The notes beneath the pieces were generated by a model that had not been told where the DNA came from, made no database searches, and worked only from the letters and a program-made list of their open reading frames with translations. Below, piece after piece: positions 1-51,943 of a stretch of DNA of 51,943 nt. This stretch comes from Ignavibacteriales bacterium (GTDB lineage: Bacteria > Bacteroidota > Ignavibacteria > UBA10030). Position 1 is the first letter of the stretch. Each line of letters begins with the position of its first letter. The position numbers were made by a program, and so were the translations under genes. The stretch covers positions 1 to 51,943 of the forward strand of contig JACPSI010000157.1 in the NCBI GenBank assembly GCA_016193365.1, in the 5' to 3' direction.

Positions 1-2
1 AC

Positions 3-1217
3 GAGAATGGCGGCATCGTGCAAATGACAGGCTATGTCCTGGACCTCACGGAGCAAAAACGGCTCGAAGAACAGCTCCGCCAGGCACAAAGAATGGAGAG
101 CGTTGGCACGCTTGCGGGCGGCATCGCCCATGATTTTAACAACATCCTGGCCATTATTAACGGGTATTCTGCTTTACTTAAAAAGGGCGATGGTGATCCC
201 GTAAAGCGAGCGCAGTGGTTTGAAGCAATTGCCACGGCCGTCGATAGAGGGGCGGGGGTTGTTCGGCAGTTGCTCACCTTTGCCCACAAACAGGCTGTCG
301 AGTTCAAGCCGCTGGACATCAATCATGTGATCCGCGAGTTTGTGAATTTTGTCCGCGAGACATTCCCGGAGTCAGTTGAATTTCAGCTTGACCTTGAGAA
401 CGACATTCCGGCAGTTGTCGGGGATTCCGGCCAGCTTCAACAGGCACTGCTCAACCTGTGTGTCAACGCAAGGGATTCGATGCCTGGCGGCGGCACCATT
501 TCCATTCTCACGAGACAGTCGGAAGGTTACCTGGTGAAGAAACGTTATGCGGAAGCCGATGCGAAGAGCTACGTGCTCGTTGAAGTGCGAGACAGTGGGG
601 CAGGGATGTCGAAAGAAACACAGACGAGGATCTTCGAACCGTTTTTTACCACGAAGGAATTCGGCGAAGGGTCGGGCCTCGGTCTTGCCGTCGTCTACGG
701 TGTTGTGAAATCTCATCAGGCATTTATCGATGTGGATTCACAGGTGGGAAAAGGAACTTCGATGAGGATTTATTTCCCCGCATCCTTTTCCGCCCCTGCG
801 CAGGTTGCAGACCGGAAAGAAGCATATGTGTCGAAGTCGTCGGGCGAGGAAACGGTCCTTCTCGTGGAAGATGAACCCATGATTCTCGATTTGCTCAAGG
901 AAGTCCTCGAAGGGGGCGGGTACAAAGTCATGGTTGCACAGAACGGAGAGGAAGCGGTCGATGTGTACTCGAACGCAAAGGACCGGATCGCCGTCGTCCT
1001 GTCCGACATGGGGTTACCGAAACTCGGAGGGTGGGAAGCGTTTCAGCAAATGAAACAGCTTAACCCCCGCGTCAAAGCCATTCTCGCCAGCGGTTATCTA
1101 GACCCGCGCTTGAAGTCAGAAATGATCAAGGCCGGCGCGAGGGATTTCATTCAGAAACCATACGTTCCCGAACAAATCCTCCAGCGTATTCGGGAAGTCA
1201 TCGATTCCACGTCGTGA
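3..1217 (+). CDS. Hybrid sensor histidine kinase with C-terminal receiver (5' partial)
   Basis: The reading frame is open to the left edge, and its first residues ([19 protein letters not shown]) look like the end of a PAS/PAC sensor domain, so the N-terminus lies outside the window. Numbering from the GTG at 18: the HisKA H-box is [11 protein letters not shown] with phospho-accepting H38, the N-box is around N150, G1 is RDSGAGM (191-197) and G2 is GSGLGL (218-223). A receiver domain follows at about 279-395, with acidic pocket E284/D285, phospho-acceptor D330 in LSDMGLP, and K380. The AHDFNN H-box is typical of NtrB-like hybrid kinases. The next gene encodes a receiver-HPt protein, so the two could form a phosphorelay; that is inference. 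The input signal cannot be read from this window. Confidence 0.9.
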
Positions 1218-1257
1218 GTCAACCCGCCTTTTTTCAGTACTTCCACGAACAAATGTC

Positions 1258-2034
1258 ATGAGTGATCCCGCACAACCGCGCAATGTCAAAATCCTTGTGG
1301 CTGAGGATGAGCCGGTCAACAGGGTTCTCATGTCAAAATTGCTCCACCGTCTCGGATACCGTGCGGATTTTGTTGACAACGGTGCGGAGGCTGTAGAGGC
1401 ATCAAGGCGCAACGAGTATGATCTCGTTCTCATGGACATCCAGATGCCGGAGATGGACGGTTTTGCAGCTTCGCATGAAATCATCAGGTCACGCCCGGAC
1501 AAAAAGCCGGTCATAATCGCCGTGACGGCTCTTGCGAAAGACGGCATTCGAGACAAGTTTCTGCACGCCGGCATGAACGACTATCTGCAGAAACCTGTGG
1601 ACGCCGAAGGATTGCGGCAGATGCTTGAAAAATGGAAACCGACTTCGAACTCTTCCGACAGTGAAGGCCGGATCCAAAATTCGGCTGCTGGCTTGAAGGA
1701 ACTGCACGAACGCCTCGAACTCCTACAAGGAGAAACCGAACCATCATTTGTGAGAGAAATTCTCACAATGTTCATGGCCACGGCGCCGGTGCAGCTTAAA
1801 AAAATCCAGGATGGTCTGGAACGGTCGGATGCAAAAGCTGTCCATGCCGGGTCGCATGCCTTAAAGGGAGGAAGCCTGAATCTTGGCGCCATGCATCTCG
1901 GATCACTTTGTCAGAAAATGGAGAATGCGGGAGAGTCTGGCCGGCTGGATGAGGCAAAGATGCTGTTCGAGGAATTGATGCACGAGTTCGAACGAGTACG
2001 TCGCGAACTGCAAAAGTACACCGAAGCGCACTAA
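1258..2034 (+). CDS. Response regulator with receiver and HPt domains
   Basis: The 258-residue protein has an N-terminal receiver domain (about 11-125) with acidic pocket E16/D17, phospho-acceptor D60 in LVLMDIQMPEMDG, the T/A position in AVTAL and K112 in LQKPVD. After a short linker comes a histidine phosphotransfer domain (about 160-250), with the motif SHALKGGSLNLGA placing the phospho-accepting histidine at H200. There is no DNA-binding or enzymatic output domain, so it probably relays phosphate instead of acting as an effector. The gene starts 40 bp after the hybrid kinase and is likely co-transcribed with it. A kinase H38 > receiver D330 > HPt H200 > distant receiver chain is plausible; PorX, encoded about 7 kb downstream, is one conceivable recipient but nothing in the sequence proves this. 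Confidence 0.9.
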   Translation: MSDPAQPRNVKILVAEDEPVNRVLMSKLLHRLGYRADFVDNGAEAVEASRRNEYDLVLMDIQMPEMDGFAASHEIIRSRPDKKPVIIAVTALAKDGIRDKFLHAGMNDYLQKPVDAEGLRQMLEKWKPTSNSSDSEGRIQNSAAGLKELHERLELLQGETEPSFVREILTMFMATAPVQLKKIQDGLERSDAKAVHAGSHALKGGSLNLGAMHLGSLCQKMENAGESGRLDEAKMLFEELMHEFERVRRELQKYTEAH

Positions 2035-2108
2035 AATCGTCGATCCGCGCACCTTGATATTCATTGAGTTTTTTCCTAAGTTTTTTCAGTTCATGAGGTT
2101 TTCCTCCA

Positions 2109-2125
2109 CCGCGCAATAAGCGCGG
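2109..2125. repeat. Short GC-rich hairpin upstream of sprA
   Basis: CCGCGC and GCGCGG (6 bp arms, 5-nt loop AATAA) form a perfect small hairpin about 80 bp after the receiver-HPt gene. No T-run follows on either strand, so it is not a convincing intrinsic terminator. The rest of the 233-bp gap (2035-2267) shows no small gene and no clear promoter. Confidence 0.4.
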
Positions 2126-2267
2126 CAAGCATTACCTCTATACAGCAGGCAGGCTTTTACCCTCACAACATGGAGATACATCGAGCGCTTCGTTACTTGT
2201 TCACGTTCAACGGTGGGATGTAGTCTCATCCATCCATTATCCTGATTTTTCTCTTTTTCTCATTGAA

Positions 2268-5200
2268 TTGAAACAACGTAACGGACATTGTTCGGTGTGG
2301 AGGGTGTTCTCCTACCCCGCACTCATTCTTCTGTTCCTGGTTCTGTCGCTCGGTGCATACGTCAGGAACACAAAACCAAATCCCGCTCATCCATCAGAGA
2401 TTCTTCAAACTCCTTCCGACGACAGCGTCAAAACGCAGTCCGATACTTCCAAATTCACGCCGCGTCCACAGCAATCCGGGAAACTTTCGCGCCGCGCCAA
2501 GGCGCTCCTTCGACGCCAGGGAGGTCGTGAAAGCATGGGCGAGGGACGGGAGGCCCTGAGGGACCGGGACACGACCCGCATTATGCCCGTCGACTCAGCC
2601 GCCCGTCTTGCGCACTTCCATCACCTCCGTGAAGACCTGCCGATGGTGGATGTGCGTCGGCCTGCTCAGTATTCCCTCTATCTCCCGGATCCGCTTTCTG
2701 TCCGACATAGCGAAACTTTGGATTCGGCCCAATGGAAGTATCGCGTTCAAACCTCTGTATCCGGCTTTTCTACGAAAGTCCCTCTGGATGTGCCCTTCGA
2801 AGAATATGCCGCCCTTCGGATGGAACGTGCGATCAGGCAAAACTGGGAAGCAATGACGCAGGCATATAAAATCCAGGAAGAGAAGAAAGCAGGATTGGGT
2901 GAAGTGTTCGGGCAGATCACGAAAGTTGAAATACCAATACCGAAGAATCCGCTTTTCAGCATCTTCGGGCCAAACATTATCAAGCTTCAGATTAACGGCG
3001 CCGTCGACATCCACAGCGCTTTCAGGAATACGGAAATCGACCAGTTTATCAACAGCCCTCTGGGGAACGTGCGGAACGAGCCGGATTTTCAGCAGCAGGT
3101 TCAGGTCAACGTCAAAGGCGAAATCGGCGACAAGCTCAAGATCGACGCTGATTGGAATACGCAACGCACGTTTGAATACGAGAACCAGCTGAAGGTTCGG
3201 TACACCGGCTACGAGGACGAAATCGTCAAGAGTGTTGAGGCAGGCAACGTATCATTACCGTCGAACTCGTCCTTCATTTCCAGCAGCCAGGCGTTGTTTG
3301 GGATTAAGGCTGGCCTTCAGTTTGGGCCCCTCGCTTTAACGACGGTGGCATCGCAGAAAAAAGGGCAGATCAAGGACATTACCGTTGCGGGAGGCGCCAG
3401 GCCAACACCGTTTGAACGCAGGGCCACGGATTATTCGAGAGATCACTACTTCATCGACACGTTGTACATCCCGTTGTATGATTCGGCATTTGTCAATATA
3501 CCGGCGATCGTCAATCCGGCGAGGCAGATTCGTGAGATGGAGGTCTGGGTGTCGCGGGTTGGTGCGCAGGATCCATCGCGGGAACGAAGAGTTGTTGCGT
3601 TCATGGATGAGAACCTTGTCCTTCAGCATCAAAACAGCGTCACACTCAGGACGTCCGGTGTGTTTCAGACTCAAAAAGACTCGATTGATGCCGGCGATTA
3701 CATTAGACTGGAGCCCGATGTCGACTACAAGTTCCATGAATACGCCGGTTTCATCACGTTCAATCGCTCTTTGCAGGCTGAGCAGGCAGTCGCAGTCGCT
3801 TATTCCATTCCCGAAGGAAAAATCGGGAATTTCGGTACGCGTGATACGCTCAATCCGCTGATTATGAAACTGGTCAGGCCGCGGCTGCTTGGTCCACACC
3901 ACCGCACGGCGTGGAGGATGATGCTCAAAAACAGATATCCCCTCGGAGGGAGAGGAATCAAGAAGGACGGGTTTGACCTGAACATCTATTACCAGGTTTC
4001 AGGGAGTCCTGACATTGACAATGTGCTGCCGCAAGCAGTGAGGCTCAATGAAATGTTCGGCCTTGACCGTTTTCATCCAGACGGAAGCACGCCGGGGGCC
4101 GATGGCACATTCGATTACTTCCCACAACTCACCATTGACGAACAGCGGGGAGAGTTGATTTTCCCGACCGTGGAACCTTTTGACACATCGAGCATTTACT
4201 TCTTCTTGACACGGCGAGGAGGCTTTACGCCGGGTCAGGCAAAAACGGCGGCGGATTCATTTTCCTTTGGCGCAATCTACGACACGACGGACAACGGGGC
4301 ACGCAACAGCGACCGAAATAAGTTCGTCATACGCGGGACGATTACACCTTCTACCGCCTCATCATACAACCTCGGTTTCAACATCGTTGAAGGCAGTGTG
4401 GACGTGATTGTTGACGGACAGTCACAGCCGAAGAGTGATTACACGGTGGATTACATCACCGGGCAGGTCGTGATACGCAACCAGGCATTACTCGCGCCCG
4501 GTCGCAACCTGCAAATTCGATATGAGGCGAACGACTTGTTCCAACTTGCCTCAAAAACATTGTTGGGCGCACGGGGCGATTTTAACCTTGGGAAAAATGC
4601 GTCGCTTGGCTTCACCATCATGAATCTCAACCAGCAATCCCTCAGCGACAAGGTTCGTCTCGGAGAAGAGCCAATCAGCAACACGATTATGGGAGTGGAC
4701 GGAGGGACAAATTTTGAAGCGCCGTTTATTACGCGTGCGCTGAACTTCCTCCCCGGAATAGAAACGATCGCAGCCTCCAACATATCCATTCGCGGAGAAG
4801 CTGCCTACATGAGCCCCGACCCGAACACGCGCAAAAGCACTATTCCGCAGGATGAGGACAAAGGCATTGCATACATCGACGATTTTGAAGGTGCAAGGCG
4901 GCTGATACCCTTCGGCGTCAATTCGCTGACGTGGAAGGATGCGAGCCCGCCGTTTTACATCTCTGGCATAGACGCCTTCACGCCCACAGGAAGAAACATC
5001 CCGACGACAGCTACCGTCATCCGCGACAGCACAAGGATGTTTTCGAAAGCGAAAGCGTTCTGGTTTAATGTTCAACCGTCGGACGTCTCTACAAACGAGA
5101 TCTGGCCGGAGCGCAGCGTTGCACCCGAACAATCTCTTACCACGGTTCTGGATTTCTACATGAGGCCGGGTGCGCGGGGCGTGTATAATTATTCTCCGAA

Positions 5201-8200
5201 CCTTGACTCCACCTTGTTCGCCAACCCGCAGCAAAACTGGGCCGGCATGCAACAGCTGCTCTCTACAACGTCGACGAACGTACATGACGAGAATATTAAT
5301 TTCATCGAGCTGTGGATTAACGTGGAACGCGCTTCGACCTCGGCAAAGTTGAATATCAATATGGGATTGATCAGCGAGGATGTGATCCCCGTTTCGCGCC
5401 TTGGGTACGGGAAGCTCGACACCGAAGACGGACTGCTTAGCGGAATTCGCAATACTACGCTCAACAAGGGTGAGGACGTAGGGATCGACGGTTTGACCGA
5501 TCTTGAAGAGCGCAATCGGTACGGCGAGTTCATTAACCAATTGAACGGAAAATACACAAGCATCCTCAATCCGGATCCTTCGGGAGATAATTTTATCGAG
5601 CCTCCGGTGGGAACGGGGAGGGCGCCGCTGGGAGAGTATGAGTACGGTAACGGCACGGAAGGCAACGAGCGCACCAATAATCCGGATACCGAAGATCTGA
5701 ACCGGAACAACAACCTGGACCGGGTGAATGCATATTTCGAATACGAAATCCCTCTGGACACCACGAACGCGGATTTTCTGAAGTACAGGACGGGAGGGGG
5801 CCACAACGGGTGGCACCAGATTCGCATTCCTATAAATGAGTACACAAGGAGCATCGGTGATGCAACGTTCTCTACCGTTGAAGCGGTGCGAATGTGGGTG
5901 GCCGGAGCACAAAGCGACGTACATCTGCTGTTGACGGAAATGAACCTTGTCGGCAATCAATGGGAAGAGCTCATCAAGAAAGACAGTGTGTTTCGCGTCA
6001 GCGTTGTGAACATTGAAGACAACCCGTCGTACGTTTCTCCACCCGGCGTCGAGCGTGCGAGAGACCGTTCCCGGCCGACGCAAAACATTGTCGGCAATGA
6101 ACAGGCTCTCAATATTATTATCAACAACCTGGAGGACGGCCAGAATGTCCAAGCCATCAAGCGATTTACGTTCAAGCCTCTCGACCTCTTTAATTACCGT
6201 GCTTTGAAAATGTTCGTCCGGGGTGACCCGAGCTTCAGATTCACACAGGTCACGGCCGACTCGATAGACTACGATGCCGAGGTATTTCTGAGGTTTGGCA
6301 CGGACACGCTGAATTACTACGAATACCGGGCGCCTCTGCGGCCGGATCGTTTCCCCATTGACAACGGATGGGATCGCCTGAACGACGTGACAGTAAATTT
6401 TGCCGAGCTAACCGGAATAAAGTTATTGCGCGATAGTGCCGGTGCATTGACAAGACGCTTTCCAACTTCGAGCGGCCCATCGGGTTCGACTTTCCAGATT
6501 CGAGGGGAGCCGACGTTGACGAACGTTCGCTTCATTTCCATCGGCGTTGAAAACCCGGGGGGGAGGGGAACCACTTTTCCCCTCAAAGGTGAAGTCTGGC
6601 TGAATGAACTCCGACTCATCGATGTCGATGACACTCCCGGTTGGGCGTACCGGTTTGACACGAGTGTGAAACTCGCCGATGTCGGCAATGTCGTTTTCTC
6701 TTTTCTGAACCGTGACCCGAACTTCCACGGACTGGAGGAGCACTTCGGCTCGCGGTTGACCGGCAGGAGCTGGAATATTTCGGCCAGCTTTAGCCTGGAA
6801 AAATTCTTGCCGCAGAGTTGGACCGGGTCGGCGTTAGGGTTGACCTATTCGCACGTGGAGGGAATTCAAGTTCCTCGATATTTGCCGGGTACGGATGTTC
6901 TCGTTTCTGAAGCAGCTCAACGGACAGCAGAGGCAGTGCGTCTGCAGGGAAAATCCGATGAAGAAGCCAGGGCTTCTTCGGAAGCCTTGCGAACTCGCAC
7001 GCAGACGTTGAATATCACGGAAACATATGCTCTTCCGAGTATCAGGCTCGTCCTTCCTGTGGACTCGTGGCTTGTCCGAGAAACGATTAACCGAATGGCG
7101 TTTGGGTACACTTATACCGTGTCGCGCAGACGCGACCCTGTGACGGAATCTTTTGTGCGGTGGGACTGGAATGCGAGAGCGTCGTACGGCCTCCAATTCA
7201 GCGCGGAAAACTACCTTCAGCCCTTTGACCTGCTCGGTGATTTTTTTCTCATCAATCCATGGAGAAATCTCAAGCTGTATTACACCCCGAGGACACTCAA
7301 CGGGGCAACGACGGTCAGCCGCGGCCAGAAAAAAGAAAAAACCCGAACCCAGGGCGCGTTCAGGCCTACGGTGCGCAGCATGGCAGCCAGCCGGTCTATG
7401 ACATTCAACTGGCAATTTGTAGAGGGCGGGTTCCTGAATCCTGGTATTGACTACCAGGTGAACATCAACAGCAGCCTTGTCCACCTCGAGCTCGACCAGT
7501 TCGGCAGACAACGTTCCTTCTGGGAAATCCTCGACGACATGTTCCTGAGCGACCGCCTCGTGAACTTCGGCATCGACCAGACCTACTCGCAGGTCATAAA
7601 CCTGAACACGCGACTGGTGGTTCCGCCGGTTCTGGAGCTGGACAAGATCATTACACCTTCACTTCGTTACTCGTCTCAGTACGACTGGTCGAACAACCTG
7701 CAGGCGGGCGCCCTGGGAAAGAGCGCCGGTTGGAGCAGCAACCTCAGCATGTCTCTGGATTTCAACATAAAGAAGATCTCATCGGAGCTGTGGTCTGCCA
7801 CTCCGACGTTTGTGTCGCAGAAAGACACGGGCATGTCAAAATCGTTCGGCGAGGTTGTTGACCAACTTACGCGAGTGCTTTTCAAGGCGCCACTTTTTGA
7901 CTTTGAAAAAGTCAGCTTTACCTTCACACAGCAAAATAGGTCTCAGAACGGCGGTGTTCTCGGAGGGACTGGTTTTGCAAACATCTTCTCTCGGATTCCC
8001 TTCGTCCAGTCTTCCTTGCCGGAGTACGGACCTTCGTTGCTGTATCAACTCGGGCTTTCCTCGGATCCGCACGGAGATGTTATTCTGAAGACCAAGAGTT
8101 CATTCCCTTTCATCACAGGGTATACTGTTCCGGGGCTGCGAGCGGCTCGCAGCGGCTCAGCACTCCTGCTGACTGATGTTTTCTCCCAGTCAAATCGTAT

Positions 8201-9194
8201 GACGATACGAACATCACGGCCGTTGTGGGAAGGAGCCAGCCTGGAGCTGAACTGGAATGTGGGATGGTCCTACAATCAAAACCGGACAGTTGCGCCCGAC
8301 TCCCTGGGAACGCCTGTCGAGCAAAGCAGGGTCGTTAGCGGGGATGTTGACCGGTCGTTCCTCTCATTTCCACCGATTTTGTTTTTCGAGTTTTTCAAAA
8401 CAAGTATCGAGGATGTGAACAAAAAGTTCGAGCAATCAAAACTGGTGCCAGATGGAAGGCCCAATGACGTGAAGCTTTCTGAAGCTTTCGAGGATGGATT
8501 GGAGGCGCTGCCCATCTTTAAGAAGCTCCTCGGCGGCATCCTTCCTCGTGTAAACTGGTCTCTGCGATGGGACGGGCTCGAACGCTTACCCCTGCTGCAA
8601 ACGCTTGCCAACAGAGTAACGCTGGACCATTCCTACTCGTCGAATTATCGCCGGAGATGGAGAATAACGCCCGAGGGCACGCAAATCACAGAAAGCCAGC
8701 AAGTGACGCAGGGGTTTTCCCCACTGGCAGGACTTAATATTACATTTAAAGATTTCGTCAAAGGAAATTTCACCGCAACGATAAGGTACAGCGCCATTAC
8801 CTCGTTTGATCTTGTGCCATCGATTTTTAATATCACGGAATCCGGGACGAACGATATTTCAATGACAGCAAATTTTAACCGCCAGGGATTTGAGCTTCCA
8901 GTGTTCGGCCTTTCACTTTCGAACGATATCGACCTGAGCTTTTCGTATACCTATGCGAAGACTTCCCGCAAACTCTACGACATGAAAGCCGTCCTCTTTA
9001 AAAAGGAAGGGACACCCCTTGAGGGTTCCAGTCGAACGGTTTTGGAGCCGCGCATTCGTTACGTCCTCAGCGCTCGCGTCACCGCATCGTTCTACTACCG
9101 CTACACGAAGATCAAACCGGACGCCGACGGCTCGAAGATTCCGGGCTCTACCGTCAACGAAGGCGGTCTCGACGTACGCGTGGCGATTCAATAA
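2268..9194 (+). CDS. sprA: SprA/Sov-family T9SS outer-membrane translocon
   Basis: This 2308-residue protein has the size and sequence character of SprA (Sov in Porphyromonas), the very large beta-barrel that forms the outer-membrane channel of the type IX secretion system. The N-terminus has a basic start and a hydrophobic stretch (about residues 15-30), consistent with a signal peptide or anchor. Family-like segments include the region after NPLFSIFGPNIIKLQINGA (a conserved barrel block), GYEDEIVKSVEAGNVSLPSNS, and the later block DEDKGIAYIDDFEGARRLIP. The C-terminal third is rich in alternating beta-strand patterns expected of barrel strands. The start is TTG at 2268; a GTG ten codons on is the alternative. 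The gene stands alone between the phosphorelay genes and porX. It is full length with no frameshift. Confidence 0.95.
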   Translation: MKQRNGHCSVWRVFSYPALILLFLVLSLGAYVRNTKPNPAHPSEILQTPSDDSVKTQSDTSKFTPRPQQSGKLSRRAKALLRRQGGRESMGEGREALRDRDTTRIMPVDSAARLAHFHHLREDLPMVDVRRPAQYSLYLPDPLSVRHSETLDSAQWKYRVQTSVSGFSTKVPLDVPFEEYAALRMERAIRQNWEAMTQAYKIQEEKKAGLGEVFGQITKVEIPIPKNPLFSIFGPNIIKLQINGAVDIHSAFRNTEIDQFINSPLGNVRNEPDFQQQVQVNVKGEIGDKLKIDADWNTQRTFEYENQLKVRYTGYEDEIVKSVEAGNVSLPSNSSFISSSQALFGIKAGLQFGPLALTTVASQKKGQIKDITVAGGARPTPFERRATDYSRDHYFIDTLYIPLYDSAFVNIPAIVNPARQIREMEVWVSRVGAQDPSRERRVVAFMDENLVLQHQNSVTLRTSGVFQTQKDSIDAGDYIRLEPDVDYKFHEYAGFITFNRSLQAEQAVAVAYSIPEGKIGNFGTRDTLNPLIMKLVRPRLLGPHHRTAWRMMLKNRYPLGGRGIKKDGFDLNIYYQVSGSPDIDNVLPQAVRLNEMFGLDRFHPDGSTPGADGTFDYFPQLTIDEQRGELIFPTVEPFDTSSIYFFLTRRGGFTPGQAKTAADSFSFGAIYDTTDNGARNSDRNKFVIRGTITPSTASSYNLGFNIVEGSVDVIVDGQSQPKSDYTVDYITGQVVIRNQALLAPGRNLQIRYEANDLFQLASKTLLGARGDFNLGKNASLGFTIMNLNQQSLSDKVRLGEEPISNTIMGVDGGTNFEAPFITRALNFLPGIETIAASNISIRGEAAYMSPDPNTRKSTIPQDEDKGIAYIDDFEGARRLIPFGVNSLTWKDASPPFYISGIDAFTPTGRNIPTTATVIRDSTRMFSKAKAFWFNVQPSDVSTNEIWPERSVAPEQSLTTVLDFYMRPGARGVYNYSPNLDSTLFANPQQNWAGMQQLLSTTSTNVHDENINFIELWINVERASTSAKLNINMGLISEDVIPVSRLGYGKLDTEDGLLSGIRNTTLNKGEDVGIDGLTDLEERNRYGEFINQLNGKYTSILNPDPSGDNFIEPPVGTGRAPLGEYEYGNGTEGNERTNNPDTEDLNRNNNLDRVNAYFEYEIPLDTTNADFLKYRTGGGHNGWHQIRIPINEYTRSIGDATFSTVEAVRMWVAGAQSDVHLLLTEMNLVGNQWEELIKKDSVFRVSVVNIEDNPSYVSPPGVERARDRSRPTQNIVGNEQALNIIINNLEDGQNVQAIKRFTFKPLDLFNYRALKMFVRGDPSFRFTQVTADSIDYDAEVFLRFGTDTLNYYEYRAPLRPDRFPIDNGWDRLNDVTVNFAELTGIKLLRDSAGALTRRFPTSSGPSGSTFQIRGEPTLTNVRFISIGVENPGGRGTTFPLKGEVWLNELRLIDVDDTPGWAYRFDTSVKLADVGNVVFSFLNRDPNFHGLEEHFGSRLTGRSWNISASFSLEKFLPQSWTGSALGLTYSHVEGIQVPRYLPGTDVLVSEAAQRTAEAVRLQGKSDEEARASSEALRTRTQTLNITETYALPSIRLVLPVDSWLVRETINRMAFGYTYTVSRRRDPVTESFVRWDWNARASYGLQFSAENYLQPFDLLGDFFLINPWRNLKLYYTPRTLNGATTVSRGQKKEKTRTQGAFRPTVRSMAASRSMTFNWQFVEGGFLNPGIDYQVNINSSLVHLELDQFGRQRSFWEILDDMFLSDRLVNFGIDQTYSQVINLNTRLVVPPVLELDKIITPSLRYSSQYDWSNNLQAGALGKSAGWSSNLSMSLDFNIKKISSELWSATPTFVSQKDTGMSKSFGEVVDQLTRVLFKAPLFDFEKVSFTFTQQNRSQNGGVLGGTGFANIFSRIPFVQSSLPEYGPSLLYQLGLSSDPHGDVILKTKSSFPFITGYTVPGLRAARSGSALLLTDVFSQSNRMTIRTSRPLWEGASLELNWNVGWSYNQNRTVAPDSLGTPVEQSRVVSGDVDRSFLSFPPILFFEFFKTSIEDVNKKFEQSKLVPDGRPNDVKLSEAFEDGLEALPIFKKLLGGILPRVNWSLRWDGLERLPLLQTLANRVTLDHSYSSNYRRRWRITPEGTQITESQQVTQGFSPLAGLNITFKDFVKGNFTATIRYSAITSFDLVPSIFNITESGTNDISMTANFNRQGFELPVFGLSLSNDIDLSFSYTYAKTSRKLYDMKAVLFKKEGTPLEGSSRTVLEPRIRYVLSARVTASFYYRYTKIKPDADGSKIPGSTVNEGGLDVRVAIQ

Positions 9195-9197
9195 CAC

Positions 9198-9212
9198 AAC
9201 CTTGTCAAGGTT
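9198..9212. repeat. Palindrome copy 1 (AACCTTGTCAAGGTT)
   Basis: A 15-bp palindrome lying four bases after the sprA stop codon. With copy 2 (9229-9242) it forms a perfect 16-bp stem (9196-9211 pairing with 9229-9244) around a 17-nt loop, so the transcript would fold into a strong hairpin directly after sprA. No T-run follows it. It could act as an RNA 3'-end stabiliser, a REP-like element or a regulator binding site. Confidence 0.75.
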
Positions 9213-9228
9213 ATCGAGTTTTACGTTG

Positions 9229-9242
9229 ACCTTGACAAGGTT
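9229..9242. repeat. Palindrome copy 2 (ACCTTGACAAGGTT)
   Basis: Second copy of the CCTTGNCAAGG palindrome between sprA and porX, in the orientation opposite to copy 1 at the central base. It forms the 3' arm of the long stem with copy 1. Confidence 0.75.
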
Positions 9243-9300
9243 GTAAGGTATCAGGTCGTGCAAAGTGAACACTGTCAAAGACGATAGAACTCTTTGGTAT

Positions 9301-9313
9301 CCTTGACAAGGTT
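9301..9313. repeat. Palindrome copy 3 (CCTTGACAAGGTT)
   Basis: Third copy, 72 bp after copy 2 and about 70 bp before the porX start codon. It contains a TTGACA hexamer, but no acceptable -10 box lies 16-18 bp downstream, so the resemblance to a -35 box is probably coincidental. Its place close upstream of porX would suit an operator or a stem-loop element. Confidence 0.7.
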
Positions 9314-9384
9314 ATACAAGCAAAACCTCACGCAGCCACGAGGTTCGTTGATTCTCTGGGCTTTAATAACTATTTTGACATCCG

Positions 9385-10956
9385 ATGAATAACACTGTGA
9401 ACACGAAAAAGATACTCTGGGTAGACGACGAAATCGACCTTCTCAAGGCTCACCTGAAGCTCCTGGAACAAAAAGGATACTTTGTCGAGACGGCGACGAA
9501 CGGCGAAGATGCCATCGACCTGGTGAAGGAAAAAAGCTACGACCTTGTTTTTCTCGACGAGATGATGCCCGGCAAAGGAGGGCTTGAAACCCTCGCCGAA
9601 ATCAAGGACATCGTGCCTGCCCTGCCGGTCGTTATGGTGACCAAAAGCGAAGCCGAAAGCCTTATGGAGGATGCCATCGGCGGGAAGATCACTGATTACC
9701 TCGTCAAACCGGTCAACCCAAGTCAGATTCTTTTGGCGTGCAAGAAAATCCTTGATGCCAAAAAGATCGCGGGCGAATACGTTTCGCGTGACTATGCCGT
9801 GGAGTTCCAGAAAATCACGCTCTCCTTGATGAACCCCATGGCCGAACAGGGGTGGATAGACCTCTACGTCAAATTGACAAACTGGGACGTCGAGCTCGAT
9901 GAACATCCCGGCCTTGGCCTTCATCAGACACTCATCGACCAGAAACGGGAATGTAACGTTGAATTTGGGAAGTTCGTCGACCGCAATTACCGGAATTGGA
10001 TCGAACGCCCCGACCGTCCCGTGCCGCTGTCTCCGGACGTGATGGAACGGTTTGTCCTCCCGCAGCTCAACGAAAAGTCGTCGGTGTTCTTTTTTGTCAT
10101 CGATTGCCTGCGCCTCGACCAGTGGTTGACGATGGAGCAGATGCTCGGTGACTACTTCACGATAGAAAAAGACTACTACTTCAGTATCCTCCCGACAGCG
10201 ACACCGTATTCCCGGAACGCAATCTTCAGCGGCCTCTTTCCTCTCGACCTCGAAAAACGGTTTCCGGAAATCTGGCAGGCCGGCGACGACGACGAAAGCA
10301 GCCGCAACAGGCACGAGCATCAGCTTATGGAAAAATTGCTCGAACGGAAGAACATCCAGCTCAAGCCCGAGCCCAAGTACGTCAAGATCCTCGATGCGGA
10401 ATTCGGACGCCAGGTGGAAAACAACATCCTTTCCTATGCTCAGGGAAGGCTCACGGCCATCGTCGTGAATTTTATCGACATGCTGGCGCACGGGAGGTCG
10501 GATTCGCCTCTGTTAAAAGAAATTGCACCCGACGAGCCCGCGTACCGTTCGCTCACGCAGTCCTGGTTCCAACATTCTTCTCTTTTCAGCATGCTCAAGA
10601 CCCTCTCGCGCCAGAAACAGGTGAAGATTGTCATTACGACAGACCACGGCAGCGTCCGCTGTCTAAGGGGGACGAAAGTCATTGGTGATCGCGAGGCGTC
10701 GACAAATCTCAGGTACAAGTTCGGGCGTAACCTGAAAGTGGAAGACAAAGAGGCAGTTTTTGTGAAGAACCCTACGGATTTTAAACTGCCGCGAGGGAGC
10801 GTGACGACGAATTATGTGATTGCGAAAGAAGATTACTACTTTGTCTATCCGACAGACTACCACAGATACCTCAACCAGTATCGTGACAGCTTCCAGCATG
10901 GCGGGATTTCGATGGAAGAAATGATCCTCCCGGTCGTCACGCTCAGACCCAGATAA
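9385..10956 (+). CDS. porX: PorX-type response regulator with PglZ phosphatase-fold domain
   Basis: The 523-residue protein starts with a receiver domain (about 8-125) with D14/D15, phospho-acceptor D58 in LVFLDEMMPG and K108. The rest is a PglZ alkaline-phosphatase-superfamily domain. Metal-site candidates are D240 (FFFVIDCLRLDQ), the T271/T273 area (LPTATPYSRNAIFSG), D365/H369 (NFIDMLAHGRSD), D420/H421 (TTDHGSVR) and H505 (FQHGG). Length, architecture and the D58 position match PorX, which controls T9SS gene expression with the kinase PorY and sigma factor SigP in Porphyromonas. It lies immediately downstream of sprA and 3 bp before tsaE. No PorY-like kinase is seen in the window. Cytoplasmic. 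Confidence 0.93.
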   Translation: MNNTVNTKKILWVDDEIDLLKAHLKLLEQKGYFVETATNGEDAIDLVKEKSYDLVFLDEMMPGKGGLETLAEIKDIVPALPVVMVTKSEAESLMEDAIGGKITDYLVKPVNPSQILLACKKILDAKKIAGEYVSRDYAVEFQKITLSLMNPMAEQGWIDLYVKLTNWDVELDEHPGLGLHQTLIDQKRECNVEFGKFVDRNYRNWIERPDRPVPLSPDVMERFVLPQLNEKSSVFFFVIDCLRLDQWLTMEQMLGDYFTIEKDYYFSILPTATPYSRNAIFSGLFPLDLEKRFPEIWQAGDDDESSRNRHEHQLMEKLLERKNIQLKPEPKYVKILDAEFGRQVENNILSYAQGRLTAIVVNFIDMLAHGRSDSPLLKEIAPDEPAYRSLTQSWFQHSSLFSMLKTLSRQKQVKIVITTDHGSVRCLRGTKVIGDREASTNLRYKFGRNLKVEDKEAVFVKNPTDFKLPRGSVTTNYVIAKEDYYFVYPTDYHRYLNQYRDSFQHGGISMEEMILPVVTLRPR

Positions 10957-10959
10957 TCC

Positions 10960-11439
10960 ATGAAGCAGCGGACAAGGTCAGCCGCCGAAACTCAGGCCCT
11001 TGCTTCGACGTTCGCACGACAATTACGGAAGGGCGATATTGTCGCGCTGTATGGAGACCTCGGTTCGGGGAAGACGCAGTTCGCGAAAGGGTTGTGCGCT
11101 TTTTTCGGAGTGCGGGAACATGTCACGAGCCCCACTTTTGTTTTGCTGAACCGGTACAGCGGAAAGGACGCTGCAGGAAAAGAACTTCTGATCTTTCACT
11201 TCGACCTGTATCGGATCAAATCTCTTTCGGAAATCTACGACCTTGGTTACGAAGAATTTTTTTCACAGGATGGCATCTGTATGATCGAGTGGGGCGAACA
11301 CTTAAAGGACCTCCTCCCGCTCCAGCGCTATGACGTTCGAATTTCGTTCGGCGGTGTGGAAGAAGAAAGAATCATCGAAACGGAGAAATACGACTCCTCC
11401 GGGCGGCTGCTCACAACAACGATGCAATACACTCAATGA
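10960..11439 (+). CDS. tsaE: tRNA threonylcarbamoyladenosine biosynthesis ATPase TsaE
   Basis: The 159-residue protein carries the P-loop GDLGSGKT (32-39), the TSPTFVLLNRY segment and HFDLYRI, followed by MIEWGEH, all hallmarks of TsaE (YjeE). TsaE is the ATPase that works with TsaB and TsaD to transfer threonylcarbamoyl to A37 of ANN-decoding tRNAs. The start codon lies 3 bp after the porX stop, and the gene overlaps tsaB by 4 bp (ATGA), so porX-tsaE-tsaB is almost certainly one transcript. The first five residues are basic and unremarkable. Length is normal for the family. Confidence 0.95.
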   Translation: MKQRTRSAAETQALASTFARQLRKGDIVALYGDLGSGKTQFAKGLCAFFGVREHVTSPTFVLLNRYSGKDAAGKELLIFHFDLYRIKSLSEIYDLGYEEFFSQDGICMIEWGEHLKDLLPLQRYDVRISFGGVEEERIIETEKYDSSGRLLTTTMQYTQ

Positions 11440-12128
11440 ATATCCTCGGCATTGAAACATCGACTGCAACATGCTCTGTCGGTTTTGTGGACGAGGAAGG
11501 AGTCTCGGTCGAGCGTTCCCTGGTGGAATCGCATATCCACTCTGAAAAACTCCAAACCCTTATCTCCAATGTTCTCCAGGACGCGAAAACGTCGATGATT
11601 GCCGTTGATGCAGTGGCAGTCTCCATTGGCCCGGGTTCATTCACAGGCCTGCGAATCGGCCTGAGCAGCGCAAAAGGGCTGTGTTACGCAATCGGAAAGC
11701 CGATTCTTTCAGTGTCGACCTTTGAGGCAATGGCAAGAGCCGTTGTCCGGTTTCGCCCTCTCGTTCAAAATATTGTCATCCTTCTCGATGCAAAACAGTC
11801 GGATTTCTATGTGGGCAGTTTCAGTAGGGTTGGCGACCTTGTCGAGACAGGATTGGAAGTGGCCGTCAAACCGCTCGAGGAGTGTGTTCGTGCTCTTCCT
11901 GTTGATGAACGGGCGCTGGTGCTGACGGACTCGCCACTCAGAATTCGGACTGCGTTTGGTCAGAACGTTGCCTGCGAGTCTCCCCACGCCTTTTGCCGTG
12001 GCGACATTGTGGCACACATCGGCCTCGAAAAATTCCTGTCGAAACAATTCAGCGGCCTTGAGGCTCTTGAGCCGATGTACCTGAAAGACTTTTTTGCAAA
12101 ACGTGAGCCTTTGAGCGCACATGCCTGA
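11436..12128 (+). CDS. tsaB: tRNA threonylcarbamoyladenosine biosynthesis protein TsaB
   Basis: The 230-residue protein opens with ILGIETSTATCSVGF, the ASKHA-fold start of TsaB (YeaZ), and contains the family signature SIGPGSFTGLRIGLSSAKGL. TsaB is the non-catalytic dimerisation partner of TsaD in t6A synthesis. It overlaps the end of tsaE by 4 bp, suggesting translational coupling and matched amounts of the two subunits. TsaD itself is not in this window. Length is normal. Confidence 0.95.
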   Translation: MNILGIETSTATCSVGFVDEEGVSVERSLVESHIHSEKLQTLISNVLQDAKTSMIAVDAVAVSIGPGSFTGLRIGLSSAKGLCYAIGKPILSVSTFEAMARAVVRFRPLVQNIVILLDAKQSDFYVGSFSRVGDLVETGLEVAVKPLEECVRALPVDERALVLTDSPLRIRTAFGQNVACESPHAFCRGDIVAHIGLEKFLSKQFSGLEALEPMYLKDFFAKREPLSAHA

Positions 12129-12169
12129 TTCTCCACTTCCTTTTTCGTCAAACTAAGAGAGGAGCTTCC

Positions 12170-13012
12170 ATGGCCTGGTTCCGGCGTTCGCAAGAGAATA
12201 TTCAAACAGGAGGGCCGAAGAAAGACGTCCCCGACGGCATGTGGACGAAATGCGGCGGCTGCGGAGAGATTATTCATCGCAAACAGCTCGAACAGAACCT
12301 CTTTACCTGTTACAAATGCAACTATCACTTCCGCATCGGCAGCAAGGTATACTTTGAGATTCTCCTGGACAAGAAAACTTTCAAGGAGATGGACAAAAAA
12401 ATCCGGTCCATGGACCCGTTGAATTTTGTCGATTCGAAAAAATACTCACAACGCCTTGACGAAGCTGTGCGCAAGACGGGTCTGATGGAAGCTGTCCGAA
12501 TCGGGACGGGAGAAATCAACGGCCTGCCGGTCGTTGTGGCCTGCATGGACTTCGCCTTCATCGGCGGAAGCATGGGGTCGGTGGTGGGAGAAAAAATCGC
12601 CCGCGCCATCGATGCAGCCAGACTGAAGAAGCATCCGCTGATCATCGTCTCTTCGAGCGGCGGCGCAAGGATGATGGAAGGCGCTCTTTCGCTGATGCAA
12701 CTGGCAAAGTCGAGCGCGAAACTCGCCCAGCTCTCCGACGCCGGTGTTCCCTATATATCCATCATGACGGACCCAACCACCGGAGGCGTCACCGCAAGCT
12801 TTGCCATGCTCGGGGATGTTCACATCGCGGAGCCGGCCGCCCTCATCGGCTTTGCCGGACCTCGCGTGATTAAACAGACTATTGGAAAGGACCTCCCCAA
12901 AGGGTTCCAACGCGCGGAATTCTTGCTGGAGAAAGGCTTCGTCGATATGGTCGTGCATCGAAAGGAGATGAAGGAGACCGTGTCGAAAATCCTCACATTG
13001 CTCCAGAACTGA
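12170..13012 (+). CDS. accD: Acetyl-CoA carboxylase carboxyltransferase subunit beta
   Basis: The 280-residue protein has the N-terminal zinc ribbon of AccD (C28, C31, C47, C50 in WTKCGGCG...FTCYKCNYH) and the crotonase-like carboxyltransferase core. The core shows GGSMGSVVGEKIARA, SSSGGARMMEGALSL and GGVTASFAMLGD. With AccA it moves carboxyl from biotin on AccB to acetyl-CoA, giving malonyl-CoA for fatty-acid synthesis. A good ribosome-binding site (AGAGAGG, about 12157) precedes the ATG. The partner accA is nearly 29 kb away at 41942, beyond the polysaccharide locus. The arginase gene follows after only 3 bp. Confidence 0.96.
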   Translation: MAWFRRSQENIQTGGPKKDVPDGMWTKCGGCGEIIHRKQLEQNLFTCYKCNYHFRIGSKVYFEILLDKKTFKEMDKKIRSMDPLNFVDSKKYSQRLDEAVRKTGLMEAVRIGTGEINGLPVVVACMDFAFIGGSMGSVVGEKIARAIDAARLKKHPLIIVSSSGGARMMEGALSLMQLAKSSAKLAQLSDAGVPYISIMTDPTTGGVTASFAMLGDVHIAEPAALIGFAGPRVIKQTIGKDLPKGFQRAEFLLEKGFVDMVVHRKEMKETVSKILTLLQN

Positions 13013-13015
13013 AGC

Positions 13016-13918
13016 ATGAAAATTCACATCGTAGGGGTCCCGATGGACCTTGGCGCCGGACGACGCGGCGTTGATATGGGGCCATCGGCAATACGCATTG
13101 CCGGAGTCGCGGAGAAACTCAAAGTGCTAGGGCATATCGTCATCGATGAAGGCGACATTCCGGTCAAGAACCCTGAACAGCAGAAAATCCGCAACGAGAG
13201 GCTGAAGTACCTTCCGGAAATCGTCCGCGCATGTACATTCCTTGGTTCCAAAATTGAAAAAATTGTCTCAGGCGGGGAATTTCCACTGGTGCTCGGCGGC
13301 GACCACTCCGTGGCTATCGGGACGATTGCCGGGATTTCAGCGTCTTGCCGCAAAACCAATAAAAAGCTCGGCGTTTTGTGGATCGATGCGCATGGCGACC
13401 TGAACACGGACAAGACCACGCCGTCCGGCAACATTCACGGAATGCCACTGGCAGTTTCGATTGGGTTAGGTGCCATAGAGCTCACGTCGGTTGCCGGTGA
13501 TTTCCGAAAGGTGGATCCGAAAAATGTCGTCCTGCTGGCAACTCGAGACCTCGATGACGGCGAACGGAAACACATCCGCCAGCACGGCATTAACATTTTT
13601 ACCATGGAAGAAATCGATAAACACGGTATGTCGGTGATTGTCGCAAAGGCTTTAAGAAAAATTCGTGATGTCGACCATCTTCACGTCAGCTTCGACCTGG
13701 ACGCCGTCGACCCATCCGTGGCGCCCGGCGTCGGCACGCCCGTCAAAGGGGGACTGAATTACCGGGAAGCTCATCTGATTATGGAAGAGCTGAATGAGTA
13801 CGGAAAAATGGCATCACTCGAAGTGGTCGAAGCAAATCCGATTCTCGATAGCAGAAACCAATCCGCCGAATTCGCCGTTGAGCTCATCCAGTCAGGGTTC
13901 GGCAAAAAAATCATCTGA
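13016..13918 (+). CDS. rocF: Arginase (ureohydrolase family)
   Basis: The 300-residue protein is a complete arginase. Manganese ligands are H97 (GGDHSVAIG), D124, H126 and D128 (WIDAHGDLN), and D227 and D229 (SFDLDAVDP). The substrate-loop segment SGNIHGMPLA with H141 and the VAPGVGTPV stretch separate it from agmatinase. It hydrolyses L-arginine to ornithine and urea. It sits between accD (3 bp before) and panC (1-bp TGATG overlap), so all three are likely co-transcribed. No urease or ornithine-using gene is nearby, so the physiological role (nitrogen, polyamine or proline supply) is open. Substrate assignment rests on family motifs only. Confidence 0.92.
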   Translation: MKIHIVGVPMDLGAGRRGVDMGPSAIRIAGVAEKLKVLGHIVIDEGDIPVKNPEQQKIRNERLKYLPEIVRACTFLGSKIEKIVSGGEFPLVLGGDHSVAIGTIAGISASCRKTNKKLGVLWIDAHGDLNTDKTTPSGNIHGMPLAVSIGLGAIELTSVAGDFRKVDPKNVVLLATRDLDDGERKHIRQHGINIFTMEEIDKHGMSVIVAKALRKIRDVDHLHVSFDLDAVDPSVAPGVGTPVKGGLNYREAHLIMEELNEYGKMASLEVVEANPILDSRNQSAEFAVELIQSGFGKKII

Positions 13919-14769
13919 TGAACATCATTTCGACGGTTGCAGAGATGCAGGCTGAGGCTTCACGCCTGCGGGCAGAGGGGAGGAAGATCGGCGTTGTGCC
14001 AACCATGGGATATCTGCATGAGGGGCATGCAAGCCTCATACGTCGGGCGAAGGAAATCTGCGATGTTGTCGTTGTAACTATTTTTGTCAACCCGACGCAA
14101 TTCGGCCCGGGCGAGGATTTCGACCGGTATCCTCGCGATTTTCAACGAGACAGTGAGATCGCTTTAAAATGCGGCGCGGACATTATCTTCAGGCCCGACA
14201 AACAGGAAATGTATCCTGAAGGATACAAGACGTACATTGAGGTGGAGGATATTTCCAGTACTTTTGAAGGCAAAATTCGTCCCGGACATTTTCGCGGTGT
14301 GGCCACAATCGTTGCCAAGCTGCTTCATGCGACACATCCCCATATTGCCGTGTTCGGTCAAAAAGATGCCCAGCAGTCATACGTCATCCGGCAAATGGTT
14401 CATGACCTCAACTTCGACGTGGAAATCGTCGTCGCGCCCATTGTGCGAGAACCCGACGGCCTTGCACTGAGCTCAAGGAATGTCTATTTGAAAAACGGCC
14501 AGCGAGCAAGCGCCGTTTTTCTCTATAAGTCTTTACAACATGTTGAAAATCGTGTGAAATCCGGAGAGCGCTCCGTGGCCAAACTCCGGGCTGAAATGGA
14601 GGAGATCCTGAAGAAAGGGAATCCAACGCAGATCGACTACGTTGCGTTCGTTCGGCCGTCGACGTTTACTGAAATTGAAACCATCGAGACTCCGGAAGTT
14701 CTCATTGCTCTCGCAGTTCGATTCGGTTCAACCCGGCTCATTGATAACATAATTGTTTCAGTGGTTTGA
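13918..14769 (+). CDS. panC: Pantothenate synthetase
   Basis: The 283-residue protein has the nucleotidyltransferase signature VPTMGYLHEGHASLI with H34 and H37 (HIGH-type motif), the FVNPTQFGPGEDFDRYPR block and the KMSKS-like DGLALSSRNVYL. PanC condenses pantoate with beta-alanine using ATP, the last step of vitamin B5 synthesis and a precursor step for CoA. The start overlaps the arginase stop by one base (TGATG). No panB or panD is present here. Length is normal and no residue of the motifs is missing. Confidence 0.96.
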   Translation: MNIISTVAEMQAEASRLRAEGRKIGVVPTMGYLHEGHASLIRRAKEICDVVVVTIFVNPTQFGPGEDFDRYPRDFQRDSEIALKCGADIIFRPDKQEMYPEGYKTYIEVEDISSTFEGKIRPGHFRGVATIVAKLLHATHPHIAVFGQKDAQQSYVIRQMVHDLNFDVEIVVAPIVREPDGLALSSRNVYLKNGQRASAVFLYKSLQHVENRVKSGERSVAKLRAEMEEILKKGNPTQIDYVAFVRPSTFTEIETIETPEVLIALAVRFGSTRLIDNIIVSVV

Positions 14770-14847
14770 TCCCTTGCCGAAAACGAAATCGTATCTTGCT
14801 TACGACTTGCATGCAGGACGTGACCGTCTGACTCGAAACTCTATGCG

Positions 14848-14867
14848 GGTCGTCCTGAAGGACGACC
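14848..14867. repeat. Perfect palindromic hairpin GGTCGTCC-TGAA-GGACGACC
   Basis: An 8-bp stem with a TGAA tetraloop in the 207-bp gap between panC and the GlmU-like gene. A degenerate second copy lies at 14932-14951 (CGTCCTGGAGAACGGACCTAC). Both end in ACCTAC. No T-run follows, so it resembles a REP-type intergenic repeat more than a terminator. Confidence 0.65.
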
Positions 14868-14976
14868 TACCAGTGTACTTGTCGGTCGGAGTTTTACGCC
14901 AACCTCTCGGAATGAAATCTAGCTTCTAAGCCGTCCTGGAGAACGGACCTACTCATAATTATGAAATAGCTCCAGA

Positions 14977-15750
14977 ATGACACGTCGAGCATCTGAATCC
15001 GCAAAACAAGATTTCGCAGCCGTCATCATGGCCGCAGGCAAGGGCACGAGGATGAAAAACCCCAACCTCGCGAAGGTCATGTACGAACTGAACGGCAAAC
15101 CGATGATCCACTACGTTGTCGACCTCGCGTACGACTTACATGCAAGCCGAGTGATCGTCATTGTCGGCCATCAGCGGGAGATTGTCAGTGCGTATGTCCG
15201 CAAAACGCATCCTGACGTCGAGTGCGTCCTGCAGGATCAACAGCTTGGCACCGGCCACGCGATCCAACAGTCGGAATCAACGCTCAAGAATTTCGAAGGA
15301 AGTGTTCTCGTTCTCTCAGGAGATGTCCCGCTTCTGCAACGAGACGCCATGGAAAAGCTCATCGCACATCATTCGGGCACCGGGGCGGTGGCAACCATCT
15401 TGACGGCGGACATCGAGGACCCGACGGGATACGGACGGATTGTCCGGAACGCGGACGGGTCGGTGAAGAAAATAGTGGAGCATCGTGACGCGTCACCGGA
15501 AGAGCTGGCCATCAGGGAAATGAATTCGGGTATCTATGTTTTCGAAAAAGACAAACTCTTTGACGGACTCAGCCATATCGGAGTGCACAACGTCCAGAAC
15601 GAGTACTACCTCACGGACGTGTTCGAGTATTTTTGGAAGCATGGCTGGAGAGTATCGGCCGTGAAAGCGCCTCATGTCGACGAAATTCGCGGCGTGAATA
15701 CCGTGGAACAGCTGGAAGAGGCAAGAGCCGTCCTCGAAGGTCGGGCGTGA
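14977..15750 (+). CDS. GlmU-like NTP-transferase lacking the acetyltransferase domain
   Basis: The 257-residue protein matches the pyrophosphorylase half of GlmU: AAGKGTRMK (19-27), the CVLQDQQLGTGHAIQQ uridine-binding block, VLSGDVPLL, GYGRIVRN, and MNSGIYVFEKDKLF. It ends at VNTVEQLEEARAVLEGRA, where full GlmU would continue into the left-handed beta-helix acetyltransferase domain. That half is absent, and the sequence after 15750 does not encode it in any frame. It should make UDP-GlcNAc, or a similar UDP-sugar, from UTP and the sugar-1-phosphate; the acetylation would need another enzyme. UDP-GlcNAc would feed wecB and cell-wall synthesis. Confidence 0.88.
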   Translation: MTRRASESAKQDFAAVIMAAGKGTRMKNPNLAKVMYELNGKPMIHYVVDLAYDLHASRVIVIVGHQREIVSAYVRKTHPDVECVLQDQQLGTGHAIQQSESTLKNFEGSVLVLSGDVPLLQRDAMEKLIAHHSGTGAVATILTADIEDPTGYGRIVRNADGSVKKIVEHRDASPEELAIREMNSGIYVFEKDKLFDGLSHIGVHNVQNEYYLTDVFEYFWKHGWRVSAVKAPHVDEIRGVNTVEQLEEARAVLEGRA

Positions 15751-15866
15751 GCATGTCTGCTGCTGACGAAACCTTCGAGCCTCTCATGCGTCCAACCTGT
15801 ATCCGATTCTGTTGACAATCATTCGAGTTTTGACTATCATTCATTCAGAGAAAAAGGAGGAAATCC

Positions 15867-16373
15867 ATGAGATCAGCGTTTAGTTGGGCGGCAGCGATTC
15901 TCCTCATCGCCGGAACGGCAAACGGCCAGCTTAAATCGAGGCCCGAAGAAAGGCCAAGTGTCAGCGAATCGATCATCCGCAGCGACAACAGCGGATTGAT
16001 GTTTGGATGGTTTGACCCCAGCCGGCTCACAATGCATCACAGTTATTCGCTGAGTTATTCGAGCTTTGGCGGACAGGGGCTTTCCCTCGGCGTTTATACC
16101 AACAGCCTGCTCTATCAGTTTTCTGACCCACTGTCTGTGCAGTTCGACATCAGCCTGATGCATTCGCCGTACAATACGTTTGGGAATGAATTTGGCAAGA
16201 ATTTCTCAGGTGTGTATCTCAGCCGTGCGCAGCTCAATTACAAGCCCACGGACAACATGTGGCTTCAGATCCAGTTCCGGCAAGTTCCCTCGTTATACTG
16301 GCTGGGCAATTCCGGATACTACCTGCCAAATTATTATAACGGATTCGACGTGCGCGAGGAGAACAACCACTGA
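15867..16373 (+). CDS. Small secreted protein of unknown function
   Basis: The 168-residue protein starts with a clear Sec signal peptide (MRSAFSWAAAILLIAGTANG, cleavage probably before Q21). A strong Shine-Dalgarno AAGGAGG lies about 7 bases upstream of the ATG. The mature part is rich in aromatic and polar residues in alternating pattern (SYSLSYSSFG, LYQFSDPLSVQFDISLMH, LQIQFRQVPSLYWLG), suggesting beta-strands and an outer-membrane or periplasmic location. I recognise no named domain. It stands alone, with its own terminator at 16404-16452. Confidence 0.8.
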   Translation: MRSAFSWAAAILLIAGTANGQLKSRPEERPSVSESIIRSDNSGLMFGWFDPSRLTMHHSYSLSYSSFGGQGLSLGVYTNSLLYQFSDPLSVQFDISLMHSPYNTFGNEFGKNFSGVYLSRAQLNYKPTDNMWLQIQFRQVPSLYWLGNSGYYLPNYYNGFDVREENNH

Positions 16374-16402
16374 CTCTGTTGTACAATCGAGTTTGTTCAA
16401 TC

Positions 16403-16452
16403 ACCGAGCAGGCACACCACCTTAAAAGGAAGAGCCTGCTCGGTTCGTTTTT
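16403..16452 (+). terminator. Intrinsic terminator after the small secreted protein
   Basis: ACCGAGCAGGC (16403-16413) and GCCTGCTCGGT (16434-16444) form an 11-bp GC-rich stem with a 20-nt loop, followed by TCGTTTTT (16445-16452). This is a classical rho-independent terminator for the gene ending at 16373. Unusually, it runs directly into the GTG that opens the next reading frame. Confidence 0.85.
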
Positions 16453-16965
16453 GTGCCGAGGGAGAGGCAAGCGATAAAAGAACCGTCAGTTACACCGGCC
16501 GTCCATTCCGCTCCTTCACAACACCACGTTGTTGAAACAACTGCCACTTCCGGCAAATTTCCATCCCGCAAAGCCTTGCTCTTGACCTTAGGACTTGTGG
16601 TCGTTGGAGCTATCTATTTTCTCGCGATGAACCCTGATGAACCAGAAGTACGGCAATTCGGGAGGACCAGAGCAATTCAGCTCGACGTCCAGAATGGCAC
16701 GGGCGAGGCCAGGCTCGCCCAGAAACTGACAGAATTCCTCAGGGCGGAAGGCTTCGATGTTGTGGAACTGGGCAATTACAAATCGCAGGACATTCCCCGG
16801 ACGATGGTGCTCGACCGGGCAGGCAACATGCATGCCGCAAAATTTGTCGCGGCTTCACTGGGAATCGATGAAGAACGTGTCGTCCAGCAGGTGGACAAGA
16901 ATTTGTTCCTGGACGTTACTGTTGTCATCGGAAAGGATTTTGCTTCTCTGAGGGCATTTCGTTAA
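16453..16965 (+). CDS. Membrane-anchored LytR_C-domain protein
   Basis: The 170-residue frame has a polar N-terminus, one membrane segment (about 38-54, LLLTLGLVVVGAIYFLA) and a C-terminal LytR_C-like domain (about 75-165). That domain shows the typical start IQLDVQNGTGEARLAQKLTEFL and the end VTVVIGKDF. This domain accompanies LytR-CpsA-Psr envelope proteins and may bind cell-wall polymers. The catalytic LCP domain is absent. The GTG at 16453 abuts the terminator T-run and has no usable ribosome-binding site, so the true start may be inside, for example a TTG near the membrane segment. rsfS follows directly. Confidence 0.7.
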   Translation: MPRERQAIKEPSVTPAVHSAPSQHHVVETTATSGKFPSRKALLLTLGLVVVGAIYFLAMNPDEPEVRQFGRTRAIQLDVQNGTGEARLAQKLTEFLRAEGFDVVELGNYKSQDIPRTMVLDRAGNMHAAKFVAASLGIDEERVVQQVDKNLFLDVTVVIGKDFASLRAFR

Positions 16966-16985
16966 GGCATGCGGGGAGACTTGCT

Positions 16986-17423
16986 CTGACTTCGGGAACA
17001 CTTGCCAAAACAATCATCCGTTTCGCTTTGGAGAAAAAGGCGAGGAACGTTGTGATGATGGATCTGCGGAAAGTAACATCGACGACGGATTTTTTTGTGA
17101 TCTGCACCGCCGACTCCGACACGCAAGTCAAAGCGATTGCTGATTCGATCGTTGAGGGAACAATGTCGAAGGGAGTTCGCGTCTGGCATTCGGAAGGAAT
17201 GCAGGCTCTGTTCTGGGTAGTCCTGGATTACGTCGACGTCGTCGTACATATTTTTCTGAAAGAGGCGAGGTCATTTTACAACCTCGAACGCCTCTGGAGC
17301 GATGCCGGGATCACGGAAATAGAAGACGAAGCGGAGCAGGAAGCTGTCAGTACACGACGACAGAACGTGCGAGCGCCCTCCGCGGCTCATCGGAAGACAA
17401 AAAGAACGACAAAACGGTCATGA
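16986..17423 (+). CDS. rsfS: Ribosome silencing factor RsfS
   Basis: The core matches RsfS (Iojap/DUF143 family): FALEKKARNVVMMDLRKV, TTDFFVICTADSDTQVKAIA, WHSEGMQALFWVVLDYVDVV and HIFLKEARSFYNLERLW. RsfS binds L14 on the large subunit and blocks subunit joining in starvation. The first conventional start codon in frame is TTG at 17028, but the family helix clearly begins earlier (LTSGTLAKTIIRFALEKK). I therefore place the start at the in-frame CTG at 16986; the exact start is uncertain. The C-terminal tail after about residue 115 is basic and non-conserved. The gene overlaps argS by 4 bp (ATGA). Confidence 0.88.
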   Translation: MTSGTLAKTIIRFALEKKARNVVMMDLRKVTSTTDFFVICTADSDTQVKAIADSIVEGTMSKGVRVWHSEGMQALFWVVLDYVDVVVHIFLKEARSFYNLERLWSDAGITEIEDEAEQEAVSTRRQNVRAPSAAHRKTKRTTKRS

Positions 17424-19072
17424 AGCAGTATCTCGCAGAAAAAATAAGCGCTGTCCTGAAATCGCTCAACTACGACGGCGGCACAAAGCTCACGTTTGAA
17501 AAACCCAAGCTGGAGGCTCACGGAGATTTGACGACGAACGTTGCCATGGTGCTTGCGAAAACCGTTGGGAAAAATCCGAGAGCCGTTGCGCAGGAAATTG
17601 TTTCGAAACTCTCGTTCGACGCTCAAGACGTTGCCGGTGTAGACATTGCCGGTCCGGGGTTCATCAATTTCCGTTTCACCGGCCGGTTCTTTACGAAACA
17701 AATCGCCGAGATCCTCGCGCAACGTGAGCTCTTTGGAAAATCAACCGTCGGGGCGGGGAAAAAAACCCAGGTGGAATTTGTGAGCGCCAATCCCACCGGG
17801 CCGCTGAGCGTCGGCCACGGTCGACAGGCTGCGATCGGAGATACGATTGCAAACCTGCTGGAGTGGACGGGGCATGACGTCACCCGTGAATATTACTATA
17901 ACAACGCAGGACGGCAGATGAGAATGCTGGCTGAATCGACGTACGCCCGCTTCAGACAGCTGTCCGAACCGGATTTTCCTTTTCCCGAAGACGGCTACCA
18001 GGGGGAGTACATTACTGCGATTGCTGAAGAACTGAAGGAAGGGCAGGGAGAAAAACTTCTTCAGCTGGAGAAAGAAAAAGCACTCGAGATCTGCAAGTCT
18101 TTCGCCGAGGACTCCCTTTTTCAATCGATCAAACAAGTCCTCGGCCGAATCGGCGTCACATTCGACGTTTTTTACAACGAAGATTCTCTGTATTCATCGG
18201 GCAAGATCAAGGAAGTTATCGATGAGTTTCGTAAGAAAGGCCTGGCCTACGACAAAGACGGCGCAGTTTGGCTGAAGACGACCGCGCTCGGCCTTGAGCA
18301 GGATCGTGTGATCGTCAAAAGTAGCGGAGAGCCTACGTACCGTTTGCCGGATATTGCGTATCATCGCGAAAAATTCAAACGTGGGTTTGACCTTATTGTC
18401 GATATTTTCGGGGCCGACCACATTTCGACTATTCAGGAAGTTCTTGCCGGCGTACGATCTCTGGGTTACGACCCCGAAAAAATCAAAGTCGTTATCCATC
18501 AATTTGTAACGCTGATGAGGGACGGGCAGCAGGTAAAGATGTCCAAGCGGCTTGCAAACTTTGTCACCCTCGATGAACTGATCGAGGAAGTAGGTCCGGA
18601 TGTCGCGCGTTTCTTTTTTATCATGCGGGCAACGTCGAGTCATCTGGAATTTGACCTCGACCTTGCGAAGGAACAGTCGGAAAAAAACCCGGTGTATTAT
18701 GTACAATACGCCCACGCGCGAATCGCAAGCATTCTTCGCTTTGCCGAAAGCCAGAAGACCATAGAGAAATCCACGGAGATACAGAATCCCAACCTTGACC
18801 TCTTGAAGGAACCTTCGGAAGTGTCGCTGGCAAAACTGCTTTTGGAGTTCCCCGAATGGGTTGAAGGGACATGTTTTGCGTACGAGCCTCATCGGCTTGC
18901 GACGTACCTCCATGATGTCGCTACGGCGTTCCACCGCTTTTACCACGAGTGTCGCATCGTGATCCCAGAGCATGATGTGTCGAAAGCCCGCCTCGCTTTG
19001 TGTCTCGCAACAAAGATTGTCCTGAGCAACGGGTTCAACATCCTCGGCATTTCGGCGCCAGAAAAGATGTGA
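17420..19072 (+). CDS. argS: Arginyl-tRNA synthetase
   Basis: The 550-residue protein is a class I synthetase with the ArgS N-terminal Add-1 domain. The HIGH-type motif is NPTGPLSVGHGRQAAIGD, the YYYNNAGRQM block is present, the KMSKS-type loop is QQVKMSKRLANFVTLDEL, and the C-terminal anticodon-binding (DALR) domain ends in NGFNILGISAPEKM. It charges tRNA-Arg; a tRNA-Arg(UCG) gene is also in the window (49141-49214). It overlaps rsfS by 4 bp. A 17-bp hairpin follows the stop codon. Confidence 0.96.
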   Translation: MKQYLAEKISAVLKSLNYDGGTKLTFEKPKLEAHGDLTTNVAMVLAKTVGKNPRAVAQEIVSKLSFDAQDVAGVDIAGPGFINFRFTGRFFTKQIAEILAQRELFGKSTVGAGKKTQVEFVSANPTGPLSVGHGRQAAIGDTIANLLEWTGHDVTREYYYNNAGRQMRMLAESTYARFRQLSEPDFPFPEDGYQGEYITAIAEELKEGQGEKLLQLEKEKALEICKSFAEDSLFQSIKQVLGRIGVTFDVFYNEDSLYSSGKIKEVIDEFRKKGLAYDKDGAVWLKTTALGLEQDRVIVKSSGEPTYRLPDIAYHREKFKRGFDLIVDIFGADHISTIQEVLAGVRSLGYDPEKIKVVIHQFVTLMRDGQQVKMSKRLANFVTLDELIEEVGPDVARFFFIMRATSSHLEFDLDLAKEQSEKNPVYYVQYAHARIASILRFAESQKTIEKSTEIQNPNLDLLKEPSEVSLAKLLLEFPEWVEGTCFAYEPHRLATYLHDVATAFHRFYHECRIVIPEHDVSKARLALCLATKIVLSNGFNILGISAPEKM

Positions 19073-19390
19073 AAGCAAGTAATCCCGCAAAACAATGTAA
19101 ACCTGACAGTCTCCCTCGTTGTTCTCAAGAGACCTGTCAGGTTTACCAAGTGCGTTTGACAATGGAACTTCTTTTCATTAGCTTTCTTTCGCCACTAACC
19201 ACAGGAACGCATAGACCTCTCCGCTTGCTACCGCTTTCAAGGACCGCATAACCGCGGGACCATCAAGAATGTTGCTCCGAGTTTTCCCCAAAAGTTTCTG
19301 TCAAAGTTTTTGATAGAAGAGTCAATGAGAGGCTTAAGGTTTTCATTTCCGGACATAGTTTTGTAACTTTTTGTAAAATCTAGGGAAGAG
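19073..19390. other. 318-bp gap between argS and the polysaccharide locus
   Basis: No convincing gene is present. The left part holds the palindromic hairpin described separately. The right part (19260-19390) is AT-rich and is the likely promoter region of the polysaccharide locus, but I could not assign a -35/-10 pair with confidence. TAAAAT at 19374-19379 is the best -10-like hexamer and would leave an almost absent leader. Confidence 0.5.
19097..19146. repeat. Inverted repeat GTAAACCTGACAG / CTGTCAGGTTTAC
   Basis: The arms 19097-19113 and 19129-19146 pair over 17 bp with a single bulged C, around a 15-nt loop, 24 bp after the argS stop. No T-run follows, so termination here would not be classical. 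The core AAACCTGACAGGTTT pattern resembles the AACCTTGACAAGGTT palindromes between sprA and porX, suggesting one broad class of palindromic intergenic repeat. Confidence 0.75.
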
Positions 19391-19867
19391 TTGAACTTTC
19401 AGTCCGGACCAATAGAAGGTGTTCACATGAAAGCTCTGAAAACCCATTCAGACCATCGGGGATGGCTCATGGAACTTTTCCGGAACGATGAGATTCCAAA
19501 GGATTTCCTTCCTGCGATGGGCTACGTTTCCGAGACTGATCCGGCAACAGCTCGAGGGCCACATGAACACCGTGAACAAGCCGATTTCTTTTGCTTTGTC
19601 GGCCCTTCAACGTTCAAAATCTACTTGTGGGATACACGCAAGGATTCAAAAACATACGGGAATAGACAGGTCCTCGAAGCGGGCGAATCAAATCCGCAGA
19701 GTATGATCGTTCCGGCCGGTGTTGTGCATGCGTACAAAAATATCGGCACGAAACCGGGGTGGGTGTTCAACTTCCCCGACCGGCTCTATGCAGGCAAGGA
19801 CCGTAAAGCACAGGTAGATGAGATTCGGCACGAGAATCAAGCAAACACGACTTTTATTTTGGACTAA
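19391..19867 (+). CDS. RmlC-like cupin sugar epimerase/isomerase
   Basis: The 158-residue protein resembles the dTDP-4-dehydrorhamnose 3,5-epimerase family. It has HRGWLMELF near the N-terminus, the cupin block ATARGPHEHREQADFFCFVG, FKIYLWDTRKDSKTYGN, and SMIVPAGVVHAYKNIG. It is shorter than typical RmlC, and RGPHEH replaces the usual RGLHYQ, so the exact reaction (3,5-epimerase or a related 4-keto-sugar isomerase) is uncertain. The start is TTG with a GGGAAGAG ribosome-binding site. rmlB follows at once, so the substrate is probably a dTDP-4-keto-6-deoxyhexose. It opens the polysaccharide locus. No rmlA or rmlD is in the window. Confidence 0.75.
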   Translation: MNFQSGPIEGVHMKALKTHSDHRGWLMELFRNDEIPKDFLPAMGYVSETDPATARGPHEHREQADFFCFVGPSTFKIYLWDTRKDSKTYGNRQVLEAGESNPQSMIVPAGVVHAYKNIGTKPGWVFNFPDRLYAGKDRKAQVDEIRHENQANTTFILD

Positions 19868-19874
19868 GATTTCC

Positions 19875-20885
19875 ATGACCATTCTCGTTACAGGCGGAGC
19901 TGGGTTTATCGGAAGCAACTTTGTCCGATGGATGCTTGAAAAACACCATAACGACGAAATTATCAACGTCGATAAGCTGACGTATGCCGGGAATCTGGAG
20001 AACCTGGAAGATGTCGAAGAAAATCGCCATTACATGTTTGTGAAAGCGGATATCAGCGACCGCTTATCGATGGAGTCCCTGTTTCAGAAATATCCCATTG
20101 CCGCCATGGTGAACTTCGCGGCTGAGTCGCATGTGGACCGCAGCATCCTTGGTGCGGCAGAATTTATCCAGACGAACGTTGCCGGGACGAATGTGTTGCT
20201 GGAACTGGCAAAGGACTATCAGGTAAAAAAGTTCGTTCAGGTGTCGACTGATGAGGTGTATGGCTCGTTGGGCGCGGACGGTAGGTTTACCGAGGAAACC
20301 CCTTTGCATCCCAACAGTCCGTACTCAGCCAGCAAAGCTTCGGCAGATTTCATCGCCATGGCGTACCACCATACGTTTGGCGTCCCGGTCATTGTCACGC
20401 GATGCTCAAACAACTACGGCCCGTACCAGTTTCCGGAAAAACTCATTCCACTGATGATCGTGAACGCCCTTGGCGACAAACCGCTGCCCGTTTATGGTGA
20501 CGGATTGAACGTTCGGGATTGGCTGCATGTGAATGACCATTGTTCTGCGATAGACGCAGTCCTGCAGAAAGGAAAGCCCGGTGAGGTGTACAACATCGGG
20601 GGGAACAACGAGTTGAAAAACATCGACATTGTCCGGCTCATCCTCAAACAACTCGGCAAGCCGGAAAGTCTGATCTCGTTCGTAAAGGATCGCCTTGGCC
20701 ACGATAAAAGATATGCGATCGATTCGAAAAAATTTCAGTGGGAACTCAAGTGGCAGCCAGGGTACACATTCGAGCAAGGACTTGCAGAAACCATCGGATG
20801 GTACGTGAAACATCAGGAATGGTGGAAGAAGATTCTCAGCGGCGAATATAAAGAGTACTATCGACGGCAGTATGAGACAAGGTAA
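19875..20885 (+). CDS. rfbB: dTDP-glucose 4,6-dehydratase
   Basis: The 336-residue protein is an extended SDR with nucleotide-binding GGAGFIG (7-13), the RmlB-typical VDKLTYAGNLENL, catalytic TDE at 125-127 (VSTDEVYG) and Y150/K154 (SPYSASKAS). It converts dTDP-glucose to dTDP-4-keto-6-deoxyglucose, precursor of rhamnose and many amino-deoxy sugars. An in-frame TTG-type extension upstream to 19818 exists, but ATG 19875 gives the canonical N-terminus MTILVTGGAG. It starts 8 bp after the cupin gene. Together with the DegT aminotransferase at 38077 it could make a dTDP-amino sugar. Confidence 0.95.
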   Translation: MTILVTGGAGFIGSNFVRWMLEKHHNDEIINVDKLTYAGNLENLEDVEENRHYMFVKADISDRLSMESLFQKYPIAAMVNFAAESHVDRSILGAAEFIQTNVAGTNVLLELAKDYQVKKFVQVSTDEVYGSLGADGRFTEETPLHPNSPYSASKASADFIAMAYHHTFGVPVIVTRCSNNYGPYQFPEKLIPLMIVNALGDKPLPVYGDGLNVRDWLHVNDHCSAIDAVLQKGKPGEVYNIGGNNELKNIDIVRLILKQLGKPESLISFVKDRLGHDKRYAIDSKKFQWELKWQPGYTFEQGLAETIGWYVKHQEWWKKILSGEYKEYYRRQYETR

Positions 20886-20916
20886 ATTGTAAATTGAAAG
20901 TTGAAAATTGTAAGTT
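20883..20916. repeat. Left inverted-repeat arm bordering the four-helix-bundle gene
   Basis: AT-rich tandem TTGTAAATTGAAAG-type units ending in TTGAAAATTGTAAGTT (20901-20916). The last 16 bases are the exact reverse complement of 21301-21316 on the far side of the gene. The flanking arms make the gene look like an inserted cassette. Confidence 0.75.
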
Positions 20917-20929
20917 CAATTGACGACCG

Positions 20930-21302
20930 ATGAAGGTTATCCGATTTGAAGATCTTGAAGTATGGAAAAAGGGCCGCGAACTCACACGAAAGGTATATTC
21001 ATTAACGAAAATGAAAAAGTTCGCAAAAGATTTTTCTCTGTGCGATCAGATCAGAAAAGCAGTCATTTCGATAACCTCGAACATTGCTGAGGGCGTTGAT
21101 GCGGGTTCAAACAGTGAGTTTATTTCGATTCCTACGGTATTCCCGACGTTCAGTTTCAGAGGTCAAGAATCAGCTCTATGTTGCGCTTGATGAGGATTAC
21201 ATTACTCAAAACGAGTTCGCTGAGGTTTATGAATTATGCTCTGAAGTTTCGAAAATGCTCTATGGCTTCATGCGTTACTTACGAAAGTCCCGAATAGCGT
21301 AA
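20930..21302 (+). pseudogene. Frameshifted four-helix-bundle protein (23S rRNA intervening-sequence type)
   Basis: The first frame reads RFEDLEVWKKGRELTRKVY, then CDQIRKAVISITSNIAEG and GSNSEF. The rest of the family sequence (FRFLRYSRRSVSEVKNQLY, then LDEDYITQNEFAEVYELC) continues in another frame. One extra T in the run at about 21123-21125 explains the shift. Restored, the protein would be about 120 residues, normal for the S23-type four-helix-bundle family first found in intervening sequences of 23S rRNA genes. Its function is unknown. It lies between rfbB and wecB inside the polysaccharide locus and is bordered by inverted repeats. A sequencing error in the T-run cannot be excluded. Confidence 0.85.
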
Positions 21303-21330
21303 CTTACAATTTTCAATTTACAATCTGCAA
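21301..21330. repeat. Right inverted-repeat arm bordering the four-helix-bundle gene
   Basis: AACTTACAATTTTCAA (21301-21316) is the exact reverse complement of 20901-20916; the following TTTACAATCTGCAA matches the outer left arm imperfectly. It begins at the last bases of the pseudogene. Confidence 0.75.
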
Positions 21331-21338
21331 TTATTGTT

Positions 21339-22439
21339 GTGAAAAGAATCATAAGTGTCGTTGGTGCGCGCCCGAACTTCATGAAAGTCGCCCCGTTGCA
21401 CAGGGCGTTTCAGAAATACTCTGATAGAATTCGGCATCTCATCGTCCACACAGGCCAGCATTACGACGAAGCGATGTCGAAAGTGTTCTTTGAAGACTTA
21501 GAGCTTCCGCATCCGGATTTTTATCTCGGCGTAGGATCGTGGACGCATGCACAGCAGACGGCGAAAATCATGGTGGAGTTTGAGAAGGTTCTGGTGGAAC
21601 ACAAGCCCGACCTCGTCGTTGTGGTCGGAGATGTGAACTCGACCGTGGCATGCAGCCTTGTGAGCGTGAAAATGGGTATTGCCGTCGCTCACGTCGAGGC
21701 GGGACTCAGGAGCTTCGACAGGTCGATGCCGGAAGAGATCAACCGTCTGTTGACAGATTCGATTTCTGATCACCTGTTTGTGAGCGAGAAAAGCGGCCTT
21801 GAAAATTTGAAGCGTGAAGGGGTGAGCGAAAAGAAGGTATTCTTTGTGGGCAATATCATGATTGACTCGCTCATCCATTTCCGGGAAAAAGCGAAACTGA
21901 GCAATGCGGCGAAGAACCTGGGCCTGCAACCCAACGGTTTTGTCCTTGTGACGCTCCATCGCCCGGGCAATGTGGACGAGAAGAAAGACCTTGAAACGAT
22001 TTTTTCGATTTTCAAAAAAATTGGCGATACGGCCACGATTGTTTTTCCGGTTCATCCAAGAACACGGAAGATGATTCAACAATACGGGTTAGAAATGAAC
22101 GGCAAGGTATCAAAACGTGTCAGACTTCTGGACCCGCTTGGTTATCTCGAATTCCTCGATTTGATGCAACAGTCCCGGCTTGTGCTGACAGATTCTGGCG
22201 GAATCCAAGAAGAAACGACTTTCTTGGGGATTCCATGCCTGACGCTGAGAGAAAACACGGAGCGCCCGGTAACGGTGGAAGTCGGGACGAACGAGATATG
22301 CGGGTTGGATGAAAACCTCATCGTGCGGCGAAGCAAAGAAATCCTGAATGGAAACAGCAACACAGGAAGAATCCCTGAGCTGTGGGACGGCCATACGGCG
22401 GTGCGAATCGCTGAAATCTTATCCGCACACTTGTTATGA
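21339..22439 (+). CDS. wecB: UDP-N-acetylglucosamine 2-epimerase (non-hydrolysing)
   Basis: The 366-residue protein has the family start ISVVGARPNFMKVAPL, HTGQHYDEAMS, VHGD-like VVGDVNST, HVEAGLRSFDRSMPEEINR, TLHRPGNVD, and LTDSGGIQEE. It interconverts UDP-GlcNAc and UDP-ManNAc, supplying ManNAc(A) for surface polysaccharide. The start is GTG. It overlaps the SLBB export gene by 4 bp (ATGA). No UDP-ManNAc dehydrogenase (wecC) is in the window, so ManNAc itself may be used or the partner lies elsewhere. Confidence 0.94.
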   Translation: MKRIISVVGARPNFMKVAPLHRAFQKYSDRIRHLIVHTGQHYDEAMSKVFFEDLELPHPDFYLGVGSWTHAQQTAKIMVEFEKVLVEHKPDLVVVVGDVNSTVACSLVSVKMGIAVAHVEAGLRSFDRSMPEEINRLLTDSISDHLFVSEKSGLENLKREGVSEKKVFFVGNIMIDSLIHFREKAKLSNAAKNLGLQPNGFVLVTLHRPGNVDEKKDLETIFSIFKKIGDTATIVFPVHPRTRKMIQQYGLEMNGKVSKRVRLLDPLGYLEFLDLMQQSRLVLTDSGGIQEETTFLGIPCLTLRENTERPVTVEVGTNEICGLDENLIVRRSKEILNGNSNTGRIPELWDGHTAVRIAEILSAHLL

Positions 22440-24127
22440 AATGCCACTGGACATCGTTGATTCGTAAGCTGCTTATTGGTGTGACGCTCTTTTTTGCCAT
22501 CGAAGCGCGGGCTCAAGAGTTCAAGAAAAACGCGGAAACGCTCGACAAGAAGCTTCAGCAAACGTTTCCGACATCGACCCAACTCACACTTCCGCGTGCA
22601 ATATTGGACGCCCCCGTCGATCCAAATAAGTATTCCGTGGGACCCTCCGACGTGTTTGCTGTCGACATGTGGGCCGGGACCCTATTGAGTCTCATGATTC
22701 CGGTCACCCCAGAAGGGACGCTGATTATCCCGACGGTCGGGGAAATACAGGTGGCGGACCTGACGCTTGCCGAAGCGAAAAAGAAAGTGCAGGCAGAGAT
22801 CAGGAAAAAATATTCGACTGGCCAGCCGACGGTGACGCTGTACAGCCCGCGTCCGTTGAGCGTGAGAGTCTCCGGCGATGTTCGCGTTCCTGGAAGCTAC
22901 ACGTTGTATGGATCCGATCGCGTCGAAAAAGCCATTCTCGAAGCGAGCAAAGAAGAAATGCCAAAGGCGGTTGCATCACAGACGGAGCAGCAGAGAATTG
23001 AGCAAATTGAGACGGAGAGAAGGTTACAACGGGCTTCGAAGAGAAACATCGTTGTGAAACACAGGGATGGAACGGTTGACCGCGTTGACCTGCAGAAATT
23101 CTACGCTACCCGTGATCACCGTTTGAATCCCTATCTGAAGGAAGGTGATGAGGTGTTCGTCCCGCTGGCGGAGAACCCCAAACGAGTGATTGGGGTCTAC
23201 GGTGCTGTCCATCAGGCGGATCGGTACGAATTTGTCGACGGGGACAGTTTCCTTGGAGCTATCCACCTTGCCTACGGCTTCAAAGCTTCAGCCATAATGG
23301 ACAGTGTTGAGCTCACTCGTTACGATGAAGCTCAAACGGAGCTCATGACCACCAAGGTAGATGCCAGGGCAATTCTGGAGGGGCGGTTGGCGGACATTCC
23401 TTTACAGCCGGGCGACCGCATTATCGTCAAAGCAAAGGAAGAATATCGCGAAGATTATCGCGTAACTGTCGAGGGCGAGGTGCACTATCCCGGGACGTAT
23501 CCCATCACCCGGAATAGCACGCGTTTGTCGGAAGTACTCGAGCGGGCAGGGGGTGTCACTCCTTATGCGGCCCTGACTTCGGCGATCATCATCCGGAAAT
23601 CGATGGGGGACATTTCACGCGAGCGCCTGATGAGCCTCCGCGGAAACGTCCAGCGTGAAGATACCCTGTCTATGATTCTGGAGACCGAGGTCAGGATGTT
23701 GCAAGGAGAATATGTTCAGACGGATTTCGAGAAACTCATCCGTCAGCGGGACAGTACGCAAGATGTTGTTCTTCAACCGGAAGATCGGGTCGTCATACCG
23801 TCGGTTAAGAAAACGGTTTATGTCTTCGGGCAGGTTGTGGCGCCAACTCATGTTCCGCTGGCTCCTGGGGAAGATGTGGCGTATTACGTCAAGAAGGCGG
23901 GAGGATTCACTGACCGTGCGCGGACAGGTGATGTCGTCATAATTAAGCGGGTAACGCGACAATGGCTGGCACCGTCGGAAACAACTATTGAAGACGGCGA
24001 CTATGTTTGGGTTCCAAAAGTCCCCGAACACCCCTTCACGTATTATTTGTCGATCGTCAGTCAGACGGCTTCCGTCATCGCCGGCGCGCTGACGATTGTT
24101 TTGCTCTTCCTGCAGTTGCAGAATTGA
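22436..24127 (+). CDS. Polysaccharide export protein with four SLBB domains
   Basis: The 563-residue protein has a signal peptide (about 1-26, ending EARAQ), a poly-export domain (about 60-145, YSVGPSDVFAVDMWAG ... PTVGEIQVADLTL) and four SLBB-type repeats. These begin near LSVRVSGDVRVPGSY, RVIGVYGAVHQADRY, YRVTVEGEVHYPGTY and VYVFGQVVAPTHVPL. It ends in a hydrophobic stretch (VIAGALTIVLLFLQLQN). This is the Wza-like outer-membrane/periplasmic export component. There is no lipobox cysteine, unlike Wza, and the C-terminal segment looks like a simple membrane helix. It overlaps wecB by 4 bp and precedes the Wzz-like gene by 9 bp. Confidence 0.9.
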   Translation: MKCHWTSLIRKLLIGVTLFFAIEARAQEFKKNAETLDKKLQQTFPTSTQLTLPRAILDAPVDPNKYSVGPSDVFAVDMWAGTLLSLMIPVTPEGTLIIPTVGEIQVADLTLAEAKKKVQAEIRKKYSTGQPTVTLYSPRPLSVRVSGDVRVPGSYTLYGSDRVEKAILEASKEEMPKAVASQTEQQRIEQIETERRLQRASKRNIVVKHRDGTVDRVDLQKFYATRDHRLNPYLKEGDEVFVPLAENPKRVIGVYGAVHQADRYEFVDGDSFLGAIHLAYGFKASAIMDSVELTRYDEAQTELMTTKVDARAILEGRLADIPLQPGDRIIVKAKEEYREDYRVTVEGEVHYPGTYPITRNSTRLSEVLERAGGVTPYAALTSAIIIRKSMGDISRERLMSLRGNVQREDTLSMILETEVRMLQGEYVQTDFEKLIRQRDSTQDVVLQPEDRVVIPSVKKTVYVFGQVVAPTHVPLAPGEDVAYYVKKAGGFTDRARTGDVVIIKRVTRQWLAPSETTIEDGDYVWVPKVPEHPFTYYLSIVSQTASVIAGALTIVLLFLQLQN

Positions 24128-24136
24128 AGGAGATTC

Positions 24137-25324
24137 ATGGATCAGAACAAGGGGGATAAATCCCCTACCAATAACGAGGAAGGTCAGCCAAACCTTCTGG
24201 ATTACGCTGTAGTCCTGGCAAAGTGGCGCGGGTTCATCGTCAAAAGCGTTCTCATAGTCACTGTTTTCTCGATCATCGCAAGTCTGATTCTTCCAAGGTG
24301 GTATAAGGCAACAGTTTCTATTCTACCTCCGAAAGACACCGGCTTGCTGAGTTCATTAGGAATAATGGGGGCAGCAAGTTCGGTGGGTTCGGCCTTGAGA
24401 AATTTGCCATTGGGTGGACGCGGCTCACTCGGAATCAATCTGGGTGCTTACAATTACCTGGCGATTTTAAAGAGCAGGACTGCGATGGAATCGGTCGTGC
24501 GAAAATTCGATTTGATCAAGGTTTATGAAGTAAGTGATACCTCGATGGAGAAGGCAGCCAAGCAGCTGGAGGACAAAGTAAGAGTTGAGATACAGAACGA
24601 GGATTATATTACCATCGACATATGGGATGAGGATCCTCAACGTTCTGCCGACATCGCGAACTACTTCGTGGAAGTTCTCAATCAAATCAGCAACCGATTG
24701 GGAACTCAAGAAGCCAAAAATAACAGGGAATTCATCGAAAAGCGTGTAGCCAAGAGCCGAGTAGACCTTCACAAGGCTGAGGAGGATTTGAAAGTCTATC
24801 AAGAACAACGGGGTATCCTGGTTTCCCCCGACAAAGAAAATTCAAGTGTTGCAGCAATTGCTGAACTCTATGCCCTGAAAGCCAAGAAGGAAATTGAGAT
24901 TGGAATCCTCGAGAGAACGGTGTCAAAAAACAATCCGCTGCTTGAGCAGTACAGGATTGAATTGAGCGAGATCGACAAGAAAGTCGCTCAGATTCCACAG
25001 GTGGGACTCAATGCCCTTCGTTTATACCGAGAAGTTGTCATTCAACAAAAAATTATTGAATTCCTGATTCCGCTGTATGAGCAAGCAAAAGTAGATGAGC
25101 AGAAAGATATTCCGGTCATTTTGGTGTTGGATAAAGCGGTTCCGGCGGAGAGAAAAGACAAGCCAAAGAGAATGATCATCGTTCTTTCAGCCGCTTTCTC
25201 TTCCTTTTTGTTTTCACTCGGTTTCGTATTCATGCGTGAACGGTTTCTTCACTTCAAAGAGGCGAATCCGGTTCAATTCGAGACCTTGAGGAACGCTTTT
25301 CGCAGACAGCCCGTGGCGAAGTAA
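24137..25324 (+). CDS. Wzz-like polysaccharide co-polymerase (chain length determinant)
   Basis: The 395-residue protein has an N-terminal membrane segment (about 34-54, IVKSVLIVTVFSIIASLIL) followed by PRWYKATVSILPP, the Wzz proline-rich signature. A long periplasmic coiled-coil region (about 190-300) follows, then a C-terminal membrane segment (MIIVLSAAFSSFLFSLGFVF, about 352-371). No tyrosine-kinase domain follows, so it is the kinase-free type of co-polymerase. It controls chain length with the Wzy-like protein next door and contacts the SLBB export protein. A good ribosome-binding site (AAGGAG) precedes the ATG. Confidence 0.9.
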   Translation: MDQNKGDKSPTNNEEGQPNLLDYAVVLAKWRGFIVKSVLIVTVFSIIASLILPRWYKATVSILPPKDTGLLSSLGIMGAASSVGSALRNLPLGGRGSLGINLGAYNYLAILKSRTAMESVVRKFDLIKVYEVSDTSMEKAAKQLEDKVRVEIQNEDYITIDIWDEDPQRSADIANYFVEVLNQISNRLGTQEAKNNREFIEKRVAKSRVDLHKAEEDLKVYQEQRGILVSPDKENSSVAAIAELYALKAKKEIEIGILERTVSKNNPLLEQYRIELSEIDKKVAQIPQVGLNALRLYREVVIQQKIIEFLIPLYEQAKVDEQKDIPVILVLDKAVPAERKDKPKRMIIVLSAAFSSFLFSLGFVFMRERFLHFKEANPVQFETLRNAFRRQPVAK

Positions 25325-25343
25325 TTTAGTGTTTTGGAAGTCG

Positions 25344-26735
25344 ATGGAAAGCATTGATCTTGTCCCAAGACTGCCCCTCATCGGCGTACCGCGATCCGCC
25401 CTTAACTTTCTTATCGTTCAGCTTGTCCTCATCGCTTTTGCAATTGTCATGGATGTCAGTGTTTACTTGCCGCTGGTAGCCCTTGTCTTGCTCGTTCCAT
25501 TAAGCTTCGAACTGGGGTTGGTTCTCCTCGTTGTTTCGTTATTTGTGGATTATCATATCTGGTGGTACAGCGTAGCTGTACTCTTTTCTCTGCCATTTTG
25601 TTTTTCATTTTTTCTAAACCAGCGGGACATCAGGTGGAATTCCTTTGCCAACCCCATGTCAATTCCTCTCTTCGTATATGGTATATCTATCCTACCGTCG
25701 TTCTGGAATGCCGTTGAGCCCATAAAAAACATTGTTCTTTTGTTTAATGTCGTAGCGTTCTTGATTGTTTTCTACTCGCTGGTTGTCGCTCTACGCACGT
25801 ATGAAGATCTTCGAAGAGTCGTTGCTGTTTACCTCGGCATGACGATTCTCAACGGGCTCAATGTGATCCTGGAATCGATTGTAGGCGGAAGACGAGCATT
25901 TGGCTTTGCCGGGATTATGTATGTGGATTATGCAGGGCTGGGTATCTGCGTGAGTGCTGCGATGGCAATTGTTTCGCGAGTGAAAATGCAATTTGTTCTT
26001 ATCTTTGTTTCAATACTCCTCGCAGCTGCCCTGGTGTTGACCCAAACCCGGAGTATATGGCTGGCAACATTGCTCACGCTCATGGTTCTCGGCGCGTATG
26101 CCTTTCTCCGCCCCTCTGTGGCAGGGGAGTCACGGACACACCTGGCAGTGATCATGATTGGTGGACTAATGGTAATGGTTGGCGTTGGCGCATTTTTATT
26201 CTCATCTAACCCAGAAATTGAAAAACGCTCGTTGGAATTGGGCCAGGACAAAAGCCTCGGAGTTAGCGAAAGAGGTGAAATTGGTAGTTCGTTGACCTCA
26301 CGCCTCTTGATTTGGGACACGGCCCTTAATGCGTTTGTGGCACATCCGTTAGTCGGTATCGGCGTCTACGGTTTTCCGTTAGAGTCCGCTCAGTACTCCA
26401 GAATCCCTGCATTCCTCTATCGCAGGTTTGTAGCAGGTCTCTCCCCGCATCAAACTTTCTTTGCCGTTCTTGCGGAAACCGGAATCGTGGGATTTTTTGG
26501 ATTCACTGTTTTCTTGTTCGTTCTTTTACGTTCCGCTTTCCAGGCGATCCATCAAGCTTCCGACGAGCGGGGAAGAAAGTACGCGTTTGTAGGTGCTATT
26601 GCGGTCACATATTGTACGGTCTCCATGTTGTTCACAGATGCCTGGTTGTGGGGGCGGGGAATTATCCTGCTCGCGATGGTCATGGGATTGGTGATGGCCA
26701 ACAGGAAAATTGCCGCTCGGTCGATCACACATTGA
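25344..26735 (+). CDS. O-antigen ligase/polymerase (Wzy-like) membrane protein
   Basis: A very hydrophobic protein with about ten to twelve membrane segments. Its Wzy_C-type region is recognisable by TQTRSIWLATLLTLMVL and the later periplasmic-loop motif SRLLIWDTALNAFVAHPLVGIGVYGF. Such proteins polymerise or ligate undecaprenyl-linked repeat units on the periplasmic side. The frame is open from a GTG at 25329; ATG 25344 (463 residues) has a GGAAG site at suitable distance and is preferred. Its place beside wzz and the flippase favours polymerase over ligase. The two functions cannot be told apart by sequence alone. Confidence 0.85.
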   Translation: MESIDLVPRLPLIGVPRSALNFLIVQLVLIAFAIVMDVSVYLPLVALVLLVPLSFELGLVLLVVSLFVDYHIWWYSVAVLFSLPFCFSFFLNQRDIRWNSFANPMSIPLFVYGISILPSFWNAVEPIKNIVLLFNVVAFLIVFYSLVVALRTYEDLRRVVAVYLGMTILNGLNVILESIVGGRRAFGFAGIMYVDYAGLGICVSAAMAIVSRVKMQFVLIFVSILLAAALVLTQTRSIWLATLLTLMVLGAYAFLRPSVAGESRTHLAVIMIGGLMVMVGVGAFLFSSNPEIEKRSLELGQDKSLGVSERGEIGSSLTSRLLIWDTALNAFVAHPLVGIGVYGFPLESAQYSRIPAFLYRRFVAGLSPHQTFFAVLAETGIVGFFGFTVFLFVLLRSAFQAIHQASDERGRKYAFVGAIAVTYCTVSMLFTDAWLWGRGIILLAMVMGLVMANRKIAARSITH

Positions 26736-26739
26736 AGAG

Positions 26740-28260
26740 ATGAAACGGCTTCCATTTCTAAACGCCATCTCTGGTGTTGCTCAGATCGTTGTGAACACTG
26801 GCCTCCTCCTTGTGATTATACCGACATTTGTTCGAACCCTGGGACTTCAAGTCTATAGCACCTACGCACTGATTACAGCCATCGGCGGCCTCGGCGTTTT
26901 CACGAATTTTGGCTTCAATACGTCGTTGATCAAATATCTGGCCGAACTCAAAGACAAGGAAGAATCCGGTTATGACATCGTTGTAACGAGTATCATCATT
27001 GGAGTATCTACATCATTCGTAGTAGTCTTGTTGCTTGTGTTTAGCGACTTCATACTCTCAGGTTTGTTAAACCTTGGGCCCGAAACACTCAGCGCGTCGG
27101 TTCGCTGGTTTTTTTTCGCGTGTGTTGGTACCAATGCCTTCCAGGTAATCGGTCAGGTGCCAGGCGCGGTGCTCGATGCCCAACAAAGAGTCTACATCAC
27201 AAACGGGGTGCAGTTGGGTGTTGGAGCGCTGGGCAAAATCTCCATTCTCATATCCCTCCTGGTTGACCCAAGTTTGGCAACGGTGGGTTGGATTATGCTC
27301 GGATTCTCGTTCGTTGGGATGTTTCTTTTGGGCTGGTTTGCATTCAGAACGTGGGGTCGAATATCTTGTCCCTTGCTGTGGACGAGGTTTGCCGGTGTTG
27401 CACGAAAACATTTCGCCTACGGTCGAAACATTTATGCTACAGCGGTCATTGGTTTTTTCTATGAGCCTTTGACAAAAGTTCTTATCAGCCATTTTGTGGG
27501 TTTGACTGAAGTCGGCTTTTTCGATATTGCTCTACGGATCAAAGGATTCGTGTGGAGTGTGGTAGAACGCCTGCTTTATCCGTTGCTTCCCATGTTCGCT
27601 GGTAAGACGAGTTTCGAGTCCGTCCGAACGCTTATGGAAGAAGTACAACACAAACTGAGCGTGGCTATCGTCTCCGTAATAGTTGCCACAATTTTCCTCA
27701 GCGAGCCGCTCGTTTCCGTGTGGCTTGGAAGGACACTCTGGCCGGTGGTGCTCAGCGTCATCTGTGTTGTGACTTGTTACATGATCGCGTTGCTCTTTGT
27801 CCCGACTTATCATTTCCTGACCGTGAAGGGATATCCTCACAAGACCCTTCTGCTGCAAGCTGTGAACGTGGGTATGAACGTCGTGTTATTCGGATCCCTT
27901 GTTCCATGGTTTGGATATTTTGGAGCGTTATCTGCTTTTTGTCTGGCGGTCCTCACTTCGACGGTGATGAGTGCTTGGTATCAATGGTCGATTCTCCATA
28001 GCAAGCCCGTTGCTTCTCGAGACTCCGCTTTGAGACTTGTCAAACTAGCAGGATCTCTTTTGCTTGCCAACTATGCAACAACCTTGATCCTGGAAGGGTA
28101 TTGGATACGCATTTGTGCGCTCATAGCAGTAAATGGAGTAGCAACAATTCTTTTGTCGCGATGGCTGAAAATGATCACGCGCGAGGACGTCAAGCGCTAT
28201 GTTGGCCTTGACAGCCGATTTGGCCTTGTGCTGAAAAAGTTGCTTGTCCAGAGAGCATGA
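26740..28260 (+). CDS. Polysaccharide flippase (Wzx/MOP family)
   Basis: About 506 residues with 12-14 predicted membrane helices and the MATE/MOP pattern: VVNTGLLLVIIPTFVRTLGL at the N-terminus, IGGLGVFTNFGFNTSLIKYLA, and PLTKVLISHFVGLTEVGFFDIALRI. It would flip undecaprenyl-pyrophosphate-linked repeat units across the inner membrane. The frame extends to a TTG at 26710, but ATG 26740, 4 bp after the stop of the Wzy-like gene, has a GAAGAG site and gives the typical N-terminus. A second, different flippase lies at 43632. Confidence 0.88.
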   Translation: MKRLPFLNAISGVAQIVVNTGLLLVIIPTFVRTLGLQVYSTYALITAIGGLGVFTNFGFNTSLIKYLAELKDKEESGYDIVVTSIIIGVSTSFVVVLLLVFSDFILSGLLNLGPETLSASVRWFFFACVGTNAFQVIGQVPGAVLDAQQRVYITNGVQLGVGALGKISILISLLVDPSLATVGWIMLGFSFVGMFLLGWFAFRTWGRISCPLLWTRFAGVARKHFAYGRNIYATAVIGFFYEPLTKVLISHFVGLTEVGFFDIALRIKGFVWSVVERLLYPLLPMFAGKTSFESVRTLMEEVQHKLSVAIVSVIVATIFLSEPLVSVWLGRTLWPVVLSVICVVTCYMIALLFVPTYHFLTVKGYPHKTLLLQAVNVGMNVVLFGSLVPWFGYFGALSAFCLAVLTSTVMSAWYQWSILHSKPVASRDSALRLVKLAGSLLLANYATTLILEGYWIRICALIAVNGVATILLSRWLKMITREDVKRYVGLDSRFGLVLKKLLVQRA

Positions 28261-28979
28261 TGGCACTTAAGAAATGGATAAATAATTTGGTGGGACTCTC
28301 GGGTTACCAGATCGCCAGGAGGCCTTCAGTGGCTCGGGACATTGCGCGTGGAAAATACAGCTGGCTTCAAGAAATGGACATCGCAACAGTTTTGGACATA
28401 GGCGCAAACACCGGAGCGTTTGCTGAAATGATGCGTCAAATTCTCCCGCAGGCCATGATTTACTCCTTCGAGCCCCTGGAATCATGCTATAAGCAGTTGA
28501 TTTCGAAAGCACCCGTTCTGAGACCAATGCAATGCTTTCAGTTTGCGCTGGGCCAAGAACATGCTATAAAGACAATGTATCGCAATGATTACTCTCCCAG
28601 TTCTTCCCTTCTACCGATGGGAAAACGAGTTCATGAGGCTTTTCCCTTTACGCGACATGCAGTTGAAGAACAGATCGTGGTGCGTTCATTGGACGAGGTC
28701 GCCGGCGAGTTATTTTTGAAGAAGCCCATACTTCTAAAAGCAGACGTCCAAGGTTACGAACTGAATGTTCTGACAGGAGCGGAAAAGACCCTGCCCATGA
28801 TTGACATACTCATTCTCGAGACGAGTTTCGTGGAGCTATATGTGGGACAACCTTTGTTTGATGAGGTGTATCAATTCTTGCATGACCGACGATTCTCTTA
28901 TAGCGGGAGCCTTGGACAGATACTTGATCCATCTAAAGGGGTCATACTTCAGGAGGATTCAATTTTTGTACGCAGATGA
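28257..28979 (+). CDS. FkbM-family methyltransferase (first copy)
   Basis: The 240-residue protein has the SAM-binding motif VLDIGANTGAFAEMM, the acidic loop IYSFEPLESCYKQL, and the FkbM-typical central block LKADVQGYELNVLTGAEKTL. Members methylate hydroxyl groups of sugars or polyketides. Here a sugar of the polysaccharide repeat unit or a capping residue is likely. It overlaps the flippase gene by 4 bp (ATGA). The second FkbM gene at 29116 is only distantly similar, so the two probably act on different positions. Confidence 0.88.
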   Translation: MMALKKWINNLVGLSGYQIARRPSVARDIARGKYSWLQEMDIATVLDIGANTGAFAEMMRQILPQAMIYSFEPLESCYKQLISKAPVLRPMQCFQFALGQEHAIKTMYRNDYSPSSSLLPMGKRVHEAFPFTRHAVEEQIVVRSLDEVAGELFLKKPILLKADVQGYELNVLTGAEKTLPMIDILILETSFVELYVGQPLFDEVYQFLHDRRFSYSGSLGQILDPSKGVILQEDSIFVRR

Positions 28980-28990
28980 AAAGAGAAGGA

Positions 28991-29119
28991 ATGAAATCGA
29001 AAAGCGTCTATGCCGCAAAAATAATGATTAGGATGTACCTGTTACGTAACTGGCGGGGGAAAAAGCCAGATGTGGAATCAGCCGATGTACGTCAGCCCCC
29101 AAGTGAACGCACTACATGA
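28991..29119 (+). CDS. Possible 42-residue mini-ORF upstream of second FkbM gene
   Basis: The only open frame in the 136-bp gap between the two FkbM genes begins MKSKSVYAAKIMIRMYLLRN and ends in PPSERTT. Its stop overlaps the next start codon (ATGA at 29116). It has a basic N-terminal half and no recognised domain. It might be a coupling leader peptide, a gene remnant, or chance. Confidence 0.25.
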   Translation: MKSKSVYAAKIMIRMYLLRNWRGKKPDVESADVRQPPSERTT

Positions 29120-29844
29120 GGATTAGAAGTTTAGTAAAAAAGCACCTCCCGCGGTCATCCCATCTTCTTCTTCGAGCTCTATTCGCTAAGAGAAAGAAGA
29201 CAGTGTCTCAGATGGGCCAGGATTTTTGGGTGTTCGGCGAGGTGTTCAATGGAATGGAGAACGGATTTTTTCTTGAAGTCGGTTCAGCGGATGGTATTAC
29301 CTTTAGCAACACGTTTCTGCTGGAGAAAAGATACGGTTGGCGAGGCATTTGTATTGAACCGAACCCATTGTTGTTTAACGACCTGCGTCGCGTCAGAAAT
29401 GCCATTTGTTTGAATGTATGTGTAGACTCTCAAGAAGGCGAGGTCGATTTCGTGCACAGAGATGTTTTAGGAGGGATTGTGGATAACGATACAGACAACA
29501 AGCGAGAAGCAATCGGAATAACACAAGCCAATATATTCCGCCTTAAGACAAAGACGCTTTCGTCGATCCTGAAATCGGAAAATGCTCCGCATACCATTGA
29601 TTACTTCTCCATAGACGTTGAGGGCGCAGAGGATCGCGTTCTTTGCGAGTTCCCTTTTGATGAGTACAAGTTCAAATCCATGACAATCGAACGACCAAAG
29701 CCGCGATTAAGAGAAGTTCTGGCTCGAAATGGATACTTGTCCGTTAAGGAAATACCGAATCATGATGTTTTTTACATACATCAATCATTCTATCGGGAGT
29801 ATGAGCGGAACATATTCCAGTTTTGGTCGCGACATTTGAGATAA
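29116..29844 (+). CDS. FkbM-family methyltransferase (second copy)
   Basis: The 242-residue protein shows SQMGQDFWVFGEVF, the SAM motif FFLEVGSADGITFSNT, the acidic loop GICIEPNPLLFNDLRR, and the FkbM block IDYFSIDVEGAEDRVL. It belongs to the branch whose members often begin with a SQxGQD motif. Its N-terminus is basic (RIRSLVKKHLPRSSH). It probably methylates a sugar of the polysaccharide. A 91-bp gap separates it from the next glycosyltransferase. Confidence 0.88.
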   Translation: MRIRSLVKKHLPRSSHLLLRALFAKRKKTVSQMGQDFWVFGEVFNGMENGFFLEVGSADGITFSNTFLLEKRYGWRGICIEPNPLLFNDLRRVRNAICLNVCVDSQEGEVDFVHRDVLGGIVDNDTDNKREAIGITQANIFRLKTKTLSSILKSENAPHTIDYFSIDVEGAEDRVLCEFPFDEYKFKSMTIERPKPRLREVLARNGYLSVKEIPNHDVFYIHQSFYREYERNIFQFWSRHLR

Positions 29845-29864
29845 GGAAAAGAGAACCCAGCTGA

Positions 29865-29939
29865 ATGAGTTTATCGTTGAGCGAGAAAAAGTATGCCTTG
29901 GTCAAGGGGCCGAAATTGCCGGTCTTTGACGTGCAATGA
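29865..29939 (+). CDS. Possible 24-residue mini-ORF upstream of GT2 gene
   Basis: The gap between the second FkbM gene and the GT2 gene holds the open frame MSLSLSEKKYALVKGPKLPV plus four residues. Its stop overlaps the GT2 start codon (ATGA at 29936). No domain is recognised. It could be a leftover of a deleted gene or a coupling leader; support is weak. Confidence 0.2.
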   Translation: MSLSLSEKKYALVKGPKLPVFDVQ

Positions 29940-30718
29940 GAATCTCCATCATAACACCTTCGTTGAATCAAGGAAAGTTTATCGAGGAAACGATTCGCTC
30001 TGTCATGAATCAAAATCATGACGACGTTGAGCACATTGTGATGGATGGGGAGTCAACCGACAACACTGTGTCGATTTTGGAGCGATATTCCCACCTCAAA
30101 TGGGTTCGTGAGAAGGATTCCGGCCAGTCCAATGCAATCAACAAGGGTTTTCGAAGCGCTACGGGCGAAATTTTGGGTTGGCTCAATTCGGACGACTATT
30201 ATGAAAAGAACATCTTCGCAGATATTGTCCGCTACTTCCAAAGTCGCCCCGATTGCATGATGTTATACGGTGATATTAGTTTTGTCAACTCAAAAGGTGA
30301 ATTGATTACGAAAATCACTGGTGACACGATCAATCACGCGAGGCTGATACAATGTCCTGATGTCGTCCGTCAACCGAGTTTCTTTTGGAGACGGACACTC
30401 ATGGACCAGGTCGGGATGCTAGACGAAACTCTACATCTTGTCATGGATTTCGATTTCTTTTTGAGGATCTCGAAGCATCATCATTTTCATTACCTACCTA
30501 AAAACTTCAGCTATTATCGACTCTATGATCAAAACAAAAGTGTCTCTCTCGGACGTCGTCAAGTGCTGGAGATGTATATGGTATACAGAAAGAACAAGAT
30601 CAGCTTCACACCAGCAATCGCCCTGTTTTTGGTGAAGAAATTGATGCGGACGTTTGCGCCGATGAATGGCCTTATCGACTTTCTTCGGAAACAGCGACGA
30701 CATAACGCTCCGTCGTGA
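29936..30718 (+). CDS. GT2-family glycosyltransferase
   Basis: The 260-residue protein has the GT-A fold start ISIITPSLNQGKFIEETIRSV, VEHIVMDGESTDNTV, the EKDSGQSNAINKGF block and the metal-binding LGWLNSDDYY. The later RQPSFFWRR and MDFDFFLRISKHH blocks also match. It would add one sugar to the lipid-linked repeat unit on the cytoplasmic face. Donor and acceptor cannot be read from sequence. The next gene starts at an overlapping GTGA. Confidence 0.9.
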   Translation: MRISIITPSLNQGKFIEETIRSVMNQNHDDVEHIVMDGESTDNTVSILERYSHLKWVREKDSGQSNAINKGFRSATGEILGWLNSDDYYEKNIFADIVRYFQSRPDCMMLYGDISFVNSKGELITKITGDTINHARLIQCPDVVRQPSFFWRRTLMDQVGMLDETLHLVMDFDFFLRISKHHHFHYLPKNFSYYRLYDQNKSVSLGRRQVLEMYMVYRKNKISFTPAIALFLVKKLMRTFAPMNGLIDFLRKQRRHNAPS

Positions 30719-31938
30719 AAAAAAGAATACTGTTTGTCGACGAAGATCAGCAACGGAATGGTTCGACCGTGAGTTTGGAATACCTCGTGAAGGGATTTCA
30801 CTCCCGAGGTTATGATACTTTTGTATTGACGTGGAAGAAAGACCCAGGGGCGAAATCGGTTTTGAAGCAATCGGCGACGCTGATAGATGGAACGCGCTGG
30901 GGACTGCCTTCGATAACCCTGCATGTCCATTTTGTCTACGACATACCCGTTCTTTCTTGGAGTGGCCTCAAATCCGTCACGTTTGATAGTTTGAAGTTCT
31001 TTCTCGGAATTATGATCGTTTTCAAAACGATAAGAGAAACTCAACCTGATGTTGTGTACATCAACGAATATTCTGTTGTTCAAGCTTCTATCGCCTCGTG
31101 GCTGTCGGGGAAGCCGTCTGTGGCCCATATCAGAAGTCAACTTCTCAATGGAACATTCGGGATTCGGCGGTTTCTGCTCTCTCGTCTCATGTTAACAACC
31201 AACAAAGCAATATTCGCGATCACGGAGCGTGAGGCAAATCAGCTGCATTGGCCTGTCAATCAACAACATAGAATTCATGTCGTGGGGGAATTCTTTTCAC
31301 ACACTGGATTGACCGTCCATGATTCAAAAAAATGTAAAGAGGCTTTTGGATTGCCATTGGACAGGAGTATCATCACAATGCTTGGGGGCATCAAAGATAT
31401 CAAAGGGACAATCGATTTCTTGAGGGCAGCCGAGATCGTCGTCTCCAAGAATGATCGGGTGGTTTTTGTCATCGCAGGTTCTGACTACAAAGATGGAAAT
31501 TCAGGCAGACGGGCATACTTTCACGAGTGCATGAGGATTGTGGACTCGCTTAAAAAGAAAGGATCAGTTCGCATGTTAGGTGCTATTGGCAATTCGCTGG
31601 ACCTCATTCTTGCCTCGGATATTGTGGTTTCTCCCTCCCCACGAACGCATTTTTCCAGGCCGGTCATCGAAGCATGGGGGCTTGGAAAGCCCGTAATCGC
31701 GACAAGAACGGATCATATGCAGGATCTCGTCACGCAAGGTACAGATGCATTTCTCGTGGACGCTGGAGATCATGATTCTCTTGCAAGCTGCCTTTCTACC
31801 CTTTTGGTGGATGAGCAACTACGGGACAGACTAGGTGTTGCGGGCAAGAGCAGGGTGGCTGAGGAATTTGACGCCGACAAAAATATCCAGAGAATAGTCG
31901 ACATATGTGATTCTTTGGTGAGTCAGAAAAATGGGTAA
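30715..31938 (+). CDS. GT4-family glycosyltransferase
   Basis: The 407-residue protein has a GT-B layout. The N-terminal domain begins RILFVDEDQQRNGSTVSLEYL. The C-terminal domain shows ITMLGGIKDIKGTIDFLRAA, the VRMLGAIGNSLDLILASDIVV block and the donor-site sequence FSRPVIEAWGLGKPVIATR. The start is GTG, overlapping the stop of the GT2 gene by 4 bp. It overlaps the next gene by 8 bp. The EX7E donor motif is modified at its first acidic position (HFSRPVIEA), so the donor preference could be unusual. Confidence 0.88.
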   Translation: MKKRILFVDEDQQRNGSTVSLEYLVKGFHSRGYDTFVLTWKKDPGAKSVLKQSATLIDGTRWGLPSITLHVHFVYDIPVLSWSGLKSVTFDSLKFFLGIMIVFKTIRETQPDVVYINEYSVVQASIASWLSGKPSVAHIRSQLLNGTFGIRRFLLSRLMLTTNKAIFAITEREANQLHWPVNQQHRIHVVGEFFSHTGLTVHDSKKCKEAFGLPLDRSIITMLGGIKDIKGTIDFLRAAEIVVSKNDRVVFVIAGSDYKDGNSGRRAYFHECMRIVDSLKKKGSVRMLGAIGNSLDLILASDIVVSPSPRTHFSRPVIEAWGLGKPVIATRTDHMQDLVTQGTDAFLVDAGDHDSLASCLSTLLVDEQLRDRLGVAGKSRVAEEFDADKNIQRIVDICDSLVSQKNG

Positions 31939-32860
31939 CACTGTATTGACGACCCCGAAAATTGTTGCTGTAGTTCTTAACTACAAGCGCCCACAGGAAA
32001 CTGTGGAATGCGTTCGATCGCTGGTAGAATCGACATACGAGGGCGTGGAAATTGTCGTGGTGGACAATGCCTCTTCAGACGGCTCCGCAGAACTCATCCG
32101 AGGTCTCTACCATCGTGTGACAGTTGTGCAAGCAGAAAAAAATCTCGGATATGCCGGTGGTATGAACTTGGGTATACGACGGGCGTTACAATTATCTGCG
32201 ACTTATATCCTGATCATCAATAGCGATACTTTTGTGAAGAAAGACGCGTTAAAGCTTCTTGTTCAGGAATTAGGGGAAAGGCCGAATGCAGGAGCCGCAA
32301 GTGGAACGTTCCTGTACTATCCAGAGACAAATAAGGTGTGGTACGCAGGAGGAAAGTTGATGTACTGGCAGGCCCACGCGCAGACAAAACGCACATTTCC
32401 CGACAACTGGTTAAGCGGTACATGTAAAACTGAGGAAGTATCCTTTCTCTCAGGCTGTGCTATTGTTTTTCGCGCACAATCACTGTTAGAGGTTGGCCTG
32501 TTCGACGAACGTTATTTCATGTACTTGGAAGATGTGGATTTGTCTGCTCGTTTTGCTGCAAAAGGGCTCGATTTGTTGTACGTTCCGGAGGCAGTATTCT
32601 ACCACAGACTGTTTCAGGATGTTGATGAGCCTTTAAAAGTGTACTTTAGTATGAGGAACCGACTTTTATTCCTTAACGCCCAAAGGATCCTTGACCGCAT
32701 TGTGGGGGCGGTTTATTTTTCATTGATGTTAGCGACCAAAGTAACTCTTTGGAGTTTGACGAGGTCCGATCTGAGGCGAGCAGCACTGCTGGGAGTCACA
32801 GATTTTTTCAAGGGACGCTACTACGAAGGTCGAGGGTTGATCTTCATTGCCAAAAAGTGA
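31931..32860 (+). CDS. GT2-family glycosyltransferase (rhamnosyltransferase-like)
   Basis: The 309-residue protein has VAVVLNYKRPQETVECVRSL, VVVDNASSDGSAELIR, EKNLGYAGGMNLGIRRAL, LIINSDTFV (DXD-type position) and the GT2 blocks SFLSGCAIVFRAQSL and MYLEDVDLSARFAAKG. This subgroup often transfers rhamnose or related deoxy sugars, which would fit the rmlB/rmlC-like genes at the start of the locus. The assignment of donor is inference. A hydrophobic stretch near residue 270 may help membrane association. Confidence 0.9.
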   Translation: MGNTVLTTPKIVAVVLNYKRPQETVECVRSLVESTYEGVEIVVVDNASSDGSAELIRGLYHRVTVVQAEKNLGYAGGMNLGIRRALQLSATYILIINSDTFVKKDALKLLVQELGERPNAGAASGTFLYYPETNKVWYAGGKLMYWQAHAQTKRTFPDNWLSGTCKTEEVSFLSGCAIVFRAQSLLEVGLFDERYFMYLEDVDLSARFAAKGLDLLYVPEAVFYHRLFQDVDEPLKVYFSMRNRLLFLNAQRILDRIVGAVYFSLMLATKVTLWSLTRSDLRRAALLGVTDFFKGRYYEGRGLIFIAKK

Positions 32861-32902
32861 TGGGTAAGAATACACGTTTGGGTTTTACAATTGGTGGAAC
32901 GG

Positions 32903-34045
32903 ATGCGTATTGGTATTGATGCCCGTGGTGCTATGAAGGTCACTGACGGAGTGGGCCGCTACGCGATCGAGTTGCTGCGAGCTTTTTCGAAAAGGGATGA
33001 CGACAATCAATACTTTGTCCTCAAAAATCCGCAGACAAATTTCTCTTTTGAATATGACCATCGGTTTCACGAACTGTCCGTCTCCCTGAATCGATTCAGT
33101 ATAGAAGAACAATTGTTCTTGCCGGGAATACTCTCGAGGCTAAAGCTTGACCTCTTTCACTCGCTGCATGCCACTCTTCCGCTTGCGCACAAAGGCGCAA
33201 AAATTGTAACCGTTCATGATATCTTTCCTATCTTTCTACCTTGGAGTTTCGGTGGAGGCACGGTGAGAAACAAATTCACAGCGGTTTCCTTCTCTGCTTT
33301 ATTACGTCTCTGTTTGAAGAAGGCCACTCTGGTCATCGCCGATTCTGTGCATACGGCCAGAGACTTGAGCGCCCATCTTGACCTTGATCCTGGTCGAGTA
33401 AGGCAGATTTACCCCGGCACTGATCACCTATTTCCATCAAAGAAGCCCAGCCCCAAGTCAAGCGATTCTCCTGAGATTCACGCAATATCCAAACCGTACC
33501 TGATTACGGTGACGAACTTTAGACCTCACAAAAATATGGACAAGATTTTAGAGGCATTTAGATTGATAAGGTCAAGAATACCCTCTTTTACTCTGGTGGT
33601 CATTGGAGACGACCCCAAGGGACGTGCTTCGCGGCTCGGATCACTTGAAGAATTTGAAGCTCAAAAAGTACGTCTCCTCGGGTTCGTGAGTGATGGAATG
33701 CTTGCAAATCTGTTGGAGTCCTCTGAAGCTTTTTTGTTTCCTTCCCTGTATGAAGGCTTTGGTTTCCCAATCCTCGAAGCAATGGCGAGGGGGACCCCGG
33801 TTATTACCTCTGCTATTGCTTCTTTGCCGGAGGTGGCAGCAGACGCGGCGGTCTACGTAGACCCCAACAACGCTGAGGCTATTGCACAGGCTGTCATGAA
33901 CCTCCATACAAACAAGAAATTGAAGAAAGATCTTCAGGATCGAGGTCGGCGACAGGCAAAGAAGTTTCAATGGCAAAATACCGCGGAAAAAACGCTCCGG
34001 GTGTACGATGAAGCAATCGGGCGTTCTTCCAGTTTGCACATATGA
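32903..34045 (+). CDS. GT4-family glycosyltransferase
   Basis: About 380 residues with the GT4 start RIGIDARGAMKVTDGVGRYA, LFHSLHATLPL, VTVHDIFPIFLP and the donor-site block FLFPSLYEGFGFPILEAMAR containing the EX7E motif. This N-terminus is typical of mannosyltransferase-B-like GT4 enzymes. The frame is open from TTG 32891, but ATG 32903 gives the canonical N-terminus and follows a GGTGG site. It overlaps the next gene by 4 bp (ATGA). Confidence 0.9.
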   Translation: MRIGIDARGAMKVTDGVGRYAIELLRAFSKRDDDNQYFVLKNPQTNFSFEYDHRFHELSVSLNRFSIEEQLFLPGILSRLKLDLFHSLHATLPLAHKGAKIVTVHDIFPIFLPWSFGGGTVRNKFTAVSFSALLRLCLKKATLVIADSVHTARDLSAHLDLDPGRVRQIYPGTDHLFPSKKPSPKSSDSPEIHAISKPYLITVTNFRPHKNMDKILEAFRLIRSRIPSFTLVVIGDDPKGRASRLGSLEEFEAQKVRLLGFVSDGMLANLLESSEAFLFPSLYEGFGFPILEAMARGTPVITSAIASLPEVAADAAVYVDPNNAEAIAQAVMNLHTNKKLKKDLQDRGRRQAKKFQWQNTAEKTLRVYDEAIGRSSSLHI

Positions 34046-35178
34046 AAATTGTTCAAACGAATAAAGCGTATTTTCCCGTCATTGGTGGGATGGAGACTGT
34101 CGTCACGACATTGTCCGAAGGCCTCTACAATAAGGATGGCGTTTCCGTTGAAGTACTGACGTGCAATGATAGGCGATCGTTAAGATTCTTAAGGCGAAAC
34201 GTCAACGACGTTCCAGTAACGTTTGTGCCCACGTGGGGTAACATTGCTTCTTTACCTATTAGTCCCGCATACTTTGGTACCCTAGCCAAGCTCGATGGAG
34301 ACATACTCCACATTCATGAGCCATTCCCATTGGCAGACCTCTCGATGGTTTTCTTACGGAATATCCGGAGGAATTTCTCGCGCATCGTTGTTTCGTGGCA
34401 TAGCGACATCATTCGTCAGAAATGGGCTTTGGCGCTCTATTCTCCGGTCATTCACAAGCTACTTGAATTGGCTGATTGTATTCTGGTTGCCAGCGCAAAA
34501 AACATTGAGAGTTCGCGCTTCCTGCAAAGCTACAAGGAAAAATGCGAGGTCATACCATTCGGTCTTGAGCTGGCTTGGGCCAAGAATTCAGCCGGTCGAG
34601 CGGAAAAGGTGAACGCCATTAGAAAAGAACATGGAGTTCCCCTGCTTTTATTTGTCGGAAGGTTGGTTTATTACAAAGGCCTGAAGTATCTTGTTGATGC
34701 TCTTCATATGCTCCCAGAAGCGCGGCTAATCATCATTGGATCTGGTCCTCTTCTTGGCGACATTCGGAAACAGATTGCTAGGCTCAATCTGAACGCGAGA
34801 ATCGTGATGATTCCGCATTTACCTCGAAATGAGCTTCAAGCATATTACGACGCATGCGATGTGTTCGTACTTCCATCGACGGAAGTAAGCGAGGCATTTG
34901 GGCTTGTGCAAATTGAAGCTATGGCATGCGGCAAACCTGTTGTTTCCACGAACCTCGGAACGGGCGTGACGTTTGTTAACAAGGATGGCATTACTGGTTT
35001 GACTGTGGAGCCTCGGGATTCGAAGAGGTTGTGCGAGGCCCTGAGAAAGCTCATAACCAACAAGGGTTTGAGGACACGCCTTGGTCAGAATGCCCAAAAG
35101 CGCGCCTTTGAAGAGTTCTCTGCAAGGAAAATGGTCGACAGAACTTATAAGCTCTATCAACGCCTTTTGACCCAATGA
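34042..35178 (+). CDS. GT4-family glycosyltransferase
   Basis: The 378-residue protein starts KIVQTNKAYFPVIGGMETVV, the GT4 loop near the acceptor site. It continues with DILHIHEPFPLADL, LLFVGRLVYYKGLKYLVDAL and the donor-site block EAFGLVQIEAMACGKPVV with both glutamates of EX7E. The fold and motifs are intact and the length is normal. It is the last intact glycosyltransferase before the chimeric pseudogene. Confidence 0.9.
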   Translation: MKIVQTNKAYFPVIGGMETVVTTLSEGLYNKDGVSVEVLTCNDRRSLRFLRRNVNDVPVTFVPTWGNIASLPISPAYFGTLAKLDGDILHIHEPFPLADLSMVFLRNIRRNFSRIVVSWHSDIIRQKWALALYSPVIHKLLELADCILVASAKNIESSRFLQSYKEKCEVIPFGLELAWAKNSAGRAEKVNAIRKEHGVPLLLFVGRLVYYKGLKYLVDALHMLPEARLIIIGSGPLLGDIRKQIARLNLNARIVMIPHLPRNELQAYYDACDVFVLPSTEVSEAFGLVQIEAMACGKPVVSTNLGTGVTFVNKDGITGLTVEPRDSKRLCEALRKLITNKGLRTRLGQNAQKRAFEEFSARKMVDRTYKLYQRLLTQ

Positions 35179-35239
35179 GGATTGGTCCGGAACACGACCT
35201 TGCTTGTCGGCGGCCGGCAGCTAATTGCATGAGCGTCTG

Positions 35240-36540
35240 ATGAGAAAAAGAAGCGAATTGATGGTCACCCTCGCTATAGACTTCGTTATGGTCAACTTGG
35301 CCTTCGTCTTCTATTACTGGATTAGGGTAAAAAGTGGATGGTTTCAATATTCCATCGAGCCGGAATTTATCCTTCCGATGTTCGCTGTTTATTTCTACTG
35401 GTTGCTTTGCTATGCGTTTTTTGCGCTGTATCGCTCTTGGTATGCTCAATCCAGGCTCGACGAACTGTTAACCTTATTCAGGACGACCGTCCTCGGTGCT
35501 CTCGTGTTATTCTTTCTCATATTCATTGACGACTCGGCAAACGATTCACGCGCGAATTCGAGATTACTCATTTTTGTTTACTGGAGTATGGTCTTTTCAC
35601 TAGTTGCAGTTCGGAGATTGACTGTCCGAGCAATCCCAAAACGATTACTTATTGCCGGAATCGGTGCCCGTAACACGCTTATTGTGGGTTGGGCCCAAAA
35701 GGCATTTCAGTTATGCGATAGGTTCTCAAGTATCCCGCCCTCGGTTATAAAATAGTAGGATTTGTCAAAGCAACCAGAAGGGCGGAGGGTCCAAAGGGTA
35801 CCAACTACAAGAATCTTCCGGTTTTGGGGAGGGATATGCACTCACTGGTTTCCCGAAAATTTCTCAATGGAGACCATAAGGTTGTTTTCATCCCTAATTG
35901 GGCTGACCTGCAGGAGATCGCTCCTTCAAGCAGAAGGAAAAATTCTCTGCTCCGGGAACTTGAAATCGGAGACAAATTTGTGATTCAATACTTGGGGAAT
36001 ATGGGGAGAACTCATGGAATCGAACATCTTTTTGAATATGTCAATCAATTATCGGGTCAGGCGCGTATTCATTTCCTATTTATTGGCTCTGGAGCAAAGA
36101 AGCAATGGCTTGAAGACGCGGCAAAGAAAGCAGGTCTTCGGAATATCTCAATACTGCCTTATAGATCACGAGCTGAACATGCCATGGTCAATAATGCATG
36201 CGATCTGGCCATCATTTCGATGTTGCCCGGGATGTCGGGGGTTTCAGCGCCGAGTCGGTTGTACAACATAATGGCGGCAGGTAAACCAGTGCTCGTCGTT
36301 GCAGAAGATAGCTCTGAACTTGCAAAGGTAGTGTTCGAAGAGTCTATCGGATGGGTTGTCGAGCCAGGTAATACTCAGGAACTCGTGGCGAAAATTCTGA
36401 AGGCCGCGAAGCATCCGAAACTTTTGCGTAAAATGGGAATGCGCGCGCGCGCGGGCCGCAGCCGAAGAAAAATACTCGTTTCAGAAATCCCTTTCGCTGT
36501 ACAGCAGGTTACTGACCTCGTGAAACAGTGCGAACGATGA
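35240..36540 (+). pseudogene. Chimera: WbaP-like N-terminal half joined to GT4 C-terminal half, frameshifted
   Basis: The first part (35240 to about 35829) encodes the membrane and CoA-binding-like region of a WbaP/WcaJ-type transferase, closely matching residues 1-197 of the intact paralogue at 36575. A one-base deletion near 35720 breaks the frame; after it the same homology continues (VLKYPALGYKIVGFV ... YKNLPVLG) in the +1 frame. At VLG the sequence switches to a GT4 C-terminal domain: GRDMHSLVSRKFL, VVFIPNWADL, IQYLGNMGRTHGIEHL, SAPSRLYNIMAAGKPVLVV. The catalytic C-terminus of the first enzyme and the acceptor domain of the second are missing. Either half alone should be inactive. The GT4 half could still be translated from ATG 35836. 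Confidence 0.9.
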
Positions 36541-36574
36541 AGAGACCAAGAGAACCAAGGTTTTCTGGAGAAGC

Positions 36575-37984
36575 ATGAAAAAGAATTCCGAGAGTATTGT
36601 CGTCTTCGCGGTTGATTTTGTCACCATCAACCTTGCCTACTTTATCTACTACTGGGTTCGCGTCCGAAGCGGCTGGGTTTCTTTTCCGATTGAGCCTGAG
36701 CTATGGCTGCCAATGCTGGCTCTTTACGGTTATTGGCTTTTGTGGTTCCTGTTTTTCGGCCTGTACCGCTCTTGGTACGCCCAATCGAGAATCGACGAAA
36801 TCCTCATCCTTTTTCGTACAACAGCAATCGGCGTTCTCGTGTTATTCTTTCTTATTTTTGTCGATGACACTACAACAGAAACACGCGCAAATTCCAGGCT
36901 CCTTATTTTTGTCTACTGGCTCCTGACATTTGGAACAGTGGCAGCCGGCAGGCTGGGAGTACGGGCGATCCAAAAGCGTTTAATCATAGCCGGCGTCGGT
37001 GCGCGAAATACATTGATCGTTGGGTGGTCGGACAAAGCCTTTCAGCTCTGCGATATGGTGCTCAAATACCCCGCGCTAGGTTATAAGATGGTTGGCTTTG
37101 TAAGGGCGGCAAAAAAAGGCGAGGGTCCCAAAGTGAATCAATACAAGAATCTTCCGGTGCTGGGAGGCGTTCAGGAAATCCCATCTCTTTTGGATAAACA
37201 CAATGTGCAGGAAGTCCTCATAGGGCTCGATTCTACAGAACACCCGCAGCTGCTCGACGTGATGAAGTTTTGCAACGGACGCGACGTCGGAATGAAAATT
37301 GTTCCCGACCTCTACGACATTGTCAGCGGCCAGGCGCGGCTCAGCTCGATCTATGGTTTTCCGCTCATGGAGCTTCGCCCTCAGTTGCTGATGCCGTGGG
37401 AAGCCGCCATGAAGCGTCTCGTGGATGCTGTCGTTGCGCTGGCGATCATTCTCGTCGGTATCCCTCTCTGGCTCATTATTGTCCTTGCCATCAAGCTGGA
37501 TTCACGGGGGCCGATTTTCTACAAACAGGAGCGCGTAGGCCGCAACGGCGATCCTTTTAACATTCTGAAATTCCGCTCCATGTTCACGGACGCCGAGAAG
37601 AAAACAGGCCCGGTCTGGGCGGATAAAAATGACCCAAGAATTACGCGTCTGGGCAGGATCCTTCGCCGGTTTCATCTCGATGAGGTTCCACAGTTTCTCA
37701 ACGTCCTGATTGGCGACATGAGCCTGGTAGGCCCGCGCCCGGAACGGCCATACTTTGTCAACCGTCTGTCAAAAGAAATTCCGCTCTACCGGCATCGACA
37801 TCGCGTCCGGCCGGGGATTACGGGATGGGCTCAGATCAAATACAAGTACGACCAATCGATTGAAGACGTGAAATCGAAATTGAAATACGACCTGTTTTAC
37901 ATTGAAAACATGTCGTGGCGGCTGGATTTGAAAATTATGCTTAACACTCTTTATGTTGCATTGACCGGCAAGGGACGCGTTTGA
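36575..37984 (+). CDS. Undecaprenyl-phosphate sugar phosphotransferase (WbaP/WcaJ type)
   Basis: The 469-residue protein has four N-terminal membrane segments, a CoA-binding-like middle domain (RLIIAGVGARNTLIVG) and a further membrane segment near 285-305. The catalytic PHPT domain shows GPIFYKQERVGRNGDPF, KFRSM (332-336), catalytic D369-E370 (FHLDEVPQF), LVGPRPE (384-390) and RPGITGWAQI. It starts repeat-unit synthesis by moving a hexose-1-phosphate from a UDP-sugar to undecaprenyl phosphate at the inner membrane. It is intact and follows its broken paralogue. It is probably the initiating enzyme of this locus. Confidence 0.95.
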   Translation: MKKNSESIVVFAVDFVTINLAYFIYYWVRVRSGWVSFPIEPELWLPMLALYGYWLLWFLFFGLYRSWYAQSRIDEILILFRTTAIGVLVLFFLIFVDDTTTETRANSRLLIFVYWLLTFGTVAAGRLGVRAIQKRLIIAGVGARNTLIVGWSDKAFQLCDMVLKYPALGYKMVGFVRAAKKGEGPKVNQYKNLPVLGGVQEIPSLLDKHNVQEVLIGLDSTEHPQLLDVMKFCNGRDVGMKIVPDLYDIVSGQARLSSIYGFPLMELRPQLLMPWEAAMKRLVDAVVALAIILVGIPLWLIIVLAIKLDSRGPIFYKQERVGRNGDPFNILKFRSMFTDAEKKTGPVWADKNDPRITRLGRILRRFHLDEVPQFLNVLIGDMSLVGPRPERPYFVNRLSKEIPLYRHRHRVRPGITGWAQIKYKYDQSIEDVKSKLKYDLFYIENMSWRLDLKIMLNTLYVALTGKGRV

Positions 37985-37997
37985 TAGAAAATCTACC

Positions 37998-38034
37998 CGC
38001 AGAGACGCTGAGAGGCGCCTCTGCGATCTCTGCG
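37998..38034. repeat. Hairpin CGCAGAGA ... TCTCTGCG
   Basis: Arms 37998-38005 and 38027-38034 pair perfectly and enclose a second palindrome AGAGGCGCCTCT (38011-38022). It sits in the 92-bp gap between the initiating transferase and the aminotransferase. A T-rich stretch (TTTGTTTTT) begins about 16 bases later, too far for a standard terminator. This wording of repeat (GCAGAGACGC...) is common between bacterial genes. Confidence 0.6.
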
Positions 38035-38076
38035 ACCTTTGTGGTGATTTGTTTTTATGAAAAGAGAAAGAAATAG

Positions 38077-39180
38077 ATGAACCTTCACATGGTTGACCTC
38101 GTCGGTCAGTACAAAACAATCAAACCGGAAATCGATGAGGCGATTCATAGGGTCCTTGACTCCGGGCATTTTATTCTTGGCAAGGATGTCAAGGACTTTG
38201 AGGCGGAGGTAGCTTCATATCTTGGCGTAGCCCATACGGTCGGTTGCGCTTCGGGCACTGATGCTCTGCAAATCGCCATGATGGCGTTGGGTATTGGGGC
38301 CGGCGACGAAGTGATCACGACTCCGTTCACGTTTGTTGCTACGGCGGAAACAATCGCCCTCCTTGGCGCGAAACCCGTCTATGTTGATATTGACCCGAAA
38401 ACGTTCAACATCGACCACTCTCAAATTGTAAAAGCGATTACCAAGAAAACCAGGGCAATTATTCCAGTTCATCTGTACGGCCAGTCGTGCGATATGGATC
38501 CAATCATGGAGATTTCACGAAAACACAACCTGCCCGTCATCGAAGATAATGCCCAAGCAATCGGCGCCGAGTATAACGGACGGAAGCTCGGGGGCATTGG
38601 AATGTTGGGCTGCATCAGTTATTTCCCAAGCAAGAATCTTGGCGCTTATGGCGATGCCGGAATGGTGGTCACCAACGACAGCGCTCTTGCTGAAAAAGTC
38701 CGAATGATCATCGTTCACGGATCGAAAGTGAAATACAAGCACGAGATCCTTGGCGTCAACAGCAGGCTCGATACCCTCCAGGCCGCGATACTGAGAATAA
38801 AGCTGAAATACCTTGACAGGTGGATACACGCGCGGAAAGAAGCTGCCGCTCGCTACAACAAGCTGTTCGCCGGAACGAACGTCATTACACCGTTTGAAGC
38901 CTCATACGGCAGGCATGTCTTTCATCAATACACAATTCGATTGAAGAACCGAAATGCTGTAGAAAAACATCTCGCTGAGAAGAAAGTACCGCACGCCGTG
39001 TATTACCCGATCCCTCTGCACCTGCAACAGGCATTTCGAACTTCTGAAGCGGTAGAAGGTTCATTCCCATTAGCCGAACAGGCCGCGCAGGAAGTACTTT
39101 CACTTCCCATGCACACGGAGCTGACAGAGGAACAACAGTCGTACATTGCAGCCTGCGTTCTCGAGGCAACTCGCCGATGA
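38077..39180 (+). CDS. DegT/DnrJ/EryC1-family PLP-dependent aminotransferase
   Basis: The 367-residue protein has HFILGKDVKDFEAEVA, GCASGTDALQIAM, TPFTFVATAE, VHLYGQ, the PLP-contacting D157 (VIEDNAQAIG) and the Schiff-base lysine K186 in ISYFPSKNLGAYGDAGM. Such enzymes aminate 3- or 4-keto sugars linked to dTDP or UDP. With rmlB and the cupin at the head of the locus, a dTDP-3-amino- or 4-amino-deoxyhexose is a reasonable product; no acetyltransferase is nearby. It overlaps the next gene by 4 bp (ATGA). Confidence 0.93.
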   Translation: MNLHMVDLVGQYKTIKPEIDEAIHRVLDSGHFILGKDVKDFEAEVASYLGVAHTVGCASGTDALQIAMMALGIGAGDEVITTPFTFVATAETIALLGAKPVYVDIDPKTFNIDHSQIVKAITKKTRAIIPVHLYGQSCDMDPIMEISRKHNLPVIEDNAQAIGAEYNGRKLGGIGMLGCISYFPSKNLGAYGDAGMVVTNDSALAEKVRMIIVHGSKVKYKHEILGVNSRLDTLQAAILRIKLKYLDRWIHARKEAAARYNKLFAGTNVITPFEASYGRHVFHQYTIRLKNRNAVEKHLAEKKVPHAVYYPIPLHLQQAFRTSEAVEGSFPLAEQAAQEVLSLPMHTELTEEQQSYIAACVLEATRR

Positions 39181-39911
39181 CAAATTCCAGCAACCACAAG
39201 CTTTCTCTTATCGTTATTCCCACGTACAACGAGGCGGAAAATGTTCCCGCCCTCGTGCCACGGATCCTCGATCAAGATAAGACGTTTCACGTTCTTATTG
39301 TCGATGATAATTCGCCGGACGGCACCGCGAAGCTTGTGAAAACCATGCAGAAGAAGCACAAGCGGATTCACCTCATCGAGCGCGGCCAGAAAATGGGACT
39401 CGGCACAGCTTACGTAACAGGTTTCAAATACGCCCTGAAAAACAGTTTTGATTTCATTTTTGAGATGGATGCTGATTTTTCCCATAATCCTAAAGCGCTT
39501 CTCGATCTGAGGAAAAAGGCTGATGAATGCGACCTTGTCATAGGTTCAAGGTACGTGTCCGGCGTGAATGTGGTCAACTGGCCGATGAGGAGGCTCATTC
39601 TCAGCTATGGTGCGAACGTCTATACGCGCATCATCACCGGTATGCCGGTGAAAGACGCCACAAGCGGTTTTAAATGTTACCGACGCTATGTCCTCGAAAG
39701 TCTTGACTTGGATTCACTCAAGTCAGAAGGCTACTCGTTTCAGATCGAAACGAATTTTTTGGCCTGGAAAAAAGGGTTCCGTGTATGTGAAGTTCCCATA
39801 GTTTTTGTTGACAGAAGGGTAGGAGTCTCAAAGATGTCCAGGAAGATCGTCTATGAGGCAGCCTGGCAAGTGTGGCGACTAAAACTACAGAGTCTGTTTA
39901 ATGGCAAATAA
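39177..39911 (+). CDS. Polyprenol monophosphomannose synthase-like GT2
   Basis: The 244-residue protein shows LIVIPTYNEAENVPALVPRI, VLIVDDNSPDGTAKLV, GLGTAYVTGFKYAL and the metal-binding FEMDADFSHNP, followed by LVIGSRYVSG and KDATSGFKCY. These are hallmarks of the dolichyl/polyprenyl-phosphate mannose synthase branch of GT2, without a C-terminal membrane domain. The product would be a lipid-linked monosaccharide donor used on the periplasmic side. It overlaps the aminotransferase by 4 bp and the next gene by 11 bp. Confidence 0.92.
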   Translation: MTNSSNHKLSLIVIPTYNEAENVPALVPRILDQDKTFHVLIVDDNSPDGTAKLVKTMQKKHKRIHLIERGQKMGLGTAYVTGFKYALKNSFDFIFEMDADFSHNPKALLDLRKKADECDLVIGSRYVSGVNVVNWPMRRLILSYGANVYTRIITGMPVKDATSGFKCYRRYVLESLDLDSLKSEGYSFQIETNFLAWKKGFRVCEVPIVFVDRRVGVSKMSRKIVYEAAWQVWRLKLQSLFNGK

Positions 39912-41925
39912 AAGCGGTCGGCTCCAGCTTTCTATTATAGTGGTGAATTACAACGTCCGCGATTTTTTGCACCACGCTCTGCATTCTCTACAAAAGGCGA
40001 CAAAGGGGATTTCGTCGGAAATCATCGTCGTGGATAACGCTTCCGATGACGGCAGTGCGGAAATGGTTCGAAAGAGATTTCCCGGCGTCCAGCTCATCGT
40101 CAACAAACACAATCTGGGGTTTGCAAAAGCGAATAATATCGGACTCGAGAGCGCGCGCGGAAAGCTGTTGCTCTTGATAAATCCGGACACCGTTGTCCAG
40201 GAAGACACTCTCCGCGTCATGATGAGGTTCTTTGATGAGTATCCGGATGCGGGGTTGGCTGGATGTAAAATTCTGAACCCTGACGGGAGCTTTCAGCTCT
40301 CTTGCCGCAGGAGCTTTCCAACGCCCTGGGTGGCATTGACGAAGATATCGGGTTTAAGTAAGGTTTTTCCAAGGTCGAGCTGGTTCGGGAAGTACAACCT
40401 GACGTATCTCAATGCAGATGAAACGTACGAGGTAGATGCCGTGAGCGGTTCGTTCATGATGCTGCGCCGGGACGTCTATCAACACGTAGGGGGGCTTGAT
40501 GAGGCTTTTTTCATGTACGGAGAAGACCTTGACTGGTGTTACCGGATTCAAAAGGCGGGGCGGAAGATTTTCTACGTACACACCACACAGATCATTCATT
40601 ACAAGGGTGAAAGCACGAAACGCAGCGCCCTCGATGAAATCCGGACGTTCTACGAAGCCATGCACTTGTTTGTACGGAAGCACTATGCAAAACGTTTTCC
40701 GCTTGCACTACTCGTTCGGCTCGGCATTGGTTTCACAAGCATTGGGGCGAACGTTCGTTCGTTGTTGAGGCCCCTAAAGTTTGCAGTCGTTGATTTCCTC
40801 ATCGTTGACATAAGTCTTCTTCTTGCCGAGTACCTATGGCGCGGAGGCGTGTTTCTGTATCCCGGTTACGCGTACCCCATCGTCTTTGTGGTTCCTGCGG
40901 TCATCGTTGTGGGAAGTCTCTATGCCGCGGGAGTTTATACACACAGGAATATGTCTGTCTCACGGTCGTTGGCTGCCGTCGCGGGAAGCTTTGTCGTGAT
41001 TGCCTCTCTCACCGCCTTTTTCAAGGAGTATGCCTTCAGTCGAATGGTCATGGTGATTTCCGGGTTTCTGAGTGTGCTGTTCATCTCGGGCTGGAGAGTC
41101 TCACTGAAACTCTCAGGCCGCGTGGCGACCACGGGCAGGAAAAGTCTTCTGGGAAAGCGAACGCTGATTGTCGGGGCGGATAATTCGGCCAGAGAGTTGT
41201 TAAAGAAGCTGCGTGTGCGGGCGGGCGAGGGATACGACATCGTAGGGTTTCTCGACCGCACGCGTCGGCACGTAGGTGAATCCATCGACGGGATCGCTAT
41301 TGTCGGCAGTATCGAGAATGCGGGCAAGGTGATCAGGGAATTCCGCGTTAGCGACGTTATTTTCTCGACCAATGCGCTCTCCTATGCCGAGATCCTGTCT
41401 GTGATCAGCAGGATTCGCGAACAGGCAGTGAATTTTCATCTTGTCCCCACAACGCTTGAGGTCATCATCGGCAAAGCAAGCGTTGATACGCTGGAGGATA
41501 TCCCGCTTGTGCAAATCTCATATAATATTGAACAGCCATTTCACAAATTTCTTAAAAGGCTTTTTGACCTCACGGTTTCTACGTTGCTCTTCATCTGGGT
41601 TTATCCTATCTTACGTTTAAGAAAGCTCTTATCACCCGGCATTCGCTCGAATTTCGTCTTGTCCATTCCTTCAGTTCTCAAAGGGGAAAAAAGCCTCGTG
41701 GGTCCTCCGGAAGGTTTCCATACACACATTGCACGCAACGGAGAATCCGGGACACCCGTGAATCTTGGAAAGCCCGGTTTGACAGGCCTCGTCCAGCTTC
41801 AGGGAAGCCGCTCGTTATCTTCAGATGAAGCCGAGCAATACAATCTATACTACGCGCGCAACCAATCGGTTTTACTTGATCTCGAGATTCTGATCAAGAC
41901 GTGGCTCCAGCATAGAATGAATTGA
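39901..41925 (+). CDS. GT2 glycosyltransferase fused to a degenerate WbaP-like domain
   Basis: The 674-residue protein has an N-terminal GT2 domain (about 1-250: [58 protein letters not shown]). Several membrane segments follow (about 290-400), then a CoA-binding-like domain ([18 protein letters not shown]). The tail from residue 547 resembles an initiating phosphotransferase: a membrane-entry helix ([17 protein letters not shown]), LVGP (599-602) and [10 protein letters not shown]. The KFRSM block and the catalytic Asp-Glu pair are absent and the tail is only about 128 residues, so phosphotransferase activity is unlikely. The GT2 half looks active. The frame is clean, so this is a stable fusion and not decay. 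Confidence 0.88.
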
Positions 41926-41941
41926 GAGTCGAGGTCAGTCA

Positions 41942-42892
41942 ATGGCAAAGGTCATGCTGGATTTTGAGAAACCTATTCTGGAACTTGAACAAAAAATCGA
42001 GGAAATGCGGAAATATGCGGATAACCTGGACATTGCCGATGAAATCCAGACACTCGAGAAGAAAGTAGATCAGCTGAGACAAAGCGTTTACACGGACCTT
42101 ACGCGGTGGCAGCGAGTTCAGCTGGCGAGGCACCCCGACCGGCCTTACACGCTGGATTACATCGAGATGATGATTGAGGATTTTGTTGAGCTCCACGGAG
42201 ATCGGGGGCACAGCGATGACAAAGCCATTGTGGGCGGCTTTGGCAGGCTGGGAAAAGAAACAGTATTGATCGTCGGTCATCAGAAAGGGCGGGACACGAA
42301 ATCCAACCTCTACCGCAACTTCGGCATGCCCAACCCGGAAGGCTATCGGAAGGCTCTTCGCATGTTCCATCTCGCTGTGAAATTCAACAAGCCTATTATC
42401 ACACTGTTGGATACGCCCGGCGCTTATCCCGGACTCGAAGCCGAGGAGCGGGGCCAGGCGGAAGCGATTGCGCGCAATTTGTTTGAGATGTCGCATTTGC
42501 CCGTGCCCATTATCGTCGTGATCATCGGCGAGGGTGCATCGGGAGGGGCGCTTGGCATCGGCGTGGGAGACAGAATTCTGATGTTCGAGAATTCCTGGTA
42601 TTCTGTTATCGCGCCGGAGTCGTGCTCGAGCATCCTCTGGCGGAGCTGGGATTACAAAGAGCAGGCGGCGGAAGCATTAAAGCTCACGGCGAGCGACCTT
42701 GTCGAACAGGGAATCGTGGATAGAATCGTGCCCGAGCCACTCGGAGGAGCGCACCGCAACGCTCAGGAAGTCGCGAATACGCTCAAGGAAATTCTCCTGG
42801 AGGAATTAAAGGCATTGAAAAAGATGAAACCCGGGGCGCTTGTTGAAAAACGGATCAAAAAGTTTGCGGATATGGGAGCGTGGAAAGAGTGA
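41942..42892 (+). CDS. accA: Acetyl-CoA carboxylase carboxyltransferase subunit alpha
   Basis: The 316-residue protein starts with the AccA helical region ([17 protein letters not shown]) and has [71 protein letters not shown] and [20 protein letters not shown]. It is the partner of AccD (12170) in the carboxyltransferase of fatty-acid synthesis. Its length is close to the family norm. The two subunit genes are separated by the polysaccharide locus, so subunit balance must be set by other means than one operon. Confidence 0.96.
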
Positions 42893-42920
42893 AGACAAAA
42901 CTAAACCGATGATGGAGTGT

Positions 42921-42945
42921 TGGATGGATTGATGGATTGATGATG
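42921..42945. repeat. Short tandem ATGGATTG-type repeat at thioesterase start
   Basis: Tandem GGATTGAT-like units create several overlapping start-codon candidates just ahead of the thioesterase gene. Copy-number slippage here could alter the spacing or start choice; no further function is evident. Confidence 0.45.
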
Positions 42946-43398
42946 CAATCGATCATTAAACATATTTCGCAGATACGGGTTCGGTATGTTGACACCGACC
43001 AGATGAAGTTTGTTCATCACGCAAAATATTTTGAGTATTTCGAGCAAGGAAGGTCGGACTTCATGCGGGCGATTGGGTTGCCGTATCCCGAGGTCGAAAA
43101 ACAAGGCATATACTTGCCCGTCATAGAAGCTTTTGCAAAGTTCCGACAGTCCGCACGCTACGACGATTTGATCACCGTTGAGACCATTGTAGCCGAAATG
43201 CCGGTGGCAAGAATAAGGATCGAGTATAAGGTTCGTCGGGAAGGCGAGGAAGAACTTCTGGCGGAAGGATATACTGTGCACAGCTTTGTGAATGCCGAGA
43301 CGGGGAGGCCGACCAGGGCGCCGTCAGTGTTTTTGCATTCGCTCGAGGAGGCTTTTGAACAGTCAAAGGAATCGTATGCTGAAAAAAGAACTGCTTGA
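42940..43398 (+). CDS. Acyl-CoA thioesterase, YbgC/4-hydroxybenzoyl-CoA thioesterase family
   Basis: About 152 residues in a single hot-dog fold. The signature RVRYVDTDQMKFVHHAKYFEYFEQGR contains the catalytic aspartate in the DTDQMKFVHH segment. It probably hydrolyses acyl-CoA or acyl-ACP thioesters in the cytoplasm; the substrate is unknown. Starts at 42940 or 42943 (ATG) are both possible because of the short tandem repeat. Its end overlaps the Trm112-like gene by 23 bp. Its place after accA hints at lipid metabolism. Confidence 0.88.
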   Translation: MMQSIIKHISQIRVRYVDTDQMKFVHHAKYFEYFEQGRSDFMRAIGLPYPEVEKQGIYLPVIEAFAKFRQSARYDDLITVETIVAEMPVARIRIEYKVRREGEEELLAEGYTVHSFVNAETGRPTRAPSVFLHSLEEAFEQSKESYAEKRTA

Positions 43399-43576
43399 CA
43401 TCCTGTGCTGCCCCCAATGCAAGGGCGACCTCGATTACAAAGTCGATCGGAATGAGCTTGTGTGCAAAAGCTGCGGCAAAGTGTACGCTGTCAGGGATGA
43501 TATCCCGATTATGCTTGTCGACGACTCGACTCGTCGAGTGGACGACCTGAGCCGTCAGCAGCGTGAACCGGAATGA
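43376..43576 (+). CDS. Trm112-family small zinc-ribbon protein
   Basis: The 66-residue protein MLKKELLDILCCPQCKGDLD with a second CxxC (LVCKSCGKVYAVRDDIPIML) is a typical bacterial Trm112-like (YcaR) protein. The four cysteines should bind zinc. Bacterial members can activate methyltransferases by binding them. The frame is open further upstream, but this ATG gives the family-normal N-terminus. It overlaps the thioesterase by 23 bp and the flippase frame at its end. No partner methyltransferase is adjacent. Confidence 0.92.
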   Translation: MLKKELLDILCCPQCKGDLDYKVDRNELVCKSCGKVYAVRDDIPIMLVDDSTRRVDDLSRQQREPE

Positions 43577-43631
43577 AGTGACCGCCCCTACGGCTTTCCC
43601 TCCTCACACATCTCTTTTTTTCCACCAACCG

Positions 43632-45098
43632 ATGTTCAGTAAAATCCTTAATCTCGGGAGAGAGACGGCCATCTATGGCCTCAGCACCGTGTTGGGCAGA
43701 TTGCTCAACTTTCTGCTCGTTCCGTTCTATACGAACCTTCTCATCCCGGCCGAGTTCGGCGTTATCGCCAACGTCTATGCATACATCGCCTTTGTTGTGG
43801 TCGTGTATGGTTATGGAATGGAACAGGCATACATGCGGTTTGTTTCGTCAGCCGAAGTCAGCGAGAAGCCAAAAGCGTTCAGCGTCGCGTTTTTCTCTCT
43901 CGTGGGGACGTCGATTGGTTTCTCTTTGCTCATTCATTTCTATGCGCCGGTTATATCAACAACGATCGATCTGCAGGAGTCGCAAGCCTCACTTGTTCAA
44001 TACGCAGCGTGGATTCTGTTTTTCGACACAGTCGCGCTTATCCCCTTTGCATCCTTTCGTATGGCACACCGTGCAAAAATGTTTGCCGCGCTCAAACTCG
44101 CAAATATTGTTCTGACCTTGTTGCTCAATATTGTTTTCCTTGTGCAGTTTCAAATGAAGGTCGAGGGCGTATTTTTGGCGAATCTTGTCGCCTCTGCTTT
44201 CACGTCGTTGACAACGGTTGCGCTTGTTCGCTCCGACGTGACCATTCGTTTTTCCAAAAGCCTTTATAAAGAGATCCTGCGTTTCGGGTTGCCGCTGATG
44301 CCGGCGGGATTGGCAGGCGTTGCCTTACAGGTTATTGACAGGCCCATCATCAAAGCTCTGACTGATGACGCTACGCTTGGTATTTATCAGGCAAACTACA
44401 GGCTGGGAATCTTCATGATGCTTATGGTGGGAATGTTCGATTACGCTTGGCGGCCGTTTTTCCTGAATCACGCCAACAGCCCGGATGCCAAGAAAATGTT
44501 TGCCAAGGTGCTGACGTATCTCACGGTTTTGCTCATGAGCGTTTTTCTACTTGTTTCGTTATTTGTCGAAGATGCTGTGAGGCTGAATATGGGCGGAAAG
44601 TATTTTCTCCATCCTGATTATTGGCCCGGCTTATCGATCGTTCCGTGGGTACTGCTAGCGTATGTCTTCACAGGATTTTACACAGTGCTTGTACCGGGAG
44701 TCTATCTGGAGAAAAAGACGCAGTATTTGCCGTTGAATTCCGGAATCGGTGCCGGGATCAAAGTGGCTCTGAATTACGCTCTCATTCCAGCGTTCGGATT
44801 GATGGGGGCCGCGCACGCCACTTTGTGGGCGTACGTTGCAATGGCGGCCGGAATGTACTTTATTTCACAAAAATTTTATAAAGTCGATTTCGAGTGGGGC
44901 AAGATTGTAAAAGTTTCTTTGCTGGCATTTGGCCTCTACGCTTTTTCTGTTTTCCTTTCCCCGGAAGCCGGCAGCCTGATGGGGGTTCTCATCAAAATTG
45001 TAATCGTGGCCACGTACGCGTTCTTCCTTTCTCTGATTCGTATCCTCGATAAAGATGAGTTTCAACAACTCAAAATGGTTTTTGCCCGGAAGATGTAA
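43632..45098 (+). CDS. Second polysaccharide flippase/lipopolysaccharide biosynthesis membrane protein
   Basis: About 488 residues with 12-14 membrane helices and the MOP start ETAIYGLSTVLGRLLNFLLV, then FYTNLLIPAEFGVIANVY. RPIIKALTDDATLGIYQANY follows, and the C-terminal helices match oligosaccharide flippases. The frame is open from GTG 43563, but ATG 43632 gives the expected N-terminus. It differs from the flippase at 26740, so it may serve another polymer. It sits outside the main glycosyltransferase run, after accA and the thioesterase. Confidence 0.85.
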   Translation: MFSKILNLGRETAIYGLSTVLGRLLNFLLVPFYTNLLIPAEFGVIANVYAYIAFVVVVYGYGMEQAYMRFVSSAEVSEKPKAFSVAFFSLVGTSIGFSLLIHFYAPVISTTIDLQESQASLVQYAAWILFFDTVALIPFASFRMAHRAKMFAALKLANIVLTLLLNIVFLVQFQMKVEGVFLANLVASAFTSLTTVALVRSDVTIRFSKSLYKEILRFGLPLMPAGLAGVALQVIDRPIIKALTDDATLGIYQANYRLGIFMMLMVGMFDYAWRPFFLNHANSPDAKKMFAKVLTYLTVLLMSVFLLVSLFVEDAVRLNMGGKYFLHPDYWPGLSIVPWVLLAYVFTGFYTVLVPGVYLEKKTQYLPLNSGIGAGIKVALNYALIPAFGLMGAAHATLWAYVAMAAGMYFISQKFYKVDFEWGKIVKVSLLAFGLYAFSVFLSPEAGSLMGVLIKIVIVATYAFFLSLIRILDKDEFQQLKMVFARKM

Positions 45099-45103
45099 TC
45101 ACT

Positions 45104-45132
45104 TTGCTCTCCGCTTCAACGTTTCGTATATT
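45104..45132 (+). promoter_or_regulatory. Candidate sigma-70 promoter before the DUF1385 gene
   Basis: TTGCTC (45104-45109), 17-bp spacer and TATATT (45127-45132), with a GAAGGAAAG ribosome-binding region and ATG 45164 downstream. The spacing is ideal and the -10 is good; the -35 matches three or four of six positions. Confidence 0.45.
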
Positions 45133-45163
45133 GTAGAAAGAAGGAAAGAAAACAGGCGAAATC

Positions 45164-46216
45164 ATGAATGACGAAGCAAAAAAATCAAGCTGGGTTCCGA
45201 CGAACCCGAATTACGATCCCAATAAGCCCATGCAGATCGGGGGGCAGGCTGTGATCGAAGGCGTGATGATGAGGGCGCCGGGGTCTGTCGCCACAGCTGT
45301 TCGTCGCGCAAACGGCGATATCGTGGTCAAAAAAGAATCGTTTGTTTCATGGGTGGAGAGGTTCGGCCTTTCCAAAATCCCCATCGTGCGGGGCGCGATT
45401 GGGCTTGTCGACATGATGTATCTTGGCATCAAAACGCTTAATTTCTCGGCTGAGGTTGCCATGCTTGACGAAAATCAGGACGCAAAAAAGAACGGTCAGA
45501 ATGTCGACGGCAAGCTGAAAACCCAATCGAATTTCGCAATCGTGGGCAGCCTTATTTTTGCCCTCGCCGTTGGCATAGGTATTTTCTTTATCACTCCGCT
45601 GGTGCTGGCGACGGAGCTCTTTCAGCTCGAGCAGAAGGCATTTGAGTTCAACCTGACGGCCGGTATGATCCGGATTGCAATACTCCTTGGTTATCTTGGC
45701 GCAATTTCAATGCTCAAGGACATACGACGATTGTTTGAGTATCACGGCGCCGAACACAAAGCGGTGTTTGCGTTTGAATTGAACGATAGCCTCATCCCAC
45801 AAGCCGCGCAAAAACACACGCGATTTCACCCAAGATGCGGAACGAGTTTTCTTCTCATCGTGATGATTGTTGCGATTCTTTCCTTCAGCGTCCTTGATTA
45901 TTTCCTCATGAAGTTGTTTGGCGAGATGACGTTGTTTCTCCGTCTCGTCACGCACCTTCCGTTTATACCGATTGTGGGCGGTATTGCGTACGAGTTTATC
46001 AAGTTTTCGGCGAAACACAGCACAACATGGTGGGGAAGGATCATTGTTGCTCCGGGCTTATGGCTGCAGAGGATTACGACGAAAGAACCGGCTGAATCTC
46101 AGTTGGAGATTGCTCTTGTTGCATTACGGTGTGCTCTTGGGCTGGAGGATGCGGAGAAGTACCAACTACGTCTCACACCTGCTGCGGTGGATGAAAAGGT
46201 GATGTCGAATGTTTGA
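45164..46216 (+). CDS. DUF1385-family membrane protein
   Basis: The 350-residue protein has the family start [20 protein letters not shown], several membrane helices (about 120-145, 165-185, 220-270), and the conserved [13 protein letters not shown] and [12 protein letters not shown] stretches with His and Cys residues that suggest a metal site. It is the YqhQ-type family often found next to prfA, as here (8-bp overlap). Its biochemical role is not established. A candidate promoter lies directly upstream, so the DUF1385-prfA pair is likely one transcript. Confidence 0.9.
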
Positions 46217-47279
46217 TAAGCTGGAAAAATCTGTCGAGAGGTTCGAAGAGGTTCATCGCCTGATGAGCGACCCCGCAGTGATTGCGGACCAGCAGCGGTT
46301 TCGCGATTTGGGAAGGGAACTTCGCAAACTTGAAGCTGTCGTGAAATCCTATACTCGATACAAAAAAACACAGAGGGATTTTCTGGGAAGCAAGGAATTA
46401 CTCGACACTTCGAGCGACCCGGAAATGAAGGCGATGGCTCAGGAAGAGTACGACCGGTCTAAAATCGAACTGGCGAAACTCGAGGAAGAGCTCAAGCTTT
46501 TGCTTGTGCCGGAAGACCCAAACGACACGAAAAACTTTATCATGGAAATTAGAGGCGGAACGGGTGGAGAAGAGGCGGCCCTCTTCGCCGCGGATTTGCA
46601 TCGCATGTATTCGAGGTTCGCTGAGCGCAAAGGATGGAAAGTCGAGCTCATGGATTGGAATGAAACCGGAAAAGGCGGATTCAAGGAAATTGTTTTTTCC
46701 GTTTCCGGTGAGGGTGCGTTTGGCTTAATGAAGTATGAAAGCGGGGTTCATCGTGTTCAAAGAGTCCCAGAGACAGAGGCGCAGGGGAGAGTTCACACCT
46801 CTGCAGCCTCGGTTGTCGTTCTCCCGGAGGTGGAAGACGTTGAGGTGGATATCAACCCCGCCGACCTCGAATTCGAGACCTATCGCGCGGGAGGAAAAGG
46901 CGGCCAAAACGTCAACAAAGTGGAAACGGCCGTGCGGATCCGTCACATGCCTTCGGGCATTGTCGTCGCCTGTCAGCAGGAGCGCTCTCAATTCCAGAAC
47001 AGGGAGAGGGCGATGAAAATGTTGAGGGCGAAGTTGTATGAGGCGAAACTGAATGAACAAACGGCTTCGATGGCGGCACAGCGAAAATCGATGATCAAGA
47101 GCGGAGACAGAAGCGACAAGATTCGAACGTACAACTTCCCGCAGAACCGCGTGACCGACCACCGCATCGGGTTGACGCTCTACAACCTTGATCGCGTTAT
47201 TGACGGCGACCTCGAAGCCCTGATTGAACAACTGAGGGTGGCCGATCGTGCAGAAAAGCTCCAGCAACAAACGGCTTAA
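46209..47279 (+). CDS. prfA: Peptide chain release factor 1
   Basis: The 356-residue protein has the catalytic GGQ in [18 protein letters not shown] and the stop-codon recognition region [19 protein letters not shown]. Here the PxT tripeptide is PET instead of the PAT of Escherichia coli. The [11 protein letters not shown] segment and the C-terminal [23 protein letters not shown] are normal. It releases peptides at UAA and UAG. It overlaps the DUF1385 gene by 8 bp. No prmC methyltransferase gene follows. Confidence 0.95.
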
Positions 47280-47309
47280 GCGAGAATCATTGCAACATAG
47301 GAGTACGGC

Positions 47310-47594
47310 ATGGTTAAACTTGTTGAAGTAAAAGCAAAACCAGATTACCGATTGTGGCTGCGGTACGAGAATGGTGTTGAGGGAGAAATAGATTTCTCCA
47401 AGGAAGTGGGTCAAGGAGTTTTTGCTTACTGGAGTAATCCTGATAATTTTCAAAACGTGCACATCGGGAATAGTGGCGAGCTCTCATGGAGCGATCAACT
47501 CGATATCTGTGCCGATGCAATGTATTTGAGCATCACAGGGAAAAAGCCGGAAGATATTTTTCCAGTATTAAAACAAGAGACGACCAATGCCTGA
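47310..47594 (+). CDS. DUF2442-family small protein
   Basis: The 94-residue protein matches the DUF2442 pattern: YRLWLRYENGVEGEIDFS near the start, VHIGNSGELSWSDQLDIC, and DAMYLSITGKKPEDIF at the end. A clear ribosome-binding site (AGGAG) precedes the ATG. It overlaps the DUF4160 gene by 8 bp. Paired DUF2442/DUF4160 genes recur in many bacteria and are suspected toxin-antitoxin or regulatory pairs, but the function is not established. Confidence 0.9.
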   Translation: MVKLVEVKAKPDYRLWLRYENGVEGEIDFSKEVGQGVFAYWSNPDNFQNVHIGNSGELSWSDQLDICADAMYLSITGKKPEDIFPVLKQETTNA

Positions 47595-47847
47595 GATTTC
47601 CAGATTCTTAGGCATTGTGATAAAAATGTTTTATGATGACCACCTCCCGCCGCATTTTCATGCTGAGTATGGTGACTTTCGAATCAAGGTGAGCATCACT
47701 ACATTATCGGTCATGGAGGGAAGATTTCCTCCAAAAGCGCTCGGGCTTGTGATTGAATGGGCGTCTCTTCATCAACAAGATTTGTTGGAGGTTTGGCAGA
47801 AAGCGGAAAAGAAAGAACCACTTGGGAGAATTGCACCTCTAGAATAG
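47587..47847 (+). CDS. DUF4160-family small protein
   Basis: The 86-residue protein has the strongly conserved DUF4160 core GIVIKMFYDDHLPPHFHAEY, followed by a region ending in KALGLVIEWASLHQQDLLEVW. The HFHAEY histidines suggest a metal- or nucleic-acid-contacting site, but activity is unknown. It starts inside the end of the DUF2442 gene (8-bp overlap), indicating translational coupling. The next gene, tadA, converges from the other strand 24 bp away. Confidence 0.9.
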   Translation: MPEISRFLGIVIKMFYDDHLPPHFHAEYGDFRIKVSITTLSVMEGRFPPKALGLVIEWASLHQQDLLEVWQKAEKKEPLGRIAPLE

Positions 47848-47871
47848 ATGTGGGCGCTTGGGCGATGAACT

Positions 47872-48342
47872 TCAATCGGTCCTTGTTCGTAAAGACCTGA
47901 TTCTGCCGAAGAAACCCTTCAGCAGTTCTTCACTTTCCCTGTCGCAAATTCCTGAGATCACGTTGACAGTGTGGTTGAGCCGTTTGTCCTGTGGGATATT
48001 CATGAGCGTTCCGCATGCTCCTGCTTTTGGGTCAAACGCCGCGAACACAAGCGTCGGAATGCGGGCGAGCACAAGAGCGCCCGCGCACATGGGGCAAGGC
48101 TCGAGGGTGACGTACATGGTGCAATCCTCCAGCCGTCTCGACTCCAGATGGTTCGCCGCTGCGGTCAGTGCTATCATTTCGGCATGAGCAGTAGGATCCT
48201 GCAGTTTTTCGATCTGGTTGTAGCCGCGGCCGATCACTTTCCCGTCGTGTACAACGACGGCGCCTACGGGAACCTCGTCTTCTGCAACGGCCTTTTCAGC
48301 TTCCCTGAGGGCTTGCTTCATCCATTGTTCGTGTTGAGTCAT
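47872..48342 (-). CDS. tadA: tRNA-specific adenosine deaminase
   Basis: The 156-residue protein has the deaminase zinc site: H53-A-E55 (PTAHAEMIAL) and C83/C86 (LEPCPMCAG). It deaminates A34 to inosine in the anticodon of tRNA-Arg(ACG). The start MTQHEQWMKQALREAEKA at 48342 is preferred over an in-frame ATG at 48363. The start lies inside the 3' end of the HisKA-like gene (47-bp overlap), so the two are probably translated together. Length is normal. Confidence 0.93.
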   Translation of the reverse strand: MTQHEQWMKQALREAEKAVAEDEVPVGAVVVHDGKVIGRGYNQIEKLQDPTAHAEMIALTAAANHLESRRLEDCTMYVTLEPCPMCAGALVLARIPTLVFAAFDPKAGACGTLMNIPQDKRLNHTVNVISGICDRESEELLKGFFGRIRSLRTRTD

Positions 48343-48889
48343 CGGCTTTCTTTGGTTGAGCAACTTCGCCTACGGGTGACCTGACGGTTGCAACACCCTT
48401 GGCCTCCGAATAATCCCTCAACGCCTTCGCGATACGTTCTGCTCCTTCTTTGACTTCATTGAGGCTCTTGAGAATATCGGGTGCGTTCTCCGCTGCTTTC
48501 TCAGCCCGGCGGAGATAGGCGAGAATAATCGTCAAAGGGTTGTTAATGTCATGCTGGAGGCCTCGTACGACTTCGTGCATCGTTTTCAGCTGTGTCTGCT
48601 GTAGCTCCAGCTCTTTCTGTTGTTCCAGGCGCGCATGTTCCTGTTCGGCAAATTTACTCCTGTACTCGATAACTTTTACGAGTGCATAGGCAAGCAGCCA
48701 CATCCAGAACAAAGAGTCAAAATTCTTGAAATAGTCGAACCCGTGTTCCAAAGAGTTCGCTTTGAAATCCCGGTAAAAATCCATCGTACTGATAAAAAAG
48801 TACGAGTAAATGATGTAACCGGAAAGGACGGCGGGATACTTGATACAGAAATCTTTAATGATTCCAAAGAGTTTTTTGAGATGTGTCAT
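48296..48889 (-). CDS. Membrane protein with a HisKA-like helix and no ATPase domain
   Basis: The 197-residue protein has two membrane segments (about 18-34 and 56-74), a charged coiled-coil helix (78-104, EQEHARLEQQKELELQQTQL), then a HisKA-like segment VVRGLQHDINNPLTIILAYL. The candidate phospho-histidine is H113, in the HDINNP motif. It ends in a low-complexity tail. The N, G1 and G2 boxes of a histidine kinase are missing, and neither frame downstream supplies them. It could be a phosphotransfer or dimerisation scaffold, a partner of another kinase, or a shortened gene. A GGAAG ribosome-binding site precedes the ATG. Confidence 0.82.
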   Translation of the reverse strand: MTHLKKLFGIIKDFCIKYPAVLSGYIIYSYFFISTMDFYRDFKANSLEHGFDYFKNFDSLFWMWLLAYALVKVIEYRSKFAEQEHARLEQQKELELQQTQLKTMHEVVRGLQHDINNPLTIILAYLRRAEKAAENAPDILKSLNEVKEGAERIAKALRDYSEAKGVATVRSPVGEVAQPKKADDSTRTMDEASPQGS

Positions 48890-48961
48890 GGGTGGCTTCC
48901 TGGGGGAGGTCGGGCTTTTTGTTGGACATCCTGCTTTGTGGGGAGGTGGAGCTTTGTACGT

Positions 48962-48987
48962 CCGGAGGGAGTCCCCGCCCGAACGAC
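48962..48987. repeat. Direct repeat unit, copy 1
   Basis: A 26-bp GC-rich unit beginning CCGGAGGGAGTCC and ending CCCGAACGAC. It is repeated exactly at 49044-49069, in the gap between the HisKA-like gene and tRNA-Arg. Confidence 0.8.
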
Positions 48988-49043
48988 AGGGTAACGGTCC
49001 ACTTCTTCAGCGGTTGGATCCCTCGGTGACCAGACTGTACACC

Positions 49044-49110
49044 CCGGAGGGAGTCCCCGCCCGAACGACCGAATTCCGCCTAATTGGGTTCGGTCGGGCG
49101 GGGAACCCTC
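49044..49110. repeat. Direct repeat copy 2 forming a large hairpin
   Basis: Copy 2 of the 26-bp unit (49044-49069) pairs with a divergent inverted copy (49089-49110). CCCCGCCCGA (49055-49064) pairs with TCGGGCGGGG (49094-49103), flanked by GAGGG/CCCTC and CCGAA/TTCGG pairs around a 15-nt loop. On the minus strand it lies 31 bp after tRNA-Arg. It resembles a REP/MITE-like element. Confidence 0.8.
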
Positions 49111-49140
49111 AAATTGTTAACTACAGCCCCTTCTTGATTG

Positions 49141-49214
49141 TACACCCGCCGAGAGTCGAACTCGGAACCCTCAGATCCGAAGTCTGATGCTCTATCCAGT
49201 TGAGCTACGGGTGC
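49141..49214 (-). tRNA. tRNA-Arg (anticodon UCG)
   Basis: Read on the minus strand, it folds as a cloverleaf: acceptor GCACCCG/CGGGTGT (G-U at the end pair), D arm with AGCTCAACTGGATAGAGC, anticodon stem TCAGA/TCTGA with loop CTTCGGA (anticodon UCG, reading CGA), T arm CCGAG-TTCGACT-CTCGG and discriminator A. CCA is not encoded. Length is 74 nt. It stands alone, upstream of the HisKA-like gene on the same strand. Confidence 0.95.
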
Positions 49215-49620
49215 AAGTTAAAGCAATGTTGACTTGCCAGCACTGTCAAAAAGAACGCATGTTCTCTGAAAAAATACCTTGAAATAGTATGGAGATTTCT
49301 TTGAACTTGCAAACTACGCTTAATTGAAGAAAAAAAACGAGAAATGAACGAATTGGGAATCAAAAGAATGAAATCCATTCTTCACTTAGCAAGTCCCGAA
49401 ACCAAATAAGGAATTTTGAGAATCACATTATTGCGTCCTTTTCAAACCTGATTTTTGCTGTAAGATATTGCCAGAGGTTTTCTCAATACCAGAAGCGTTC
49501 TTATCTATTACGCTGACCCTGTCTAATGAGAGCGCGTATGTTGGCATAAAGGTCGCTCAGCGACCCATCTTTGAGAAGAGGCGAATCCCAATTTTCCAAC
49601 CCTTAGATTGGGAGAGAAAA
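49215..49620. other. AT-rich gap between tRNA-Arg and the LacI promoter
   Basis: No gene is supported over about 400 bp. On the minus strand a TTGACA box (49249-49244) could be the -35 of the tRNA promoter, but the hexamer 17 bp on (TTGCTT) is poor. A 15-bp interrupted palindrome GGTCGCT-C-AGCGACC lies at 49551-49565, and a weak hairpin TCCCAAT/ATTGGGA at 49586-49613. Otherwise I see nothing in it. Confidence 0.5.
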
Positions 49621-49626
49621 TAGTCC

Positions 49627-49655
49627 TTGACAAGATGACGATAATGTCATACAAT
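49627..49655 (+). promoter_or_regulatory. Sigma-70-type promoter of the LacI-family gene
   Basis: TTGACA (49627-49632), exactly 17 bp, then TACAAT (49650-49655): a near-perfect match to the sigma-70 consensus. Transcription would start near 49662, inside the first operator-like site, and give a leader of about 85 nt. Confidence 0.75.
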
Positions 49656-49668
49656 TAAAGCGCTTCGA
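49655..49668. promoter_or_regulatory. LacI-type operator candidate 1
   Basis: TTAAAGCGCTTCGA is a near-palindrome with the central CG typical of LacI/GalR-family operators. It begins at the last base of the -10 box, so a bound repressor would block initiation. Confidence 0.65.
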
Positions 49669-49729
49669 TAAATCCCACCCAAAGAGCTTAGAAATTCGAC
49701 CGTATCCTCGGAAATAATGATGTTTGTTA

Positions 49730-49743
49730 TTAAAACGCTTTGA
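49730..49743. promoter_or_regulatory. LacI-type operator candidate 2
   Basis: TTAAAACGCTTTGA matches candidate 1 at 12 of 14 positions and lies 75 bp downstream, just ahead of the ATG at 49749. The pair could allow looping by a tetrameric repressor or a roadblock to elongation. Confidence 0.65.
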
Positions 49744-49748
49744 CAAGG

Positions 49749-50798
49749 ATGTCGAAACACAGGCCGACCATAGCGGATGTTGCTGAGAAGTCTGGCCTAT
49801 CTGTTTCGACTGTCTCCCTTGTCCTGAACAACAAAACCAACGTCAGCCCCCAGACGCGGAGCAAAGTTCAGGAAGCCATTGCAGACCTTAAGTACTATCC
49901 TCGCGGAAATGCACGAGGACTGGCTTCGCGGGTAAGTGGCAACATTGGTTTCATCCTTACAGAAGATCACTTTTCTCAATCCGAGCCTTTCTACACGAAG
50001 ATTTTTCTTGGAACGGAATTCGAAGCCCGCAACTACAATTATTATGTTCTCCTCACGACCGTCGGACCGTCAGTCAAAGAGGAAAAACAAATCCCTCGAT
50101 TTCTTCTTGAACACAATGTTGACGGCGTGATCATCGCTGGTAGAATCGGGTCATCGTGGCTCGAAGAGATTAACGAACGAGGTTTGCCTATGGTGCTTGT
50201 TGATTTCGACTCCCCGCGCCATAATGTATCGTTGGTTGGAATGGATAATCACTCGGGTGCCCGACTTGCCGTGCAACATCTTTGCAGAGAGGGACACACC
50301 AAAATCGGATTCATCGGCGGTGATATCAAGCATCCGAGCATTGCTGCCCGCTTGGCTGGATTTCGCGAAGAATGCAAATTTCAGAAGGTTGAATGCCGGA
50401 GAGAGTGGGAGAGCATCGATGAGCATGGAACCGGCGTTGAGAACGGCGCACGAGCAGCGCGCAAACTCTTTCTCAACAGGAATCAGATACCCACTGCCGT
50501 TTTTGCCGCAAACGACGCGATGGCAATCGGATGTATTCAGTTTGTGAAGTCACAAAAGCTATCCGTTCCAAAAGACATTGCCGTTGTCGGTTTTGACAAT
50601 ATCGAGGCAGGACTGCATGTTGACCCCCGTTTGACAACGGTGAATGTTCAAAAAGAGGAATTAGGCGCTCTTGCTGTCAGGAGGCTTGTCGAGATGATAA
50701 AAAGCGAAACACCCGCAGTGACCAGGACGTTCACTCCTGTGGAGTTGATCGTTCGTGAGTCGTGCGGCGCAAAAAATGGCGTGCATCACGTCGACTGA
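49749..50798 (+). CDS. LacI/GalR-family transcriptional regulator
   Basis: About 349 residues. The N-terminal helix-turn-helix (TIADVAEKSGLSVSTVSLVL, then NNKTNVSPQTRSKV) is followed by the hinge helix (YYPRGNARGLAS) and a periplasmic-binding-protein-like effector domain. The latter shows DGVIIAGR, HLCREGHTKIGFIGG, FAANDAMAIGCIQF and DIAVVGFDNIEAG. The frame also opens at TTG 49740, but ATG 49749 gives the usual start. Two operator-like sites flank its leader, which suggests autoregulation. It most likely senses a sugar or a nucleoside-type ligand. The secreted protein gene downstream is a possible target. Confidence 0.93.
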   Translation: MSKHRPTIADVAEKSGLSVSTVSLVLNNKTNVSPQTRSKVQEAIADLKYYPRGNARGLASRVSGNIGFILTEDHFSQSEPFYTKIFLGTEFEARNYNYYVLLTTVGPSVKEEKQIPRFLLEHNVDGVIIAGRIGSSWLEEINERGLPMVLVDFDSPRHNVSLVGMDNHSGARLAVQHLCREGHTKIGFIGGDIKHPSIAARLAGFREECKFQKVECRREWESIDEHGTGVENGARAARKLFLNRNQIPTAVFAANDAMAIGCIQFVKSQKLSVPKDIAVVGFDNIEAGLHVDPRLTTVNVQKEELGALAVRRLVEMIKSETPAVTRTFTPVELIVRESCGAKNGVHHVD

Positions 50799-50936
50799 TT
50801 TTTCATCCGTGAAAGGAGAAAAATAAAATTCGGAGTGTTGCTAACAAGGGCATGATCGTTTCAATTGTGCTGTAGACCAAATATGTTGTCATAATTCATT
50901 CTGTTTGCAAGTCTATTATAAACAAGGAGGTATGCC

Positions 50937-51943
50937 ATGGATCTGCGAAAGACAATGTTTTTTGTGGTCGCAGGGGCCATGCTGTTCAGCATGGATGCGA
51001 CATCGCAGCTAGTTAATATCAACACCAGTGGCGGTTTCGAAGGGAGTTTGCCGTCGTACTGGACGAAAGGGAACGAGCCTTCGGGGTCGACGCTGACGTG
51101 GGCGACGGATCAGTCGGTATCGTTAGGTCGATCGCTGAAGATCACCAAGTCGGCGACGAGCGATTCTGCGGCCTGGGTGTCGGAGAATATGGTGGATTAC
51201 TGGTCGGAGCGTCACTTTGCGAACGTGGACATGAAGATCGGTGCCTGGGTGAAGACGCAGGGAGTGAACACGAACCCGACGGCGGATTCGCTACGGTGGT
51301 ATATCGCGTATACGTTTTATGACAGTGCCGGTGTGCTGATCGGTCGGACGAAGCTGCCGATTGACCAGAGTGTGGCGACGAGTACAGGATTTGTCGCGGA
51401 CACGAACGCAGTGGGAGAGACAGTGCTGCCGAAGGATTCGTGGAAGACGATCATCAGTTTTGTGGCTGGAAAGAATGCCACGGGAACGGTCTGGGCGGAC
51501 AACTTCATCCTCTACGGACGTGGTGGAGCCTGGGCTGGACAGAATTGGAACTCGGGTGTCGGTGTGCCAACGGGGTGGACCTACTGGTTGCCGCCGAACG
51601 GCGGGAACGACGGTCTGCTTGCGAACGGTTTTGAGAACACGCGGCTGACCACGGAGACGTCGCATTCAGGGTTATCTTCACTCAAGTTCGACCTTCCCTT
51701 GAACCGGCAACCGCATGACGCCTTCGTCGGTACAAGACGTTATCTCTTGACTGGAACCGCGACGGGTCTTGTCGCTCCTCCCCATCAAGCCGCGGGAGAT
51801 ATATCAGCCCTGCTTGATGCCAAAGCCGGCGATGTGTTGCGCATCAGCGTCTGGATCAAGGCGAGTAATCTGGTGCCGGACTCAGCGGCGTTGTATCCGG
51901 TGACGTGGGCAGTGGGATTCACGCCTGGATTCTGGAAGGGGAA
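50937..51943 (+). CDS. Large secreted protein with carbohydrate-binding-like domains (3' partial)
   Basis: The ATG at 50937 follows a strong AAGGAGG site, and the frame stays open to the window end (335 codons). A signal peptide (MDLRKTMFFVVAGAMLFSMD, cleavage near SQ at 23-24) precedes two similar segments. The first starts near SGGFEGSLPSYWTKGNEP, with SLGRSLKITKS. The second starts near VGVPTGWTYWLPPNGG, with THSG-like SHSGLSSLKFDL and VLRISVWIKASNL. The pattern N/FE...W...G..SL.. resembles jelly-roll CBM4/9-type modules. In this organism a T9SS sorting domain may lie at the missing C-terminus; that is inference. No terminator separates it clearly from the LacI gene 138 bp upstream. Confidence 0.8.
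   Translation, partial: MDLRKTMFFVVAGAMLFSMDATSQLVNINTSGGFEGSLPSYWTKGNEPSGSTLTWATDQSVSLGRSLKITKSATSDSAAWVSENMVDYWSERHFANVDMKIGAWVKTQGVNTNPTADSLRWYIAYTFYDSAGVLIGRTKLPIDQSVATSTGFVADTNAVGETVLPKDSWKTIISFVAGKNATGTVWADNFILYGRGGAWAGQNWNSGVGVPTGWTYWLPPNGGNDGLLANGFENTRLTTETSHSGLSSLKFDLPLNRQPHDAFVGTRRYLLTGTATGLVAPPHQAAGDISALLDAKAGDVLRISVWIKASNLVPDSAALYPVTWAVGFTPGFWKG

Follow-up and report, generated by a model that had tools for sequence, protein, structure and literature searches.

A probable copy of a RAYT-associated, REP/REPIN-type repeat between sprA and porX of an Ignavibacteriales bacterium

Classical REPs usually number more than 100 copies per genome (PMC2817692) and have been reported to lie near stop codons (PMC3733652). 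In Pseudomonas fluorescens, short intergenic REP doublets in inverted orientation (REPINs) form a hairpin and are associated with Y1 transposases, the RAYTs (PMC3116915; RAYTs, PMC2817692), and they show conserved ends, a freer spacer and compensatory changes. TIR families are non-GTAG repeats, some of them self-complementary, that flank RAYT-like transposases (TIRYTs) and are also dispersed in moderate numbers, as dimers or clusters, and the CGTC-tagged REPs of Chlorobi and Bacteroidetes are small, palindromic and dispersed, mostly arranged as head-to-head dimers, without an associated transposase (PMC3733652). Here, we describe three palindromes and a decayed fourth between the genes sprA and porX of an Ignavibacteriales bacterium (GCA_016193365.1), which together are very probably a single copy of a mobile, non-coding repeat of small size and REP/REPIN type, assigned to RAYTs because the same palindromes flank RAYT genes in related genomes, sisters with sisters.

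The repeat is short, non-coding, palindromic and dispersed between genes, its inverted doublets form one hairpin, it has been copied as a unit, and it flanks RAYTs in relatives. It shares with the P. fluorescens REPINs all the traits listed above, and differs from them in having no GTAG tag, a lower copy number, arms that are each a near-perfect palindrome, and no cognate RAYT found in its own genome. A RAYT in the same genome is usual among REPs but not universal, and because RAYT loss has been reported in some REP hosts (PMC3733652), its absence does not exclude REP membership. As in the TIR families, a RAYT-like gene is flanked by non-GTAG repeats that are also scattered in moderate abundance, in dimers or clusters, although the sequence differs and the hosts here are Ignavibacteria. 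The small size, palindromic form, dispersal and head-to-head pairing recall the CGTC-tagged REPs, but the present family has RAYTs and carries no CGTC tag. No consistent GTAG or CGTC tag was found at doublet edges or in loops, either in the genome studied (G000; 3.16 Mb, 167 contigs, 97% complete, assigned to Ignavibacteria through its PorX relatives) or in the related genome G020, so the repeat lies outside both REP superfamilies; its copy number (tens of palindromes in 23 clusters) is also modest compared with theirs. Judged by its sequence features, the element fits the RAYT-associated REP/TIR kind, with its TIR likeness given by flanking repeats and dispersed copies. Rfam holds no family that matches the element, and no earlier description of the palindrome sequence was found in the literature searched.

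The window, the whole stretch of 51,943 nucleotides analysed (contig JACPSI010000157.1), carries on its plus strand sprA (2295-9194, stop codon 9192-9194; PF14349, SprA_N) followed by porX (9385-10956; PF00072 and PF08665, a response regulator with a PglZ domain). An earlier sequence-only reading had named both genes correctly and had rightly placed three near-identical palindromes between the sprA stop and the porX start, all on the plus strand: P1 (AACCTTGTCAAGGTT, 9198-9212), P2 (GACCTTGACAAGGTT, 9228-9242) and P4 (ATCCTTGACAAGGTT, 9299-9313). That reading lacked a decayed fourth, P3 (ACACTGTCAAAGA, 9269-9281, plus strand), which has four mismatches to ACCTTGNCAAGGT and is read as a palindrome relic because a paralogue on contig C81 keeps the same palindrome intact (ACCTTGTCAAGGA). 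P1 and P4 form the 5' and 3' ends of the whole element (114 bp, 9199-9312). P2 is the inverted partner of P1, and the two pair as had been proposed, with a stem of 18 bp including one G-U pair (arms 9196-9213 and 9227-9244) that is slightly longer than the 16 bp first given. The palindrome region folds far better than shuffled sequences (z -4.2 as RNA, -4.9 as DNA). Within the window, CCTTGNCAAGG has nine matches with at most one mismatch against 1.7 expected from shuffles, and its three exact matches all fall in the sprA-porX gap. A promoter-like block (TTGATTCTC...CTTTAAT...TAYTTT; 9347-9375, plus strand) stands before porX, outside the element.

Genome-wide, the exact 13-mer ACCTTGNCAAGGT occurs 34 times in G000, compared with two occurrences of the reversed control. 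One of the 34 was excluded as a repeat copy, being the anticodon arm of tRNA-Gly(GCC) on contig C126 (L064 4200-4273), which reads ACCTTGGCAAGGT and mimics the repeat, probably by coincidence; G/C-centred single matches in relatives may be the same tRNA mimic. The remainder make up 23 clusters, all intergenic according to a simple gene finder; three single one-mismatch matches inside genes (C135, C137 and C112) were taken as chance. Neighbouring genes are unrelated housekeeping genes and include ruvA/ruvB, ccmE/ccmF, cydA (cytochrome bd subunit I), aconitase/moaC, lptF and znuA (a zinc-uptake protein), as well as thpR/recA/cinA (named by eye). T9SS core genes are touched by only one of the 23 clusters, that between sprA and porX, and cluster C150 adjoins a gene with a sub-threshold match to a T9SS sorting tail. 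The sequence-only reading had proposed this count with its gene context, and had named hundreds of copies between unrelated genes without a link to T9SS as evidence against its suggestions; the number is far smaller, while the missing link to T9SS is borne out.

The paralogue on C81 (1786-1897) is identical to the 114-bp unit of the window at 103 of 112 aligned bases (92%), and the similarity stops at both outer palindromes, with 60 bp on each side unrelated. The unit was therefore copied as a whole and, together with relatives that have no element at this site, this comparison of sequences suggests that it is mobile. Clusters also tend to lie close behind genes: among those with a neighbouring gene end, 11 of 17 in G000 (6.6 expected) and 13 of 17 in G020 (3.2 expected) are within 20 nt of a stop codon, where expectations come from random placement with each cluster kept in its own gap and gene calls are simple. 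Six clusters in G000 lie between divergent genes.

At its simplest, the repeat is a doublet, in which two near-identical palindromes of 13-15 bp are inverted relative to each other and able to pair into a long hairpin. In G000 the common architecture is P1-(16-17 nt)-P2, either alone or followed by an inverted P3-P4, so that a pair of doublets often meets head to head. Across eight genomes, 62 units were compared and 52 of them have doublet partners whose centre bases are complementary, a count that shared descent explains in part. A few double changes preserve pairing across the doublet and break the local palindrome (C20, C45, G020:L178 and the downstream repeat of G046:C4), of which those at C20 and C45 may have one common origin; the opposite compensation, within one palindrome and not across the doublet, was not seen among the units compared. 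Stronger constraint on palindromes than on loops was considered and rejected by eye at the ruvAB and moaC sites, where G000 and G001 differ at similar rates in both, and we therefore claim no host-level selection. Some doublet loops in G020 (L186, L182) hold another palindromic repeat, CCCGCC...GGCGGG, and are thus nested repeats.

Exact doublets are present in 17 of 294 genomes of the class (reversed control, zero), and are rare in the phylum beyond this class set (5 of 396 genomes, four of those five in the same class). The same palindrome lies on both sides of RAYT genes (Y1_Tnp, PF01797) at G020:C149, G011:C31, G046:C4 and G115:C23, and on one side of the RAYT at G109:C62; the G020 protein has an HUH-like motif, NHYHLVL. 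Sister RAYTs are accompanied by sister palindromes, namely CCTTGCGAAGG (G008, G115, G005), CCTTCNGAAGG (G011:C3) and GATGGANTCCATC (G001, G272). On the RAYT tree, the four palindrome labels need three changes, which is the minimum possible; none of 200 shuffles reached so low a count. Of the five CCTTGWCAAGG RAYTs, four group together with support and that of G011:C31 floats, so that the five are not one resolved clade. G000 (97% complete) yielded no RAYT from the matching clade; the nearest, on contig C154, is 39% identical and has none of these palindromes and no repeats above shuffled background at its ends. The eight Y1_Tnp matches of G000 were also set aside as a source, as none has the palindrome within 1.5 kb. 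The copies in G000 look orphaned, since no matching RAYT was found there. The RAYTs of G001:C233 (L252) and G272:C126 (L259), with GATGGANTCCATC-type doublets on both sides, represent a separate repeat family; their nearest relative in G000, on contig C50, is without perfect palindromes.

The sprA-porX gap was compared across porX loci of 17 family members and 80 catalogue loci, some from the same species. The gap in relatives is mostly short (median 66 bp where measurable), and that of the window is 190 bp, or 76 bp minus the element. No CCTTGNCAAGG palindrome occurs in the gap among the 80 catalogue loci or in the other relatives' gaps inspected; the closest comparison is missing from this set because G001, the only genome of the same genus, gave no porX match above the cut-off. 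The promoter-like block before porX is common to several relatives without the element and is intact in the window. Short, element-free gaps and the intact block thus indicate, from sequence, that the element was most likely inserted in this lineage between the sprA stop and the promoter-like block of porX.

These observations bear on the regulatory options raised by the sequence-only reading, the first of which was binding by a regulator, whether linked to PorX or not. As operators of a T9SS regulator, the palindromes would be contacted by dimers. Odd 13-bp palindromes do resemble dimer binding sites, and successive starts lie about 30 bp apart, close to three turns of the helix, but 22 of the 23 clusters are away from T9SS core genes and no enrichment upstream of T9SS genes was seen. 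PorX, with its receiver and PglZ domains, has no match to a DNA-binding domain, relatives keep sprA and porX without the palindromes, many copies sit at gene 3' ends, and partners consistently lie in opposite orientation, a T centre preceding an A centre, an arrangement for which a symmetric operator would have no need; we consider an operator extremely improbable. That the element is instead an mRNA feature kept by selection at the site, ending sprA transcription or protecting its 3' end and so separating sprA from porX, is unlikely. It is not conserved, most relatives' gaps being short and without such a hairpin, and other copies in G000 lie between divergent genes, even though the 18-bp stem begins 2 nt past the stop codon of sprA, an excess of copies lies within 20 nt of stop codons and porX has a promoter-like block of its own. 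No plus-strand terminator was called at the element, and the U-tract that accompanies the GC-rich hairpin of an intrinsic terminator is absent, with no T run after P2 or P4. An mRNA effect could still arise as a secondary effect of a mobile repeat.

An mRNA role would also draw on the same gap in G003 (L275) and G018 (L281), which carries a different hairpin repeat, the doublet ACCTGACAGGT...ACCTGTCAGGT. Doublets of ACCTGACAGGT number 14 in G003, 20 in G018 and five in G000. It is distinctly unlikely that the gap recurrently captures hairpin repeats of different families (CCTTGWCAAGG here, ACCTGACAGGT in G003 and G018) with the hairpin being useful there; if true, the hairpin might, for example, uncouple the T9SS translocon gene from the regulator gene by serving as a 3'-end or insulating element. 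Head-to-head doublets forming a long inverted repeat, and the lack of a matching RAYT in G000, would also suit a MITE of some other transposase with an accidental RAYT neighbourhood. We regard this as highly improbable, as five genomes have the palindrome close beside RAYT genes, sister RAYTs go with sister palindromes, and no target-site duplications are visible by eye around the outer palindromes. The third option of the sequence-only reading, a REP-like repeat, agrees with the dispersal between unrelated genes, the copying as a unit, the absence from relatives' gaps and the flanking of RAYTs in relatives.

For the RAYT-associated REP/REPIN-type repeat, the mechanism proposed by analogy with REPINs (PMC3116915) and TIR-flanked RAYT-like genes (PMC3733652) is that the hairpin, in the form of single-stranded DNA, is recognised by a RAYT, an IS200/IS605-type Y1 transposase, which copies or moves it to intergenic sites elsewhere, frequently close behind a stop codon. 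Spread of the repeat by a RAYT is, on this analogy, probable. Recognition would require intact palindromes alone, and the loops could drift freely because only the palindromes must stay intact; conserved palindromes and variable loops would fit such a requirement. The copy in the window would have come to lie 4 bp past the stop codon of sprA and before the preserved promoter-like block of porX, and any putative effect on the mRNA of either gene would be a by-product.

An apparent T9SS regulatory site is thus better read as a probable mobile repeat, which advises caution in taking such palindromes as operators. Ignavibacteria appear to hold a RAYT-REP system in which sister transposases occur with the sister palindromes CCTTGWCAAGG, CCTTGCGAAGG, CCTTCNGAAGG and GATGGANTCCATC, a natural series that could reveal how a RAYT recognises its repeat without a GTAG tag. 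Among these transposases, the RAYT frame of G011:C3 (L245 703-1965) continues in frame into an RsmI-like rRNA methyltransferase, giving 420 aa in a possible fusion.
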